Origin: Providencia rettgeri
GTDB lineage: Bacteria; Pseudomonadota; Gammaproteobacteria; Enterobacterales; Enterobacteriaceae
Reading direction: 5' to 3'
Assembly (NCBI RefSeq): GCF_013255915.1
Contig: NZ_CP053896.1
Coordinates: forward strand, 2,728,001-2,792,000
DNA length: 64,000 bases
Below the pieces are notes generated by a model, which saw nothing but the letters and a program-made list of their open reading frames with translations, was not told the origin of the DNA and did no database searches. Both the position numbers and the translations under genes were made by a program. Shown here piece by piece: positions 1-64,000 of the stretch (position 1 is its first letter; the number at the start of each line of letters is the position of its first letter).

Positions 1-981
1 ACGACTGATGTTGAGGCTATTATTCAGAAAACTGGCCTACCCTATGCCACTATGTTTATGGATAAAGGGGTCTTAAGCGAATCTAACTCTCGATATATGG
101 GGATTTATAACGGAAAACTAATGAATCCTGAAGTGAGAGAATTTGTCGAGAGTTGTGACTGTGTTATGGGGATCGGTGCAGTATTAACGGACTTCAACTC
201 CGGCAGCTTCACGGCAGCTATTGCCCCTGAAAGCTGTATTAACATTCTTTCTGACCACGTGAAAGTGGGCTCTGCTATCTATCCAAATGTATTGATGAAA
301 GATGTGTTACATAAATTAAAAGAACTTGTGCCCTCACTGAACCATGTTGGGATCAAAGCCCAAGATTTAGGATCTCCACAACAAGGTGAAAATGGCCAAA
401 TTACTGCCTCATATTTGTACCCTCGCCTAGAAAAAATGTTCCGTAAGGACGATATTATTATTGCAGAAACGGGAACTGCATCCATGGGGTTAGGTTTTGC
501 TTTATTACCTGAAAATGCACAGTTTCATAACCAAACCTTGTGGGGCTCTATCGGTTGGGCCACTCCTGCTGCATTTGGTGCAGCAATAGCTGAGCCACAC
601 AAACGGGTGATTTTAGTAACTGGAGAAGGTTCTCACCAACTCACTGCCCAAGAGATTAGCCAGTTTGCCCGTTTTGGCTTAAAACCCATTATTTTGGTCC
701 TAAATAATGACGGCTATTTAATTGAGCGGCTTTTGTGTAAAAACCCTGAAGCCTATTACAACGACTTACCCCAGTGGAATTATGCACAGCTTCCCGCGGC
801 ATTAGGCTGTAAAGATTGGTATTGTCAGCGTGTTACCAACTGTATTGAATTAGACAATGCGATTAAACAAGCCGAGCTATCGAACCATGCGGCCTATATC
901 GAAGTGATCATGGATAGATATGCGGCATCTGAGCTTGCTGAAAAGCTTGGTAAATCAGTAGCATCTTTATATTCATTTTAA
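1..981 (+). CDS. ipdC: Indolepyruvate/phenylpyruvate decarboxylase-type ThDP enzyme, C-terminal part
   Basis: The reading frame is open from the first base, so this is the 3' part of a gene that begins outside the window. The protein is the central and C-terminal part of a thiamine-diphosphate 2-keto acid decarboxylase. The ThDP/Mg motif is visible as VTGEGSHQLT followed about 25 residues later by LNNDGY, and an ETGTASMG segment fits the cofactor-binding start of the PYR/PP half. Family members decarboxylate indolepyruvate or phenylpyruvate to the aldehyde; the exact substrate cannot be read from this part. The gene ends close to a hairpin and faces the next gene tail to tail. The symbol is a family-level guess. 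Confidence 0.75.
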   Translation, partial: TTDVEAIIQKTGLPYATMFMDKGVLSESNSRYMGIYNGKLMNPEVREFVESCDCVMGIGAVLTDFNSGSFTAAIAPESCINILSDHVKVGSAIYPNVLMKDVLHKLKELVPSLNHVGIKAQDLGSPQQGENGQITASYLYPRLEKMFRKDDIIIAETGTASMGLGFALLPENAQFHNQTLWGSIGWATPAAFGAAIAEPHKRVILVTGEGSHQLTAQEISQFARFGLKPIILVLNNDGYLIERLLCKNPEAYYNDLPQWNYAQLPAALGCKDWYCQRVTNCIELDNAIKQAELSNHAAYIEVIMDRYAASELAEKLGKSVASLYSF

Positions 982-993
982 ATTGACAAATTA

Positions 994-1013
994 TGGCAGC
1001 CATAGCGCTGCCA
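994..1013. terminator. Hairpin between convergent genes
   Basis: A 7-bp perfect stem (TGGCAGC at 994-1000, GCTGCCA at 1007-1013) with a 6-nt loop lies between two convergent stop codons. The T tract is weak, so it may be a modest bidirectional terminator. Confidence 0.45.
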
Positions 1014-1019
1014 ATGTAT

Positions 1020-2000
1020 TTATGATTCAAATACCAGCCCTACATCGTCTCGTGACTGATGCAATATTTTTGAAACAATTAATGCTAATTCAAGCAATTC
1101 ATTACATTTAGCATAGCTTTTAGTGCCAATTTGCTCACGAAAGAATGCAAACTCATAGACCATATGATTGATTGTTGTATCCCGAGATACGCTGGATATT
1201 TCCCCGTCAATGCAAACCTCGACTGACTGGCAAAGACTTGGAGCCCCCTTGATACAAATATACCCTTTGGTACCTTGAATAATAAAGTAACCAGGGCTCG
1301 CCGAATCTTTCGCTCCCACGCACGATGCAACTGAACGCCCAAAATGGGCGGTTAATATCCCTGATGTATCAATTCCATTAAACCCTTTATTACAAATATA
1401 ATGGCTACTATCGGGTGCTCCCATCAAGGCCGATAACAAATAAATGTTATATAGATTAATATCATAGAGTGCACCGCCTGCTTGCTGTGGGTCAAAAGCG
1501 GCATGAATACGGCCTTGTAAATAGTCATTGTATCGACTTGAATATTGGGAGTAATTACCGTGAATCACTTTGATTTCACCAATTTTATCAATATGTTGTT
1601 TGATAAAATGAAATTCAGGAGTATGAATAGACGTAATGGCTTCAAACAAAAAAAGCCCTCTAGTCTGAGAAATGGAAATTAACACCTGCAATTGTTGCCA
1701 ATTTGGTGTAAACGGTTTCTCGCATACCACATGTTTGTCGGCCATCAATGCATCAAAGGTATACTGAAAGTGCAAATGATTTGGCAAACCTATGTATATC
1801 ACATCAACATCAGGGTCTTGCAGGAGTTCTTGATAATCAGTATACAACTTTGCTATACCAAATTGTTGGCAAATAACCTGCCCCTTTTCAATACTTTCCT
1901 CCCGAACACACAGTGCAACTAGCTCTATCCCCTGCACCTGTATTAAAGCATCAAGAGCCGACATGATTATTTTTCCAGAACCGACCAGCGCGAGTTTCAT
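1020..2000 (-). CDS. Gfo/Idh/MocA family NAD(P)-dependent oxidoreductase
   Basis: A 326-residue protein with an N-terminal Rossmann fold (VGSGKI at residues 6-11 as the dinucleotide-binding loop) and the family's CEKPFTPN segment, whose Lys usually contacts the substrate. The C-terminal half fits the GFO_IDH_MocA alpha/beta domain. Such enzymes oxidise or reduce sugars, inositols or related polyols; the substrate cannot be read from sequence. It stands alone, convergent with the decarboxylase gene and divergent from the iclR operon across a 465-bp gap. There is no strong Shine-Dalgarno, but the start fits the Rossmann N-terminus. A second, unrelated-branch member of the same superfamily occurs at 33551-34480. 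Confidence 0.85.
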   Translation of the reverse strand: MKLALVGSGKIIMSALDALIQVQGIELVALCVREESIEKGQVICQQFGIAKLYTDYQELLQDPDVDVIYIGLPNHLHFQYTFDALMADKHVVCEKPFTPNWQQLQVLISISQTRGLFLFEAITSIHTPEFHFIKQHIDKIGEIKVIHGNYSQYSSRYNDYLQGRIHAAFDPQQAGGALYDINLYNIYLLSALMGAPDSSHYICNKGFNGIDTSGILTAHFGRSVASCVGAKDSASPGYFIIQGTKGYICIKGAPSLCQSVEVCIDGEISSVSRDTTINHMVYEFAFFREQIGTKSYAKCNELLELALIVSKILHQSRDDVGLVFES

Positions 2001-2465
2001 CTCTGTTATCCATTAAAGAAAGTGAATTTCATTCTGCCATAAGGCTCATTATTTAAGAAATACCTTCGATGCTTTTTTGATAACCTCTGCCATTTCCGAA
2101 TTTTCCCCTTAAAAATTCAATAAAAACGACGATTTTTTTCGCTGGAGGTTCTTTTATTTATTGCTGGTGTACGAATCAATTTCACTAGGTGAACCAAATA
2201 ACCGCCATAAATGACGATTAGCTTCCCATTTACAATCATTTCTATTCGCGTTGTCATCAAAACTTTCTTATTTTACATTTCCTATAACCAATTGTTTTAT
2301 ATTAAAAATACTCCACTTTCATTTTTATCACTGAAAAATACCTTTTTAAAACCCTAACTCACCTCACAATTTATTAACAGCTTTCTTGAATCATTTTTTA
2401 TTATTCTCCATGCTAATTTTATTAAATAAACCAATGGTTTACTGTATGAACCAGTCGAGGTTGAT
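2001..2465. other. Divergent intergenic region upstream of iclR-type gene
   Basis: This AT-rich, 465-bp gap separates the oxidoreductase and the iclR-type operon and probably holds both promoters. Apart from the TGGTT/AACCA inverted repeat next to the iclR start (2435-2453) I see no gene, RNA or clear repeat in it. Confidence 0.5.
2435..2453. promoter_or_regulatory. Candidate operator of the IclR-type regulator
   Basis: An inverted repeat TGGTT-N9-AACCA ends 12 bp before the start codon of the iclR-type gene. Its place and dyad symmetry would suit autoregulation. The match rests on symmetry only, since this family has no single consensus. Confidence 0.3.
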
Positions 2466-3188
2466 ATGAAAGAAAATATTGTCACTGCCGTTGATGATGC
2501 TTTATTGTTATTGATGCTATTAGGTGAAAAAAACAATCTTGGGTTAAGTGAACTTGCACGCTTATCTGGCATGAATAAATCCAAGGTATACCGCTTATTA
2601 TGCACATTGGAAAATCGCCATTTCGTACAAAAAAATGAAAATCCGGTTACCTATCATTTAGGCCATCAATTATTAAGCTTGGGGAATTGCGCTCGCCAAC
2701 AAATTAACTATATTCAAGTCGCAGAGGTTGAAGCAGAGCAACTACGTCAACGTTTTGATGAAAATATTCAAATGCGTATACGTGACAACGATGAAATTTT
2801 ACAAGTTCTTCATAAGCCATCAGGACAATCACTTCAAGTGCGCAGTGAAGCTGGTAATCGCCGACCGTTAGGATCTGGGGCTTCAGGCAGAGTGCTATTG
2901 GCTTACTCACCTAAAGATGTTCAAGCACATTTTATTGAAAAGAACCCCTCTATTGAAAAATCTATTGTAACCATACGCTCACAAGGTTTTGCAATTACCC
3001 GAGGTGAATTAACCGCAGGTATTGGTGCGATCGCCGCACCTATCTTTTCACAACATGGGGAATGCATTGCTTCACTGAGTATTAGCTTACCTCTAAGCCG
3101 TTTTTCTGATGAAAAAGAACAAGATATGACTGAACAACTGCTTCTGTCTGCTTTACGTATATCGAGGCAGCTCGGTTACGACTCATAA
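2466..3188 (+). CDS. IclR family transcriptional regulator
   Basis: A 240-residue regulator with an N-terminal winged helix-turn-helix (about residues 5-70; LGLSELARLSGMNKSKVYRL is the recognition region) and a C-terminal effector-binding domain ending near residue 238. The late glycine/alanine-rich segment GIGAIAAPIF is typical of the IclR effector domain. A GAGG Shine-Dalgarno lies 5 nt before the ATG. It is the first gene of an apparent operon with a YfcC-like transporter (25-bp gap) and a CocE/NonD hydrolase, so it probably senses the compound that those two take up and cleave. The ligand is unknown. Confidence 0.85.
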   Translation: MKENIVTAVDDALLLLMLLGEKNNLGLSELARLSGMNKSKVYRLLCTLENRHFVQKNENPVTYHLGHQLLSLGNCARQQINYIQVAEVEAEQLRQRFDENIQMRIRDNDEILQVLHKPSGQSLQVRSEAGNRRPLGSGASGRVLLAYSPKDVQAHFIEKNPSIEKSIVTIRSQGFAITRGELTAGIGAIAAPIFSQHGECIASLSISLPLSRFSDEKEQDMTEQLLLSALRISRQLGYDS

Positions 3189-3213
3189 TTAATACAATAA
3201 AAGAGACAACACC

Positions 3214-4629
3214 ATGCAACCAACAAACAGCACAATACAAAGCCCATCTTCACCACCAGGCTGGCAAATGAACCCGGTTTTAGTAATGTTAACTATAGTT
3301 ATCATTGCCTTTTTAATGACTTATTTTGTTAATTCAGGCCAATATGAGCGTGATGGCAAAAAAGTTATTCCTGATTCTTACCAAACTATCACTAAAGACA
3401 TTACGTTAGAGCAATTATTAGGCACTGAGAAATCGGAGGAAGGTACTGCCGCTCCTGTCAGTTTACCTCAACTATTTAAAGCGATCCCCGAAGGAATTGT
3501 TAAGCAATCGCCACTTATATATATGGTGCTATTCATCGGAGGAATGTTTGGTATTCTCAATAAAACAGGGGCTATAGAATCAGGGCTAGAGCGATTGCTC
3601 CATGTTACCCGAGGCAATATCTACTTGTTAATCCCTTTCTTAATGATTGTATTTTCTATGGGAAGTACCTTTATGGGGTTGGCCAAAGAGTATCTTTTGG
3701 TTATTCCCATGGTTATAGCCTTAGTGAAACGCGTTGGGTTGAATGAACTTATTGGGCTTGCCATTGTAGCTATTGCGGTTAAGGTAGGATACCTCGCCTC
3801 CATCACCAACCCATATGCACTTTCTATCGCACAACCGCTTGTTGGTTTACCCGTGTTTAGTGGTTTAAGTATGCGAATTGCGGCGTACCTTATTTTTATT
3901 ACACTCGGTATTTTATTCGTTTTCTATAGCATTCGTAAAACGACGCTCACAAACTATGTGGTTGAAGAACATAATCAAACCACACAATTAACCCATCGCC
4001 ATAAACTTATGTTAATTGTCTTAGCTATCGGTGTTGCATTTTTAGTCTATGCCTCTAATCGCTGGCATTGGAAAAATAATGATTTATCTGCTTACTATTT
4101 ATTCTTAAGTGTTATTTTAACTTGTTGTAGTGGTTTGACCGCAAGTGCCGCCGCTAATGCATTTGTCAGTGGAATGAAAAAAGTCCTCATCGCAGGGGTG
4201 TTAATTGGGTTAGCGACTGCTGTCGAAATTATTCTTTCTCAAGGTAAAATTCTTGATACCATTATTCATCAATTAGTTGGGCTTGTCGGTAATCACGGTC
4301 CTTATGTTTCATCATATAGCATGTTTATTTCCCAACTATTATTAGACATTGCTATTCCATCTACTTCTGGGCAAGCCGCTGTCACAATGCCAATTTTAGG
4401 CCCCGTTGGTGAAATTTCTGGTGTTTCCCCTCAAACAACGGTTTTTGCATTTTTAATGGGTAATGGGCTAACCAATATGATCACACCAACATCTAGTGGG
4501 TTATTGATCTTTTTAGCTACAGCCGGTGTCAGTTGGACCACCTGGGCAAAATATATTTTACCGCTTTTTATCATTTTTATGGCAATCAGCATTGGTTTAC
4601 TGAGCGTCGCCGTTACCATAGGGTATTAG
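3214..4629 (+). CDS. YfcC/DcuC-superfamily membrane transporter
   Basis: A 471-residue polytopic membrane protein. The first membrane segment begins near residue 20 and is followed by a soluble loop rich in charged residues (about 45-90), as in YfcC-type carriers. Later segments contain the conserved stretches FSMGSTFMGLAKE and, near the C-terminus, PSTSGQAAVTMPI and MITPTSSG, which resemble the paired hairpin motifs of the DcuC/ion-transporter superfamily. Members carry C4-dicarboxylates, short-chain acids or amino acids and peptides. It sits between an IclR regulator and a CocE-type hydrolase, so substrate import for that hydrolase or export of its product is a reasonable inference. Confidence 0.8.
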   Translation: MQPTNSTIQSPSSPPGWQMNPVLVMLTIVIIAFLMTYFVNSGQYERDGKKVIPDSYQTITKDITLEQLLGTEKSEEGTAAPVSLPQLFKAIPEGIVKQSPLIYMVLFIGGMFGILNKTGAIESGLERLLHVTRGNIYLLIPFLMIVFSMGSTFMGLAKEYLLVIPMVIALVKRVGLNELIGLAIVAIAVKVGYLASITNPYALSIAQPLVGLPVFSGLSMRIAAYLIFITLGILFVFYSIRKTTLTNYVVEEHNQTTQLTHRHKLMLIVLAIGVAFLVYASNRWHWKNNDLSAYYLFLSVILTCCSGLTASAAANAFVSGMKKVLIAGVLIGLATAVEIILSQGKILDTIIHQLVGLVGNHGPYVSSYSMFISQLLLDIAIPSTSGQAAVTMPILGPVGEISGVSPQTTVFAFLMGNGLTNMITPTSSGLLIFLATAGVSWTTWAKYILPLFIIFMAISIGLLSVAVTIGY

Positions 4630-4633
4630 TAAG

Positions 4634-6454
4634 ATGGATATGAAGAATTACCGAATAGAAATGCGTGATGGAATAATGCTATCAACCGATATTTACTTTC
4701 CACAAACTCAATCAACTGCATCTTTTCCCGTTATTATAGAGCGAACCCCCTATGATAAAACCGCACCTTCTCGTTCGGAAAAAACGGTATCAGGCCAGCA
4801 AATAACACGCCAAGAAATGGCGAAATACTTCAATAAACATGGTTTTATTGTCGTGTATCAGGATTGCCGCGGGCGTTATGAGTCCGAAGGAAAGTTCACA
4901 AAATATATTAATGAAGCTGAAGATGGTTTTGATACATTACAATGGATTATGGAACAACCCTGGTGTAATGGCAAAATAGGCTCAATGGGTCTCTCTTATG
5001 CCGCTCATACACAATTAGCAATGGCGTGTTTAAACCCACCAGGTTTACAGACGATGGTGCTGGATTCTGGCGGTTTTGCCAACGCCTACCAATGCGGGAT
5101 CCGTCAAGGGGGGGCTTTTGAACTCAAACAAGCCACTTGGGCGTTTAAGCAAGCTAAACTAAGCCCACTCGCCCAGCAATCTCCCGAAATTTTAGCCGCA
5201 CTCGAACAAGAAAATATCCATGAATGGTTTACGACAATGCCATGGCATCAAGGACAAACATTGCTTAAACATGTTCCTGAATATGAATCGTATTTATTTG
5301 AGCAATGGGAAGAAGAGTGTTTTTCCGATTATTGGCAGAAAATAGGCATTTATGCCGAAGGCTATTATGACCAAATACCGGATATCCCAGTGTTATTTAT
5401 GTCTAGCTGGTACGATGCCTATGTCAGTTCAACATTAGATAACTACTATGCATTTGTTACCAAAAAACAATCACCGCAAAAATTAATCATGGGGCCTTGG
5501 CTACATGGTGACCGTAATATCACGCATAGTGGTGACGCAGAGTTTGGTGATATCGCAGCATTTGACCACAATGTTAGTGAAAGTTGGTTATCTTGCCGTT
5601 TAAACTGGTTTGAAACTCACTTAAAGGATGAGAGCGCCAAAAACCATCGTGACGAAGTAACAATATTCATGATGGGTGGTGGAAGTGGTAAACGCAACCA
5701 ACAAGGACGTATAGAGCATGGGGGAAAATGGCTTAGCCACCATCAGTGGCCTTTGCCAAATACTGAGAAAACTGCGTATTATCTGTGGCCAGATAACAAA
5801 TTACATCATCAGCCCTACACTAAAACAACTACAATATCCTATTGTTATGACCCTAAGCACCCAGTGCCTACCATTGGCGGTGCCTTAACCTCAGGTCAGC
5901 CTATATTTTGGGGTGGGGCTTTCAATCAATGTGAATTACCAAAGTTTTTTGGTAGTAAGCATAATAACTTACCCCTTTCTGCCCGCTGTGATGTATTAGT
6001 ATTCGAAACCGAAGAATTACAAGCAGATGTCTGTTTAGCAGGTGAAATTGAAGTGTCGCTTTGGATAAGCAGTGATGCATTAGATACAGATTTCACTGCA
6101 AAACTTATTGATGTTTACCCTCCCAGTGCCGATTACCCTCAAGGCTATGCCATGAATATTACTGATGGCATCATCCGTTGTCGTTTTCGGCATGGTTATG
6201 AACGGAAGGAATTATTAACCCCAAATGAAATTGTCGAAGTAAAAATTAAGCCGTTTGCCTGTGCAAACCGTTTCGCAAAAGGACATCGTATCCGATTAGA
6301 TATTTCTAGTAGCAATTTCCCTAAATATGACTTCAATACAAATACAGGTAAAACTATCGCGGGTGATAGAACCTGGAAAATAGCTTGTAATAGCCTACAT
6401 ATTTCTAGCGAATACCCGTCAAAAATCATTTTGCCCGTGCTCAACGAAACTTAA
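4634..6454 (+). CDS. CocE/NonD family (peptidase S15-like) hydrolase
   Basis: A 606-residue cytosolic hydrolase with no signal peptide. The alpha/beta-hydrolase core contains the nucleophile elbow GLSYAA (Ser121), DCRGRYESEG near residues 77-86, an acid candidate Asp261 in SSWYDAYV and a His291 candidate in GPWLHGD, matching the Ser-Asp-His order of the cocaine esterase/X-Pro dipeptidyl peptidase family. The C-terminal third fits the jelly-roll PepX_C domain. The elbow reads GLSYAA rather than the usual GxSYxG. The start is 4 bp after the transporter stop, so the two are probably translated together; a second in-frame ATG lies two codons downstream. The substrate, an ester or N-acyl compound, is not known. 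Confidence 0.85.
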   Translation: MDMKNYRIEMRDGIMLSTDIYFPQTQSTASFPVIIERTPYDKTAPSRSEKTVSGQQITRQEMAKYFNKHGFIVVYQDCRGRYESEGKFTKYINEAEDGFDTLQWIMEQPWCNGKIGSMGLSYAAHTQLAMACLNPPGLQTMVLDSGGFANAYQCGIRQGGAFELKQATWAFKQAKLSPLAQQSPEILAALEQENIHEWFTTMPWHQGQTLLKHVPEYESYLFEQWEEECFSDYWQKIGIYAEGYYDQIPDIPVLFMSSWYDAYVSSTLDNYYAFVTKKQSPQKLIMGPWLHGDRNITHSGDAEFGDIAAFDHNVSESWLSCRLNWFETHLKDESAKNHRDEVTIFMMGGGSGKRNQQGRIEHGGKWLSHHQWPLPNTEKTAYYLWPDNKLHHQPYTKTTTISYCYDPKHPVPTIGGALTSGQPIFWGGAFNQCELPKFFGSKHNNLPLSARCDVLVFETEELQADVCLAGEIEVSLWISSDALDTDFTAKLIDVYPPSADYPQGYAMNITDGIIRCRFRHGYERKELLTPNEIVEVKIKPFACANRFAKGHRIRLDISSSNFPKYDFNTNTGKTIAGDRTWKIACNSLHISSEYPSKIILPVLNET

Positions 6455-6480
6455 AAATAATATAATTAACCAATAAATTT

Positions 6481-6514
6481 GCCCGCTTTAACTGCCAACA
6501 CCACTAAAGCGGGC
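6481..6514. terminator. Bidirectional terminator hairpin
   Basis: A perfect 10-bp stem GCCCGCTTTA (6481-6490)/TAAAGCGGGC (6505-6514) lies between convergent genes, with an AAATTT tract on the minus-strand exit side. Confidence 0.75.
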
Positions 6515-6529
6515 TATATGAGAAGATAA

Positions 6530-7675
6530 TTATTCCGCTTGAACCCAAAACACACCATCCCCCTCTAGGGCAGTAAAGGTCTGGTGTAAATAATCGCTAT
6601 CTGCCTGTGGGTCAAGGTCTGCAAACAACTCTGGGTGGATAAATTTTGCAATCGCTTCCACCGCAATAATGTTAAATGGCGTATCGTAGTATTGCTGGTA
6701 TAACGCTAATACTTGCTTGTTTTTGTAAGCAGATAATGAACGAAACTTAGGGCGATCCATTAGCTTACTCAAGCGAGCTAAAGACTTTTGTTTATCCCCC
6801 GTATAACCTAACGGCACAGAAGCACTACCTTTACGGGTACTATCCCAATCAGCTGCGGTCATTAAATAATAATCAGGGTTGCTGTGAATCAATTGTTCTT
6901 CACTGATTTCCCCACCCATTCCAATACTAAACCATTGTGAACCAAGGTTATTCCCGCCTGCCGTTTCAACAAATTCGCCAAAATTACCATTACCGAACGT
7001 TTTACAGCAATAATCTTCCCCTTGGATACCAGCAGCTCGTTCAATGAATACGCTTGGACGCTGCTCTTTGCTAAGTTTAGCCACTCTTGAACGGATTAAG
7101 TCTAACTTTTGTTGATAAAACTGATTAAATGCTTGTGCTTGTTGTTCCTCGCCGAATACTTGGCCAAGTAATGCCATACTCGGCATGGTATTTTTTAATG
7201 GATATTGCCTAAAGTCGATAAAAATAACGGGTAAACCACTTTTTTCCAATAACGATAAGGTGCCACTTTCAGCAAGCTTACTTTTTAAGCCAATATCAAA
7301 AATTAACAAATCAGGTTGAGCTACTAAGGCCTTTTCAACACTAAAATCTGTCGTATAAGGGTTGGGAAAAACAGGTATTTGACTGAGTTGTGGAAATTTT
7401 TTGCTGTACGCAACACTCAAATCAGGCGCTTTTTTAATTAACGCATCATCCCAAGCAATAATCCCTTTTAATGGGTCTTGCGGATGTAATATATTTAACG
7501 CAACTAAAACACGGCTGTCCGCCAGCATCACTCGAGATACAGGGGCATTAACCGTCACATCCCTACCCGCAATATCCGTCACAGTGATAGGTGCCGCCAA
7601 ACTATTAGTTGAAAATAGTAGGCTAACAGCACTAAGAATCAGCACGAATGCATTGATAAGTTTTCTCATCATCAT
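6530..7675 (-). CDS. Periplasmic iron-complex binding protein (FecB/BtuF-like)
   Basis: A 381-residue protein with a signal peptide (about residues 1-27, cut after SLAA) and the TroA/FecB-like periplasmic fold of PF01497: an early ITVTDIAGRDVTV strand pair, a long connecting helix in the middle, and a C-terminal lobe. An AAGG Shine-Dalgarno precedes the first of three consecutive ATG codons by 7 nt. It follows the TonB-dependent receptor gene by 18 bp and shares its Fur-controlled promoter. No permease or ATPase gene is adjacent, so it must use a transporter encoded elsewhere or serve the receptor in another way. Two adjacent Cys residues (DYCC) near position 220 are unusual for this fold. 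Confidence 0.8.
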   Translation of the reverse strand: MMMRKLINAFVLILSAVSLLFSTNSLAAPITVTDIAGRDVTVNAPVSRVMLADSRVLVALNILHPQDPLKGIIAWDDALIKKAPDLSVAYSKKFPQLSQIPVFPNPYTTDFSVEKALVAQPDLLIFDIGLKSKLAESGTLSLLEKSGLPVIFIDFRQYPLKNTMPSMALLGQVFGEEQQAQAFNQFYQQKLDLIRSRVAKLSKEQRPSVFIERAAGIQGEDYCCKTFGNGNFGEFVETAGGNNLGSQWFSIGMGGEISEEQLIHSNPDYYLMTAADWDSTRKGSASVPLGYTGDKQKSLARLSKLMDRPKFRSLSAYKNKQVLALYQQYYDTPFNIIAVEAIAKFIHPELFADLDPQADSDYLHQTFTALEGDGVFWVQAE

Positions 7676-7693
7676 TGTTCTGCCTTATTTTTA

Positions 7694-9817
7694 TTAAAAT
7701 TTTACGGATGCTTGAACATAGTAAGTTCTTGGCTGCCCCACATAGATACCATAATTGTTATCCGTAGAACGTGTAAAATAAGTTTGATCAAAAAGATTTT
7801 TAATACCAGCAGATAGCGTTAAATCAGACAAACTTTTTCCAAAATGGTACTCGCCTCGTGCGTCCCACACCATATAACCGGGGATTGTTCCGTATCGGCC
7901 ATCAGCACTTGGTTTTGTTACATAATGGCTTGATGTTCCTGGCGATTCTTGGGTAGATTGTGCATAAGTATTTAAGTTCCATACCCAATTACCAGTTTCA
8001 TAACGGCTACCTGCGGTAAAGACTTGCCGTGAATAAAACGGTAAATCCTTATGAGCGAAATCCCCTTTTTTACTTACCGCTTTAGTGTAGGTATAAGTAC
8101 TATACACACTTATACCATCCAATTTATCACTCAGCTCAGACAGGTTATATCTTGCTGCCAATTCCACACCTTGATGAGTTGTGGCTCCCAAATTTGTCCA
8201 ACCCGTTGTATTTTCAACGTAAAGTAATTGGTCATCGAAATCGATATAAAATAATGTCGCTTCAAGAGATAGCGCAGTATTATCGTATTTAGTCCCCACT
8301 TCATAGTTATGTGCTTTTTCTGCACTTAACCCATTTGCGGGTGAATTCCCTACCCCTTTCGTATTCAACTGAAAATACTGCAAACTGCCAAATGACGTAC
8401 TGGCATTGGCAAATAGTTTCCATTCATCATCAATGTGATAGATCACCGCTAGCGCAGGAAGCGGTTCGCTATATCGCTTACTTCTGTTTTGGTTTTTAAA
8501 ACTGTCATTTAAATGAATATTAATGTTCTCATAGCGGATCCCTGGGATCACCGTCCAATTACCAACATCAATGGTGTCATCAAGGTAAATAGCGTGGGCT
8601 TCTGTTCCACCTGATGTGTGTTGGTAATAATCATTAGTACTCGGCCGCGAACTTTGAGTGCCGGCTTGGTACCAATTTGAACGGTAAGCTTTTTCGTCTG
8701 CGGTTTCATTTAAATAACGGTATCCCACCGTCACTTCATGTGAAATATCATTAAAACGGAATAATTGTGAATAACTCGGTTCAATTGCATACGCGGTATA
8801 GTGACGAGGGTAAGAAACTAACCGTCTTTCATTCGCTTTATCTTTATGGTCACTTTCTATATAACTCCCCCGATAACTTTTACTAAACCATGTCATTAAC
8901 TCAAATTGTTTATCATCTTCTTCATGTTTATATTTCAATGACATATCTTGTCGATTCCCTTCAAAACGGTCATAAGGCCGTGTTGATTGGAATGGGTCAG
9001 CGTTATATTGCGCTTGAGTTAGCCCACCTGGCATACCTGACATTGCATGATAATAATGAAAATTAGCCAGTAACTCGTCGTTATCGGTTATGGCATAACG
9101 TGTTTTTAAAATCAGGTCATCAATATCTGTATTATCATTGCTTTTACGGTAGCCCTGCCCATGTAACCCTGAATACAGCAGTATCGCTCCCGCAGAGTCA
9201 TCGGCTTTTGAGCCCCCCACGGACGCATCGACTAGGGTTTTGAGCCCTCCTGTTTTAGCCCCTTGGGTTTGTAACGAAACACCACCAGAAAAGTCTTTCG
9301 GGATAGGTTTTGTCACAAAGTTAATGACGCCCCCCACATTTTGTGGCCCATAACGTACGGAAGCTCCTCCGCGGATCACATCAATAGATTCAATACTCCC
9401 TAGTGATAATGGCGACATCGACAGCTGAGGTTGGCCATAAGGAGCTGCCGCTAGTGGCATACCATCGAGTAAAATCGTTGAGCGGGGTGAAAGGCGTGAG
9501 GTTAACCCACGAACCCCAACATTCAAGGAAACATCGCTCCCACCTGTCCCGTTACTTTCTCGTACCTGCACACCGGGTATCCCTTTCAATGCATCAGCAA
9601 TGGTTTCACTGCCTGATTCTTTAATTTGTTGTTGCGTTTTTACCGTTCGAGCACCTGGGTGATTAAATACCACCTCACCATCTTCAGTATTTTCAAGCCA
9701 ATTGCCTGTAACTGTAATCTGATCATTTTTTGGATTATCAACAGCAAATACATGATAAGGCGCTAATGCCGCTGAAATAGCTAATGATATGAGTAGCTTG
9801 CTAGTTTTTAAATTCAT
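7694..9817 (-). CDS. FecA-like TonB-dependent outer-membrane receptor lacking the signalling domain
   Basis: A 707-residue outer-membrane receptor. Signal peptide about residues 1-25 (ending HVFA), then a TonB-box-like ITVTG segment, a plug domain with LLDGMPLAAAPYGQPQLS and IDVIRGGASVRYGPQNVGGVINFVT, and a 22-strand barrel ending in aromatic-X-Phe (ASVKF). The plug and barrel are clearly close to ferric citrate receptor FecA, but the about 80-residue N-terminal signalling domain that FecA uses to talk to FecR is absent. I chose the start at 9817 because it gives a good signal peptide; an upstream in-frame start at 9877 would put the Fur site inside the coding region. First gene of the operon with the binding protein. 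Confidence 0.85.
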   Translation of the reverse strand: MNLKTSKLLISLAISAALAPYHVFAVDNPKNDQITVTGNWLENTEDGEVVFNHPGARTVKTQQQIKESGSETIADALKGIPGVQVRESNGTGGSDVSLNVGVRGLTSRLSPRSTILLDGMPLAAAPYGQPQLSMSPLSLGSIESIDVIRGGASVRYGPQNVGGVINFVTKPIPKDFSGGVSLQTQGAKTGGLKTLVDASVGGSKADDSAGAILLYSGLHGQGYRKSNDNTDIDDLILKTRYAITDNDELLANFHYYHAMSGMPGGLTQAQYNADPFQSTRPYDRFEGNRQDMSLKYKHEEDDKQFELMTWFSKSYRGSYIESDHKDKANERRLVSYPRHYTAYAIEPSYSQLFRFNDISHEVTVGYRYLNETADEKAYRSNWYQAGTQSSRPSTNDYYQHTSGGTEAHAIYLDDTIDVGNWTVIPGIRYENINIHLNDSFKNQNRSKRYSEPLPALAVIYHIDDEWKLFANASTSFGSLQYFQLNTKGVGNSPANGLSAEKAHNYEVGTKYDNTALSLEATLFYIDFDDQLLYVENTTGWTNLGATTHQGVELAARYNLSELSDKLDGISVYSTYTYTKAVSKKGDFAHKDLPFYSRQVFTAGSRYETGNWVWNLNTYAQSTQESPGTSSHYVTKPSADGRYGTIPGYMVWDARGEYHFGKSLSDLTLSAGIKNLFDQTYFTRSTDNNYGIYVGQPRTYYVQASVKF

Positions 9818-9847
9818 AAGGAATAAGCAATAAAGGAGATTAAGAGA

Positions 9848-9869
9848 GATAATGATAATTATAATCATT
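9848..9869. promoter_or_regulatory. Fur box upstream of the FecA-like receptor
   Basis: GATAATGATAAT followed by TATAATCATT gives stacked Fur hexamers 31-52 bp upstream of the receptor start. It implies iron repression of the receptor and binding-protein pair. Confidence 0.8.
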
Positions 9870-9958
9870 ACAAACAATCAACTTAATTTACTATTTATTT
9901 TGAAATTATTCTGTTTTAATTCCTTATTATATAAAGGGTTATTGAGAGTGAAGAAAGC

Positions 9959-9990
9959 TAAAAAAACCGAAGGGAGATTCCCCTCGGTTC
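9959..9990 (-). terminator. Intrinsic terminator of the DMSO reductase-like operon
   Basis: On the minus strand, a stem AACCGAGGGG/CCCTTCGGTT (one mismatch) is followed by a run of seven T. It lies about 60 bp after the end of the C-subunit gene. A second stem, TAGAGGCAAA/TTTTGCCTCTA at 10016-10041, lies between the two. Confidence 0.75.
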
Positions 9991-10047
9991 ATATTATTGG
10001 TAAACATTATATAATTAGAGGCAAATATCATTTTGCCTCTAAAGGCA

Positions 10048-10902
10048 TTAACCACCCAGCGAGAAAAATACCACTCGGCCAACCCCCTCACCAACAAAAA
10101 TACAGAGTGTTGCCAGTGACATAACAAATGTTGCATTTACATTGCGCCCATTTTTTTGGCACAGTAAACGGCCAACAAACAAGATTCCTAATGCAATAAG
10201 TATAACTCTAACAATGCTTAAGTTCACTAAACCCTCAGGTAGTTCACGCGGCGTCATTCCCATATAAATAGGCTCCCCGATATTTCCGAGTAGAGATAAT
10301 GTGCCCAGCAGCATAAGTAAGATCCCAATAACACCAATACCAAGTGTAATTTTAACCACTCGCTTTAATTGCTCTTCTTTATCATTGCGACGTAAAGAAC
10401 CTACCAGTAATAATGCCGCTATCACGCCACCAACCAGTAATACCGCCCCAAAGAAACTGGCGTAGGTAAATAAGCCATTCCAGAGATTAAACAAGGTGTT
10501 AGCATACAATGCTGACATTGCGTACATATAGATAATACCTGCTAACGCACTAAGCAACAGTAGCAACGCGTTCGCTTTTTGTTTAAGTAATAACAGCGCG
10601 ACACTGAAAAATAATAGCGCCATATAAATTGCAGTCGCCCACACTTCACGACTCATCCATGAGGTTGATACATGCAGCATGGTATAAAACATATGTAGCG
10701 GGTTACCCATATGAAATAATGAACCCAATAACCCAACACAGCCCAGAACAAAACTGGCTAAAATAGGCAGTTTAATAAACTGGACGCTTTGTAGGTTATT
10801 TCCGCCTTCAAGCACACGAAAATAGCATACTAATGAAACTAACAAGCACCCCACAGAAGCTTGCATAAATAAGGTGAAAATCACCAACGGAAATTCATGC
10901 AT
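10048..10902 (-). CDS. DmsC-like membrane anchor subunit of a DMSO reductase-type complex
   Basis: A 284-residue protein with about eight hydrophobic segments, matching the DmsC/YnfH anchor family in size and layout. An early His/Met-containing segment (LLGSLFHMGNPLHMFYTMLH) lies near residues 60-80, where this family has conserved residues facing the quinol site. It takes electrons from menaquinol and passes them to the Fe-S subunit encoded 11 bp upstream. It is the last gene of the five-gene operon that starts at 16125. The complex's terminal acceptor is not known from sequence, so I leave the symbol empty. Confidence 0.85.
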   Translation of the reverse strand: MHEFPLVIFTLFMQASVGCLLVSLVCYFRVLEGGNNLQSVQFIKLPILASFVLGCVGLLGSLFHMGNPLHMFYTMLHVSTSWMSREVWATAIYMALLFFSVALLLLKQKANALLLLLSALAGIIYMYAMSALYANTLFNLWNGLFTYASFFGAVLLVGGVIAALLLVGSLRRNDKEEQLKRVVKITLGIGVIGILLMLLGTLSLLGNIGEPIYMGMTPRELPEGLVNLSIVRVILIALGILFVGRLLCQKNGRNVNATFVMSLATLCIFVGEGVGRVVFFSLGG

Positions 10903-10913
10903 GATAATTCTCC

Positions 10914-11456
10914 TTATCCTTTTGTACCGACAACTAGGTTCGGTTTGGTAATACTTGAGCTAGGTAGCCCGGCAATATCTGCATTCGAGCCATATTTTTT
11001 ACGTAATTCGCTAATTAGACCGAACTCAATCGCACGCATAGGGCAAGAATCAACACACATTGGATTTCCTCCTTTTTCACGGAGATCAAGACAGGTGTCG
11101 CACTTAGTCATCATTCCAATACTGGCATCAAACTGAGGTGCCTCATATGGGCAAGCCCACGTACAATAGCGGCAACCCACACATTTATCATGGTCGACTA
11201 AGACAACGCCATCTTCCTCTCGTTTGTGCATTGCGGTCGTAGGACAATGACTTACACATTGCGGATCATCGCAATGGTTACAGGCAATAGACAAGTGCCA
11301 AGTCCGAGGACGTGGATACTCCCCCACTTCAATATCATACACACGGCGAAAGTTACGCCCGACTTCAAGGTCGTTTTTGTCTTTACATGCAACAACACAG
11401 GTCTTACAACCAATGCAAGTGGCAACATTAATATAAAATCCGACTTGTTTATCCAT
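10914..11456 (-). CDS. DmsB-like four-cluster ferredoxin subunit
   Basis: A 180-residue electron-transfer subunit with four cysteine groups: CIGCKTCVVAC (14-24), CNHCDDPQCVSHC, CVGCRYCTWAC and CDTCLDLREKGGNPMC followed by VDSC. These bind four [4Fe-4S] clusters that link the membrane anchor to the catalytic subunit. It is shorter than E. coli DmsB (about 205 residues), with the loss at the C-terminus. It has no signal of its own, so it would cross the membrane with the catalytic subunit through the Tat system. Gaps to its neighbours are 11 and 13 bp. Confidence 0.9.
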   Translation of the reverse strand: MDKQVGFYINVATCIGCKTCVVACKDKNDLEVGRNFRRVYDIEVGEYPRPRTWHLSIACNHCDDPQCVSHCPTTAMHKREEDGVVLVDHDKCVGCRYCTWACPYEAPQFDASIGMMTKCDTCLDLREKGGNPMCVDSCPMRAIEFGLISELRKKYGSNADIAGLPSSSITKPNLVVGTKG

Positions 11457-11469
11457 TTCTTATTGCCCC

Positions 11470-14052
11470 CTAAAATATAATACGCTGTGGAATTGCTGCA
11501 TCTGGAACTAACTGGTCACCATGCCATTTTTCGATATTACATAGCATCGTGTTCCACCCTGATGTACCAAGCCCTGTAGGGACTTGAATGGTTAGCGTAT
11601 TGTCGGCTCCCGCCATATCTATCCCTGTTTTTTCGTCAACATCGGTCCAACTGCCATGGGGTAATGCGACCACGCCCGGCTTCATCGTTTGTGTCACTAA
11701 TGCAGGGCGCACAATCTTCCCTTGTGGGCTCGTTATCAACACAGTTTCACCGTGTTTAATACCTAAACGTTTCGCATCAGACGCATTGATATAAATTGGG
11801 CTTGGCCACTGCTCACGTAACCAAGGCACATTATCAAGCGTGCTGTGAGAGCGGCGTAAATAGTGTGGATTATAGATTTGGAATGGGTAATCCCCTTTCT
11901 CCTTCTTCGAGAAATCGCTAAAGCTAGCCTCGTAACCACTTGCAGACGGAATATACTCAGGAATTGGTGGTAATTTAGTCCAGCCACACTCATCGGCTTT
12001 TTCGACTAATGTTTGGCAGTAAATTTCAAATTTGCCACTTGGTGTTGGTCGTGGATTGGCCTGTGGGTCGCGAATGAAATCTTCATAGGCAATATAGCCA
12101 TAGTTATCACCAGCCGTCCGTTTTACTTGGTATTTCCCAACAGTAAGAAATTCATTGAGGGTAATTCGCCCCTGTTGTGGCTTGCCTGTTACTTGCCATT
12201 CATCAATGTCCGCTTGAGTGATTGTGATTAATGGTTCTGTTGTCTTACCATCTTCACCAATGATTGTTGCGCCATTGAGTTTATTGAAAAATTGTTGTTT
12301 TTCCGAAACAGGAAAAACTTCATCGACATTAATACCTAGACGCTTACCTATTTCTTTGGCGATCCATTGGTCACTTCTCGCTTCATAAAGTGGTGGCGTT
12401 ACATTCACCGCAGCTATCATAACTTCACGGTTACTTGGATTTAATATGGTTCCTTCACGCTCCCATTCAGTCGTCACCGGTAAGACAATATCCGAATATT
12501 TGGCGCAAGTATGCGGAACATACGCTGCGGTCACAACCAATTCCACATCTTTACGGTAGGCCTCAACGCTTTGCGAAATATTGGCTCGTGTTTGTAACGT
12601 GGCATTGAATGGATGAATGATCATTTGGATATTTGTATCCACATCCCCCACACCACGTTGGCGGAATTTTTTCTCTAATAATGCACGGTTAAGCTCATTG
12701 TGATTGATTTTTAAACTGATTGGGTTTGGTACTGAAGGTAGCCCACTTGCTCCCGCCATAACGAGCCGCGTGCCATTATTTCCAGCAGCGAAATGGCAAC
12801 TAACCCCTGTCATCCGGCCAGGCCTTCCCATATGGCCAGTCATAAAGCCTAAGGTTGAGAATGCTTGCACCCACCCTTCACCATTATGAATTCGAGCAGG
12901 TGCCCAACCTGTAAGCAATGCAACTCGGTTGGTGCCACCGATTTCACGTGCCAAAGTGCGAATATCACTCACTGACAGCCCACAAATATTAGAGGCCCAC
13001 TCAGGTGTTTTTGGCTCTCCCGTATAGGTGCCTAATAGATAATCTTTGAAGTTCCCCTTCGGGTCTGCACCTGCGGGCATATTACTTTCATCAAAACCAA
13101 CTGTGCAACGGCGTAAAAAATCCCAATCAATCAACGGACTGTCAGGGCTATCCATTTCTAATAGTGCGTACATAATACCCAGTGCTAATGCATGGTCAGT
13201 ACCCGGATTGATGGGGTACCAATCTGCATCCATTAACTCTGCCGTCGTCGTATAACTTGGGTCAATGCTAATGAAGCGAGCCCCAGCTTTTTTTGCCTGA
13301 TAATAATTATAGGTTGGGCTACCCGGGCTACTCCACGCTGGGTTTGCCCCCCACATCACGATCAACTGGGAGTTACGCATATCAAAACGGTCATTGGTAC
13401 CAAAGGTATAAAATCCTTCAAGTAATCCTAAATGGGCTGGTGTTTCAAACCATGCTCCCCACGAGGTTGTTCCCCAATCCCCAACAAAACCCCCCGCTTT
13501 GGCGTAAACGTTTTGGATATCAACACCGTTACCACCCGTGATCCAAATAGACTCGTTACCATATTTTTCTTTAATACGTTTCGACTCTGATGCCACAATA
13601 TCTAATGCTTCATCCCAACTGATGCGCACCCATTGGTCCCGTCCTCGTAAGCTTTTGTCCCCACCACCCGGGGCCCAGCCTTTACGCTTCATGGGGTATT
13701 TCAGACGATCCGCCCCAAAAACTTGTTTACGTTGTGAACGACCACGTAAACAACCTCGCTGTTGTGGGAAATCAGGAGAATCTGCAACCACATCATCTGT
13801 TTTTTGTCTAACAACGACACCATCGACCACCAATGCTTTATTAACACAGCGGCCACCACAGTTATGCCAACAGGCTACGGGTTTCCATTTCCCTTGAGTC
13901 ACTGCATCAGTAGCTTGTGCAACCGCTTTTTCTTCCTCTGGTGTTGCCGCATATAATTGCTTACTCAGCGGTAACGTAGCCATTACTGATGCCGCTGATG
14001 TCCAAGCTATAAATGAACGGCGACTTAAGGCTATTTTCTGTCTTTCTGACAT
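11470..14052 (-). CDS. DmsA-like molybdopterin oxidoreductase, Tat-exported catalytic subunit
   Basis: An 860-residue catalytic subunit. A twin-arginine signal is visible (SRRSFIAW at residues 10-17, cut near residue 36). The N-terminal Fe-S site is Cx3Cx3Cx31C (Cys61, Cys65, Cys69, Cys101), the DMSO reductase pattern. The region around residues 195-210 (DWGTTSWGAW) aligns with the loop that carries the molybdenum ligand in DmsA, suggesting a Ser/Thr ligand rather than Cys. The C-terminal molydopterin dinucleotide-binding domain has LGIKHGETVLITSPQGK. It reduces an S- or N-oxide or similar oxidant in the periplasm. The true substrate is open; related uncharacterised Salmonella operons exist. 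Confidence 0.85.
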   Translation of the reverse strand: MSERQKIALSRRSFIAWTSAASVMATLPLSKQLYAATPEEEKAVAQATDAVTQGKWKPVACWHNCGGRCVNKALVVDGVVVRQKTDDVVADSPDFPQQRGCLRGRSQRKQVFGADRLKYPMKRKGWAPGGGDKSLRGRDQWVRISWDEALDIVASESKRIKEKYGNESIWITGGNGVDIQNVYAKAGGFVGDWGTTSWGAWFETPAHLGLLEGFYTFGTNDRFDMRNSQLIVMWGANPAWSSPGSPTYNYYQAKKAGARFISIDPSYTTTAELMDADWYPINPGTDHALALGIMYALLEMDSPDSPLIDWDFLRRCTVGFDESNMPAGADPKGNFKDYLLGTYTGEPKTPEWASNICGLSVSDIRTLAREIGGTNRVALLTGWAPARIHNGEGWVQAFSTLGFMTGHMGRPGRMTGVSCHFAAGNNGTRLVMAGASGLPSVPNPISLKINHNELNRALLEKKFRQRGVGDVDTNIQMIIHPFNATLQTRANISQSVEAYRKDVELVVTAAYVPHTCAKYSDIVLPVTTEWEREGTILNPSNREVMIAAVNVTPPLYEARSDQWIAKEIGKRLGINVDEVFPVSEKQQFFNKLNGATIIGEDGKTTEPLITITQADIDEWQVTGKPQQGRITLNEFLTVGKYQVKRTAGDNYGYIAYEDFIRDPQANPRPTPSGKFEIYCQTLVEKADECGWTKLPPIPEYIPSASGYEASFSDFSKKEKGDYPFQIYNPHYLRRSHSTLDNVPWLREQWPSPIYINASDAKRLGIKHGETVLITSPQGKIVRPALVTQTMKPGVVALPHGSWTDVDEKTGIDMAGADNTLTIQVPTGLGTSGWNTMLCNIEKWHGDQLVPDAAIPQRIIF

Positions 14053-14081
14053 TGCTCTTACCTCTTCATTTTGTTTTATTA

Positions 14082-14771
14082 TTATAAATTGACTAATTCA
14101 TTGATTTTTTTAATATCATTGCGTAAAAAAAGTTCAAGTAATGAACTTAATTGACGATAAAATACGGTTTCTGCATGGTTATACATTGAGCGGCAAAATG
14201 GCGTAATAAAAGCCAATAAATGGGTATTCAGGAATGTCGCAGACCCGAGTAATAATGCGTTTACTTTAGTCCAATCAACATTTTCAGTTTCGCTATCAAT
14301 AACTTCAGTAATACGCAGACTTAAATGCCACATAAAATCTAACTCATAACCAATATGGTCAGCGGCTTCCATATCACCTTCTGGCAAGTGAACGCCATAC
14401 TGTTCATAAAAAGACTTCACTGCTAAGGTACTTTCTTGAAATAACAATTTGTCACGAGAAACATACGTTGATTCCCATGGCGCTGCCGGCGGGGCTTCTG
14501 GGCCAATAAATAAGCGAGTAAAATCCCAATGCAAATTTTCGAAATCTTCGTTATTGGCTTGTATCCGCCTATTGTTTAAGTCTTTATGCATCTCATTTAT
14601 CGCATTTTTCATTGCAGGTAATGCTTCATCACAGGGGAATAACAACAACCCTGAATCACTTAAATAACTTAATAATTCTGGCGTCGGTTCTTCCATAAAC
14701 AAGCGCCGTAATACGTCATAAGCAAATTGACGCGCATAAAGAAAATCTAAAATTTGGTCATCATTGGTCAT
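14082..14771 (-). CDS. TorD/DmsD family molybdoenzyme chaperone
   Basis: A 229-residue, mostly helical protein with the TorD-family central segment: FTRLFIGPEAPPAAPWESTY near residues 88-107, which matches the conserved (F/L)xxLFxGPxxPxxPPWxS pattern. These chaperones bind the Tat signal of the catalytic subunit and hold it until the cofactor is inserted. The gene is 29 bp upstream of the catalytic-subunit gene and 10 bp downstream of the radical SAM gene in the same operon, so its client is almost certainly the DmsA-like protein. Confidence 0.85.
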   Translation of the reverse strand: MTNDDQILDFLYARQFAYDVLRRLFMEEPTPELLSYLSDSGLLLFPCDEALPAMKNAINEMHKDLNNRRIQANNEDFENLHWDFTRLFIGPEAPPAAPWESTYVSRDKLLFQESTLAVKSFYEQYGVHLPEGDMEAADHIGYELDFMWHLSLRITEVIDSETENVDWTKVNALLLGSATFLNTHLLAFITPFCRSMYNHAETVFYRQLSSLLELFLRNDIKKINELVNL

Positions 14772-14781
14772 AAATGTTTCC

Positions 14782-16125
14782 CTACAGGTCAGTCAATAAA
14801 AATTCAGTGGGTGTGGTGAGTTCAACTCGCACTTCTTTAATTAAAGGATTGCCCTGTTCATCGGGCTCAATAATGTGGGAAGTCAATGCAATAGGCAGTT
14901 TGGCTAGCGGGGTTAATAAGCAAATTGCTTCAGGATTAAACTGCAAAAATCCATGCAACAATTCTTGATGATAAGAAACGCCTGCGTTTTTCAATAAAAC
15001 CGCCACTTTTTCACAATCGTCACCAAAAACTTTGGCGCTTTTAAAAAAATAATCCCGAGAGGAAAAAATATAATGCTTTCCTATTATTTGTTCGTTGTGT
15101 TCAAAAAAAGCATTGCTTTGGTACACTTGCCCAGTATGCTTATTTTCTAAAGAGCAGTAGTGCACTCCAATAGATAACTGATTTTCTAGTGCAAATTTAA
15201 GAACACGGAGGCAGGCTAGTTCACTCTGTGCGACAGCTAATCCACCTGCATACCAATAGTTGTAATACACCTCATAAGGTGGGTTTTTAAGCATGAACCC
15301 GCGAGTTTGATAAGCCTCGCTATTTGTTAGTGGAAAGCAAAACTCTAATAAATTGATACCATCAATACCAATATCATCAAGCTGAGTAAGTAATTGATAC
15401 ATCTGCGGTTCTGTACCGGGGATCACGGGCATTTCCACCATTACAGTTGGAAAAATTTCGCGAGCTAAAGTAATGCGATGTAAAACTTTAGTAATTCGTT
15501 CTTTAGGATCATCAATTTTGATACTAAAGCGGATTTCTTGTAGACCAGCTTTAGCTAGAGCTAATGCCGTATTACGGTCTAATGGATCACCTGCTGTATA
15601 TAAACGGCTATGAGCCAGAGGTAATTTCTGTTGGACTGCTTGGAAAAACGCAATGCTTTCTTGGCGAAAAAGTAGAGGTTCCCCTCCTGTTAGTGCGATA
15701 TGGGTAAGTGGATAACCTTGTTCTGCTATCGCATCAACCTCACCAATAGCATCGCGCATTTCCTCTTGAAATTCATGATAGTTTTCTTGATTTGGATTAA
15801 AACAAAAGTAACAATCGCGGTGGCATTTTAAGGATAAAAATGTCGTGTGACTCCCTTCCCCTGTACGGCATTGTACACAAGCACTTGATAGCCAATTACA
15901 ATGTATACTCTTTCCACTATTCGAAAAAATTGCGCCTTTACTTTTTATATCTAGTTTGAGTTGTTCAATCTCATGTTGCTGTGCAAAAGGGTCTTCAAAA
16001 TTAAGTCCATATTCGATAATTGCCTGCTGTGTTTGCTGTTCAATATCCAAATAGCGAATAGCATAACGCTTAAACTTTTGGTTATTTACTGTAGAGATTG
16101 TTCTATCTGTAATAGGATAGATCAT
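14782..16125 (-). CDS. Radical SAM protein heading the DMSO reductase-like operon
   Basis: A 447-residue protein with the radical SAM cluster motif CHRDCYFC (Cys101, Cys105, Cys108) and LTGGEPLL about 45 residues later, the usual SAM-binding segment. A CVQC pair (Cys83, Cys86) just upstream may bind a second metal or cluster. The C-terminal part (330-447) has no domain I can name. It starts the operon, with a GAAGG Shine-Dalgarno 7 nt before the ATG, and is followed 10 bp later by the chaperone gene. A radical SAM enzyme is not part of the standard dmsABC set; it may modify the complex, its cofactor or the substrate, but that is inference. Confidence 0.8.
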   Translation of the reverse strand: MIYPITDRTISTVNNQKFKRYAIRYLDIEQQTQQAIIEYGLNFEDPFAQQHEIEQLKLDIKSKGAIFSNSGKSIHCNWLSSACVQCRTGEGSHTTFLSLKCHRDCYFCFNPNQENYHEFQEEMRDAIGEVDAIAEQGYPLTHIALTGGEPLLFRQESIAFFQAVQQKLPLAHSRLYTAGDPLDRNTALALAKAGLQEIRFSIKIDDPKERITKVLHRITLAREIFPTVMVEMPVIPGTEPQMYQLLTQLDDIGIDGINLLEFCFPLTNSEAYQTRGFMLKNPPYEVYYNYWYAGGLAVAQSELACLRVLKFALENQLSIGVHYCSLENKHTGQVYQSNAFFEHNEQIIGKHYIFSSRDYFFKSAKVFGDDCEKVAVLLKNAGVSYHQELLHGFLQFNPEAICLLTPLAKLPIALTSHIIEPDEQGNPLIKEVRVELTTPTEFLLTDL

Positions 16126-16367
16126 AAATTTACCTTCAATTTATGAGCAAATAGTTCCTATTATTCGTTGAATTTTCAATTGGACTCAGATCGCAAATAA
16201 TCAATTAATAGACGGGTATGACAATACCTGTGACAATTAGAAAAATGCTTATAAAGACTCACATCATTACCGATTAAATTGAAAATATTTTTTAAATAAG
16301 AAATATTCGCATTATTTTATTTTGATTTAGTATTAATGGCAGTATAAGTTAGTGGCATTATATGATG

Positions 16368-16381
16368 TTGCGCAAGATCAA
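16368..16381. promoter_or_regulatory. Weak candidate FNR site
   Basis: TTGCG-CAAG-ATCAA has a perfect right half-site and a 3/5 left half-site of the TTGAT-N4-ATCAA consensus. It is 240 bp upstream of an operon expected to be anaerobically induced. The left half is poor. Confidence 0.3.
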
Positions 16382-16694
16382 AAAAACTTTCCTTTCATTA
16401 TTTATATATCAACCAATTAGCTGATACTGCCAGCATAGCCAAATTATTACTCAGCAACGTTCTCATTATATGAGAATAATCTCATCAAATAAGTCGCTAT
16501 ATAAAAACTAAATAGCCAATTAGACAATACTCAAAAATAAAATAAAACTAACCTGTTAACATTAAAATAATCATAATAATATTTCAATTTGTAAAATTAA
16601 AATTCAAAAAATGTTCATCCGTTCATTTTTGTATTATTATTTATTTTTATCTTATAAAAATAAATCTCTCCAACAAATAAAGCATAGTGACTAT

Positions 16695-16782
16695 TTATCA
16701 TTTTTATCATTTTTATCATTTTTATCATTTTTATCATTTTTATCATTTTTATCATTTTTATCATTTTTATCATTTTTATCAT
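16695..16782. repeat. 9-bp tandem repeat TTATCATTT, about 9.8 copies
   Basis: Nine exact units of TTATCATTT occupy 16695-16775 and a partial unit TTATCAT follows to 16782. On the other strand the unit is AAATGATAA. The array lies 570 bp upstream of the radical SAM gene and 70 bp past the end of the Lrp-type gene. Perfect short arrays of this kind are prone to copy-number change by slipped-strand replication. Confidence 0.95.
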
Positions 16783-16855
16783 ATTTAATTTATATAATTA
16801 AAATTAATCGTTAAGCATTTTCAATTTGTCACTATCGCTCTATTAGCTATTATCA

Positions 16856-17329
16856 TCAAAGTGGTAAAGCATAAGTAACCTTAACCGTTTCCATTGGTAC
16901 CTCCGTCTTAATACTTTGAATACTACTAATTTGTGTTAAATGATCCGCATGGAAACGACGATATGAAGCTAAGTCTTCCGTCACAATACGGATCAGTGCA
17001 TCACATTCCCCAGCCATTAGATGGCATTCGACGACTTCAGGCATCTGTTTAATGTCTTCAACGAATTGGTTGATGGTTTTAGCATCCTGTGTTTTAAACC
17101 AAATACGAGCAAATAAAGAAAGGCCAGCTCCAATTTTACTGCCATCCAACACCGCTACATAACGTTTGATAACCCCAGCCTCTTCAAGTAATTTCACACG
17201 ACGTAGGCAAGGTGACGGGGAAAGCCCCACTTCTTTAGCTAATTCAATATTCTGAATTTTTCCATCTCTTTGTAATACTTGTAAGATATGCCTATCAATG
17301 GCATCCAGTTTTAGTCTACTTTCCTTCAT
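16856..17329 (-). CDS. Lrp/AsnC family transcriptional regulator
   Basis: A 157-residue Lrp-type regulator: an N-terminal helix-turn-helix (IELAKEVGLSPSPCLRRVKLLE, about residues 27-48) and a C-terminal RAM/AsnC ligand-binding domain (about 65-150) with the VVECHLMAGECDALIRI stretch. I prefer the ATG at 17329, 8 nt after a GAGGGGG Shine-Dalgarno, over the ATG two codons upstream that is only 2 nt from it. It is divergent from a LysE-type exporter 155 bp away, the usual arrangement in which the regulator senses an amino acid and switches on its export. Confidence 0.88.
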   Translation of the reverse strand: MKESRLKLDAIDRHILQVLQRDGKIQNIELAKEVGLSPSPCLRRVKLLEEAGVIKRYVAVLDGSKIGAGLSLFARIWFKTQDAKTINQFVEDIKQMPEVVECHLMAGECDALIRIVTEDLASYRRFHADHLTQISSIQSIKTEVPMETVKVTYALPL

Positions 17330-17490
17330 TGGCATTCCCCCTCAATTTTATATTAATTAATGATATTAAATACCAATTTTTGTTTATTTTAAAGCAATAA
17401 AAAAACCCAATATCATTGGATTATCGCTATAATTTTATCGCTACTGGCCAGTTGCGTGAAAATAACAATGAACAATAATGAGGAATTGAA

Positions 17491-18102
17491 ATGGAGTTAC
17501 AGAACTTACTCTTATTTAGCGCAACCGTGATCCCTTTAGTCTGCACACCAGGCCCAGACATTCTATTTATTTCCGCACAAGGATTATCGGGAGGAACCTC
17601 AGCGGCCTTGAAAGCGAATTTGGGTATTATATTGGGTTATGTGGCACATGCGATTCTGGCTGCACTTGGTTTAGCGGCGATTGTTGCAGCTTCACCCATG
17701 ATTTTCCACACCATTAAATGGGTTGGGGTCGCTTATGTCACTTACCTTGCTATTCGCATGGTGTTATCTGCAATGAAAGCCGGAGACTTAAGAATTCAAA
17801 CTGTGTCAACAAAGGCGGTCGTGGGTAAAGCATTTTTAACTAGCTTTCTTAACCCCAAAGGGTTACTGGTGTATTTTGCTATTTTACCGAATTTCATTAA
17901 GCTAACAGAAAGTGTCGCTGTCCAATCCTTAATACTTTCAGCCACTTTTATACTTTCGTGTGTCGTGATCTACGGCGTAATAGGTGCATTATTTGCATCC
18001 ATGCATAATAAACAAGCTTATAATGATAAAAAACGTCGTATAACCGAAGGTGTTGCAGGTGGAATGCTAACGCTAGCCGCTATCGGTTTAGCAACCAGTT
18101 AG
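17491..18102 (+). CDS. LysE/RhtB family amino acid exporter
   Basis: A 203-residue inner-membrane protein with about six hydrophobic segments and the family signatures VCTPGPDILFI near residues 16-26 and FLTSFLNPKGLLVYFAILP in the middle. Members export single amino acids such as lysine, threonine, homoserine or leucine. GAGG lies 7 nt before the ATG. It is paired divergently with an Lrp-type regulator. Its stop overlaps the convergent HutD-type gene by 4 bp. The exported amino acid cannot be read from the sequence. Confidence 0.88.
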   Translation: MELQNLLLFSATVIPLVCTPGPDILFISAQGLSGGTSAALKANLGIILGYVAHAILAALGLAAIVAASPMIFHTIKWVGVAYVTYLAIRMVLSAMKAGDLRIQTVSTKAVVGKAFLTSFLNPKGLLVYFAILPNFIKLTESVAVQSLILSATFILSCVVIYGVIGALFASMHNKQAYNDKKRRITEGVAGGMLTLAAIGLATS

Positions 18103-18665
18103 CGGGGTAATAACTCAATCCAGATTAACTTGCTATCGGTGCTAAGTGGTTTTATATCTCCTTCACCGATATCAGGTAACCACCACGCTCCTTGTCCTTG
18201 CGCCATATGATGGCAATTTGCCCCTGAAATTTCCCATTCGCCATTGAGCACGTAGACTAACCCCGCTTGGTTGGCGGGTAATCTACAATCTTCAGTGATG
18301 AAATAGTTTATAGCCACCCACCTATCATCTCGAAAAATAAAATTCATTAACTTAACTGATGGCTCTGAGACTTTTACCGCGCAAAATTGCTGAGCTGAAA
18401 ATTGGGCGTGATCACCTGCGCGCTCTAGGCGATGCTCAAACGCTTTGGTATCGGTTAAAAGAAGCGGCTGGTCATTCAACAATACCACCAGCCTTTCCCC
18501 TTCTGCATAGCGCTTTAAATAGCTATCTTGGTTAATGGTTGCAATGCTTGCGCGTAATGAATAGTCCGATGCAACCGGCCAGCAAAACACTTCTTGGCTG
18601 GCCCCCGCACCATCATTCCAATCAAGGATAGGTAATTCCATTATGTCAAAACATTTTATTTTCAC
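18099..18665 (-). CDS. HutD/Ves family cupin protein
   Basis: A 188-residue protein of the HutD/Ves bicupin family. The N-terminal NDGAGASQEVFCWP segment and internal DYSLRASIATI and FSAQQFCAVKV-type strands are characteristic. A GTG start at 18663-18665 follows a strong GGGAGG Shine-Dalgarno by 4 nt. E. coli Ves is a cold- and stress-inducible protein and HutD is linked to histidine use; neither biochemical role is settled. There are no hut genes here. It overlaps the lysE-type gene tail to tail by 4 bp. Confidence 0.8.
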   Translation of the reverse strand: MKIKCFDIMELPILDWNDGAGASQEVFCWPVASDYSLRASIATINQDSYLKRYAEGERLVVLLNDQPLLLTDTKAFEHRLERAGDHAQFSAQQFCAVKVSEPSVKLMNFIFRDDRWVAINYFITEDCRLPANQAGLVYVLNGEWEISGANCHHMAQGQGAWWLPDIGEGDIKPLSTDSKLIWIELLPR

Positions 18666-18760
18666 ATTACCTCCCGTCTGTTGCTGCTAACACATTTAGA
18701 TTTATACCTAGATTGGCAAAGTTAATCTTTCAGGGCAATGAATTAACGACGATAATGTGA

Positions 18761-20185
18761 CTAATCACGCCTCTCATTGATTAAAAAGTGACATAAACGA
18801 CCTAAAGTTTTCATTGCTTCCTCCACCCTCTCATTCCATGTAAACGATGCATTAAGACGAAATGCATGGTTAAACTGGTCACTTGTGGAAAACATGCTTC
18901 CCGGCGCGATACTGATCCCTTCTTTTAGTGCGAGTTGATACAACCGAATTGCATTAAACGGCGGTTCAAACTCTAGCCATAAAAAATACCCACCTTTTGG
19001 TGTATTTACTTTTACTGACTGAGGCATGTATTTTGCTATTGCACTCAACATTTGGTGCTGACGCTGTTCCATCGTTAAACGCAGTTTACGAAGGTGGCTG
19101 TCATATCCCCCTAATGATAAGTACTCCGCAATAGCTAATTGCGTGGGAACGCTGGCAGAAACTGTACTCATCATTTGTAAATGTTGTATTTTTGTCGCGT
19201 GTTGTCCTGCGGCCACCCAACCCACACGATACCCCGGTGCTAAACATTTCGAAAATGAAGAACAATGAAAGAAATTACCTTTAGTATCAAGTGCCTTTGC
19301 GGGTATTGGCTGTTTGCTACCAAAATAAAGTTCCCCATAAACATCGTCCTCAATTAAAGTAATTTGATGCTTATTAAGGATATCGACCAGACGTCTTTTG
19401 TTTGTTTGCGGCATCGTTCCGCCTAATGGATTTTGATAATGCGTCATTAGCCAACAGGCTTTAATTGGATATTTGCTCGCAATATCCTCTAATGCGTCAA
19501 GATCAATACCAAATAACGGGTCTGTTTTAATGGCAATGGCCTTAAGTTTTAACCGCTCAATTGCCTGAAGTGAACCATAGAATGCAGGAGATTCGATAAC
19601 GACCCAATCCCCGGGCTGAGTCACCGATTGTAAACTCAAAACTAAAGATTCCATTGCCCCTGCTGTAATCACGATTTCATCCGGAGCGACATGGATCCCT
19701 TGGGTTGCATAACGCTGAGCAATGTTACGACGCAGTTGTTCATTACCAGGAGGCAAATTAGCCGGGGTATTAAATTTCGATAAGCGCCTAGCAACAGACG
19801 CAAGAGACTTCGCGAGTTTTGGATCATCCAATAAGGCGGGTTCTGGAAATGCAGAGCCAAATGGGATAATATTCGGGTCCTTACAAGCTTGTAGGACACC
19901 AAAAATAGAGGCATTAATCTCTACATTTTCATTCAAATGTAGCCCTTTTCCTCCTTTTGCGGCAGCAAATGCGTTATTGCGGTTTGCCACGTAATACCCT
20001 GATTGCGGCCGAGCAACGACCCATCCTTGGCTTTCAAGTAACTGATATGCTTGCACAACAGTCATTAAACTTAAACCAGACTGTTTAACACTTTCCCTCA
20101 ATGAAGGTAATCTGTCGCCCACTTGCCAGATATTGTCTTCAATTTGCTGACGAATTTGCGCTGCTAATTGTTCGTATCTCGTCAT
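18761..20185 (-). CDS. MocR/GntR-type regulator with aminotransferase fold
   Basis: A 474-residue two-domain protein. Residues 1-70 form a GntR winged helix (LPSLRESVKQSGLSLMTVVQ), and residues about 95-470 a fold-type I aminotransferase. The PLP lysine is probably Lys313 in SSFSKCLAPGYRVGW. Other cofactor contacts seen are HYQNPLG (249-255) and EDDVYGEL (279-286). MocR regulators sense PLP plus an amine or amino acid, and often control a divergent gene. Here the divergent neighbour is the bd-type oxidase operon, with TTATAGTT direct repeats beside the start. Whether it controls that operon, itself or a distant gene is open. Confidence 0.88.
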   Translation of the reverse strand: MTRYEQLAAQIRQQIEDNIWQVGDRLPSLRESVKQSGLSLMTVVQAYQLLESQGWVVARPQSGYYVANRNNAFAAAKGGKGLHLNENVEINASIFGVLQACKDPNIIPFGSAFPEPALLDDPKLAKSLASVARRLSKFNTPANLPPGNEQLRRNIAQRYATQGIHVAPDEIVITAGAMESLVLSLQSVTQPGDWVVIESPAFYGSLQAIERLKLKAIAIKTDPLFGIDLDALEDIASKYPIKACWLMTHYQNPLGGTMPQTNKRRLVDILNKHQITLIEDDVYGELYFGSKQPIPAKALDTKGNFFHCSSFSKCLAPGYRVGWVAAGQHATKIQHLQMMSTVSASVPTQLAIAEYLSLGGYDSHLRKLRLTMEQRQHQMLSAIAKYMPQSVKVNTPKGGYFLWLEFEPPFNAIRLYQLALKEGISIAPGSMFSTSDQFNHAFRLNASFTWNERVEEAMKTLGRLCHFLINERRD

Positions 20186-20199
20186 AGCCGCCTCAACTG

Positions 20200-20240
20200 T
20201 TATAGTTAATATCCCAATAATTGTTACTATTATAGTTTAT
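20200..20240. promoter_or_regulatory. Direct repeats beside the mocR-type gene
   Basis: TTATAGTTAAT (20200-20210) and TTATAGTTTAT (20230-20240) are direct repeats with a 30-bp period, about three helical turns. MocR-type regulators typically bind direct repeats, so this is a candidate operator. Confidence 0.45.
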
Positions 20241-20432
20241 CGTCTCATGTTCTACTTATCCACACATTCACCTGACTTTTTTTTAACTATAAGCACAAAA
20301 AATTTTTCGTTGAATTGCGGTTATTTTGCATTCAGATGTGAGCAATTCCTTTTGCTAGGGATTAGCGCCTCAATTGCTCTCATCAAAACGTTAAATATTG
20401 CGTGCCATTAACATATCCACTCAGGGGTCAAT

Positions 20433-21770
20433 ATGTTTGGACTAACTGCGCTGGAACTTGCCCGTATACAATTTGCTTTTACGGTCTCGTTTCATATTAT
20501 TTTTCCAGCCATTACTATTGGGCTAGCAAGTTACCTTGCGGTGCTACAAGGCCTATGGCTTAAAACTCGTGACGAGGACTATATAAAACTGTTCCACTTT
20601 TGGTCGAAAGTTTTTGCGGTTAATTTCGGAATGGGCGTTGTTTCTGGATTGGTGATGGCATACCAATTTGGGACTAACTGGAGCTTCTTTTCTAATTTCG
20701 CCGGTAGTGTCACGGGGCCACTGTTAACTTATGAAGTACTCACCGCCTTCTTCTTAGAAGCTGGTTTCCTTGGCGTCATGCTGTTTGGTATGAACCGTGT
20801 AGGCGAAAAACTTCACTTCTTTGCAACCTGCATGGTGGCATTAGGGACCATTATTTCCACGTTCTGGATCCTCGCCTCAAATAGCTTCATGCAAACTCCT
20901 CAAGGCTTTGAAATCATTGATGGGCACATCGTTCCTGTTGATTGGCTTGCGGTTATTTTCAACCCGTCTTTCCCTTATCGTTTGTTGCACATGACGACCG
21001 CGGCATTCCTTGCGTCTGCCTTCTTTATTGGTGCATCTGCCGCATGGCACTTACTCAAAGGCAATAAATCCAGTGCCATGAAAAAAATGTTTTCCATGTC
21101 GCTGTGGTTGATTTTAGTGTTAGCCCCCGTTCAAGCCCTCATCGGCGATGCGCATGGCCTAAATACCCTAAAACATCAGCCTGTTAAAGTTGCGGCTATG
21201 GAAGGACACTGGGAAAACAAACCCGGTGAAGCCACCCCACTGATTTTATTCGGTATTCCAAACCAAGAGAAAGAAAAAACCGAATATGCCATTGAGATCC
21301 CGTATCTGGCCAGCCTGATTTTGACGCACAGCATTGATAAACAAGTGCCTGCGTTGAAAGAATACGCACCGGAAGACAGGCCTAACGTGTTTATGGTGTT
21401 TTGGTCATTCCGCGTGATGGTCGGCTTAGGCCTGCTAATGATAGCCACGGGTGTTTGGGGCTTATGGCTGCGTTACCGTAAAAACCTTTACGAATCAAAA
21501 ACATTTTTACGCTTTATGTTTCTAATGGCGCCATCAGGTTTGATAGCCATCCTAGCGGGTTGGTTTACCACGGAAATCGGTCGCCAGCCTTGGGTTGTTT
21601 ATGGGTTACAACGAACCGCAGATGCCGTCAGTGCTCATGGTGAAATACATATGAGTATCAGCCTAATCGCCTTCTTTGTGGTTTATGGCAGCGTGTTTGG
21701 AATTGGCTACATGTACATGATGAAATTAATTCGTAAAGGCATCGCGGAGGACGCAGCTCATGGGCATTGA
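20433..21770 (+). CDS. cioA: Cytochrome bd-type (cyanide-insensitive) quinol oxidase subunit I
   Basis: A 445-residue inner-membrane subunit. His21 in FAFTVSFHIIFP fits the haem b595/d ligand near the N-terminus, NVFMVFWSFRVM carries the Met ligand of haem b558, and GRQPWVVYG is the conserved periplasmic motif. The protein is about 75 residues shorter than E. coli CydA, the loss being in the Q loop, which marks the cyanide-insensitive (CioA-type) class. It oxidises ubiquinol and reduces oxygen to water without pumping protons. It is followed by an overlapping subunit II gene and a small subunit. Confidence 0.9.
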   Translation: MFGLTALELARIQFAFTVSFHIIFPAITIGLASYLAVLQGLWLKTRDEDYIKLFHFWSKVFAVNFGMGVVSGLVMAYQFGTNWSFFSNFAGSVTGPLLTYEVLTAFFLEAGFLGVMLFGMNRVGEKLHFFATCMVALGTIISTFWILASNSFMQTPQGFEIIDGHIVPVDWLAVIFNPSFPYRLLHMTTAAFLASAFFIGASAAWHLLKGNKSSAMKKMFSMSLWLILVLAPVQALIGDAHGLNTLKHQPVKVAAMEGHWENKPGEATPLILFGIPNQEKEKTEYAIEIPYLASLILTHSIDKQVPALKEYAPEDRPNVFMVFWSFRVMVGLGLLMIATGVWGLWLRYRKNLYESKTFLRFMFLMAPSGLIAILAGWFTTEIGRQPWVVYGLQRTADAVSAHGEIHMSISLIAFFVVYGSVFGIGYMYMMKLIRKGIAEDAAHGH

Positions 21771-22770
21771 TTTACCTCTCATTTGGTTTGTCATCATCGT
21801 ATTTAGTATGTTGATGTATATTGTTATGGATGGGTTCGATTTAGGCATTGGGATCCTTTACCCTGCGCTAAAAGATAGCCAAGACCGTGATCTGATGATG
21901 AATAGTGTTGCCCCTGTGTGGGATGGCAATGAAACTTGGTTAGTTTTAGGTGGAGCCGCTTTATTTGGCGCCTTTCCTCTCGCTTATGCGATTGTCCTTG
22001 ATGCCTTGTCAATTCCGTTAACTTTCATGTTATTGGCCTTGATTTTCCGTGGTGTCGCCTTTGAGTTTCGCTTTAGAGCAGACGAATCACACCGCCGCCA
22101 TTGGGATCACGCCTTTATTTGGGGTTCAATTTTTGCCACCTTTGTTCAAGGTGTGGTAGTTGGTGCCTTTATCCAAGGCTTCCATGTGGAAAACCGTGTT
22201 TACATGGGGGGTTACTTCGATTGGTTCGCGCCTTTCCCACTATTTTGCGGATTTGGCCTCGTGGTCGCTTATGCACTACTAGCTTGTGGCTGGTTAATCA
22301 TGAAAACTGAAGGCCACTTACGTAGCACAATGTATCGCGTTCTAAAACCATTAACATTACTGATGTTAGCGGTCATTGCGGTAATCAGCTTCTGGACCCC
22401 AATGTTAAATGAGGCAATCTTTGAGCGTTGGTTCTCACTGCCGAACCTGTTCTTCTTTTTACCTGTTCCGTTACTGGTATTAGCCTGTACTTGGTTGATC
22501 CTAAAAAACGCTAAGCGCCAACAACATGACAGCGTGCCATTCTTAGCGGCTTTAATGTTAATTTTCCTTGGGTTTACTGGTCTAGGTATCAGCATCTGGC
22601 CAACGCTCATTCCACCTGCAATAAGTTTCCGTGATGCCGCAGGCCCATCCGAAAGTTTAGGCTTTATGTTAGTGGGTGCGTTATTCATTATTCCTGTTAT
22701 TTTGGTTTATACCTATTGGAGTTACTATGTCTTCAGAGGAAAAATTACCCCAGAACAAGGCTACCACTGA
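21760..22770 (+). CDS. cioB: Cytochrome bd-type quinol oxidase subunit II
   Basis: A 336-residue integral membrane protein of the CydB/CioB family. Signatures seen are VMDGFDLGIGILYP near residues 23-36, NSVAPVWDGNETWLVLGG (48-65) and FRFRADESHRRHWD. Subunit II supports the fold of subunit I and has eight or so membrane segments. The start overlaps the end of subunit I by 11 bp, which indicates translational coupling. Its own last 44 bp overlap the small DUF2474-type gene. Confidence 0.9.
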   Translation: MGIDLPLIWFVIIVFSMLMYIVMDGFDLGIGILYPALKDSQDRDLMMNSVAPVWDGNETWLVLGGAALFGAFPLAYAIVLDALSIPLTFMLLALIFRGVAFEFRFRADESHRRHWDHAFIWGSIFATFVQGVVVGAFIQGFHVENRVYMGGYFDWFAPFPLFCGFGLVVAYALLACGWLIMKTEGHLRSTMYRVLKPLTLLMLAVIAVISFWTPMLNEAIFERWFSLPNLFFFLPVPLLVLACTWLILKNAKRQQHDSVPFLAALMLIFLGFTGLGISIWPTLIPPAISFRDAAGPSESLGFMLVGALFIIPVILVYTYWSYYVFRGKITPEQGYH

Positions 22771-22906
22771 TAACGTGGCAGCCTCCCCTTGGTGGAAAAA
22801 ACTCGGTTGGATGGCCATCATTTGGTTAGGAAGTGTGGTCGCGTTATTCGCTTTCTCTTATGTGTTTAAACTGATGATGACCGCCGCTGGGATGAAAGTG
22901 AAGTAA
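22727..22906 (+). CDS. Small DUF2474-type subunit of the bd-type oxidase operon
   Basis: A 59-residue protein with one membrane segment (about residues 25-47; WMAIIWLGSVVALFAFSYVF) after a soluble N-terminus. A GGAG Shine-Dalgarno 5 nt upstream supports the ATG at 22727, which lies inside the subunit II gene in another frame. A longer reading frame exists upstream but has no ribosome site. It corresponds to the DUF2474 small proteins found after CIO-type oxidases and is expected to stabilise the complex as CydX does for cytochrome bd-I. Confidence 0.8.
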   Translation: MSSEEKLPQNKATTDNVAASPWWKKLGWMAIIWLGSVVALFAFSYVFKLMMTAAGMKVK

Positions 22907-22911
22907 TCAAC

Positions 22912-23754
22912 TTACTGAATGCCGCATAAATTTTTACGCGGCATTTTTAGACTTTTCAGGAAAGGCACTGTCGGGTGTGATGAATTTGACCGCCGCAAAA
23001 AAGACGCCTCGGCTAATTTATCCAAATCATTATACTTCCCATTATACACTTCAACCATATTATCGATATCTACCATGGTAATTTTATTTTCACCCAGTAT
23101 TTCACTATTTTTTGTTTCAAGATAGCTTCCAATATTACTCCAATTTAAATCTTGAGCTAAATATTTACCTTTGCTATTCCAGTCAGCTATTTTTGTTTTT
23201 AAGAGGTCGTTATAGTCTTCTTTTTTACATACAATATTTGCCCATGGATCAATATTATAATCTTGCCCATTGATAGCAATTTGACAAAAAACATGATCAA
23301 AACGTTTATTTTTCACATCTATTAACCGGACAAAATTTGGATTAAGACCAGCATGACATGATAAAACATAACAAATTTCCGCTAATTCACCGCAATTCCC
23401 CGTTTTAGATTGAATGGCTGCGAGTAAAAAAGCTTTTTTATCTTTAATGGCTCTATTTTTGCTTAACTGTTCTAAACAATTTTGATGTTGTTGAACAGTA
23501 CGATTTAACCTGATTTTATTTGCTGATTTATTAGGACTTCCCTTAAAATAAGAACGTGTTTGCAACAGGCAATCATCCGCTTTTTTTAATAATGTGATGT
23601 GTTTCTTATCGCTATCAGCCTTATATAATGAGTTTAATGAAGGTAGTGATGATAAATTTTTAATATTAACAATATGTGATTCAATTCTCGTCTCATTTCT
23701 GGGTGATAATTGTGAAAAACAGATATCCTGTGTTCTTTGTTTATTTATTCTCAT
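22912..23754 (-). CDS. Transglutaminase-like Cys-His-Asp protein, possible secreted effector
   Basis: A 280-residue protein that I cannot assign to a named family. The middle has a papain/transglutaminase-like triad: Cys121 in TGNCGELAEICY, His154 in RFDHVFCQI and Asp169 in YNIDPWANI. The His-to-Asp gap of 15 residues is the same as I recall for the glutamine deamidases OspI and Pasteurella toxin. There is no signal peptide, the N-terminal 100 residues are polar and rich in Ser, Lys and Asn, and base composition is AT-rich. Its last 10 codons or so are the terminator of the opposite operon. It has only a weak AGAGA ribosome site. A deamidase or protease effector is an inference. Confidence 0.6.
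   Translation of the reverse strand: MRINKQRTQDICFSQLSPRNETRIESHIVNIKNLSSLPSLNSLYKADSDKKHITLLKKADDCLLQTRSYFKGSPNKSANKIRLNRTVQQHQNCLEQLSKNRAIKDKKAFLLAAIQSKTGNCGELAEICYVLSCHAGLNPNFVRLIDVKNKRFDHVFCQIAINGQDYNIDPWANIVCKKEDYNDLLKTKIADWNSKGKYLAQDLNWSNIGSYLETKNSEILGENKITMVDIDNMVEVYNGKYNDLDKLAEASFLRRSNSSHPTVPFLKSLKMPRKNLCGIQ
22918..22948 (+). terminator. Terminator of the bd-type oxidase operon
   Basis: A perfect 8-bp stem AATGCCGC (22918-22925)/GCGGCATT (22938-22945) is followed by TTT. The same bases encode the last residues of the convergent gene. Confidence 0.85.
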
Positions 23755-23954
23755 GACGATTGTCTCTTATAATAGTGAATAACTGATACGCAGCATAAAT
23801 CTATCACGCCTATTTGTATTTAAAGAAACGACACAAGACACTGCGATATATTTACCATAAGAACCGCTGATAGCACTAAACTCGCTCAAGTTCGTAGCCA
23901 TCATTTATCAGCTGCAATCAGTGTTTCCCTCTTGCAACCTTTTAATTTATTCAT

Positions 23955-23973
23955 GATAATGATAATAATTACC
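23955..23973. promoter_or_regulatory. Fur box upstream of the siderophore-interacting protein
   Basis: GATAATGATAATAATTACC matches 17 of 19 bases of the Fur consensus and ends 38 bp before the start of the reductase gene. Confidence 0.85.
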
Positions 23974-24011
23974 AAATAATAAAATTATCATTAACACATA
24001 GGAGAACGTCC

Positions 24012-24851
24012 GTGGCTACTGAACAGACAGTTGAAAAGAATATCTATCGCCCGGCTCCACCACAACTTATTCAAGTTAAATCGATTACCGATATCAGCCC
24101 ATCTATTCGTAGTATTACTTTCACCGGTGAAAGACTCAATACATACCCAACAGATTGTGAAGGTGGGCACCTGAAAATATTTTTAGCCCCTGATTTAATC
24201 AGCCAGCCCACACTCCCTATCCTAAGTAAAGAAGGCCGTAGCTGGCCAGAAGACAAACCTCGCCCATTTGTTCGTACCTATACCGTCAGAGCCATCCGTC
24301 CAGAAGTTAGCGAGATAGATATTGAATTTGCTATGCATGATGGCGCAACTGGCCCTGCATATCTATTTGCTCGGGATGCAAAACCAGGAAATTGGATGGG
24401 AATTACCAATCCAGGTGGCCCAGACCCATTATTACCTGCCAGACAACATTACTTCATGGCTGGTGATTCAAGTTCCCTACCCGCTATCGCCGCATTATTA
24501 GAAAAAATGCCAGCGAATGCCCAAGGCAAAGTTGTACTACGATTAGATAACCCAAAAGACGTAAGAGAACTAAAAAAACCTGAACAAGTTGAGGTGATTT
24601 GGGTTTGTGGTGATATCACCAAAACCGCTGAATTAATTAGCACATTTAAGTCTTGGGACATCCCAAGCAGCGACTGCGCTTTCTGGATTGCGGGTGAAGA
24701 CCAAATTATTCGTGATTTGCGTCGTTATATTCGTCGTGAAAAAGGTTTTGGTCGTGATGATATCTATGCGATCCCTTACTGGCGATATGGCTATGATGAG
24801 GAAGGTTACCATCATGAGCGCCATGCTGTAATGGATAATCCTGACGATTAA
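24012..24851 (+). CDS. Siderophore-interacting protein (ViuB/YqjH family ferric reductase)
   Basis: A 279-residue cytosolic flavoprotein. The N-terminal FAD-binding domain contains RPFVRTYTVR (about residues 94-103), the flavin-binding signature, and the C-terminal SIP domain ends with YWRYGYDEEGYHHERH, which is typical of the family. The enzyme reduces ferric siderophore complexes so that iron is released in the cytoplasm. A GTG start at 24012 follows a GGAG Shine-Dalgarno by 7 nt. A strong Fur site precedes it, so it is induced by iron shortage, and a 12-bp terminator stem follows at 24869. It stands alone and could serve any siderophore system. Confidence 0.88.
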   Translation: MATEQTVEKNIYRPAPPQLIQVKSITDISPSIRSITFTGERLNTYPTDCEGGHLKIFLAPDLISQPTLPILSKEGRSWPEDKPRPFVRTYTVRAIRPEVSEIDIEFAMHDGATGPAYLFARDAKPGNWMGITNPGGPDPLLPARQHYFMAGDSSSLPAIAALLEKMPANAQGKVVLRLDNPKDVRELKKPEQVEVIWVCGDITKTAELISTFKSWDIPSSDCAFWIAGEDQIIRDLRRYIRREKGFGRDDIYAIPYWRYGYDEEGYHHERHAVMDNPDD

Positions 24852-24868
24852 CTTCACTTCAAATATTT

Positions 24869-24906
24869 AGTTCGCTTATTGGTTTATAAATTCTAATAAG
24901 CGAACT
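24869..24906 (+). terminator. Terminator after the siderophore-interacting protein
   Basis: A perfect 12-bp stem AGTTCGCTTATT (24869-24880)/AATAAGCGAACT (24895-24906) with a 14-nt loop follows the gene by 17 bp; the T tract is weak (CATTTCC). Confidence 0.65.
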
Positions 24907-24996
24907 CATTTCCTGATCTTGCCTGTCTTCATCAAGTTGTTAACCATTATATTCCTCAACAATAAACTCCCTAAAATACTTTTCATATCCATAAAT

Positions 24997-25009
24997 GTTA
25001 TGTTATAAC
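24997..25009. promoter_or_regulatory. Zur box upstream of zinT
   Basis: GTTATGTTATAAC matches 12 of 13 positions of GTTATANTATAAC, the core of the Zur operator, and lies 50 bp before the start of zinT. Confidence 0.85.
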
Positions 25010-25059
25010 ATAATAGTTTTTATGGTCGTTATATTCACTACAAAAATAGGAAAACCACT

Positions 25060-25713
25060 GTGTACAAAATGGCAATTTTAAAAACTAGTCTTTATATTGC
25101 ATTAGCTCTCACTAGCTATACTGCTGCTGCTCATGGCTCACATAGTCACTCCCATCCACAATCAGAGAAAGCGCTACAAGCTTCAAAAGGGATTTTTGAA
25201 GATACTGACGTCAAAGATAGATCTCTTAGTGACTGGCAAGGCATCTGGGAATCTGTTAATCCATTGCTATTAAATGGAAAACTTGATGAGGTTCTAGAAA
25301 GTAAAGCGAAGAAAAATAAAGACAAAACTGTTGAAGAGTATCGTGAATATTATAAAAAAGGTTATGCCACTGATGTTGACAGTATTGGTATTGAAAACGA
25401 TGTTATTGAGTTTACTCAAAATGGTACTGTAAGTAGCTGTAAATATGACTACGCCGGTTACAAAATTCTTCATTATACTTCAGGAAAAAAAGGCGTTCGT
25501 TACTTATTTGAATGCAAAGATGCAAACTCAAAAGCGCCTAAATTTATCCAGTTTAGTGACCATATTATTGAACCACAAGCCTCGGGGCATTTCCACCTAT
25601 ACATGGGAAATGAATCTCAGGAAAAATTATTAAGTCAGCTAGAAAATTGGCCAACTTATTACCCATATACCCTCACAGATGAGCAAATCGTACATGAGAT
25701 GCTCTATCACTAA
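25060..25713 (+). CDS. zinT: ZinT family periplasmic zinc-binding protein
   Basis: A 217-residue ZinT/YodA protein with a signal peptide (about residues 1-24), a mature N-terminus rich in histidine (HGSHSHSHPQ) that can bind zinc, and the lipocalin-like domain from about residue 45 (LSDWQGIWESVNPLL) to the end. His residues in HFHLYMG near the C-terminus fit the buried metal site. ZinT hands zinc to the ZnuABC system in the periplasm. The GTG at 25060 is 9 nt from AGGA; an ATG three codons later would be 18 nt away. A Zur site in the promoter agrees with this role. Confidence 0.92.
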   Translation: MYKMAILKTSLYIALALTSYTAAAHGSHSHSHPQSEKALQASKGIFEDTDVKDRSLSDWQGIWESVNPLLLNGKLDEVLESKAKKNKDKTVEEYREYYKKGYATDVDSIGIENDVIEFTQNGTVSSCKYDYAGYKILHYTSGKKGVRYLFECKDANSKAPKFIQFSDHIIEPQASGHFHLYMGNESQEKLLSQLENWPTYYPYTLTDEQIVHEMLYH

Positions 25714-25740
25714 TCGGCTTCCTATATAGGAGTCTAACCT

Positions 25741-25767
25741 ATGCCCCGTGGGTAAATCGCGGGGCAT
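25741..25767. terminator. Hairpin between convergent zinT and phoH
   Basis: A perfect 8-bp stem ATGCCCCG (25741-25748)/CGGGGCAT (25760-25767) lies between convergent genes. T tracts are weak on both sides. Confidence 0.6.
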
Positions 25768-25787
25768 ATAGTTAATAGCAATGCTAA

Positions 25788-26573
25788 TTAGTGGTTATAA
25801 GCCAATAATGCCTTATGGCATAATTGTGATCTCACACAATCCTCTATAGTAAAATTCACCATTGAAACCATTTCATCACTACTAAAACGTTGTAATGCAT
25901 CAGCTAACCCTGAAGACACACCTTCTGGTAAATCACACTGGGTCACATCACCATTGACTATCACCGTCACATTTTCACCAAGCCGAGTTAAAAACATTTT
26001 CATTTGAGTGACTGTGACATTCTGAGCCTCATCTAATATCACGACGGCATTTTCAAATGTTCGGCCTCGCATATAAGCAAATGGGGCTATTTCCACTTTA
26101 GCAATTTCGGGACGCAAACAATATTGCAAAAAAGATGCGCCGAGCCTTTTCACCAAGACGTCATAGACTGGGCGAAAGTAAGGCGCAAACTTTTCTGACA
26201 TATCCCCCGGTAAAAAACCGAGATCTTCCTCCGCTTGAAGAACGGGCCTTGTCACAATGATCTTATTGATATCTTTATGAATTAACGCATCAGCCGCAAG
26301 TGCAGTACTGATGTAAGTTTTACCACATCCCGCTTCGCCATTCGCAAAAATTAATTGCTTATGTTTAATGGAATTAATATAGAGTTTTTGAGCTTCATTT
26401 CTGGGCAATATAGGGGATTCATCACGCCGTTCTTTTGCCATACCGATAGCTTCAATGCCAGTAAATTCAGCAAATGATGCGACGTTATTGATATCAAAAC
26501 GACCTGAGCGATCTTTGCGTGATGAACGTTTCATTTCACGGCGTGCCTTTGTTGCAGCTTTCTGTCTACTCAT
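25788..26573 (-). CDS. phoH: PhoH-like ATPase
   Basis: A 261-residue cytosolic P-loop ATPase, close to E. coli PhoH over its full core. The Walker A motif is GEAGCGKT (79-86), Walker B VVILDEAQN, and the stretches VTRPVLQAEEDLGFLPGD and IAPFAYMRGRTFENA are strongly conserved. I place the start at 26573 (MSRQKA), which matches E. coli and has a GGAAGGG ribosome site; an in-frame extension of 18 residues upstream has no counterpart. The N-terminal region is shorter than in E. coli. A PhoB-type box lies about 275 bp upstream with a leader containing a terminator between. Related PhoH proteins link an ATPase to RNA metabolism; the function is not settled. Confidence 0.9.
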   Translation of the reverse strand: MSRQKAATKARREMKRSSRKDRSGRFDINNVASFAEFTGIEAIGMAKERRDESPILPRNEAQKLYINSIKHKQLIFANGEAGCGKTYISTALAADALIHKDINKIIVTRPVLQAEEDLGFLPGDMSEKFAPYFRPVYDVLVKRLGASFLQYCLRPEIAKVEIAPFAYMRGRTFENAVVILDEAQNVTVTQMKMFLTRLGENVTVIVNGDVTQCDLPEGVSSGLADALQRFSSDEMVSMVNFTIEDCVRSQLCHKALLAYNH

Positions 26574-26663
26574 AGTATTAACCCTTCCAGGTATCAGTGA
26601 TGTCAATTCAAATGACGGACTATTCAAAACAGAGGCGAGCTCCCTTCAAGCTCAAAGTTAATA

Positions 26664-26801
26664 TCAAATATCTATTATGTGGCTGTAACTCCATGCCATA
26701 ACTCGGCTAATAAAAAAACCGGTTACCAATCTCACCATGGAAATCTCATGATGGAGTGGTAACCGGCTTTGTATTCTCGTGTACAAACACTTATTTCCCA
26801 T
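26664..26801 (-). CDS. Candidate leader ORF in the phoH 5' region (45 codons)
   Basis: The ATG at 26799-26801 has an AGGAG ribosome site 7 nt upstream, one of the best in this region, and the frame stays open for 45 codons. The coding bases run through the 26715-26770 hairpin and stop 90 bp before phoH. The predicted peptide has no domain I recognise. It may be a leader peptide whose translation affects the hairpin, or the frame may be fortuitous within an RNA. Confidence 0.4.
   Translation of the reverse strand: MGNKCLYTRIQSRLPLHHEISMVRLVTGFFISRVMAWSYSHIIDI
26715..26770 (-). terminator. Intrinsic terminator or attenuator inside the phoH leader
   Basis: On the minus strand a 14-bp stem built from GGTTACCA and TGGTAACCGG halves is followed by a run of seven T (26711-26718 region). 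A second partial pairing (CTCCATCATG with CATGGTGAG) extends it. It lies between the PhoB box and phoH, so it would stop phoH transcripts unless read through. Confidence 0.7.
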
Positions 26802-26845
26802 TAGTTTCTCCTGTAACAGCGATACTTTTAAACTAATGAATCTAT

Positions 26846-26863
26846 GTGACAGTAATATGACGA
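26846..26863 (-). promoter_or_regulatory. PhoB box (phoH promoter)
   Basis: Read on the minus strand, TCGTCAT-ATTA-CTGTCAC is a 7-4-7 direct repeat; the second half matches the PHO consensus CTGTCA[TC] fully and the first at 5 of 7. E. coli phoH is a known PhoB target, which supports the call. Confidence 0.75.
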
Positions 26864-27022
26864 ACTGCAATATTTTTTGTGCCCCAATGAGTCCATGTTT
26901 TTATTGCAGTTTTCACTGCTTTAAATATAGCGTCATTTTTTTTGATAAAGCAACATTTTTCTAACAAAATTTTGGGCGTTTATTAAAATTTTTCGTTATC
27001 ACACATAAAAACAAAAAAAGTA

Positions 27023-27058
27023 AAACCACAATAATCAGTTAGTTAACTATTGTGGTTT
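27023..27058 (-). terminator. Terminator of the endonuclease gene
   Basis: A perfect 10-bp stem (AAACCACAAT/ATTGTGGTTT) is followed on the minus strand by TTACTTTTTTTG. It starts 11 bp after the endonuclease stop codon. Confidence 0.8.
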
Positions 27059-27068
27059 GAAAGGATAA

Positions 27069-28058
27069 TTAGCGTATTTTACAATTTCCCGCTAACTCAA
27101 AACCTGCGGCTTTAGCCGATTGTTCGTCAGTGAAAATGACGGCATTTTTATCAGCGATGGTATTGAAGCTAGCGCAATGTGAAAAATGATATTTTTTAGA
27201 ATTACGATTACCTTTAATTTCAACCGCATCTGATACAATAGATTTATCTTCTATTACTTGAGGCTGATTTAAGGGTGAGACTGGTGAAATATTAACTCCC
27301 TCTGCGCTATTTTTATGATTTAAATTCCATTTTTTCTCCCCTGTCACAAATGGGTTATGATGCCCCATTACCTTAGCGATTCGATTATCTCGCTTGATTT
27401 CCCAAGAGGTTGGAGGATATTTATTATCCCAAGCCATCAATAACTGTTGTTGTTGACGTGACATAGACAAGTTATAGCGGTCATGCATATAAAAATATAC
27501 TCGAGCTACCTGCCCTTTGGCTTCATCTCTTGGCTCAAAGACTTTTTGTTTAAAATCAACTCGGCTACGGCACATTCCGTATGGATACGGTGTATTAGTG
27601 GATAATTGCCCAAAACTAAAATTGCTTCTATCACCATTCACTTCACCAATAGAAGGCGCTAAATTATGCATATCTGCTTCCATTCGGCCAAAAATAGGGT
27701 CACTAGACACACAGTTTTTCCGCCCCCCTTTTTGCCAGCATTGCCTTTGATGACCAAACACCCATGCTGGAACAATATGCTCCCATTCAATACGCTCAGC
27801 TCGGTTCTGTTGTTTACGCACTTGGTAGCCACAAGAGGCTAAGTCAACCTTTCCCCCGCTTTTTCCTACCCATTCCCACTGGCAACCACAATATATTGTT
27901 CCCTCTCCTTGATGATTTTGATCTGCATAAACCTGCGTTTTACTTAGCACTTTAGCTTCTGTAAACGAATTTGGTGCGGAAAATGAAAAAGCAGAGAAAA
28001 GAAATAATAGAATCGAAAAAATGAATTGATAATATTTGGACAAGCTAAATTGTTTCAA
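27069..28058 (-). CDS. Secreted endonuclease I family protein with extra C-terminal domain
   Basis: A 329-residue exported nuclease. Signal peptide about residues 1-28 (ending FSFSAP), then an endonuclease I domain with the metal-site signature [14 protein letters not shown] (His near residue 94), [18 protein letters not shown] and a C-rich start (IYCGCQWEW) resembling EndA/Vvn-type nucleases. These are non-specific periplasmic or secreted DNases/RNases. Beyond residue about 240 the protein has a linker and a C-terminal segment ([13 protein letters not shown]...[10 protein letters not shown]) that resembles the Ada-like metal-binding domain of secreted nucleases. E. coli EndA has no such extension. 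Gene ends at a clear terminator. Confidence 0.85.
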
Positions 28059-28320
28059 AATAACACCACTAATAAGAATATATGCGAAGAATTAATATAA
28101 ATGCATTAGTTTTTCCTCTAACACATTAATGCATAAGAAGAAATATCACATATTCTAATCAAATAGTAGCATAAATGATATCAGCGATGACCCAATTTTA
28201 TGGTTCACCATCCATATCGGAATTTATGCAGCTTTAATAGGATATCTAAGTCTTATTAGTAAAAAGTAAAGTATGACTTACTCACATAACGAGAATGCCA
28301 GTAAGCCACACCATTAAAAA

Positions 28321-28791
28321 TTACACGCTTGGTCTTTTGCGATATAACCATAAACCAGGTAAAGAAATACCAATAGACAAGGCTCCAACAATGAAAGAGG
28401 CTTTTAAAAAATTAGTCACTAAAATCTCAACTAATTCAGGGTTATAGCCAAATTGCGATATTTTCACGACTGAAATCATTGCAATATAGGCACTAATACC
28501 TGGGAACATCGGGATCACGGCAGCAACAGTAAACACTTTAGGATGAGCTAACCACCAACGCGACCACTGAATACCGATAATACCGATTAAAATTGCAGCA
28601 AGAAAACTTGCCCACTCAATTTGCAATCCTAATGTCATCAGTATCATTCTAAAGCCATAGCCAATAGCACCCAATAAGGCACAATATTTCAATGCCCTTA
28701 CAGGCACATTAAATACCATAGCAAACCCTGCTGCCGGTATAGCGGCTAATAGCATTTTCTCACATAAAGAGAATAGAAATTCTATGCCCAT
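28321..28791 (-). CDS. yjjB: YjjB subunit of a ThrE-type exporter
   Basis: A 156-residue membrane protein that matches E. coli YjjB from end to end ([21 protein letters not shown] and [20 protein letters not shown] are near-identical stretches). The start at 28791 matches E. coli and overlaps the 3' end of yjjP by 10 bp; a longer in-frame ORF upstream is a read into yjjP. In ThrE the two halves are one chain; here, as in E. coli, they are two genes. E. coli YjjPB has been linked to succinate export; the physiological substrate in this organism is not known. Confidence 0.9.
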
Positions 28792-29594
28792 TCTTTTAAA
28801 CCCCAGATTGTCATTGCTAACACAACCCCAATACAGGTAGCCAAAGTGAGAAGGCTCGCCATTGTCCAACGCGCTAATCCTGTATTAACATGCCCTTTAA
28901 ACATATCAGCGACTGCATTAATTAATGGAAAGCCGGGAACTAAAAGCAATACACTGGCAGCCATCGAAATTGTTTCAGTCACAGCCAAATACGGTATTTT
29001 CAATAATAAACCTGAGACCGTGGTAGCAACAAAGGCAGTAATACAAAAATTAATTAACGGATTCATTTGATGGGAAGTTAACACTTGCCGCACATACATT
29101 GCACAACCGCTGGCTAAAAATGTAATTAACGCACTCTCCCATCCACCGCCATTCAACCTACTAAAACAAGCACAAGATAGTGCCACCATCAGCACCATTA
29201 ACCATCGAGGATAACGCAACGGTTTAATTGATAATAATTTCTTTTTTAATTGTTTTCGGTCTAACAAATGATGTTCGACTAGGATGACTGCATGTTGAAC
29301 TTCAGTAACAACATGCATATTTATACCGCGGTCAATAATGCGTCGTGTTGACGTTAAGCAGCGACCATCAATTATAGTGGTTAAAACTAATGAATTAGAT
29401 GAAATAGCACTATCGACTTGGCTTGCTCCAAGTGCAATACCCAAACGGGTCGTCAATTGTTCAACGAGCATACTTTCAGCGCCATGTTGCAATAACAATA
29501 AACCACACTCAATACATAGCCGAGTTACCTCACGTTGCTGATTAACAGGATCATCTTGGTCTGTTTTTTGCTCATTTAATACATGCTCTGTCAT
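28782..29594 (-). CDS. yjjP: YjjP subunit of a ThrE-type exporter
   Basis: A 270-residue protein with a soluble N-terminal half and about five hydrophobic segments in the C-terminal half. It is close to E. coli Yjj[32 protein letters not shown] and [25 protein letters not shown] are diagnostic. The first of these is the DUF1212 amphipathic region. A GGGGG ribosome site lies 5 nt before the ATG. Translational coupling with yjjB (10-bp overlap) indicates a two-component exporter. Confidence 0.9.
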
Positions 29595-29792
29595 CTTGCC
29601 CCCAACATTGTGACAACCATTCAGATATCTACCTAAACATGTTAATCTTTATAAATATCATAAAGACAAATATCAGCTTAAATGATGATCTCTTTCAGGT
29701 AAATCTGTGATTGAGGTAACGTGATTTAAACTATTTCGTAAAATTTGTTATGTTATTTTCTTATTGAAGACAAATTGTAGGATTAACCATTC

Positions 29793-30434
29793 ATGAATAG
29801 CCCTCTAAAAGCTAAAACCCCAAAAGGCCAACGTCGGCATCAGGCGTTGATCACTGCAGCAACTGAAATTTTTCTGCAATATGGGTTTGAAGGCGCAACT
29901 CTGGATATGATTATTGAACGTGCAGGGGGCTCTCGCTCAACCTTATATAAAAATTTTGGTGATAAAGAAGGGTTATTTGCTGCGGTTATTGCATCAATGA
30001 TTGATGATATTTTTCAAGAGCCCGACGAAAAAACACCACCACTGGATACGATTGAGTCCATACTTTCTTTTTATGGTTCTCGATTTTTATTGAATGTGCT
30101 TAAGCCTGAATCCATTGGGTTATACCGGTTAATTTTAGGTGAATACAACCGTTTCCCAGAAATAACTCACGCATTTTTTGAGCAAGGTCCAGTAAAAAGC
30201 TATCGTCTGTTGACACAAAAATTGGCTTTGCTTCCTGACGTTAAAGTGGATGAAAAAACATTGTTAAGCATTTCTTCACGCTACCTAGAAATGCTAAAAG
30301 CGGATGTGTTTATCACCACTTTCTGTATTGCTGATTTCAAGCCCAGCGATGAATTTATTCAACAGCAAATTGCTATGTCTGTCGATATCATCGCCAGTTA
30401 TATCCGTAAAATCAGTAAAACCACAGCCGACTAA
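29793..30434 (+). CDS. TetR/AcrR family transcriptional regulator
   Basis: A 213-residue repressor-type regulator. The N-terminal helix-turn-helix is at about residues 15-62 (GATLDMIIERAGGSRSTLYKNFGDKEGLFAAV), and the helical C-terminal ligand domain starts near residue 70. It converges on an unknown gene and overlaps it by 4 bp. A 24-bp palindrome upstream of that gene (30859-30882) is a candidate operator. Ligand and full target set unknown. Confidence 0.88.
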   Translation: MNSPLKAKTPKGQRRHQALITAATEIFLQYGFEGATLDMIIERAGGSRSTLYKNFGDKEGLFAAVIASMIDDIFQEPDEKTPPLDTIESILSFYGSRFLLNVLKPESIGLYRLILGEYNRFPEITHAFFEQGPVKSYRLLTQKLALLPDVKVDEKTLLSISSRYLEMLKADVFITTFCIADFKPSDEFIQQQIAMSVDIIASYIRKISKTTAD

Positions 30435-30853
30435 GCTAGAACTGATTGGGCTTGTTCTTTGGCTGCCATGGAATTATTTGCGATTAAAACTTGAGGGCCG
30501 TACAACGCAGACAGCATGGGTGCCATTCGTTCCATTTCTTCTTGATCTCGCCCGTCAGGTTGTAGGGTAACAACCAGAGCACGACAATGTTGCTCCATCG
30601 CTTCTTTTGCATCTTTTAACCAACGACGTATATATTTCATGCTTTCCATATCTTCTAAGGATGGTTTTTCTTTTTTAACCACCGGAGGATATATCAATAC
30701 AAACTCATTTCTTCTTGCCAATAGCATATCCATTTCCTCTAACCATAAACGGGTTTCATCCATCGTTGAAGGAAATACATTCATCTCACAGATTGGCCAG
30801 CTTTCTGTTTTTATCATCTTTTTGTTCATCATAATCATCTCTTTTGTCATCAT
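30431..30853 (-). CDS. Unknown 140-residue protein under a palindromic operator
   Basis: A 140-residue soluble protein without a signal or membrane segment. It begins with a Met- and Lys-rich stretch that offers several start codons, so the first 8-13 residues may not be translated; a AAGAGA ribosome-like site lies before the ATG pair eight codons in. Two Trp and the alternation of hydrophobic strands and helices (FVLIYPPV, RRWLKDAKEAMEQHCRALVVTLQP) suggest an alpha/beta fold perhaps like SpoIIAA/STAS, but I cannot name it. It overlaps the TetR gene tail to tail and carries a perfect palindrome and a Fur-like site upstream, which points to control by TetR and by iron. Confidence 0.6.
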   Translation of the reverse strand: MMTKEMIMMNKKMIKTESWPICEMNVFPSTMDETRLWLEEMDMLLARRNEFVLIYPPVVKKEKPSLEDMESMKYIRRWLKDAKEAMEQHCRALVVTLQPDGRDQEEMERMAPMLSALYGPQVLIANNSMAAKEQAQSVLA

Positions 30854-30858
30854 TACTC

Positions 30859-30882
30859 AAAGTGTACTCAAATGTACACTTT
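30859..30882. promoter_or_regulatory. Perfect palindromic operator candidate
   Basis: AAAGTGTAC-TCAAAT-GTACACTTT is a perfect 9-bp inverted repeat with a 6-bp spacer, ending 6 bp before the unknown gene's start. Its symmetry suits the TetR-type regulator encoded just downstream. Confidence 0.6.
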
Positions 30883-30898
30883 TACATTGCACACAGTC

Positions 30899-30917
30899 AA
30901 GAATGATTATCATTTGT
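30899..30917. promoter_or_regulatory. Fur-like site
   Basis: AATGATTATCATT is a near-perfect core of the Fur palindrome; the outer bases match poorly (12 of 19). It is 46 bp upstream of the unknown gene. Confidence 0.45.
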
Positions 30918-31072
30918 GTTTTGCAAATTATGCTATTACCCCGAGTTACTAACAGGAATACTCTCAATATGCAGTAAAAATTTATCAATTAAAAACATTC
31001 ACGTGTTCGAGTGATGCGTTTTTGAATATGGGATGTTATTCTGACGATATTATGAATTTTAAAAGCGAAAAT

Positions 31073-31369
31073 ATGATGAAAAAAACTCTTCCAATTGCAT
31101 TTAGCCTTTTAATGGCTTTCACTGCATTTAATGCAAATGCAGGTGCTACCTGTGATACTTATTTCAAAGAAATGAACGACCTTGTTAAGCAAGCTGAAGA
31201 ACAATATAAAGATGAAGCCAATGCAGGTGAACAAATTGCATTAATGAAGTCACAATTAGAGGAAGCGAAAAAAGCCCTTGCTAGCTACCCTGATGATGCA
31301 CAAGAGCAAGCTTGTAGCCAAGCACTTAAAGCAATTGAGCAAGCCAAAGAAGCGGTTAAAACCCCCTAG
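31073..31369 (+). CDS. DUF5339 family small exported protein
   Basis: A 98-residue exported protein. The signal peptide (KKTLPIAFSLLMAFTAFNANA) supports a start at 31073 or the next ATG at 31076; an upstream in-frame ATG at 31022 would put 17 polar residues before it. The mature part is short, acidic and helical, with two cysteines (CDTYFKEM and EQACSQAL) that could form a disulfide linking its two helices. I recognise it as DUF5339, which is common in Morganellaceae; no function is known. It ends at a bidirectional terminator shared with the usp gene. Confidence 0.8.
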   Translation: MMKKTLPIAFSLLMAFTAFNANAGATCDTYFKEMNDLVKQAEEQYKDEANAGEQIALMKSQLEEAKKALASYPDDAQEQACSQALKAIEQAKEAVKTP

Positions 31370-31390
31370 ATTTGTTCGCTTTTAATAGAC

Positions 31391-31424
31391 AAAAAATAGC
31401 CTGCTAAGCAGGCTATTTTATTTT
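31391..31424. terminator. Bidirectional terminator
   Basis: A perfect 11-bp stem (AAATAGCCTGC/GCAGGCTATTT) with a 3-nt loop, with A and T tracts on both sides, lies between convergent genes. Confidence 0.9.
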
Positions 31425-31860
31425 ATCGAACCACAAGAACCGAAATCTTAGCATAGGAAACAATCCCAGAAGCATTTGAACCTAATAAATGCGTTGAAAT
31501 ACTTGGATTGCGTGAGCCGATAACAATAAGATCAGCATCAATAGCTTCAGCTTCTGATAAAACTTTGTCTCTTGGTGAACCAAACTCAACCTTATAAGAG
31601 ATTTTGTCTGACGGATAATCAATTTTTTCAATAATTTCTTTTAACTGTTCTTCTGAACGTTCAAGTGCTTTTTTAGCAAATGAGGACAATAAATCATAAT
31701 GATAACTGTAGCTCATTGAAAATCTTGAAACATCCGGAACTGAGTGAAATAAGTGAATTTTCGCATCTGAAATTTTTGCTAAATAAATAGCATGTTTTAA
31801 TGCATTATCTGTTAGTACATCTTCAGATATATCCACAGGAACCAAAATTGTTTTATACAT
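31423..31860 (-). CDS. Universal stress protein (UspF/UspG-like)
   Basis: A 145-residue UspA-fold protein: MYKTILVPVD at the start and the nucleotide-binding stretch VIGSRNPSISTHLLGSNASGIV near the C-terminus (G-2x-G-9x-G-S type), which marks the ATP-binding UspFG class. The ATG at 31860 has an AAGGGG ribosome site 6 nt away and removes a 13-residue upstream extension. A second usp gene (32490-32918) lies 126 bp beyond the membrane protein gene; the two proteins share the family core but differ in the middle. Confidence 0.9.
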   Translation of the reverse strand: MYKTILVPVDISEDVLTDNALKHAIYLAKISDAKIHLFHSVPDVSRFSMSYSYHYDLLSSFAKKALERSEEQLKEIIEKIDYPSDKISYKVEFGSPRDKVLSEAEAIDADLIVIGSRNPSISTHLLGSNASGIVSYAKISVLVVR

Positions 31861-32028
31861 ATGATGCCCCTTATTAGTTATGTTTACATTTTTATTCAAG
31901 CTGTATTGTTGTGTATTTTTACAACTTGGTTATTAGGCGTAGCGGGTGAATATTGTCCTTTTACTCTTCTAAGTATAGTCTTACTACACTAAAAAAAGCT
32001 GTGAAGCCCCTTACTATTACAACAAAAA

Positions 32029-32364
32029 TTATTCTTCTAAATGCCATTTATGCAAAACGCGATGAATAAAAGGAGTTACGATTAATCCAATACTGATAAT
32101 AAAAACGCTTTGTAAAAATAGACCATAAATAGCAATAAAGAAACGACCTCCTCGTGTAATAGGAGCCGGCTCAATAGCTTGTCCACTCAACATAGACAAC
32201 GCATTAAGCATTGACTCAACAACTGAGTGACCTTCAATAAAATAAAAACCAACTATACCGGGTAATAAGCCAAGAAAAAAAATCAAAAGTGCGAGTAAAT
32301 AAAAACGCAAAACTCTCAGAACAAAGTGTTCAACACGCAGTAATTCTTGCGAAAACTTTTCCAT
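32029..32364 (-). CDS. Small two-helix membrane protein between two usp genes
   Basis: A 111-residue protein with two membrane segments (about residues 18-43 and 72-98) separated by a loop with a short amphipathic helix (ESMLNALSMLSGQ). This helix-loop arrangement resembles the pore helix of two-segment ion channels, but no selectivity signature (T-x-G-Y-G) is present, so I do not call it a channel. The strongly basic C-terminus (HRVLHKWHLEE) should face the cytoplasm. It lies between and in line with two universal stress protein genes, which suggests the three act together, perhaps with stress proteins regulating the membrane protein. Confidence 0.55.
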   Translation of the reverse strand: MEKFSQELLRVEHFVLRVLRFYLLALLIFFLGLLPGIVGFYFIEGHSVVESMLNALSMLSGQAIEPAPITRGGRFFIAIYGLFLQSVFIISIGLIVTPFIHRVLHKWHLEE

Positions 32365-32453
32365 ATTGACTCAAACTCACCTTGTTATAAGTAAGATCAA
32401 TTAACTTGAATACTAAAATTAATTAAATTGGCAATATACATAATCAAATAACA

Positions 32454-32480
32454 AAGAACCCACCCGATAAGCAGGTTCTT
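32454..32480 (-). terminator. Possible terminator after the upstream usp gene
   Basis: A 7-bp stem AAGAACC (32454-32460)/GGTTCTT (32474-32480) follows the usp stop on the minus strand. The T tract is weak (TTTGTTATT). Confidence 0.5.
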
Positions 32481-32489
32481 CTCTAATTA

Positions 32490-32918
32490 TTAACGTACAA
32501 CCAGTACTGATGTTTCCGCGTAGCGCACTATTCCCGCGGCTGTTGACCCTAAAAGATGAGTTGTAATATTTGGACGACGAGAACCAATAACAATAATATC
32601 TGCATTAATGTCTTTTGCTGTATTAATCACTTCATCTCGCGGGGAACCAAACGTTATAGTATAACTAACATCATCATGAGGTAAATCAATTGAATCCATT
32701 AACATTTTCATGTCTTCTTCCGCTTTCACCGTCGCACGGTCTTTGATTTCCATGTAACCTAAGGCGTACGCATTAATAATTGCTGAAGAAATGGGTAAAA
32801 CATGAATAAGATGAATTTTAGCACCGGATTGCTTTGCAAGATTAACAGCGTGACGGACTGCTTTACTGGTTAATTCATCTTCTGTTAAGTCGATAGGGAC
32901 CAGAATCGTTTTATACAT
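32490..32918 (-). CDS. Universal stress protein (UspF/UspG-like)
   Basis: A 142-residue UspA-fold protein with MYKTILVPIDLTE at the start and VIGSRRPNITTHLLGSTAAGIVRYA at the end, which holds the ATP-binding glycines of the UspFG class. It differs from its neighbour at 31423-31860 in the middle helices. The two probably arose by duplication around the small membrane protein gene that lies between them. Confidence 0.9.
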   Translation of the reverse strand: MYKTILVPIDLTEDELTSKAVRHAVNLAKQSGAKIHLIHVLPISSAIINAYALGYMEIKDRATVKAEEDMKMLMDSIDLPHDDVSYTITFGSPRDEVINTAKDINADIIVIGSRRPNITTHLLGSTAAGIVRYAETSVLVVR

Positions 32919-33032
32919 AACCCCTCCTAAAATAGTTAAAATGAAGTTCTACAACAAAATTATAAACAATTACTAATAAATGTCTCTTATCCACAAAGAT
33001 AAATGAGATCTCTAACTACAAATAAAAACAAG

Positions 33033-33470
33033 CTATTCCCTTAGCCATGGCGTTACAGTTAAACCAACTAACATACCTTCAGGACTTAATAACCTTGTGA
33101 CTGTTTGCCCCCAAGGTTCCATTCGGTTATTAACTAATAAGACATAACCTTCTTTAAGGCAAATTTTTGTAATTTTTTCAATGTCTGAAACCTCAAACTC
33201 CATCCAGCTTTGCGGGGTAGGTATGTTTTTAGGCCATTCACCTTGACCAAAACACGATTGAGCGGCTTGCTCTATAGGCCAAAGTGCAAAATGTTTGACA
33301 CCTTCTAGCCCTTCTTGCTCACAAGTTAAATATTGGCTCCCTTCTTCAATTGGTTTTAAAGGTAGCTTTAACAACTCAAGATAAAAAGAGTGACTTTTTT
33401 TATAATCTGTAACTATTGGTCCAAATCCTGCAACAAACAATACATCAGAGCTATCTTGTAAATGTATCAT
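33033..33470 (-). CDS. VOC (glyoxalase/bleomycin resistance) family protein
   Basis: A 145-residue protein with the paired beta-alpha-beta-beta-beta modules of the vicinal oxygen chelate fold: FGPIVTDYKKSHSFYLELL in the first module and FEVSDIEKITKICLKEGYVL in the second. Acidic or His metal ligands are not obvious at the usual spots, so it may bind a small molecule without metal catalysis, as some family members do. It stands between a usp cluster and mviM with no clear link to either. Confidence 0.8.
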   Translation of the reverse strand: MIHLQDSSDVLFVAGFGPIVTDYKKSHSFYLELLKLPLKPIEEGSQYLTCEQEGLEGVKHFALWPIEQAAQSCFGQGEWPKNIPTPQSWMEFEVSDIEKITKICLKEGYVLLVNNRMEPWGQTVTRLLSPEGMLVGLTVTPWLRE

Positions 33471-33550
33471 CTCGCGTTCCTATAAAGTAATGAGATACTA
33501 AAAATTTACTGTTTAATAAAATAGATAATGACTTTTAACATAGAAGATAA

Positions 33551-34480
33551 TTAATCACTGATTGTATTCGCTGTAGATATCATCTTTTCAACCATTCTTT
33601 GAGCCTTCAAGCCCTCTTCGCCACTGACCAACGGTTGAGTTTGATTTGAAACAGAATCAATAAAATGACGAATTGCACCATCAAAGCCGCGTTGAACTAA
33701 AATCGAATCCCAATTAGCCGGTTTTCTCTCGCTAATCCCAATGGCATTTTCGTTCCACCAATGGTTCATATTGGTTATTTGGTGAATACTGTCTTCAGCC
33801 ACCACAATAAGTTGCTCTTGTTGGCTTCCTGCTTTGCGATGCATCGATGTTGTTAGCCAACTTTGGCCAGCTTGCATATGGTGCTCTGCATAAAATAGCT
33901 CACCAGCATTTGTGTTATGAATACTACCACTGATTAATTCTACATTTTTTTGCGCTATCCACATTACAGTATCAACAATATGCAAATAATCATCTAATAA
34001 CGTAAATCTAGCGTCATTCGGCCCTACGCTGTTCATACGGTGCTTATCCATACGAATAGACGTGATATTTTTAATATCCTGTTTAACTGCCAAATAAAAT
34101 GGCGAGAAGCGGCGGTTAAACCCAACCATTAACATTTTCTGGCGTCGCGCTGCAAACTCAATTAATTGCTCGGATTGTTCAGTTAATTCAGTCAATGGCT
34201 TATCAACATAGATATGGACGTTTGCCTCTAATAGCCGCTTGATTACTTCAAAATGGCTTTTCGTCGCACTATGAACAAAAATAGCATCACATTGCTGTGC
34301 TAGTGCGTCAATATTGCTAAACAGGAGGATTCGATAACTATCACAAACTAATTTTGCCTTTGATTGATTAGGAGAAAAAGCGCCAACTAACTCCCAATTT
34401 TCTTCTTTCGTTAAAACCGGTAAATACGCTTTTTGTGCAATAGAACCTAAGCCAACTACACCTAACTTTAATTTTCGCAT
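33551..34480 (-). CDS. mviM: MviM/YceM family Gfo/Idh/MocA oxidoreductase
   Basis: A 309-residue NAD(P)-dependent oxidoreductase that matches E. coli YceM (MviM) along its length: GVVGLGSIAQKAYLPVL is the Rossmann loop, VDKPLTE the substrate-site Lys motif, MVGFNRRFSPFY and SVGPNDARFTLLDDYLHIVDT are conserved stretches. The substrate is not known. The ATG at 34480 gives the E. coli N-terminus, while a GTG three codons upstream is possible. In E. coli this gene sits beside murJ; here it is divergent from the RyhB gene. Confidence 0.9.
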   Translation of the reverse strand: MRKLKLGVVGLGSIAQKAYLPVLTKEENWELVGAFSPNQSKAKLVCDSYRILLFSNIDALAQQCDAIFVHSATKSHFEVIKRLLEANVHIYVDKPLTELTEQSEQLIEFAARRQKMLMVGFNRRFSPFYLAVKQDIKNITSIRMDKHRMNSVGPNDARFTLLDDYLHIVDTVMWIAQKNVELISGSIHNTNAGELFYAEHHMQAGQSWLTTSMHRKAGSQQEQLIVVAEDSIHQITNMNHWWNENAIGISERKPANWDSILVQRGFDGAIRHFIDSVSNQTQPLVSGEEGLKAQRMVEKMISTANTISD

Positions 34481-34662
34481 CGTAAACACGCCTATTAATG
34501 ATTAATCTGAGCAAGAATAATCTCATTAATATCAATTAAAAAATTTTTTTTGGGGTAATAACGTAATTTTAATTAGAAATAAATATACAACATTTTGTTT
34601 TTTATAAATAAAAAACAAAATCAAGTGAAGAATGAGAATGAGTAACTACATAAAAAAAAGGG

Positions 34663-34691
34663 TTGATTTCTTAAATGAGAATGGTTATCTT
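34663..34691 (+). promoter_or_regulatory. Fur-regulated promoter of the first RyhB gene
   Basis: A -35 box TTGATT (34663-34668) and -10 box TATCTT (34686-34691) are 17 bp apart, and a Fur-like site (34671-34689, 13 of 19 matches) covers the -10 box, as at E. coli ryhB. Confidence 0.75.
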
Positions 34692-34697
34692 TTACCT

Positions 34698-34795
34698 CGT
34701 GAATACTTGAGTAAATCACTCAGGTTTATCACAAACGACATTGCTCACATTGCTTCCAGTTTAGCAGGCCAACTTTATATGTTGGCCTTTTTTTT
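34698..34795 (+). ncRNA. ryhB: RyhB small RNA (copy 1)
   Basis: The conserved RyhB core CGACATTGCTCACATTGCT followed by TCC is at about 34736-34757, and a terminator stem GGCCAAC/GTTGGCC with a run of eight T ends the transcript at about 34795. The inferred length, about 98 nt, suits RyhB (90 nt in E. coli). RyhB pairs with mRNAs of iron-using proteins through Hfq under iron shortage. The overlapping Fur site and the promoter 7 bp upstream support the start, which is inferred. It is close to the 3' end of the yaeF-like gene on the other strand. Confidence 0.92.
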
Positions 34796-34810
34796 GTTTA
34801 AAATTACACA

Positions 34811-35590
34811 CTATTTTCTGCGTATTGCACTACTAAAGCTCCATGATTTCAAATGCCCAACATACGCTAGACGCTGGGTTGGCATGAAAGTTGGCACATC
34901 ACCTGTACGCATATGTAATATATCCGCAGGTGTTATCCACGATGAGTTACCTTCAAATAAGGGAATACCTGCATATTTATAAGCATCGAGGACAAACTGT
35001 GAACAAAAGAAACCATTAGCTTGGTCTATATCATCGCCTAATTGAACTTTAGCTAAAGTTTTTAAGCAAAAATTACGTATCGTTTCACCAATTAATGGAA
35101 GCTCACATACCCTTTTTGTGATCATCCAAGGCGCTATCATCACAATACCTTTATAATTATATTTATTTCCATTATTTTGAACTGAAAACTCGCGTAATTT
35201 TTCTGCATGCAATGATGTTAAGCCTGTTTGCCTCAGCACTACCATGTTGTTAGAGTCTCTCACTGCTTGGTCTAATGTAATGATCCTAACGCCACTTCCA
35301 ACAGACTCAGCTACTTCCCCCAACCCCAAGTAAATAGATGCGTGACTTACCCCACTAATACTAAATAACCGAATTCCCCATGAATTTAACCCTGTAGCAG
35401 AAGATAAAAGAATATCGCCTGGCAACATGTCAGAAACCGCCAACGGCTCAACAGAATCCTTGATAGGAATCGTGTTTGCGTGTTGAATATTAAAATTTAA
35501 GCGATTAGTTTCTTCATCTGATTTGAATTGAGTTGAACACCCTGAAAGAGAAAAACAAAATAAAAATAGCAGGAAACAATAAAATTTCAT
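34811..35590 (-). CDS. yaeF: YaeF-like permuted papain-fold lipoprotein
   Basis: A 259-residue lipoprotein with lipobox LSGC (Cys18) after a hydrophobic signal. The mature part is a permuted NlpC/P60-like fold: the catalytic His comes first (GVSHASIYLG, His82) and the Cys later (NGFFCSQFV, Cys195), the order of the YaeF/YiiX family. Such enzymes are thought to cleave a lipid- or peptide-type bond in the envelope, but the substrate of YaeF is not known. The 3' end is 16 bp from the end of the RyhB transcript on the other strand. Confidence 0.85.
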   Translation of the reverse strand: MKFYCFLLFLFCFSLSGCSTQFKSDEETNRLNFNIQHANTIPIKDSVEPLAVSDMLPGDILLSSATGLNSWGIRLFSISGVSHASIYLGLGEVAESVGSGVRIITLDQAVRDSNNMVVLRQTGLTSLHAEKLREFSVQNNGNKYNYKGIVMIAPWMITKRVCELPLIGETIRNFCLKTLAKVQLGDDIDQANGFFCSQFVLDAYKYAGIPLFEGNSSWITPADILHMRTGDVPTFMPTQRLAYVGHLKSWSFSSAIRRK

Positions 35591-35776
35591 TCAATAACAC
35601 CCGATAGTCATCTTTCTTTTTAGTTTTTAATTAATGAAGATAATATCGCTTAATCTATTTTATGACTACTGTTTATTTCTATAATAGAAGAGTTAGAATA
35701 TTACTCATATGAGTGGTGCATATTGAAATGAGCTAACGTAATCTAATGAAAAATTAGTTTTAACAACTTAAATTTA

Positions 35777-35803
35777 ACCCTCTAGTAAACACTAGAGGGT
35801 TAC
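35777..35803 (-). terminator. Hairpin downstream of the 62-residue gene
   Basis: An 11-bp perfect stem (AACCCTCTAGT/ACTAGAGGGTT) with a 5-nt loop lies 11 bp past the stop of the small gene, with AAATTT after it on the minus strand. Confidence 0.7.
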
Positions 35804-35813
35804 ATACATTCAA

Positions 35814-36002
35814 TTAACTAATAACATATTCTGGGTAAAAAACGGTTACTGAATGATATGTCTTCTTTTCTGTCGCTTTATTCTTTTGTACTGCAACTGT
35901 AGTATTATCTTTAGAACCAAGCGAAACACGTATGTTTTTTTTAGAGCGACTTAATTTATAAGGCATACCTAATAAACGACGTGCATTATTATTACTAACC
36001 AT
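35814..36002 (-). CDS. Unknown small basic protein, 62 residues
   Basis: A strong AAGGAG ribosome site 6 nt before the ATG and a clear hairpin after the stop make this small gene credible. The product is basic (rich in Lys and Arg, net positive) with an N-terminal SNNNARRLLGMPYKLSRSKKN segment and a beta-prone C-terminal half (YHSVTVFYPEYVIS). There is no membrane segment or signal. I do not recognise it. A nucleic-acid-binding role is possible from charge alone. Confidence 0.6.
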   Translation of the reverse strand: MVSNNNARRLLGMPYKLSRSKKNIRVSLGSKDNTTVAVQKNKATEKKTYHSVTVFYPEYVIS

Positions 36003-36257
36003 TATCGACTCCTTAAACTACTAAATTAAAATTCATTAAAAAATGAACATCAAAAAATATAGTCATCGTTGACCACAAAGGCTTTCTTGTTTCATAAAAT
36101 GACAAAACAAAATGTAACTCTTTTAGTATAGCACTAAATCACCAATATATAATCCAGTTTTATTTATTAATTTCTATCAGTTATCATTTTGCTGGTTACA
36201 GCTCTTCATAAAATAATCAAATTATAGTGCGTTAAAAATATTAGCATACGTCGTTCC

Positions 36258-36668
36258 CTACTCAAGTGGTGAGGCAGGACTTGAGCATTTATCATTCCAA
36301 ATTTGGTTAACCTGTTCAGGCAATAATATTTCATGTCCTCCATCAATAAATGGAATTGAAATATCCATGCGACCTTCATCATTAGTATAAGCTTTAACAA
36401 TAAAACGCTTAAATCCGTCAGGCTTATCATTTTTATATCGATAAACCTCCCCACAAACATAACCTACCTTACCATTATCTGCAGTGTAACGAGAAAAATG
36501 ATATTCAATATTTCTAAACTTTGCTGCTTGTGGGTACGCTAGAACGTCATAAACATTCTTTTTCACTTGCTCAACTAAACTTAATTGAGTTGGTTTCATA
36601 TATAGTGCTCCTAACAAAAATGCAGCACCAAAAATGAGTATCGCAATGATTACTTTGAAAAAATTCAT
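36258..36668 (-). CDS. Unknown membrane-anchored protein, 136 residues
   Basis: A single N-terminal membrane segment (FFKVIIAILIFGAAFLLGALY) anchors a soluble domain of about 105 residues. It contains AAKFRNIEYHFSR followed by a strand-rich part (GYVCGEVYRYKNDKPDGFKRFIVKAY) that resembles small periplasmic domains seen beside lipoproteins, and two cysteines. I place the start at MNFF (36668); five residues upstream there is another ATG. Neither a domain nor a partner gene can be named. Confidence 0.65.
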   Translation of the reverse strand: MNFFKVIIAILIFGAAFLLGALYMKPTQLSLVEQVKKNVYDVLAYPQAAKFRNIEYHFSRYTADNGKVGYVCGEVYRYKNDKPDGFKRFIVKAYTNDEGRMDISIPFIDGGHEILLPEQVNQIWNDKCSSPASPLE

Positions 36669-36955
36669 TTTTATTCTCGCCATATATGACCAACTTTTTA
36701 GAAAAAATATTTTTTACGATGATAACCAGATATCAATTAAAATCCATCTTTAAAACGTAAATGTTCTTATATTTATCCTTTTTTAATTTAAAATATGTTA
36801 AATATAAAAACCCTTCAAAAAGTAATGTTAAGTTGTGTTTAATATTACAACTGTTTTTTACTTTTAATCATCTAGAAAATTTTTCTCATACTATTGTGTT
36901 CTTTTAGAAACTATCAGTATAGTAAGGAAAACATTACAATAATAGGAACTAAAAA

Positions 36956-37651
36956 ATGAAAACAATAGGCCTTATTGGCGGCATGAGTTGGGAATCAACG
37001 TTACTTTACTATCAACAGCTTAACGAAGGTATCAAACAACAACTAGGTGGCCTGCATTCGGCTAAAATTGTTTTATATAGCGTTGATTTTTCTGAAATAG
37101 AACAATATCAATCTAGCGGGCGATGGGATTTAGCCGGCCAGTGTTTAGCTGATGCAGGAGAGAGTTTAAAGCTTGCAGGTGCTGATTTCCTTGTTCTTTG
37201 CACAAATACCATGCATAAAGTTGCACCACAAATTGAATCTCAAACAGGTCTTCCTTTATTACATATTGCTGATGCGACGGGTGAACGCATTATACAATCA
37301 GGTATAAAAAAAATTGGACTCCTAGGTACCGCTTTTACTATGGAGCAACCCTTCTATAAGCAAAGATTAATTGAAAAATTTAACGTGGATGTACTAATAC
37401 CTAACCAGCAAGATAGGAAAATAGTTCATAATATTATCTATAATGAACTATGTTTAGGGATAATAAATGACAAATCTAAAAAAGAATATCAGCGTATAAT
37501 GGCATCCCTTGTAGAAAACGGGGCTGAAGGTATTATTTTAGGCTGTACCGAGATAACATTACTAGTTAATCAGAATGATACGACCGTAGGAATATTTGAT
37601 ACTACTGCCATTCATGCTCAAAAAACAGTAGAAGTCGCACTATCTGTTTAA
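36956..37651 (+). CDS. Aspartate/glutamate racemase family protein (YgeA-like)
   Basis: A 231-residue cofactor-independent racemase of the Asp/Glu superfamily. The two catalytic cysteines are present: Cys82 in LVLCTNTMHK and Cys197 in IILGCTEI. The N-terminal GLIGGMSWEST segment is characteristic of aspartate-type racemases such as YgeA. The reaction is the interconversion of L- and D-amino acid, often aspartate or homoserine-type. It lies alone, with an IR of 10 bp 83 bp after the stop. Confidence 0.88.
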   Translation: MKTIGLIGGMSWESTLLYYQQLNEGIKQQLGGLHSAKIVLYSVDFSEIEQYQSSGRWDLAGQCLADAGESLKLAGADFLVLCTNTMHKVAPQIESQTGLPLLHIADATGERIIQSGIKKIGLLGTAFTMEQPFYKQRLIEKFNVDVLIPNQQDRKIVHNIIYNELCLGIINDKSKKEYQRIMASLVENGAEGIILGCTEITLLVNQNDTTVGIFDTTAIHAQKTVEVALSV

Positions 37652-37975
37652 CCAACATTAAATCCTTTCTTTAGTAACTATTGTTAAATATAGTCATTGT
37701 TAAAGAATAGTATCAAAATTAACATATTATCTAGTGCAAAATTTCATTTAATACTATTAAAAAGAATTTTGCACCCATTAAACTTCATCTTTAGATCATA
37801 ATGTATAATAATATCTTTCCCTGTTGTTAATTATACCTGAGCTAATCTTATAAATATCATTTATACTTATTCACCTTAGTTCATCTATCTTAAATTTACA
37901 GATTATTACCCATTGAATATTAATTTTCTTCTAAGATAATAAAAAAATTTATTATCGAATTGACAATGGATCACT
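37652..37975. other. AT-rich intergenic region with an inverted repeat
   Basis: This 324-bp gap contains a perfect 10-bp inverted repeat GTGCAAAATT (37734-37743)/AATTTTGCAC (37765-37774), 83 bp after the racemase. It could be a terminator-like hairpin. No other structure was recognised. Confidence 0.5.
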
Positions 37976-38218
37976 ATGAATAAAAATAATGTTGGTAATG
38001 CCGTGTTGGGCAAATTTATTAAACAAAAACGTATAGAGCATCAAATTACGACAAAAAAAATGGCAGAATTAATATCTATCTCTGAAAAGTCATACATAAA
38101 ATATGAAGATGGGAGCCTTTCCATATTCATTGAACATCTTATGGTAATATCTAACACATTGAATGTAGATGTTAAAACATTATTTGATACCTACGTCAAC
38201 GCACAACCATGTACATAA
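37976..38218 (+). CDS. XRE/MrpJ-like small DNA-binding protein
   Basis: An 80-residue helix-turn-helix protein. The whole length is the XRE-type fold: LGKFIKQKRIEHQITTKKMAELISISEKSYIKYEDG is helices 1-3, and LMVISNTLNVDVKTLF the fourth and fifth. It resembles the fimbria-linked MrpJ family in Proteus and Providencia, which represses flagella when fimbriae are made, but no fimbrial gene lies nearby and it is shorter than MrpJ (about 107 residues). It may be a free-standing paralogue. It begins an AT-rich accessory stretch. Confidence 0.7.
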   Translation: MNKNNVGNAVLGKFIKQKRIEHQITTKKMAELISISEKSYIKYEDGSLSIFIEHLMVISNTLNVDVKTLFDTYVNAQPCT

Positions 38219-38338
38219 GTATATTTCACTATCGTGCAAATTGTGCTTTACATTGAAAGAGTAAGGTATAGGCCTCGACAAGCAAAAATAAGCTAGATAA
38301 CATACAAACATAACTTCAACACGAGATAAGAAATCACT

Positions 38339-38374
38339 ATGAGCCAATCAAAAGCGGAGAAACCTCCCTTCTAA
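38339..38374 (+). CDS. cat leader peptide MSQSKAEKPPF
   Basis: An 11-codon ORF (stop TAA 38372-38374) ends inside the left arm of the stem that hides the cat ribosome site. The peptide resembles the antibiotic-stalled CmlA leader (MSTSKNADK as I recall). It lies 34 bp before cat and is too short for ordinary ORF calling. Confidence 0.7.
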   Translation: MSQSKAEKPPF

Positions 38375-38403
38375 TATCAGTAACATTAACTTATTAGAAG
38401 GGA
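38365..38403 (+). promoter_or_regulatory. Translational attenuator stem hiding the cat Shine-Dalgarno
   Basis: TCCCTTCTAATA (38365-38376) and TATTAGAAGGGA (38392-38403) form a perfect 12-bp stem with a 15-nt loop. The right arm contains the cat ribosome site (AGAAGGG, 6 nt before the ATG). A ribosome stalled on the leader ORF would mask the left arm and free this site. Confidence 0.8.
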
Positions 38404-38408
38404 AAATT

Positions 38409-39050
38409 ATGAATTATACTAAATTTAATATAGAGACATGGTTACGTAGAGAACATTACAATATTTACGAAAAAACCATAAATTGTGGGTTTAGTTTAAC
38501 AACTAAGATAGATATCACAAACCTAAAAAGATATATAGATTCAAATGGTTATGAATTTTATCCATCAGTGATTTATTTATTATCACGGGTAGTTAATACC
38601 TATAAAGAATTTAGGTTTGCAAAAAAAAATGATGAACTAATTTTATGGGATGAAGTGCACCCTAGTTTTACTATCTTCCACAAAGATACCGAAACTTTTT
38701 CTTCATTATGGTGCAAGTATTCTTCAGAAATAACAACATTTATGGAGAACTACCACCAGCAATTAACGTTGCATAAAGATAATCTCGATTTGCACCCTCA
38801 ACCACAGCAAGTTGAAAATGTCTTCTATGTGTCATCTTTGCCTTGGGTTTCATTCGACAGTTTTAATCTAAATATTGCAGATATTACTAATGTTTTTACC
38901 CCGATTTTCACTTTGGGAAAATACTATAGTGAGAATAATAAAATGTGGCTTCCTCTAGCTGTACAAGTGCATCATGCAGTTTGTGATGGCTTCCATGTAG
39001 GTCAGTTTTTAACTACTTTACAAAAGCTATGTGACGAATTAACCCATTAG
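38409..39050 (+). CDS. cat: Type A chloramphenicol O-acetyltransferase
   Basis: A 213-residue trimeric acetyltransferase that inactivates chloramphenicol with acetyl-CoA. The catalytic motif HHAVCDGFH is at residues 188-196 (catalytic His189). Length and the N-terminal FNIETWLRREHYNIY match the classical CATI/CATIII family rather than the xenobiotic type B enzymes. Chromosomal cat genes are known in Proteus and Providencia. It has its own leader peptide and attenuator upstream and a 10-bp inverted repeat downstream. No integron, transposon end or plasmid gene is adjacent. Confidence 0.95.
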   Translation: MNYTKFNIETWLRREHYNIYEKTINCGFSLTTKIDITNLKRYIDSNGYEFYPSVIYLLSRVVNTYKEFRFAKKNDELILWDEVHPSFTIFHKDTETFSSLWCKYSSEITTFMENYHQQLTLHKDNLDLHPQPQQVENVFYVSSLPWVSFDSFNLNIADITNVFTPIFTLGKYYSENNKMWLPLAVQVHHAVCDGFHVGQFLTTLQKLCDELTH

Positions 39051-39067
39051 CCTAGATTACTCTCAGT

Positions 39068-39092
39068 CATGAAGGAAGCTAGCCTTCCTTCA
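39068..39092 (+). terminator. Hairpin after cat
   Basis: A perfect 10-bp stem ATGAAGGAAG (39068-39077)/CTTCCTTCAT (39083-39092) with a 5-nt loop follows cat by 18 bp; the T tract is weak. Confidence 0.6.
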
Positions 39093-39135
39093 TTTATAGG
39101 AAATTAACCTCGTTAAATGGATACTCTCATCATCT

Positions 39136-39276
39136 TTAATTCAAAAATAATAAGCTTATGTAAATGGCATCCCCAATAGCGTCACTTTGAATAAGATATT
39201 CCGTTGGAGTAATCACCATTTTAATGGTGTTGGCGAGTAAAGAAAAAATCAATTCAATAGGATCAGTTGCAGGCAT
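39136..39276 (-). CDS. Small hydrophobic ORF of 46 codons with a strong ribosome site
   Basis: An ATG at 39274-39276 follows GGAGG by 4 nt. The frame (46 codons, starting MPATDPIELIFSLL) runs to a TAA. The peptide is mostly hydrophobic (IELIFSLLANTIKMVIT, AIYISLLFLN) with Thr and Pro, unlike a signal peptide. No homologue is recognised. It lies in the 454-bp space between cat and the nucleoside hydrolase gene, otherwise empty. It could be a toxin-like or regulatory peptide. Confidence 0.45.
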   Translation of the reverse strand: MPATDPIELIFSLLANTIKMVITPTEYLIQSDAIGDAIYISLLFLN

Positions 39277-39504
39277 GTTTCCTCCATATTTTTCTATACA
39301 TTAAGTTCTCATTGGCGCTTATACAATAAGATAAAGGCTATAGCGAAGACACTATCCCCTAACAGATTTTCATCTTTTGATAAATCTCACTGATTAAAAT
39401 TTAAGCATAGAATAATCATAACTTAAAAAACTGGGCCATTACCTATGGTAAGCTCCATTATATTAAATAATTATCAACCGAGGCTCTAGTTGGTACTCTT
39501 TACC

Positions 39505-40428
39505 TCAAAGATTTATAATACGTTCTGTAATTAAAGATATTAATTTCGATGTATCAACGTCAGTAATAATTTTGCATTTAGCTTCATTATACTTAGCTTT
39601 TGGGTCATGATTAATGGAGGTAGATGTGTAAGCAAAACTATGACCGAATAATTTATTAGACTCATATTCGATAGTAATTGAACCGTCAATACCTGAAAAA
39701 ATTTCAGGTTTAATGAGGTATGCAATAACGCAGGGATCATGGAGAAATGGGTCAAACTCTGCATATCTTCGACACATTTCTGCAACAGTCTGAGCGATAA
39801 GGCCACCTTTTTCCAAAGGACTACACAAACCAGCCCTTATATCAGCCTTACTTGTTACATCCAAACCAAGCATAGTAATATGGCGTGCACTATCAAAAAC
39901 GATATGAGCAGCATGAGGATCTACATAAAAATTAAACTCAGCAGCTGGCGTTATATTCCCCTGTGTAAATGCAGCTCCGCCCATGACTACAATGTCTTTT
40001 ACATTATCAACTAATTTTGGTTCTTTGATGATAGCGACGGCTATATTAGTAAGAGATGCTATTGTGCATAATGTTATTTCACCTGGGTTTGACATTACCG
40101 TATCAATAATAAAATCTACGGCGTGACCAGAATAATTTGGATAATCTGATGCGGGAAGCAATACTCCAGCTAGACCATCAGTACCATGAACATGAGTTTT
40201 ACTCCCACTTTTGGACATTAGTGGACGCTCACAACCTTTTGCTAGAGGAATATCCTGCCTATTTGCTAACGCAAGTAATTGTCGTGCATTATTGTGAACC
40301 TTTTCTAATTCTACATTACCTGCAACTGTGGTTATGCCTATTAATTCTATTTCTGGAGAAGCTAAGGCTAAAAAAATGGCCACAGCATCATCTACACCAG
40401 GATCACAATCAATTATTATTTTGTTCAT
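39505..40428 (-). CDS. Inosine/uridine-preferring nucleoside hydrolase
   Basis: A 307-residue nucleoside hydrolase. The metal-binding signature DCDPGVDDA begins at residue 7, and the ribose-site region includes VMGGAAFTQGNITPAAEFNFYVDPHAA, in which GGA and the Asn/Glu/Asn residues bind the ribose, and a later HDP (FDPFLHDPCVIA) gives the last Asp ligand. It cuts the N-glycosidic bond of ribonucleosides to give base and ribose. The ATG at 40428 has AAGGAG 7 nt upstream; a 20-residue upstream extension is not supported. It is downstream of a CNT transporter (23-bp gap), so the two form a nucleoside salvage pair. Confidence 0.9.
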   Translation of the reverse strand: MNKIIIDCDPGVDDAVAIFLALASPEIELIGITTVAGNVELEKVHNNARQLLALANRQDIPLAKGCERPLMSKSGSKTHVHGTDGLAGVLLPASDYPNYSGHAVDFIIDTVMSNPGEITLCTIASLTNIAVAIIKEPKLVDNVKDIVVMGGAAFTQGNITPAAEFNFYVDPHAAHIVFDSARHITMLGLDVTSKADIRAGLCSPLEKGGLIAQTVAEMCRRYAEFDPFLHDPCVIAYLIKPEIFSGIDGSITIEYESNKLFGHSFAYTSTSINHDPKAKYNEAKCKIITDVDTSKLISLITERIINL

Positions 40429-40451
40429 TCTATTACTCCTTGATTTATATG

Positions 40452-41639
40452 TTATACAAAAATACCAACAATAGTCGCTGATAAACAACTGACTAAAGTT
40501 GAGCCAACAATCAATCTAAAACTATTTGATGCGATCATTTTTCCATGTTCTCGGCTTATACTTGTAACGCAACCGATAATCATTCCGATAGAGCCAAAAT
40601 TTGCAAATGATATTAAAAATACGGACATAATTGCATCCGTTCGTGGTGTAATGCTTGTTAATTTCATATAGTCAATCATAGCAACAAACTCATTCGATAA
40701 AATTTTAGTCGCAATAATTGTTCCAAAAGTAACACTTTCATCCCATGAACTACCCAAAATGAAAGCTAAAGGTGAAAAAATATAACCAAGAATTCCTTGA
40801 AAACTAATTCCTAAAATATTTAAAAAAACATCATTCAGCATACTAATTAAGGCGACAAAACCGATAATTATGGGAACAATTGCAAGAATAAGCTTAAAGG
40901 CATCCTGCATGTGATCTGTCAATACCTCAAAAAATGAGCCCCTTTCACCTTTATTTGCCCCCAAAGGACAAGTTGTGATATTTGTGGGTTCACTTGGATT
41001 AATAATAGAAACAATAATAAAAGTACTAAAAAAATTGAGACTAACACCAATAAAAACATAGCGTGGCTCAACCATTTGTGTATATGCGCCTAGCAATGCA
41101 ATATCTACTGTTGAGATAGTACATGCAGCAATAGTATACATCTGTGCTTTAGATAGCCTTGGAATGTAATCTTTAATTGATACATAAGCAGGCATCATTC
41201 CGACTATCACAGCGCTAATAGCGGCAAAAGACTCTAATTTTCCAACTTTAGATATTTTGTTAATTAGAAAGCCTATAGTATTAATAATTAAATCTAGCGC
41301 ACCGATATATTTAAATATTCCAATTATAGAGCAAATAAAAATCAAAGGTAAAAGAGCTACAACAACAAAAACCATAGAAGTTTTACTGCTTATATCTCCA
41401 AAAACAAAATCAATCCCCTTATTAGCATAATTAATTATATAATGAATACCTGATGCTATACCGTCAAGAGTAGTAAGCCCAATGGTAGTATTTAGCATGG
41501 TAGACGCGACAATAATCTCCAATGTTAACAATGTTAGTATAGATGGAAGTTTATGTTTTATATTTTTTTTACTAAAACTAAGCAAATATGCTATAAGAAA
41601 AACAAATATTAGACTAAAAAAGAATATAAGGTATTTCAT
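40452..41639 (-). CDS. NupC-like concentrative nucleoside transporter
   Basis: A 395-residue membrane protein of the CNT family. It aligns well with E. coli NupC: the N-terminal half has TTIGLTTLDGIASGIHYIINYANKG and FVFGDISS; the core has VGKLESFAAISAV, SKAQMYTIAACTISTVD, and SFQGILGYIFSPLAF and NEFVAMIDYMKL near the C-terminal half. NupC-type carriers import nucleosides with protons or sodium. The usual Gln-Glu signature GQSE is replaced by MMPA (VGMMPAYVSIKDY) here, so the specificity could differ. The start MKYLIF at 41639 has GGTGA 6 nt upstream. Confidence 0.85.
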   Translation of the reverse strand: MKYLIFFFSLIFVFLIAYLLSFSKKNIKHKLPSILTLLTLEIIVASTMLNTTIGLTTLDGIASGIHYIINYANKGIDFVFGDISSKTSMVFVVVALLPLIFICSIIGIFKYIGALDLIINTIGFLINKISKVGKLESFAAISAVIVGMMPAYVSIKDYIPRLSKAQMYTIAACTISTVDIALLGAYTQMVEPRYVFIGVSLNFFSTFIIVSIINPSEPTNITTCPLGANKGERGSFFEVLTDHMQDAFKLILAIVPIIIGFVALISMLNDVFLNILGISFQGILGYIFSPLAFILGSSWDESVTFGTIIATKILSNEFVAMIDYMKLTSITPRTDAIMSVFLISFANFGSIGMIIGCVTSISREHGKMIASNSFRLIVGSTLVSCLSATIVGIFV

Positions 41640-42236
41640 AAATATCACCATGTTAATAGATTTTAATTATGATTAGTTGATTTAATGTCTCCTTAACCCA
41701 CTAATTAAAAGCAAAAAAAATAATTTTTAATATCAATATATATGACCTTGCTTAAAAGGTACGATTTTAAGCATTTACATTCAATTTATAATTATATTTA
41801 TAGTTCAAGCGCCAAACACTCAGGAACATAATAATTCAAATAAACTCTCCTAGTTTGTATTTTTAAACACATAATTCTTAAAATGTGAATCATGTCGCAC
41901 TTGTAAGCCATACTTAAAATAAAGCTTTTTCTTTTCACAAATAACTCAGAGCGTTAGTTACCTTATAATTTTTTCAATATCTTATTGTTATTAAGCGTTA
42001 AATTCTAATGATTCTGCAATTATACATTCACTCTATCTCGCTCTCTTTACCACTGCACTGGAAAACTTGCTAAGTTTAAATAGAAGAATATGTTCTATCT
42101 AAATATTATAAACATAGGCTTTATAATGCCCATATAATTCTTACCGTGATTAACAATTTATTAAGTTACTAAAATTTCTAGTGACTACTAAAAATATAAA
42201 ATAGCTAGTAGGATAAATATTTATTACTTATTTACC
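41640..42236. other. AT-rich intergenic stretch
   Basis: About 600 bp with many poly(A/T) runs separates the transporter gene and the next doubtful ORF. It must include the promoter of the nucleoside operon. I see no gene, RNA or repeat in it. Confidence 0.5.
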
Positions 42237-42509
42237 TTGCTTATACTAAATAAGAATAAGAAAGACTCAATACAGCTATATTATTTTAGCTCAAAAATAG
42301 ATACTTTAGCCCCCAAAAAATGGAAAGTAATAATTGAAAAATTTATTGGTTCTGTATCTAGGCATAAAAACAATAGTATTGTTAACTCACATCTGAATAA
42401 GGCAGCTATAATTAGATTTTCTGACCTAAAATTTGCAGATATCATGATGAAAAAGCTCAAATACTCAAGGGGCATTAGGTTTCATGCACGAAAATTTATA
42501 TTGCAGTAA
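42237..42509 (+). CDS. Doubtful 90-codon ORF, unknown
   Basis: A Lys-rich frame of 90 codons with a TTG start and no ribosome site. The peptide (LILNKNKKDSIQLYYFSSK at the start, SRGIRFHARKFILQ at the end) has no recognised domain. It lies just before an IS3-type remnant. It may be a decayed gene fragment. Confidence 0.25.
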   Translation: MLILNKNKKDSIQLYYFSSKIDTLAPKKWKVIIEKFIGSVSRHKNNSIVNSHLNKAAIIRFSDLKFADIMMKKLKYSRGIRFHARKFILQ

Positions 42510-42594
42510 ATACGTTAAAACACTCAATATTATTAATGAAGAAACACACGAATGCTTAGCGCATTTTGGTTGATACATCATTGCAGGCTAAAAT

Positions 42595-42684
42595 ATCATC
42601 AGAGCACTTGAAAGTTTAAATCAGCTTCCACCGGAGGCATATCGTCAACAGTTAGAAAACTCTAAGTTTGTGTGTCTCTATTAA
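42595..42684 (+). pseudogene. IS3-family transposase C-terminal remnant
   Basis: A 29-codon in-frame fragment (LESLNQLPPEAYRQQLENSK) resembles the C-terminal end of the IS3-family OrfB integrase (pattern LxxLTPxEAYxQQLE). Upstream frames are broken by stops. The TGGACACC beginning at 42692 resembles IS3-family terminal repeats. It marks past insertion just upstream of ttcA. Confidence 0.6.
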
Positions 42685-42871
42685 AGTAGGATGGACACCA
42701 ATTTTCACCTATTTTATCGAACTGGTATCACTCTTCCCTCATGTTCTGCTATCATGAGCCTCTTTTTATAACTCTCGCTGATTAGGCTTTAAACATAAAA
42801 CAATAATAATTTAAAAACCAAATGTACAATTATCCATCAGCAACATAAACCCCAGTAGCAGAACCTATAGA

Positions 42872-43786
42872 ATGACGACCAATAAAGAACAGTACAACTT
42901 AAATAAGTTGCAAAAAAGAATTCGCCGCGATGTTGGCCAAGCAATCGCTGACTTTAATATGATTGAAGACGGTGACCGGATAATGGTTTGCTTATCTGGA
43001 GGTAAAGATAGTTACACACTACTTTCCATCCTGCAAAGCTTGCAAAAAAGTGCCCCAATCCAGTTCTCATTAATTGCGGTTAATTTAGATCAAAAGCAAC
43101 CCGGGTTCCCTGAGCATATCTTACCTGCATACCTTGATAAACTTGGTGTAGAGTACAAAATTGTTGAAGAAAATACCTATGGGATCGTAAAAGAAAAAAT
43201 TCCTGAAGGGAAAACAACCTGTTCACTGTGCTCGCGTTTACGTCGTGGAATTTTGTATCGTACGGCTACTGAATTAGGAGCAACTAAAATTGCTCTTGGT
43301 CACCACCGTGATGATATTTTACAGACTATGTTCTTGAATATGTTTTACGGTGGTAAGTTAAAAGGTATGCCCCCTAAATTGATGAGTGATGACGGAAAAC
43401 ACATTGTCATTCGCCCGCTCGCTTACTGTCGAGAAAAAGATATAGAACGCTTTGCGCAGGCTAAAGATTTTCCAATTATTCCATGTAACCTATGTGGTTC
43501 TCAACCAAACCTGCAACGTCAAGTTATTAAAGAGATGCTACGTGATTGGGATAAGCGCTATCCCGGCCGTATCGAAACAATGTTCCGTGCTACTCAAAAT
43601 ATTGTACCGTCTCATTTATGTGATACCGAATTATTTGACTTCAAAAATATTTCTCATGGAGATGAAGTTATCAATGGCGGAGATCTTGCGTTTGACAAAG
43701 AGGAGCTACCGCTTCAACCTTTTATAGATGAAGATGATAAGCCCGACTTTACAGCAGAACGCCTTGATATTATTGAAGTTAAATAA
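42872..43786 (+). CDS. ttcA: tRNA 2-thiocytidine biosynthesis protein
   Basis: A 304-residue PP-loop ATPase that makes 2-thiocytidine at tRNA position 32. The PP-loop SGGKDS is at 42-47, and the cluster-binding cysteines CSLC (118, 121) and CNLCG (206, 209) are in place. Length and order match E. coli TtcA. It is intact, although the E. coli gene is known as the insertion site of the Rac prophage; here only an IS3 remnant lies upstream. A terminator follows at 43799. Confidence 0.95.
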
Positions 43787-43798
43787 ACATTTATTGAT

Positions 43799-43824
43799 AA
43801 CCTCCTCATATGGAGGTTATTTTT
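43799..43824 (+). terminator. Terminator of ttcA
   Basis: A 7-bp stem AACCTCC (43799-43805)/GGAGGTT (43812-43818) is followed by ATTTTT. Confidence 0.85.
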
Positions 43825-43839
43825 GCTCGGATTAGATGC

Positions 43840-43963
43840 AAAAAAAAGCCGATGTAAAATACATCGGCATTACAGTGGTCAATTATTCTGTATAAGAACT
43901 CAATATGAGAAAAACTACAATTATGGAGCACAACGTTCATCGCTCAACGTTGCATTCACCTGC
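43840..43963 (-). ncRNA. fnrS: FnrS small RNA
   Basis: On the minus strand the 5' part GCAGGTGAATGCAACG followed by GCTCCATA closely matches E. coli FnrS, and the 3' end has a GCCGATGTA/TACATCGGC stem plus a run of eight T (43840-43847). The length, about 124 nt, agrees with E. coli FnrS (about 118 nt). As in E. coli the gene lies next to zntB. FnrS is made in anaerobic conditions and turns down aerobic-metabolism mRNAs. The 5' end is inferred from that alignment. Confidence 0.92.
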
Positions 43964-43998
43964 AGGACTAATACTGCACTAAAACCTCAGTAGTTTTA

Positions 43999-44012
43999 TT
44001 GATTTATCTCAA
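43999..44012 (-). promoter_or_regulatory. FNR box of the fnrS promoter
   Basis: Read on the minus strand TTGAG-ATAA-ATCAA matches 9 of 10 consensus bases. Its centre is about 42.5 bp upstream of the inferred 5' end of FnrS, the class II position for FNR activation. Confidence 0.88.
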
Positions 44013-44046
44013 ACTAGGTCCGGTTATCGCAAATAAGTCATCAATA

Positions 44047-45030
44047 TTAGAGCCATCGGCTTTTTCTTAACCACCACAAAACGGTTCCAATTAAAACGGC
44101 TAATAAAACACAAAATACACTAAAGGCAAAACGGAACTCATTACCAGGGATCCCGCCTAAATTCACACCAAACAGCCCCGTTAAAAAAGTTGTTGGTAGG
44201 AATATCATGGCCATTAATGACATTGTATAAATGCGCCGATTCATCATCTCAGTCATCATATTCGTTATCTCGTCAGAAATAATCGCTGTACGTGCAATAA
44301 AACCATCGAGATCTTCAATACAACGTCCTAATCGGTCAGAAATCTCTTGAATTCGACGACGATTGGTTTCATCTAACCAAAGCAATTTTTCTGTTGTTAA
44401 ACGGGAAAACATATCTCGCTGTGGAGCCATATAACGGCGTATCACAATAATTTGTTTACGAAGTAATGCTAATTCCCCTCTCTCAGGAATTTGGCTATTT
44501 AATATGAAATCTTCCATATCAATTAAACGCTCATGCAAAGAATCCGTAAAATCACTTATTTCATCTGTAATAGAATCAGCAACCTCAACTAACCAGTCAC
44601 CTGTACTTTGGGCCCCGACTCCCTGCTTTAAATCATCAATGATAGAATCTAAGGAATTTACTTTTCGATGACGACTAGAAATAATTATCCGATTATTAAT
44701 AAATACCCTAAACGCAACTAATTGCTCAGGCCGCTGGCCAGCATTGGTATTTAATGTTTGCAATGTTAATAAAATACCATCGCCAACACGAATCAATCGC
44801 CAACGTCCTGAATGCCCAGATAAAGCAGACTTAACTTGGTCATTAAAGAGATCTGATTGCTGAATCCAATTAAAACTTTGTGGGTCCTTATAATCATAAT
44901 GAAGCCAAAACGGTGATTGCTGGTTTGCGCTAGCATTCACGTCGATAGGAAGTAACCCACCGTCTCCATTTAACTGAAATGCATGTACAGGATTTGAATT
45001 TTGGAATAAAGAACCATAAATCAGTCCCAT
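44047..45030 (-). CDS. zntB: Zinc transport protein ZntB (CorA family)
   Basis: A 327-residue CorA-like channel or transporter. The large N-terminal cytosolic domain (about 1-265) precedes two membrane segments, with GVNLGGIPG in place of the usual GMN loop, as in ZntB proteins. It is close to E. coli ZntB (LALLRKQIIVIRRYMAPQRD, TYTMSLMAMIFLPTTFLTG). It moves zinc, probably with protons. A GGGAG ribosome site 8 nt upstream supports the ATG at 45030, removing 8 residues of an upstream frame. Confidence 0.92.
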   Translation of the reverse strand: MGLIYGSLFQNSNPVHAFQLNGDGGLLPIDVNASANQQSPFWLHYDYKDPQSFNWIQQSDLFNDQVKSALSGHSGRWRLIRVGDGILLTLQTLNTNAGQRPEQLVAFRVFINNRIIISSRHRKVNSLDSIIDDLKQGVGAQSTGDWLVEVADSITDEISDFTDSLHERLIDMEDFILNSQIPERGELALLRKQIIVIRRYMAPQRDMFSRLTTEKLLWLDETNRRRIQEISDRLGRCIEDLDGFIARTAIISDEITNMMTEMMNRRIYTMSLMAMIFLPTTFLTGLFGVNLGGIPGNEFRFAFSVFCVLLAVLIGTVLWWLRKSRWL

Positions 45031-45376
45031 GCAATATCTCCCTTTTATAATCAATACGGTATTTTTAGTCGAATAGTGACATATTTGTCATTATTTCAAG
45101 AATCGTTCTCACGATACATAAAATAACAAAAAAAAGATTGAGATTAATATCTCATAAAAACAGACAATTTCCCATAAATCACAAAATATCGCCATTTTTG
45201 CTAAATAACACTACATAATTGACACAAACGAGCAATAAAGTTCATGATGATTTTTTTATTATGAAAAGGTAGTGTTTATTCCTTTTTTGGTCCTCCTTCC
45301 CATTCTCCAGAGGAAGGAGCTTTTTTTCTTTCCTTTAGAAAAAGCAGCCCGTACCTTGCACAGGCTGTATCCTATT
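45031..45376. other. zntB-mppA intergenic region
   Basis: This 346-bp gap holds the zntB promoter on the minus strand, a mppA terminator-like hairpin (CAGCC/GGCTG, 45345-45367, then TTTTT on the minus strand), and a plus-strand promoter and terminator that together define a candidate short RNA. Confidence 0.55.
45255..45327 (+). ncRNA. Candidate short RNA between zntB and mppA
   Basis: On the plus strand, TTGACA (45219-45224) and CATGAT (45243-45248) are 18 bp apart, and an intrinsic terminator (CTCCTTCC 45293-45300/GGAAGGAG 45312-45319 plus seven T) follows. No gene lies between, so a transcript of about 70 nt with a C/T-rich TCCTCCTTCC segment is implied. The -10 box is weak and no homologue is known to me. 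Confidence 0.35.
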
Positions 45377-46999
45377 TTAATGTTTAATGATATAAAAACT
45401 GTGGCTATAAGCGACATCTTCGGGGTTGTTTATCGGGTACCCCTTCAGCCAAGGCTTAATTAAGCGTGCATTGGTATATTGGTAAATAGGCGCGATTGGA
45501 GCTTCTTTTGCAATGATTGCTTCCGCATTATTATAATAACGGTTGCGTAATTGTGCATTCGTTTCAATACTCGCCGACTCAATAACGCTATCATATGCAG
45601 GGTTATTAAATTTTGGTATATTGCCAGTATGTTGAGATGTAAGCAGAGACAAGAATGTTGAAGGCTCATTAAAATCACCTATCCATGATGCACGTATAAC
45701 ATCAAAATTTCCTGTATTGCGGCTATCTATATAAGTTTTCCATTCTTGATTTACTAATTTGACTTCAGCGCCTAATTTTTTCTTCCACATAGAAGCAATT
45801 GCAATCGCAATTTTCTGATGATTTTCTGAACTGTTGTACAACAATGTTAATTCTAACGGGTGATTTGGACCAAAACCTGCTTGCTGTAATAACACTTTTG
45901 CTTGCTGGTCTAATTCTTTTTGTGAGTAGCTATTGTAAAGCCCTTTTTCAGGTTTAAAGCCATCGGTGACATCGGGAGTAAAATAATTTGCAGGTTTTTC
46001 CCCTGTACCTAATACTTTATTAGCAATTAATTGGCGGTCAATCGCCATGGATAAGGCTTTTCTAACACGAACGTCATCCGTCGGTGCGCGTTGGGTATTA
46101 AATGCATAGTAATAGGTCCCTAATTGGTCTGGTGTAAAGACTTCATTAGGAATATCTTTCAATAATTTTTGATAGCGTTGTTTTGGAAATGATTCGGTAA
46201 TATCCAAGTCTCCCGCTAAATAACGATTAGTTGCATGAGACTCTTGGTTAATCGGGACAAAAGTGACTTTAGTTATCACTGTATTTTGATGATCCCAATA
46301 ATTTTTGTTTGGAACTAAAACAATTTTTTCATTAACCACTCTGTCAGATAAAACAAAAGCGCCATTTCCGACTAAATTACCTACTTTTATCCAGTCATTA
46401 CCAAACTTTTCAACGGTTCCTTGGTGAACAGGAAATAAACTAAAATTAGCTGCTAATGAAGAGAAATAAGGTACTGGTTTATTTAAAGTAATCTTTAATG
46501 TATGCGCATCAACCGCTTCAACACCTAGCTGTTCAACAGGCAGTTTTCCATCAATAATAGCTTGCGCATTGTTAATACCTGCTAATGCTGCAAACCAAGC
46601 AAATGGTGATGATGTTACCGGTGAAACCAGTCGTTGCCAGCTATAAACAAAATCTTGAGCCGTGACAGGGTCACCATTCGACCAACGAGCATCAGTCCTC
46701 AGTGTAAATGTCCAAATCCGGTTATCTGTTGTATTCCAATTTTGGGCTACACCTGGGATAGGCTTTCCATGGTCATCCTGGTTAACAAGCCCTTCAAATA
46801 AGTCACGCATGACTTGCGCTTCCGTTAACCCCACTGACTTTACCGGGTCCAAAGAAGCCGGCTCGTCTTTTAAATGACGCGTAACTTCTTGGTTTTCAGC
46901 TAAAACTGTGCCAGTGGGTATCACCGCACTAATAGCTTGTGTAGTAAAAATAACTGAAGAAATCAAAACAGCTAAAGATGTGAATGAATGTTTATGCAT
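45377..46999 (-). CDS. mppA: Murein peptide-binding protein MppA
   Basis: A 540-residue periplasmic solute-binding protein (SBP_bac_5), with a signal peptide ending near AISA. It matches E. coli MppA almost throughout (HLKDEPASLDPVKSVGLTEAQV, ITESFPKQRYQKLLKDIPNEV, NTGNFDVIRASWIGDFNEPSTFL and AYSHSFYIIKH). MppA binds the murein tripeptide L-Ala-gamma-D-Glu-meso-diaminopimelate and feeds it to the Opp permease, which is not encoded here. The next plus-strand gene, tpx, is divergent from it across a 720-bp gap. Confidence 0.9.
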   Translation of the reverse strand: MHKHSFTSLAVLISSVIFTTQAISAVIPTGTVLAENQEVTRHLKDEPASLDPVKSVGLTEAQVMRDLFEGLVNQDDHGKPIPGVAQNWNTTDNRIWTFTLRTDARWSNGDPVTAQDFVYSWQRLVSPVTSSPFAWFAALAGINNAQAIIDGKLPVEQLGVEAVDAHTLKITLNKPVPYFSSLAANFSLFPVHQGTVEKFGNDWIKVGNLVGNGAFVLSDRVVNEKIVLVPNKNYWDHQNTVITKVTFVPINQESHATNRYLAGDLDITESFPKQRYQKLLKDIPNEVFTPDQLGTYYYAFNTQRAPTDDVRVRKALSMAIDRQLIANKVLGTGEKPANYFTPDVTDGFKPEKGLYNSYSQKELDQQAKVLLQQAGFGPNHPLELTLLYNSSENHQKIAIAIASMWKKKLGAEVKLVNQEWKTYIDSRNTGNFDVIRASWIGDFNEPSTFLSLLTSQHTGNIPKFNNPAYDSVIESASIETNAQLRNRYYNNAEAIIAKEAPIAPIYQYTNARLIKPWLKGYPINNPEDVAYSHSFYIIKH

Positions 47000-47721
47000 T
47001 TTATTTTCTATCTTGTTAGTATAAATAAAGTTAACTAAAAGCCTAGTTAAATGATTTCAAGTGAAGGTGCTATTGTTAGCAATATTACTGCATTTACGTC
47101 TTAAGTTTCATTTAGGTAAATTAATTATTGAAACATATTTCCGTATATCCATAAAAAATAATAGATTATAGAGCAAAAACTCACTCAGTTTAGATAATAT
47201 CAAACAGCGATACACTTGAGTTATTCTGTAGTTTATCTTAATTTATCATATGCTTTCATATTTCAGAAATCTACATTTCTCTTGTAATCAATTGATTTAC
47301 CTATCTAAATATACACAAACTAATACTCGCATTATACAATAATAGCTATGCCCATATCCTTATCATTTTTCTGATCAGTAAATAATGACTAAAGAAATCA
47401 ATACAGACAGATTTCCTTTTGTTACACTCCATAAGGCAATTTAAAAAGGTGCATAACAGAAAACGCAAGCATTGAAAAAGCTTAGTTGTTATATAATGAT
47501 AATGCACCATACCCTAATAAAAAGTATGTAATATTACCTTACTTTGCCCCATGTAGAACTCAAAGTAAGTGATAAGGTTTCTGTATGAAATTTGGTCATT
47601 AGTAGAATGTAAAACTCAGCACTGTATAACTACTCATTAAAAAACCTTTAATCGCAAAGATTTTTTATTAGAAGTTAGATTAAGTTAACAGTGAATCACT
47701 TTATGAACGGGAGAAAAATTC
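47000..47721. other. Long AT-rich gap between mppA and tpx
   Basis: A 722-bp intergenic region with many poly(A/T) runs. It contains a weak inverted repeat (GGTGCAT at about 47450 with ATGCACC near 47505). Apart from the promoters of mppA and tpx, which must lie here, I see no gene or RNA. Confidence 0.5.
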
Positions 47722-48225
47722 ATGTCGCAAACAGTTAAATTAAAAGGTAATGACATCACAGTTAATGGTGTTTTTTTACAAGCAGGTTCAAAAGCTAAGC
47801 CCCTTACCCTTGTCACCAAAGATCTCAGCGAAGCAACGCTGGAAACTTATGAAGGTAAAAGAAAAGTTTTAAATATTTTTCCAAGTGTAGACACTGGCGT
47901 ATGCGCGGCATCAGTTCGCAAATTTAATAAGCTCGCAAACGAGTTGGACAACACGGTTGTGTTATGCATTTCTGCTGACCTGCCTTTCGCACAAGCACGT
48001 TTTTGTGGTGCAGAAGGTTTAGATAATGTCGTTATGCTATCTTCTTTCCGTAGTGATTCATTTGCTAATGACTATGGTGTTGCTATCGCTAGTGGTCCAT
48101 TAAAAGGCTTAAATGCACGTTCCGTTGTTGTCTTAGATGAAAATAATAACGTTATTTATAGCCAATTAGTCTCTGAAACTACTGAAGAACCTGATTACGA
48201 CAGTGCATTAAACAGCCTTAAATAA
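47722..48225 (+). CDS. tpx: Thiol peroxidase
   Basis: A 167-residue atypical 2-Cys peroxiredoxin. The peroxidatic Cys61 is in [11 protein letters not shown] and the resolving Cys95 in ARFCGAEGL, as in E. coli Tpx. It reduces hydroperoxides, with thioredoxin as electron donor. A GGGAG ribosome site lies 8 nt before the ATG. A perfect 13-bp hairpin after it separates it from the next convergent gene. Confidence 0.95.
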
Positions 48226-48255
48226 GCTTTTTATATCATTTAACTCACTGTAATT

Positions 48256-48288
48256 AGTAATGAAGCGGGAATTTTCCGCTTCATTACT
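48256..48288. terminator. Hairpin after tpx
   Basis: A perfect 13-bp stem (AGTAATGAAGCGG at 48256-48268, CCGCTTCATTACT at 48276-48288) lies between convergent genes. No T tract follows on the plus strand. Confidence 0.75.
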
Positions 48289-48304
48289 CAATATAAAAAC
48301 CACA

Positions 48305-48679
48305 CTAATCTACGTGAGCCCAGTACAATGGCTGGTGGTTCTTCGCATTAACAACATTCGCAAATAACTTATTGTCACTCATTATAGAGATCAAAGTATG
48401 AGAAAGCGTACTCAATACTTTTAAGGCTTGATCCTGAGTGACAGGGCAACAAGATGTCAAAATATCAATAATAAGGTCTCGAGGCTTATGGCCATTTTTC
48501 ACCAATGCCTCCCACGTGAAACGATTTTTCTTCGTTAAATATTTTACTGCGGCTTTATTCATCAGATAAAGTTCAGCAGCTGAGGCAGCAGACTCAAACA
48601 TATCATTTTTATAATGACTCTGGCTCATGTATTCGCGTAACTTACGATTTACAATGAAATTAATAGTGAATTGGTCCAT
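48305..48679 (-). CDS. Unknown 124-residue protein
   Basis: A soluble protein without signal or membrane segment, starting at MDQFTIN with an AAGGAG ribosome site 6 nt away. The N-terminal 70 residues look helical (SAASAAELYLMNKAAVKYLTKKNRFTWEAL). There are two adjacent Cys (TSCCPVT). I recognise no domain. It lies between tpx and a short exported protein gene, downstream of tyrR. Confidence 0.65.
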   Translation of the reverse strand: MDQFTINFIVNRKLREYMSQSHYKNDMFESAASAAELYLMNKAAVKYLTKKNRFTWEALVKNGHKPRDLIIDILTSCCPVTQDQALKVLSTLSHTLISIMSDNKLFANVVNAKNHQPLYWAHVD

Positions 48680-48801
48680 GGCAACTCCTTGTAGGCTGAA
48701 ACCCATCAGATGAGATTACGATACCCTAAAACAGTAGCTGTCTTTGTTATATAGCAGGAAAATTCACCAATTAGCAATAGTATTAGTAAGGTTTTGCCAT
48801 A

Positions 48802-48999
48802 CTAAACACGAGCTAAAAAAGGTACGTCTTTAAAATAACATTGAATTAGTGCCCTATTCTCATAGATTTTACCGACTGTTCGTACTACAGCATCTCGGCA
48901 ATACTTATTCAAACCGTGGGTCGGTATTGCCGTTGCAATGCCAGAACCACTAAAAAACAAACCTATTGCTGTTAACACATAGGTTATTCTTTTGTTCAT
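48802..48999 (-). CDS. Small exported unknown protein, 65 residues
   Basis: A 65-residue protein with a signal peptide (about residues 1-24, ending GIATA) and two Cys in the mature part (YCRDAVV, LIQCYF), which could form a disulfide. The ATG comes 5 bp after the tyrR stop codon with no separate ribosome site, so translation may be coupled to tyrR. No family is recognised. Confidence 0.5.
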   Translation of the reverse strand: MNKRITYVLTAIGLFFSGSGIATAIPTHGLNKYCRDAVVRTVGKIYENRALIQCYFKDVPFLARV

Positions 49000-49004
49000 T
49001 TTAA

Positions 49005-50564
49005 TTAGTTTTGCTCTTTTTTCGTATTGAGACCATATTCTCTTAATTTATTGGCAATTGCCGTATGAGAAATATCCAAGCGTTTAGCTAATTTACGAGT
49101 GCTCGGGTAATCACGATACAAGCGCGCTAATACTGACGCTTCATAGCGTTTAGTAATTTCATCTAGCGAACCATTGAGCGAATCTAAAGCCAGTGCGGGA
49201 GGATTTACTACATCAGGTAATTGGATATTCTCTGCTTCCAATATATTGCCATTAAGTTGAGTTAACCCTTGATAAAGGGCATTTCTCAGTTGCCTTACAT
49301 TACCCGGCCAATAATAACTGCTTAAAAATTCGATTAGCGAAGGCGCCAATTTAGGCTCTGCAATATGAAGCTCTTTGGAAAAGCTGGCTACAAATGTCTT
49401 GGTTAGCGGTAGAATATCTTCTTTACGTTCACGTAATGGAGGGATGGTTAATGTGAGTACATTTAAACGATAATAAAGGTCCTCTCTGAATTTTTTTTCT
49501 GCCACCAATTCAGGTAGATTTTTCTGTGTTGCACAAATTACACGGACATTAACCTTAACTTCTCGTTCCTCGCCAACACGCCTAAATGTTCCATCATTTA
49601 AAAAACGTAATAACTTAATTTGCATTTGAGGTGACATTTCAGCAATTTCATCAAGCAATACTGTTCCGCCATTTGCTTGTTCAAAAAAACCTTTTTTACC
49701 TTCAACTGCATTTGGATACGCCCCTGCTGCATAACCAAATAATTCACTTTCTACGACATCATCCGGCATCGAAGCACAATTTAAACCTAAAAACGGTTCT
49801 TTTCCTCGCGCACTATGCAAATGACAAGCTTTCGCTAAGATATCCTTCCCAGTCCCTGTTTCACCAACGAGTAATAATGGCTCATCCAGCATCGCAACAC
49901 GTTTAGCCCGTTCAACCACATTTGCCATGACAGGGCTAACAGCAATAATTTGTTCAAAACCACTGCCATCTACCTCAATAACTTGTTTACGTTGCTTATC
50001 TAAAATTTCAGCCGATTTCAACAGCAACACAGCTCCTGTACAATGGAGTTTACCATTTTCATCTGCCAAAATAATAGGAGTCACTTGCATCAAATAGTCT
50101 TGGCCTTTAATGACGACTTTCTCTGTATAAGCTTCTGGTGACTCTCGTTCAAACCAACGTACCAGCCCTTGGCTACTGACTAACTGAGAAAAGGTTTTTT
50201 CTCGAATTTTTGCCTCATCATAACCAAATAATTGCAATGTCATTGGGTTAACCAACTCAATATTTAGCTTATTATCAATGGACAAAACAGGTTCTGGAAA
50301 TGAGTTTAATAGCGCCCAAACAGCTTTATGCTCTCTTTCTGAAGGCATAAAATAAATTCGGCGAACATCAATAACACCATTGATACGCCGTATTTCTGCC
50401 ATCAATGTGCTGAATACCTGAAAATCCACAGGTGTAAAATTTAGGTAAATCCTACGTTGAGGAGATATTTCAATACCTTTTAAATCAATATTTTGTAGGA
50501 CTAAAAGATCAAGTAATTCACGCGTTAAACCGATACGGTCTTGGCAGGTCACTTCGAGGCGCAT
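49005..50564 (-). CDS. tyrR: Aromatic amino acid regulator TyrR
   Basis: A 519-residue protein with an ACT domain (about residues 1-75), a PAS domain (about 80-185), an AAA+ domain (about 205-440; Walker A GETGTGK 234-240 and Walker B VLLDEIAE 302-309) and a C-terminal helix-turn-helix (STRKLAKRLDISHTAIANKL). It regulates aromatic amino acid synthesis and transport. In place of the GAFTGA loop of sigma-54 activators it has GAYPNA (281-286). E. coli TyrR has no such loop and works with sigma-70. AAGG lies 9 nt before the ATG. Confidence 0.95.
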   Translation of the reverse strand: MRLEVTCQDRIGLTRELLDLLVLQNIDLKGIEISPQRRIYLNFTPVDFQVFSTLMAEIRRINGVIDVRRIYFMPSEREHKAVWALLNSFPEPVLSIDNKLNIELVNPMTLQLFGYDEAKIREKTFSQLVSSQGLVRWFERESPEAYTEKVVIKGQDYLMQVTPIILADENGKLHCTGAVLLLKSAEILDKQRKQVIEVDGSGFEQIIAVSPVMANVVERAKRVAMLDEPLLLVGETGTGKDILAKACHLHSARGKEPFLGLNCASMPDDVVESELFGYAAGAYPNAVEGKKGFFEQANGGTVLLDEIAEMSPQMQIKLLRFLNDGTFRRVGEEREVKVNVRVICATQKNLPELVAEKKFREDLYYRLNVLTLTIPPLRERKEDILPLTKTFVASFSKELHIAEPKLAPSLIEFLSSYYWPGNVRQLRNALYQGLTQLNGNILEAENIQLPDVVNPPALALDSLNGSLDEITKRYEASVLARLYRDYPSTRKLAKRLDISHTAIANKLREYGLNTKKEQN

Positions 50565-50803
50565 GGATAGGAACCTTCATCAAAAAAGCCGAGAGAATAA
50601 AGGTATTTTAGCCTTAAACATTAAGGGAATACAGTGTTTGTGTCACAAATTGTTGACAGCTTGTAAGCTTCATAGGTATTAACAAATAAAATCACTGCTT
50701 TCCTTAATTTTTTAAGGCTTGAAATAACAATAAGCATATTAATCAACAAATGATGCTGCTGAGTGAGTGAAAACTGTCAACTCACTCTGCCAGCGATATT
50801 TCT

Positions 50804-51859
50804 TTACGCTTTATCTTTTTTACTGGGAATAACATTCTTTAATTGGCCAATTAGCTGATGACGAAAATCGGCTAAACGAGGCTTGTTTTCAATCCAAGGT
50901 AGTGGTCGGCATAATTCCATCGCCTTAATACCTAAACGTGCAGTTAACAAACCCGCACCAATACCTTGTGCTGCACGTGTTGATAACCGTGCGGTAATGT
51001 CTTGAGATAACCAATCCATCCCCACTTCACGAATTAATTCAGATGCACCTGCAAAGGCAATATTAATGAGCACCATACGAAATAGCCGAATTCGGCTGTA
51101 ATAACCGAGTTCAATACCATAGATTGCCGCGATCCGATTAATTAGACGAATATTTCGCCAAGCAATAAATGCCATATCCACCAGTGCTAACGGGCTCACT
51201 GCAATCATAATGGCCGATTCAGCGGAACAACGACTAATTTCTTTACGAGCTTGTTCATCAAGAATGGGCTGAACCATTCGACTATATAATTCAACAACTT
51301 CTCTATCATTATGAGAATCATGGAGAGTGGCTTGCCAATTAACAATCGCAGGATGTTGCATTGATAACGCAGATTGTTTTGCCAATTTTTCACAAAAAAC
51401 CTTTCCTTGCCCCATTCCATGACTGTGCAATAATTCGCGAGCAAAGTCTCGTTCCTCTGCTCGTTCTCTTAAGCGATACAACCGCCGCCATTCACCAACG
51501 ACTGACCCTACACCCGCCACAACAATTAAACCACCCGCAGCAGCAACACCTAACGCAGTCCAATCCTGTGTTACCCATGATTGGTGGATCCAAACGCCCA
51601 GTTGAGCAACGACACTGATCCCAAAAATCCCTGCTGCAGCGCCAACTAACTTTCTCCAAAAACTCCGTTTTGGTTTTAACGCTTCGTTAATCAGGCTTTC
51701 AACCTCACCCTCTTGGCTATCTTGTTCTGCTTCCAAAGAAACTGGAGTGAATTTTTCGAGTTCTCGTTCATCAAAAACTTGGGCTTTTTTTAGCGATTCT
51801 TTCGTATCATTTTCACTACTTTCAGCGAAATCTAAACGCTGTTTTAAAGGTTCATTCAT
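50804..51859 (-). CDS. ycjF: YcjF/UPF0283 family membrane protein
   Basis: A 351-residue inner-membrane protein with an acidic N-terminal region (about 1-70), two membrane segments around residues 75-125 and a C-terminal domain. It matches E. coli YcjF in context and length ([36 protein letters not shown]). It overlaps ycjX by 4 bp. In E. coli ycjX and ycjF belong to the phage-shock PspF regulon, which agrees with their position beside pspDCBA here. Confidence 0.88.
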
Positions 51860-53253
51860 TTCAGTTTATCTCCCAACAAAAATTCAAGCGCACTGTCCAT
51901 ACGAATATGTGGCAATGGTTGATCCATTGGCGTTGGCCTTGGTCTGAAATCTTCAAATTGAAAACCTTGAGTTTGCCAGAATTGCTCATTTGGCAACCGT
52001 TTTGGGACTTCACCAGGATAAAACATTAGCGGTTGTCCATCACTTAACCGATTCCCTTTTAACGCAGGTAATTTTTCACCTTTATAATCCACAAGGCCAC
52101 TTTCGGTTGCTTGTATTGATGCTAAACCAACACAATCCATGCTGATCCCTTCAAATGCAGCATGCTGCCATGCCTCTTGCACTAATTGTTGCAATAAAGC
52201 CACTAAATTTGCATGCTGATCTGGTGTTACATGGTCTGACTTGCTCGCCGCAAAGAGTAATTTATCAATACAAGGTGAAAATAAACGCCTCAATAATGTG
52301 CGTTTACCATAATGAAAACTACGCATTAATTGAGTTAACGCCATTCTCATATCATTAAATGCATCAACACCACTATTTAACGGTTGCAAACAATCAACTA
52401 AAACAATTTGTCGGTCAAAACGTTGGAAATAATCACGATAAAAACCCTTTACAACATGCTCACAATAATATTGATAGCGTTGCTGTAATGCGCCAATATT
52501 GGTGTTTTTTCCTGCCTGTGCGAGCTTTTTATCACCATATTTGGCTACATTTGGCCATGGGAAAAATTGGAGTGCGGGTGCTCCTGTTAATTCAGCCGGT
52601 AAAACGAAACGACCCGGTTGAATAAAATGTTGCCCTTGGGCCTTGCATTCCACTAAATACTGGGTGTAGGCAGCAGCAATTTCAGCCAGCAAATTTTCGT
52701 CAACAGGCGCTAAAGGGTCACATTTTTCACACAATGTCAGCCATGGTTGGGCTAAATGTGCACGCTCTCCCTTTATTAAGGTGTTCATTTGTTCAGACCA
52801 TGCTAGATAATTTAAATCTAGCATGGGTAAATCCAACAACCATTCGCCGGGATAATCCACAATCTCTAAATATAATGATGAGTTATCGACAAAATGGCGC
52901 AAAAAAGAGTCTTCTGAACGGTAATGCAATTTAAGGCGTATTTCACTGACCCCCCGTGTTGGTGTTGGCCATTGCGGTGGTTCCCCATAAAGGGATGCAA
53001 TACCTTCATCATACGCAAAGCGTGGTACTGACAAATCACGGTGAGGTATCCGTTTCACCCCTAACAACCGCTTATCACGCGCGGCAGAAAATAAAGGGAG
53101 CCGTGCGCCCGCATTCACATTCAATAATTGGTTCACCAGTGAAGTAATAAATGCGGTTTTTCCACTACGGCTAAGCCCTGTTACTGCGAGCCTAACATGA
53201 CGATCAACACTTCTATTCATCAAATCAGTTAATTCACTGTGCAGTCGTTTCAT
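51856..53253 (-). CDS. ycjX: YcjX family P-loop protein
   Basis: A 465-residue P-loop protein of the DUF463 family, close to E. coli YcjX. The Walker A motif is GLSRSGKT (about residues 26-33), and [39 protein letters not shown] and [13 protein letters not shown] are conserved. A GTP- or ATP-dependent role is expected; there is a Ras-like fold in the family. It lies at the end of the Psp gene set and is translationally coupled to ycjF (4-bp overlap). Confidence 0.9.
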
Positions 53254-53335
53254 GCTCCTCCCAAGACTTATCCTTTCAATTTAAACTCATTTTACGTCAT
53301 ATTGCGTTCTATAATTTAGCATAAAACAAATTGTA

Positions 53336-53515
53336 TTAGGTTAACCGTTTAATTAGTACATTAAGCAACCATTTACTTGTCAATAACTTAATAAGTTTAC
53401 CTATGAACCCTGCTGGGCCATACGTCATGAGCAACACTGCGGCTAATCGAATACCTTTTCGTAGCAAAAGTTTCTTTGCAAATTTTTTAATTCGATAACG
53501 AACGTTGTTTGCCAT
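53336..53515 (-). CDS. pspD: Phage-shock protein PspD
   Basis: A 59-codon frame begins with MANNVRYRIKKF and contains LLMTYGPAGFIGK, the conserved YGPAG stretch of PspD. It is shorter than E. coli PspD (73 residues). Its position between ycjX and pspC fits E. coli pspABCD-ycjXF. PspD is a small, basic, membrane-linked protein of unclear function. A hairpin (53544-53573) separates it from pspC. Confidence 0.75.
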   Translation of the reverse strand: MANNVRYRIKKFAKKLLLRKGIRLAAVLLMTYGPAGFIGKLIKLLTSKWLLNVLIKRLT

Positions 53516-53543
53516 ATTTCACTCACTTTTTTATCAAAAACAA

Positions 53544-53573
53544 AAGGGATTTGGTTTTGAAACCTAATCCCTT
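53544..53573 (-). terminator. Terminator-like hairpin between pspC and pspD
   Basis: On the minus strand a 14-bp stem (AAGGGATTAGGTTT/AAACCAAATCCCTT, one mismatch) is followed by TTGTTTTT. It would reduce read-through into pspD and ycjXF. Confidence 0.7.
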
Positions 53574-53597
53574 ATCATGTGATGGCGATACGATTTA

Positions 53598-53954
53598 TTA
53601 TAGATTTCGAAATTTACTGTTCACTGTATAAGTATCTGACGTAACGTATCTTTCAATCTGGCGTAGCTTCATTTCACCTGATTTTAATTGTGTATCGATT
53701 TGGTTAATAAGACTACTGACTTCTGGGCCAATATCTTGCTGTGAACGGTAGCCACTTGGTGCCGTTTCTACGACAAAGCACATCACGATATACAAAATCA
53801 AAGTAATACCAAAACTGACAAATAGAGCCAATACGGCTAATGCTCTAACCAAAGCAACTGGAAGTTCTAAATACTCAGCAATACCCGAACACACACCACC
53901 GAACACACGTCTATCCGTTAAACGATAAAGTTTGCGGTTGCGAAATTGAGTCAT
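53598..53954 (-). CDS. pspC: Phage-shock protein PspC
   Basis: A 118-residue membrane protein with the PspC domain: RKLYRLTDRRVFGGVCSGIAEYLELP at the start, one membrane segment (about 38-62) and a C-terminal region. With PspB it senses envelope stress such as secretin mislocalisation and recruits PspA. It starts at 53954, overlapping the pspB stop by one base (TAATG). Confidence 0.9.
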   Translation of the reverse strand: MTQFRNRKLYRLTDRRVFGGVCSGIAEYLELPVALVRALAVLALFVSFGITLILYIVMCFVVETAPSGYRSQQDIGPEVSSLINQIDTQLKSGEMKLRQIERYVTSDTYTVNSKFRNL

Positions 53955-54184
53955 TATTTTTGCCTCCAATTTGGGTGTTCTGCATCCAAAATATCTTCAA
54001 GTGTTTTAATGCGTTGCTGCATCTGTGATGCTTGTTCTGCTAATTGCATCAAACGTTGTACTTCATTTTCAGTTAGCTGACTCCCCTGCCCACTGTTTTT
54101 TTTGCTGTAATGTAGCCACAGCCAAATAGGCAGAATAAAAATGAGAAAAATGATTAATACGAGAGACAGAAAAACGTAGCCCAT
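53954..54184 (-). CDS. pspB: Phage-shock protein PspB
   Basis: A 76-residue protein with an N-terminal membrane helix (about residues 3-24, ending LPIWLWLHYSKK) and a coiled-coil-like C-terminal half ending in DAEHPNWRQK, which matches E. coli PspB. An AAGGA site supports the ATG at 54184 over the upstream GTG. It works with PspC as the sensor. Confidence 0.92.
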   Translation of the reverse strand: MGYVFLSLVLIIFLIFILPIWLWLHYSKKNSGQGSQLTENEVQRLMQLAEQASQMQQRIKTLEDILDAEHPNWRQK

Positions 54185-54264
54185 CACATATCCTTATACA
54201 TATGGTTAACCTATCTATGGCACTGATACGATATTACTAACGTACCAGTGCATCAAAATAACTG

Positions 54265-54930
54265 TTACTGATCTTTATTGATTTTAGCTTTAAGTGCCGC
54301 TAATTGCGCACTTATTTCGTCGTCTGCTTTTAACTCTGCAAACTGTTGATCCAGTGATTTTTGTTTCCCAATACCATAACTTTGGGCTTCACCTTCCATA
54401 TGGTCTATACGGCGCTCAAACTGTTCAAAACGCGCCATTGCTTCATCCAGTTTGCCGCTATCCAGCTGGCGACGTACATTACGACTAGATTGTGCGGCTT
54501 CCATACGAACAACCATTGATTGCTGTTTCGCACGAGTTTCTTGCAGTTTGTTTTCTAATTCAGTGATTTCACCTTTCAAACGAGTCAAGGTTTCATCAAC
54601 AATAATCAGCTCGTGTTTTAAGGTATCGACCATTGCACTCACTTTTTGCTTTTCAATCAGTGCCGCACGCGCTAAATCTTCTTTATCTTTCACCAGCGCT
54701 AATTCTGCTTTTTCTTGCCAATCAGCAACTTGTTTTTCGCCCATCTCAATGCGACGTTCTAAACCTTTCTTTTCTGCTAAAGTACGTGCTGATGTTGACC
54801 GGATTTCAACTAACATATCTTCCATTTCTTGAATCATCAGACGGATCATTTTTTGCGGATCTTCTGCTTTGTCTAACAAAGAAGCGATGTTTGCATTAAT
54901 GATATCGGCAAAACGTGAAAAAATACCCAT
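54265..54930 (-). CDS. pspA: Phage-shock protein PspA
   Basis: A 221-residue protein of the PspA/IM30 family, nearly all helical and coiled-coil ([40 protein letters not shown] at the start). It binds the inner membrane to limit leakage and binds PspF to shut off its own operon. A sigma-54 promoter lies 141-156 bp upstream. The divergent pspF gene is 278 bp away. Confidence 0.95.
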
Positions 54931-55070
54931 TGTTTATATCCCCTTGATGGATTTAATCATTCTGTAGCGCCTCGACCTGATTTGGCTTCCAACCCATACC
55001 TGACGCTCCGTAAGTCTAACAACAATTCGCATGTTGCTGTATTTAGCTATTGCTATTACATATTTTAAAT

Positions 55071-55086
55071 AGCAATTCGCGTGCCA
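55071..55086 (-). promoter_or_regulatory. Sigma-54 promoter of pspA
   Basis: On the minus strand TGGCAC-GCGAA-TTGCT matches the -24/-12 elements exactly. It is 141-156 bp upstream of pspA, and PspF is encoded divergently, as in E. coli. Confidence 0.92.
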
Positions 55087-55208
55087 ACTTTTAAATTAAT
55101 TCATATTGATATGATTTTAAAGAGAATAATTATAAGCTTCCCCTGAAAATCATTTTAGTCTATAGTTCAAATATCGGCATTTTAAACCAACTATTGGTGA
55201 AAAAAACC

Positions 55209-56225
55209 ATGAAAGAAACCAATGAACCTATTCTTGGCGTTTCAAGTAACTTTCTCGATGTACTCGAACAAGCCTCTGAACTCGCACAACTCAATAAACC
55301 TGTTTTAGTTATCGGTGAACGCGGCACGGGTAAAGAGCTTATCGCAGATAGACTCCATTACCTTTCCCCTCGCTGGCAAGAAGCTTTTATCTCTCTCAAT
55401 TGCAGCGGACTCAATGAGAATTTGCTGGATTCTGAATTATTTGGACATGAAGCGGGGGCTTTTACGGGAGCCCAAAAACGCCATCAAGGGCGCTTTGAAC
55501 GAGCTGACAAAGGTTCTCTTTTTCTTGACGAACTCGCGACTGCACCTATGTCAGTTCAAGAGAAACTCCTGCGTGTCATTGAATATGGCGAGCTTGAACG
55601 TGTCGGTGGAAGCCAAGCTTTACACGTAGATGTGCGTTTAATCTGTGCCACAAATGCCAATTTACCCGAACTCGCCAAACAAGGTCGTTTTCGAGCCGAC
55701 CTCTTAGATAGACTGGCTTTTGATGTCATTCGCCTTCCCCCATTACGTGAACGGCAACCTGATATATTATTATTAGCAGAGCATTTTGCTATTTTAATGT
55801 GTGGTGAATTAAAACGTTCGCACTTTACAGGTTTTACACGACATGCCCAACAAGCCCTGCAAAACTACCCATGGCCAGGTAATGTACGCGAATTAAAAAA
55901 TGTCATTGAGCGTTCAATATACCGCCATGGAAACCATGCTGAACCCGTTGATAATATTATTTTCAATCCATTTGGTGAAAAACTTGCTGAGCTACATGAA
56001 TCACCAAGCCCCCAACCCATACAGCCTTCCCAACAAGCAAATACCATTTTACCTTCACTACCTTGTGACTTACGTCAGTGGCAACAGCAATCTGAAAAAG
56101 CACTATTAGAACAAGCGCTAGCAGATTGTCATTTTAATCAGCGTAAAGCAGCACAACGGTTATCTCTAAGTTATGACCAACTGCGTGGTTTAATTAAAAA
56201 ACATCAAATAAATATTGAAATTTAA
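55209..56225 (+). CDS. pspF: Phage-shock sigma-54 activator PspF
   Basis: A 338-residue enhancer-binding protein with no N-terminal receiver domain. Walker A is GERGTGKE (36-43), the GAFTGA loop is at 83-88, and a Fis-type helix-turn-helix lies at the C-terminus (NQRKAAQRLSLSYDQLRGLIKKH). It activates the sigma-54 promoter of pspA and is inhibited by PspA. I prefer the ATG at 55209; an in-frame GTG at 55194 adds five residues. Confidence 0.92.
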   Translation: MKETNEPILGVSSNFLDVLEQASELAQLNKPVLVIGERGTGKELIADRLHYLSPRWQEAFISLNCSGLNENLLDSELFGHEAGAFTGAQKRHQGRFERADKGSLFLDELATAPMSVQEKLLRVIEYGELERVGGSQALHVDVRLICATNANLPELAKQGRFRADLLDRLAFDVIRLPPLRERQPDILLLAEHFAILMCGELKRSHFTGFTRHAQQALQNYPWPGNVRELKNVIERSIYRHGNHAEPVDNIIFNPFGEKLAELHESPSPQPIQPSQQANTILPSLPCDLRQWQQQSEKALLEQALADCHFNQRKAAQRLSLSYDQLRGLIKKHQINIEI

Positions 56226-56717
56226 TAGTCATTAGTTCAAACAATCCAAATTTATTGTTTGAACTAATGCAATATACTTAGAGATAAAAAGTTTAAATTT
56301 GAAAATCGTGGGCTTTATTATTACTAAATGTTTCCAATTTCACATTGCACTTTTAAATATTACTTATCACTTAATTACTAACAGCATTAGTAAAAAACCA
56401 AATAAAATAAAAACAATAAATAACAATTAGTTAAAAGATAACTTCATCATAAAAAATTAAGCAAAATTACACTAAAAACCATTTTGACACCCCCAAAAAA
56501 AGTGATAATTAGTAATTTCCACTAGCTATTATATAAAAAATATAATTTTCTTTAGCACGTTTAGTTAATTATATATAGATAGATAGATAATTCTATTTTA
56601 ATATGATTAATGCTGTTTTATTATTTGTATTTACACCTTGTCATATTTAACTACTGTGCGAAATATATTTATATGATATCTCTATTAATATAATTCTTAT
56701 TATATGAGGAGCCTATT
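56226..56717. other. AT-rich gap after pspF
   Basis: A 492-bp gap with the pspF hairpin (56230-56269) at its start. Otherwise it holds poly(A/T) tracts and presumably the promoter of the next gene. I see no gene or RNA. Confidence 0.5.
56230..56269. terminator. Hairpin after pspF
   Basis: A perfect 15-bp stem (CATTAGTTCAAACAA/TTGTTTGAACTAATG) with a 10-nt loop begins 4 bp after the pspF stop. It lacks a strong T tract. Confidence 0.75.
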
Positions 56718-57323
56718 ATGAAAAATATAAATGTACTAGCGATCACCTTTTTTCTTCTAGGGTTATCTCCTACGGTTAATGCGCAATCATTGATGAAAAC
56801 ATTTTCTTACTGTGATGCCGCTTTCTTCAAGAAAATAAAAGATGACCCTGTTTTAAACCATATTTCTAATGCATTGAAAAATAACCAATTAGGCACCAAT
56901 GAATACGTTTCTGTTAATCTCAATTTTTCACCAACCGGTATTGTGACTTTTAACCGTTTTTTTGTTAGTCATAGTAATTTTGATAAATATGATGGCTTCG
57001 CCTATTTAGGCTTGCGTGGTCAATACTATTTTTGGGGATTTGAAACAACACAAAGCCTTGAAGAGGTTGTCCGCTATACGTCATCAAGAATTGCGATTAT
57101 AAAGGTAGGAAATACTTATATCTACTCACCGATGATCCGCCATAATTTGCAAAGTAAATGGGTATTTAACGAACACGCAACGCAAGATTACAACTTGGAA
57201 CCAAATGCTGCTGAAAAAATGCTGATTATTGAAAAAGATGAGCAAAGAGGTGTTGTTCGTTTCTTATGTACCCTTCAAGGCAACGTAACCGATGAAGACT
57301 TACACTATGTGGGTTTAAAATAA
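56718..57323 (+). CDS. Exported unknown protein, 201 residues
   Basis: A 201-residue protein with a signal peptide (about residues 1-22, ending VNA) and a GAGGAG ribosome site. The mature part is strand-rich with YFWGFET and VNLNFSPTGIVTFNRFF stretches and two Cys (SYCDAAFF and RFLCTLQG) that may pair. I do not recognise the family. It lies between pspF and the second RyhB gene. Confidence 0.6.
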   Translation: MKNINVLAITFFLLGLSPTVNAQSLMKTFSYCDAAFFKKIKDDPVLNHISNALKNNQLGTNEYVSVNLNFSPTGIVTFNRFFVSHSNFDKYDGFAYLGLRGQYYFWGFETTQSLEEVVRYTSSRIAIIKVGNTYIYSPMIRHNLQSKWVFNEHATQDYNLEPNAAEKMLIIEKDEQRGVVRFLCTLQGNVTDEDLHYVGLK

Positions 57324-57364
57324 TAGCTAGAAATTAAGCTAAACAAGCTCATCTATTTCTCCAT

Positions 57365-57464
57365 AAAAAAAAAGCCAGCACCCAAGCTGGCTATCAAATA
57401 AAACACTGGAAGCAATGTGAGCAATGTCATGCCTTGTCTACATAAGCACTCGGCTTAAGTGACA
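57365..57464 (-). ncRNA. ryhB2: RyhB small RNA (copy 2)
   Basis: On the minus strand the RyhB core GACATTGCTCACATTGCT followed by TCCAG lies at about 57404-57428, and a terminator stem AGCCAGC/GCTGGCT plus nine T (57365-57373) ends the RNA, as in E. coli RyhB (stem of GCCAGC type). A -10 box TATCAT (57471-57476) with a Fur site over it gives a start near 57464 and a length of about 98 nt. The core is the same as in copy 1 over 22 bases, but flanks differ. The copy faces away from sapA. Confidence 0.93.
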
Positions 57465-57466
57465 AA

Positions 57467-57485
57467 ACGAATGATAATCGTTATC
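57467..57485. promoter_or_regulatory. Fur box at the second RyhB promoter
   Basis: ATGATAATCGTTATC within a 19-bp site matches 15 of 19 Fur consensus bases. It covers the -10 box of the minus-strand RyhB copy 2 promoter. Confidence 0.85.
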
Positions 57486-57689
57486 AGTGTCATTTGTAAA
57501 GCTTTTTAATGAGATTTTTTCTCATTAAGACATACTTCAATGATTAATATAATAATTTAAGTTGATTATTATATTAACATCATCCCTTTTAGCTTAATTT
57601 TCATACGTTATGAGGCTAAATTTTGCTTATACCCTGTAGCCCCATTTTTACGCTACAATAGGTCAATTCTCGTTAACGATGTCAGTGGT

Positions 57690-59375
57690 ATGCGCCTATT
57701 AACTGTTTGGTTTTTATTTATCATTTCTGTGTCTGCACAAGCGCTTAATAACCAAGAGCGCTTTACCGATATTGTGGCTAACGAGGTCCCTGCAGATATA
57801 CGCCAAAAAGGCTTTATTTACTGTGTAAATGGGGTCGTTACCACGTTTAACCCACAATTAGTTAGTAGTGGGCTAATTGTCGACCCTCTCGGTGCTCAAA
57901 TTTATGATCGGCTATTAGATGTTGATCCGTTCACTTATCGCTTGGTTCCTGAACTGGCTGCTAGATGGGAAGTTTTAGATAACGGTGCAACTTACCGTTT
58001 ATACTTGCGTAAAGATGTAAAATTCCAAAATACAACTTGGTTTACACCTACACGCAATATGAATGCTGATGATGTTGTGTTCAGCTTTTCCCGCATGTTT
58101 GAGGTGAATCACCCCTATCACTACATCAATGGGGGGCATTACCCTTATTTCGATAGCTTACAGTTCGCCAACAGCGTGCAAAGCATACGTAAAATTAATA
58201 ACCATACAGTGGAGTTTCGTTTGAACTCTCCTGATGCGTCTTTTTTATGGCATTTGGCGACACATTATGCTCCTATTCTTTCATCCGAATATGCCGATTT
58301 CCTTTCAAGCATAAATCGCCAAGAGCTGATCGATTGGCGACCAATTGGTACGGGGCCATTTCATTTAGATGACTACCAAGCAGGGCAATTCGTTAGACTT
58401 CTTAGAAATGACAATTATTGGAAGGGCTTGCCTCGTATGGAAGAAGTGGTTGTTGACATGGGAGCAGGTGGAACTGGCCGTATTTCAAAATTACTCACTG
58501 GGGAATGTGACGTTTTAGCTTACCCTGCCGCAAGCCAGTTAAAGGTATTACGCGATGACCCGCGTTTACGAATTTCTATGCGTTCTGGGATGAATATTGC
58601 CTACCTCGCATTTAACACCAGCAAGCCGCCATTAGATAAGCTAAAAGTACGCCAAGCAATTGCGTATGCAATTAATAATGAACGTCTAATGCAATCAATT
58701 TATTACGGCACGGCAGAAACAGCTGCATCTATTTTACCAAGAGCATCATGGGCTTATGACAATCAAGCAAAGATCACCGATTATAATCCCGAACTTTCTA
58801 AGCAAATGCTCAAAGAGATGGGATTAGAAAATCTAAAACTAGATTTATGGGTACCAATCGCCTCCCAATCATATAACCCAAGCCCACTTAAGATGGCAGA
58901 GCTTATCCAAGCTGATTTAGCGCAGGTCGGTATTGTGATGAATATCCGTTCTGTCGAAGGCCGTTTCCAAGAAAACCAATTAATGGATAGAAGCCATGAT
59001 ATGACATTAGCGGGTTGGACAACTGACAGTAATGACCCAGACAGTTTTTTCCGTCCGCTACTGAGTTGTGCAGCAATTGGTTCCCAAACCAATTTAAGCC
59101 ATTGGTGTAACCCTGCCTTTGATGAAATCTTACATAAGGCACTATTGACACAGCAATTAGCCGCACGTATAGATTATTACCACCAAGCACAGCAAATTTT
59201 AGGGGAAGATTTACCCGTCTTACCCCTCGCCTATTCTTTACGTTTACAGGCCTACCGCTATGATATAAAAGGCCTAATGATCAGTGCGTTTGGTAATACC
59301 TCATTTGCTGGCGTGTATCGTGAAATGGAGCAGCCTGAAAAAGTTTCTCCGAAAAAACAGAGGCAGAAACCATGA
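57690..59375 (+). CDS. sapA: SapA peptide-binding protein of the Sap transporter
   Basis: A 561-residue periplasmic binding protein of the SBP_bac_5 family with a signal peptide ending near SVSAQA. The stretches [39 protein letters not shown] and [21 protein letters not shown] are typical of SapA/DppA-type receptors. SapABCDF is linked to antimicrobial peptide resistance in Salmonella and to putrescine export and potassium uptake in E. coli; the direct substrate is still debated. It heads the operon sapABCDF. Confidence 0.92.
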
Positions 59376-60337
59376 TTATTTATTCACTGCGTCGTTTTTT
59401 ACTTTTATTAGTCACGGTGTTCTTCTTATCGCTAGTCAGCTTTAGTTTAAGCTATTTTACGCCTAATGCACCTCTGAGCGGCGCATCACTTATCGATGCC
59501 TATATTTTTTATTTTGAAGGCTTACTCCATTTTGATTTTGGTGTTTCAAGTATCAACGGGGAACCCATAACCGAACAATTAAGGGACACATTCCCTGCAA
59601 CCATGGAGTTATGCATTTTAGCGTTTATTTTTGCTTTAACGACAGGTATACCACTCGGCATCATTGCTGCATTTTGGCGTAACAAGCCTGCAGATATTGC
59701 TATCAGTGTCTTTGCTTTATTAGGATTTTCTGTCCCTGTATTTGTACTTGCACTGGTTTTAACTCTCTTTTTCTCATTACATCTAGGATGGCTTCCTGTA
59801 TCTGGCCGAATTGACCTATTATATAATTTAAAAACGGTGACTGGCTTTGCCTTGGTTGATGCATGGCTTTCTGACTCCCCCTATCGTAACGATATGATTA
59901 TCAATGTACTTGAGCACATGGTGTTACCTGTCCTCACTTTAGCACTCGCACCAACAACCGAGGTTATTCGGTTAGTACGTAATAGCACCGAAGAAATCGC
60001 CAGTGAAAATTATATCAAAGCAGCCGCTATTCGAGGGCTTTCACGGATTAAAATCATTCGCCGCCATATTTTTCATAATGCTATTCCACCGATTATTCCT
60101 AAGCTTGGCTTACAGTTTTCTACGATGTTAACACTGACCATGGTCACTGAACTCGTTTTTAACTGGCCGGGGCTTGGTCGTTGGTTGGTTACAGCAATCC
60201 GCCAAGAAGACTACTCTGCGATTTCTGCTGGGGTGATGCTAATTGGTGCGCTCGTGATTACTGTAAATGTGCTGTCTGATATTTTAGGTGCCATGATGGA
60301 CCCATTAAAACATAAGGATTGGTATGTCCTCAGATAA
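59372..60337 (+). CDS. sapB: SapB permease of the Sap transporter
   Basis: A 321-residue binding-protein-dependent permease. N-terminal membrane segment, then five more; the EAA loop is seen at [21 protein letters not shown]. The DppB-like GLPVSG/PVFVL-type segments ([17 protein letters not shown]) support the family. Its start overlaps the sapA stop by 4 bp (ATGA). SapB pairs with SapC to form the channel. Confidence 0.92.
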
Positions 60338-61214
60338 TTTTTATCGTGAACAAAAAATGCCATCCCCAACTCGAGTGGTATGGAATATCTTCTCATCAGA
60401 TGTAACCTCTATGGTGGGGTTTGTTGGTGTGTTGGTTTTATTAATTTTATGTTTTGTTGGCTCTTATCTGGCACCTTATGCACTAGATCAACAGTTTCTA
60501 GGTTACCAACTAACGCCGCCGTCTTGGTCTCATTATGGCGAAGTGGCATTCTTCTTTGGTACAGACGATCTGGGCCGTGATATTCTAAGTCGGCTATTGA
60601 TTGGTACTAAATCGACATTTGGTGCCGCTATTTTAGTCACACTGATTGCGACACTTATTGGATTAGTTCTCGGCTGCTTAGCTGGGATGACTCGTGGGTT
60701 AAAATCTGCAATTTTTAACCATATACTCGATACGTTACTGTCAATTCCTTCCTTATTACTGGCAATTATTGTTGTCGCCTTTATGGGCGCTAGCCTACAA
60801 AATGCAATGCTAGCTATTTGCCTTGCATTAATTCCACGAATGGTAAGAACTATCTATGTCGCTGTACATGATGAGTTAGATAAAGAATACATCGTTGCCG
60901 CACGCCTTGATGGCGCTTCAAACATTTTTATTTTATGGTATACCGTACTTCCTAACATTACCCCTATTCTCGTCACTGAACTGACTCGAGCACTTTCTAT
61001 CGCTATTTTAGATATTGCTGCTTTAGGTTTTCTTGATTTAGGTGCACAACTTCCCTCTTCTGAATGGGGTGCTATGCTAGGTGATACTTTAGAGCTTATC
61101 TATGTGGCTCCTTGGACGGTTATCTTGCCAGGTGCTGCCATCATGATAAGCGTGCTTTTTGTTAACCTTTTAGGTGACGGGTTACATCGTGCCATCAACG
61201 CGGGGGTTGAATAA
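60324..61214 (+). CDS. sapC: SapC permease of the Sap transporter
   Basis: A 296-residue membrane permease with an EAA-type loop ([26 protein letters not shown]), [21 protein letters not shown] after the first membrane segment, as in DppC, and six segments. It overlaps sapB by 14 bp and sapD by one base, so the five genes are translated as a unit. Confidence 0.92.
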
Positions 61215-62209
61215 TGCCACTTCTAGACATCCGCAATTTAACTATCGAATTTATGACTGCAAATGGCCCCGTCAAAGCGGTTGACCGCGTTTCAATGACG
61301 CTATCTGAGGGGGAAATAAGAGGTTTAGTTGGCGAGTCAGGTTCTGGAAAAAGCCTTATTGCAAAAGCTATCTGTGGCGTGACTAAAGATAATATTCGAG
61401 TAAAAGCTGACCGTTTTCGCTTTCAAGACATTGACTTACTAAAACTCAGCCCACGTAAACGCCGCAAACTAATTGGCCATAATATCTCGATGATATTTCA
61501 AGAGCCACAATCTTGTCTCGACCCAGCTGCTGATATTGGTAAACAGCTTATCCAAGCTATCCCAGGGTGGACTTATAAAGGCCGCTGGTGGCAACGTTTT
61601 AATTGGCGTAAACGTCGTGCTATAGAGCTATTGCACCGTGTGGGGATAAAAGATCATAAAGATATCATGCGCAGTTATCCTTATGAATTAACCGATGGTG
61701 AATGTCAAAAAGTCATGATAGCGATTGCCATCGCTAACCAACCCCGGTTATTAATCGCTGATGAACCCACCAATGCGATGGAGTCAACTACTCAGGCTCA
61801 AATTTTCCGTTTATTGGATAAATTAAACCAAAACAATAATATGGGAATTTTACTCATTAGTCATGATATGGAAATGATGTCGAAACTTGTTGATCGCATC
61901 AATGTACTCTATTGCGGGCAAACAGTTGAAAGCGCAACTCCTGAAGATATTCTACAACGGCCACGCCACCCCTATACTCAAGCACTAATCCGCTCAATCC
62001 CTGATTTTGAAAGCCCTCTTCCCCATAAAGGGCGGTTAAATACGTTACCTGGTGCAATTCCTTCACTTGAACATTTGCCCATTGGTTGTCGCCTTGGACC
62101 TCGTTGCCCCTATGCACAACGAACTTGCATCAACGCGCCACAATTACGCAATATTAAAGGCCATCTCGTTGCTTGCCATTACCCGCTAAACACCGAGGAA
62201 CAACCCTAA
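61214..62209 (+). CDS. sapD: SapD ATPase of the Sap transporter
   Basis: A 331-residue ABC ATPase of the oligopeptide type. Walker A is GESGSGKS (about 40-47) and Walker B LLIADEP. The signature reads [10 protein letters not shown] rather than LSGGQ, a difference also found in E. coli SapD. The C-terminal oligo_HPY domain has [17 protein letters not shown]. It pairs with SapF. It also gives potassium-uptake support (TrkH/TrkG) in E. coli. Confidence 0.92.
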
Positions 62210-63013
62210 ATGGAAACCTTACTTGAAGTCCGTAATCTCACAAAAACTTTCCGTTTTCGTGAAGGGTTATTTCATCGACACGAATTACAAGCCGTCAAAC
62301 CCGTTAGCTTTAACTTACAGGCAGGCCAGACATTAGCTATCATTGGCGCCAATGGCTCAGGAAAATCAACCCTTGCGCGAATGTTATCAGGCGTTGTAGA
62401 ACCCACCAGCGGCGATATTTTCATTCGTGGACAACGCCTGAATTTTGGCGATTATAGCTACCGTTGCCAGCGTATTCGCATGATTTTCCAAGATCCAAGT
62501 ACATCCCTAAACCCAAGGCAGCGTATTGGTCAAACCCTTGAGCTCCCTTTAAAATTAAACACTGACTTAACTGGCATAGAACGTGAAAGGCGTATTATTC
62601 AAACGCTTCGCCAAGTCGGGTTACTCGCCGACCACGCTGAATATTATCCACACATGTTAGCATCTGGGCAAAAACAACGTATTGCATTGGCAAGAGCACT
62701 TATTCTACAACCCGAAATTATTATTGCTGATGAAGCGTTAGCTTCGTTAGACATGTCCATGCGCTCGCAAATCATCAACTTGATGTTAGATTTACAAGCA
62801 AAACAAGATATTGCATTTATCTATGTTACCCAGCACTTGGGGATGATGAAACACGTCAGCGATAAAATGCTTGTCATGGATAAAGGCGAAGTTGTTGAGC
62901 GTGGTAATACCGCAGAGGTTTTAGCTGCCCCTCTTCACGACGTTACCCGCCGGTTAATTGAAAGTCACTTTGGTGAACCCCTGTCGATTGATGCTTGGCG
63001 ACAAGACTTGTAA
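62210..63013 (+). CDS. sapF: SapF ATPase of the Sap transporter
   Basis: A 267-residue ABC ATPase. Walker A is GANGSGKS (about residues 46-53), the signature LASGQKQRIALARAL, and Walker B IIIADEALASLD. It starts directly after the sapD stop. With SapD it drives the SapBC channel. The pair of unlike ATPases is normal for Dpp/Opp/Sap systems. Confidence 0.92.
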   Translation: METLLEVRNLTKTFRFREGLFHRHELQAVKPVSFNLQAGQTLAIIGANGSGKSTLARMLSGVVEPTSGDIFIRGQRLNFGDYSYRCQRIRMIFQDPSTSLNPRQRIGQTLELPLKLNTDLTGIERERRIIQTLRQVGLLADHAEYYPHMLASGQKQRIALARALILQPEIIIADEALASLDMSMRSQIINLMLDLQAKQDIAFIYVTQHLGMMKHVSDKMLVMDKGEVVERGNTAEVLAAPLHDVTRRLIESHFGEPLSIDAWRQDL

Positions 63014-63071
63014 CTGTTATTCAGTTGTCTGTGGGTAAACACCTTCACAGACAACAAATTAAACATCTTAT

Positions 63072-63938
63072 TTAACGTGCTATCGTCACATTGGCTTTAA
63101 TATGTTTAAGGTGAACGACTATCGTAAATGTGACAATCACCAACAGTGACCATGCTCCCCACTTACCTGCATGTACCATTGACCAAGCACCAATTTGGTT
63201 TGGATACTGCCAAACACCAAAAAATGTCCCAAAATTCTCAGCTAACCAAATAAAAAAACCAATTAGCATAAATGCAAGTAATAATGGCATTTTTCGCTCT
63301 TTATCTAGCGGAGTGTAAAAAACCATACTGCGCGCATACAACCCCATAATAAACGCCGCTAAATACCAACGATAATCATCAATATAATGGTGGCTAAAAA
63401 AATTAATATAAATAGCCAGTGCGACCAGTGTCGCCATCCAATAAGGTGGATAGTGTTCAATTCTTACTTTAAAAAATCGCCAAGATTGAATGATATAGCT
63501 CCCTACGGCGGCATACATAAAACCAGTAAATAGAGGAACTCCCCAAAGTTTCGTATAAGCCTCATCGGGATATTGCCAAGAACCTATCGTTGCTGAAGTT
63601 TTAAATAGCTCCATCATAAAACCGACTAAATGGAAAACACAAATAGCCTTTAATTCATCCCAAGTTTCTAACTTTGACCACACTAACAAAGCTTGAAAAG
63701 CAACGGCAAAAATTAGTAACAGGTCATAGCGAGGGATACCTATTAATCCTTTAGCTGGGACTAAGAATAGTGCCAAAAAGAAAAAACCAGCGAATAAACA
63801 AGAACGAGCATTAATTAAACCGAAAAACCAAAACTCTAATAGAAAGCGTTTAATTCCATGGCTATTATTCGGCTGGTGAGCCATTAAAATTTGGTCTAAC
63901 TTTCCTAAAAAATTCAATTTCTGACACAAACTGGTCAT
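63072..63938 (-). CDS. DUF817 family membrane protein
   Basis: A 288-residue membrane protein with about seven hydrophobic segments. Family-like stretches are ICVFHLVGFMMELFKTSATIGSWQYPDE, VPLFTGFMYAAVGSYI and WLAENFGTFFGVWQYPNQ, where two WQYP units recur. No function is known. It converges on sapF. The N-terminal about 35 residues are hydrophilic, so a later start is possible, but none is favoured. Confidence 0.8.
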   Translation of the reverse strand: MTSLCQKLNFLGKLDQILMAHQPNNSHGIKRFLLEFWFFGLINARSCLFAGFFFLALFLVPAKGLIGIPRYDLLLIFAVAFQALLVWSKLETWDELKAICVFHLVGFMMELFKTSATIGSWQYPDEAYTKLWGVPLFTGFMYAAVGSYIIQSWRFFKVRIEHYPPYWMATLVALAIYINFFSHHYIDDYRWYLAAFIMGLYARSMVFYTPLDKERKMPLLLAFMLIGFFIWLAENFGTFFGVWQYPNQIGAWSMVHAGKWGAWSLLVIVTFTIVVHLKHIKANVTIAR

Positions 63939-64000
63939 CTATTCACTCACCTATTCTTTTATTATTCGGTTTGTTTTCTTTCCGAAGATTAGGCGAGGAG

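What the first reader, a model, noticed from the sequence alone, without database searches (positions are those of the whole stretch)
38339..38411. Chloramphenicol-inducible translational attenuator in front of a chromosomal cat gene
The cat ribosome site (AGAAGGG, 6 nt before the ATG) is buried in a perfect 12-bp stem (38365-38376 with 38392-38403). An 11-codon ORF, MSQSKAEKPPF, ends inside the left arm, so a ribosome paused on its early codons would open the stem and free cat translation. This is the logic of cat-86/ermC/cmlA attenuation. From memory the CmlA leader begins MSTSKNADK, so the first eight codons look alike, including an Ala near the stall point, which suits chloramphenicol stalling. 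Attenuation is established for cmlA and Gram-positive cat genes; I know of no report of it for this type A cat in Morganellaceae.
Basis: partly seen in the sequence, partly recalled or inferred. Interest (0 to 1): 0.88.

Follow-up and report, generated by a model that had tools for sequence, protein, structure and literature searches.

The report
Drug-sensing leader before chloramphenicol-resistance gene
A short leader peptide and an RNA hairpin in front of a Providencia chloramphenicol-resistance gene very probably let the drug itself switch the gene on, and the same device sits in front of related genes, including one that is spread on plasmids.

Summary
In detail: an exact 12-bp stem (38365-38376 / 38392-38403) buries the cat ribosome site, and an 11-codon ORF, MSQSKAEKPPF, ends in its left arm. 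Comparison supports translational attenuation. Nineteen distinct elements (11 Providencia, 6 from two other genera, 2 catA2 forms from a third genus and plasmids) keep the layout. The conserved part of the leader is a short patch upstream of the stem: Ala or Thr in 19 of 19, then Glu/Thr, then Arg/Lys (one Asn); the next codon is free. Ala (less so Ser or Thr) one residue before the chain's end is where chloramphenicol stalls ribosomes (PMC11832420, passages). The presumed P-site codon lies 10-12 nt before the stem core in 19 of 19. The pC194 cat leader, read here, is MKKADK. A model of the element finds 14 places in 24 Providencia genomes, all 14 at a cat start. Plasmid catA2 keeps the region in 591 of 594 matching records; catA3 keeps it whole in 1 of 11. 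Induction is not shown, and the leader's own ribosome site is weak in this species. New member of a known kind.

The parts
38275..38303 (+). candidate promoter of leader and cat (TCGACA, 17 nt, TAACAT)
   Evidence: consensus scan, 9 of 12; that scan found 3 sites against a mean of 4.9 in shuffles, so the match alone is no evidence. TCGACA is kept in 6 of the 9 syntenic Providencia sources
38339..38374 (+). leader ORF, MSQSKAEKPPF; presumed stall with Ala6 at -1, Glu7 in the P site, Lys8 in the A site
   Evidence: read; motif conserved in 19 of 19 distinct elements
38365..38376 (+). left arm of the stem, overlapping the end and stop codon of the leader
   Evidence: exact 12 pairs; fold
38392..38403 (+). 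right arm of the stem, holding the cat ribosome site AGAAGGG (38396-38402)
38409..39050 (+). cat, type A chloramphenicol O-acetyltransferase, 213 aa
   Evidence: NCBIfam NF000491, 282.7 bits, cut-off 270

Best explanation
A chloramphenicol-inducible translational attenuator. Without drug the hairpin hides the cat ribosome site, and ribosomes translating the leader pass and let it re-form. With a little chloramphenicol, a ribosome on the leader stalls with Glu7 in the P site and Ala6 one residue back, the context in which the drug holds best. Its front edge, about 16 nt downstream, covers much of the left arm, so the right arm with AGAAGGG is freed and cat is translated; the enzyme then removes the drug and the system resets. 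Shown: leader, stem, masking, and their joint conservation. Inferred: the stall, the opening and the induction. The element is an old part of this cat lineage and travels with the gene.
For: Exact stem over the ribosome site. Leader plus stem in 23 loci, 19 distinct. Ala/Thr 19 of 19 at the motif position, next residue Glu 14 or Thr 5, next Arg 12, Lys 6 or Asn 1, following codon free; P codon to stem core 10-12 nt in 19 of 19. Held-out leader of G408 reads MLSIQTERMPF. Drug context rule (PMC11832420, passages). pC194 leader MKKADK with a 12-bp stem. Modelled opening of the ribosome site when bases under a ribosome at the motif are kept single, 0.00 to 0.48 for the window, and no opening for a stall at codon 3. 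Compensatory stem changes, e.g. L081 against L082. All 14 model hits in 24 Providencia genomes sit at a cat start.
Against: No expression data. The leader's ribosome site is weak in the window and its two nearest relatives, and L074 has a weak stem, -5.2 kcal/mol, with its site already 0.31 unpaired. L076 shows no modelled opening (0.01). Lys at -3 and Asp at 0, which strengthen stalling, are absent from the window leader. Ten of 19 leaders have the less favoured Thr. L043, in the same clade, has no such element. In a 2024 study catA2 isolates had CAT activity (PMC11489765, passages); I could not tell from the passages whether drug had been present in the culture.
Confidence: 0.85

Rival explanations
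1. Leader translation as such, or any ribosome slowdown, opens the stem (coupling or a general translation-stress sensor), with no chloramphenicol-specific stall.
For: The leader runs into the stem in every element, so any ribosome near its end would disturb it.
Against: The Ala/Thr-Glu/Thr-Arg/Lys patch lies outside the stem and is kept while the next codon is free, and it fits the chloramphenicol rule. An E. coli leader without Ala, Ser or Thr is not induced by chloramphenicol, which its authors suggest as the reason (PMC12121999, passages).
Confidence: 0.1
2. The stem merely keeps cat expression low and the leader is a chance ORF.
For: Short ORFs are common; the leader ribosome site is weak in the window.
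Against: The same frame, motif and distance in 19 of 19 distinct elements, and strong ribosome sites before many other leaders, e.g. GGAGG in L049 and L076.
Confidence: 0.03
3. The stem is a transcription terminator between two genes.
For: A stable stem in an intergenic stretch.
Against: No T run follows; the terminator scan of 38150-39150 finds one site only, after cat at 39071. The stem overlaps the cat ribosome site in all 19 elements.
Confidence: 0.02

Closest known systems
cat of plasmid pC194 (Staphylococcus aureus, NC_002013)
   Same: Short leader, MKKADK, with Lys-Ala-acidic-Lys, and a 12-bp stem over the ribosome site of a type A cat
   Different: Leader of 6 codons that ends before the stem; a distant branch of the cat tree; Lys at -3 and Asp at 0
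cmlA leader of class 1 integrons
   Same: Leader of 9 residues, chloramphenicol-dependent stall at KNAD (PMC10192921 and PMC8876359, passages), Ala at -1, acidic residue at 0; Gram-negative
   Different: Controls an exporter, not an acetyltransferase; two alternate stem-loop pairs are described for it, one stem here. I could not fetch a cmlA leader (one search held none)
catA2 (catII) of plasmids
   Same: Same clade; same kind of element, leader MLPIETTRLPSDY
   Different: Thr at -1 and Thr in the P site; mobile. Whether its attenuator is already in print could not be settled
cat-86 of Bacillus pumilus
   Same: Recalled only: leader-controlled type A cat, with a Thr-Asp-Lys stall site
   Different: Gram-positive; no call gave its sequence

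Membership tests
Translationally attenuated chloramphenicol-resistance genes (cat-86 / pC194 cat / cmlA type) | Stem that masks the ribosome site of the resistance gene | tested here: met
   exact 12-bp stem over AGAAGGG; kept in 19 of 19
Translationally attenuated chloramphenicol-resistance genes (cat-86 / pC194 cat / cmlA type) | Short translated leader ORF just upstream that runs to or into the stem | tested here: met
   ORF 38339-38374 and conserved frame; that it is translated is not shown, and its ribosome site is weak here
Translationally attenuated chloramphenicol-resistance genes (cat-86 / pC194 cat / cmlA type) | Stall site fitting chloramphenicol's nascent-chain preference, at a distance that opens the stem | tested here: met
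   Ala/Thr in 19 of 19, P codon 10-12 nt before the stem core; rule; modelled opening in 18 of 19, L076 not
Translationally attenuated chloramphenicol-resistance genes (cat-86 / pC194 cat / cmlA type) | Drug-dependent stall on the leader and induction of the gene | not testable with these tools
   needs toeprinting and a reporter
Type A chloramphenicol acetyltransferase | Score above the curated family cut-off | tested here: met
   NF000491, 282.7 against 270 bits
A described RNA family of Rfam 15 | Match to a family at its gathering score | tested here: not met
   cmscan of 37600-39400: two matches far below their gathering scores, neither on the element

The most novel reading that the evidence does not exclude
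A chromosomal, lineage-wide chloramphenicol sensor is the ancestral state of the CatII/CatIII clade in Providencia and its relatives. It went along with catA2 onto hundreds of plasmids, apparently unremarked, and was cut off from catA3 when that gene was mobilised. Nature has varied the stall residue between Ala and Thr, which gives a ready series for testing how the -1 residue tunes the drug response.
Probability: 0.6. Interest if true: 0.62.

Novelty: new member of a known kind. Interest (0 to 1): 0.5.

Why it matters
It extends drug-sensing cat leaders, known from Gram-positive bacteria and from cmlA, to a widespread Gram-negative cat clade. It ties natural Ala/Thr variation in leaders to the present context rule for chloramphenicol, and it suggests that catA2 on plasmids may be drug-inducible, which constructs holding the coding sequence alone would miss.

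Tried and rejected
Rejected: a terminator (no T run); a described Rfam element (37600-39400 only); the first-eight-codon likeness to CmlA as a sign of kinship (residue 2 is Ser in 4 of 19 leaders).

Led nowhere or limited: 50 kb of pAR060302 fetched for a cmlA leader holds no annotated cmlA. The search for leader strings in papers hit 2,362 papers, nearly all unrelated among the 20 listed. MAFFT misplaces part of the stem of the catA2 rows, so RNAalifold on it finds only 7 pairs; stems were also compared by script. Upstream reading was not complete: of 46 cat places and 45, loci were given for 30 each (all 21). The script assumed the match start at base 1501 and dropped L004, L009, L019, L025, L027, L035, L038-L041, L084, L085, L089 and L090 (no open frame there), and L022 and L034 found no start; further lacks L103, L106, L113 and L116. 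So absence of the element in Gram-positive and distant cats is only partly tested; the table shows no comparable element in those it did read. The family scan with the model scored only 10 candidates per genome under stricter filters. Whether the catII/catIII papers of about 1988-1990 noted an attenuator could not be checked: those I tried are not held. Library searches listed no title or abstract reporting one for this clade; two searches listed 15 of 202 and 20 of 2,362 papers. I saw passages of nine papers and no whole text; the other listed papers were seen as listings only.

Full report
What is there. The cat gene at 38409-39050 (CatA family, 282.7 bits against a cut-off of 270) has its ribosome site AGAAGGG (38396-38402) in the right arm of an exact 12-bp stem, 38365-38376 with 38392-38403. 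A leader ORF, 38339-38374, MSQSKAEKPPF, stops inside the left arm. The fold is -17 kcal/mol; z is -3.79 with 0 of 200 shuffles as good for 38339-38411, and -2.46 with 3 of 200 for the wider stretch. Perfect repeats of this size number 9 in the window against 0.2 expected; two of 59 tallied ORF starts have one over the ribosome site, cat and an AT-only one.

Relatives. A cat match was found in 15 of 24 Providencia genomes, 44 of 392 sampled from the family and 43 of 394 from the order. Reading upstream of the fetched loci gave 23 loci with leader and stem, 19 distinct: 11 from Providencia, 6 from two unnamed genera of the family (g83, g138), and 2 catA2 forms shared by a third genus (g93) and plasmids. 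Against this, L043 (55% identical, same clade) has an open, strong ribosome site and no such leader, and other cats in Providencia (L083, L087, L088, L091) lack the element.

The leader is conserved as a peptide. In 19 of 19 the residue at the motif position is Ala (9) or Thr (10), followed by Glu (14) or Thr (5), then Arg (12), Lys (6) or Asn (1); before it stands Lys (10), Gln (6), Glu (2) or Thr (1), and before that mostly Ile (9) or Ser (8). The codon after the patch has 16 forms in 19. The presumed P-site codon lies 10-12 nt before the CTTCT core of the left arm in 19 of 19. The patch lies outside the stem, so pairing does not explain it. It is not frozen: of differing codon pairs in it, 85 were synonymous and 360 not, moving among few residues. 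A held-out leader, before a broken catA3-like gene of G408, reads MLSIQTERMPF.

The drug rule. Chloramphenicol stops peptide-bond formation best when the residue before the last is Ala, less so Ser or Thr; Asp at the last place or Lys at -3 strengthens it (PMC11832420, passages). Here Ala6 is at -1, Glu7 in the P site and Lys8 in the A site; Lys at -3 and Asp at 0 are absent. The CmlA leader stalls at KNAD (PMC10192921, passages) and has 9 residues (PMC8876359, passages). The pC194 cat leader, read directly, is MKKADK before a 12-bp stem. An E. coli leader without Ala, Ser or Thr is not induced by chloramphenicol; its authors suggest that lack as the reason (PMC12121999, passages).

The switch. 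With the bases under a ribosome at the motif kept single, the modelled chance that the cat ribosome site is unpaired goes from 0.00 to 0.48 in the window and to 0.23-0.74 in 17 others; L076 stays at 0.01, and L074 starts at 0.31. A stall at codon 3 opens none. Stems keep pairing through changes on both sides: A-U to G-C between L081 and L082 and between most elements and catA2; RNAalifold on the MAFFT alignment counts one of 7 pairs with such changes.

Specificity and history. A covariance model of the 19 finds 14 places in 13 of 24 Providencia genomes, and all 14 overlap the start of a cat match. Only one, in G408 (E 1.2e-7), was neither in the training set nor identical to a member. In 392 genomes of the family it finds 9, all training loci. 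In a tree of 76 cat proteins, the 21 Gram-negative carriers lie in one clade of 23 rows, of moderate support (89/71); the other two rows are L043 and plasmid catA3. The 30 rows of the CatA1/CatA4 clade hold no carrier, and pC194 lies elsewhere. In 9 of the 11 Providencia sources the neighbours are the same: racemase, HTH gene, element, cat, small ORF, so there the gene is settled in the chromosome.

Mobile relatives. A 151-nt stretch over the catA2 element matches 594 plasmid records, 591 with at least 80% covered, and 46 of 5,426 E. coli genomes; leader frames were read in two plasmid records only (L093, L096). The 92-nt G408-type catA3 element matches 11 plasmid records; 1, from Edwardsiella piscicida, holds it whole, and the other 10 match from base 47 or 53 of the query on, that is, without leader and left arm. 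That catA3 there is no longer drug-controlled is inference. A 2024 study found CAT activity in isolates with catA2 and cloned coding sequences under a constitutive promoter; in the passages seen, attenuation is raised for cat_pC221 only (PMC11489765). Activity in catA2 isolates may speak against tight control; I could not tell whether drug was in the culture.

Weak points. The leader ribosome site is poor in the window species and its two nearest relatives; both of those have Thr, and one a weak stem, so the device may be fading there. An upstream HTH gene keeps its place in Providencia and could act on cat transcription as well. Nothing here shows induction.

Novelty. I found no report for this clade in the held library, but older cat papers are mostly not held, so an earlier remark on catA2 is possible. 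The mechanism is known; the member is new as far as I can tell.

Noticed in passing
37976-38218 (+): Small HTH (XRE-like) gene just upstream of the element, kept in place in 9 Providencia sources; it matches only general repressor/antitoxin models far below their cut-offs. It could regulate cat transcription.
   Followed up: partly
L089 and L092: A broken catA3-like gene in a Providencia genome (G408) is identical to plasmid catA3 over its first 120 nt and still has its leader and stem, while plasmid L092 has lost the leader.
   Followed up: partly
L085 (G401): The cat gene is reduced to a fragment beside the same racemase and an HTH gene whose match falls in two overlapping pieces.
   Followed up: no
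L086 (G397, P. rettgeri RB151): A second chromosomal cat with the catA2 element, identical over the element to plasmid L093 and to genus g93, so catA2 has also entered a Providencia chromosome.
   Followed up: no
34592-34621: An AT-only inverted repeat (13 pairs) just upstream of an ORF start at 34632; unexplained.
   Followed up: no
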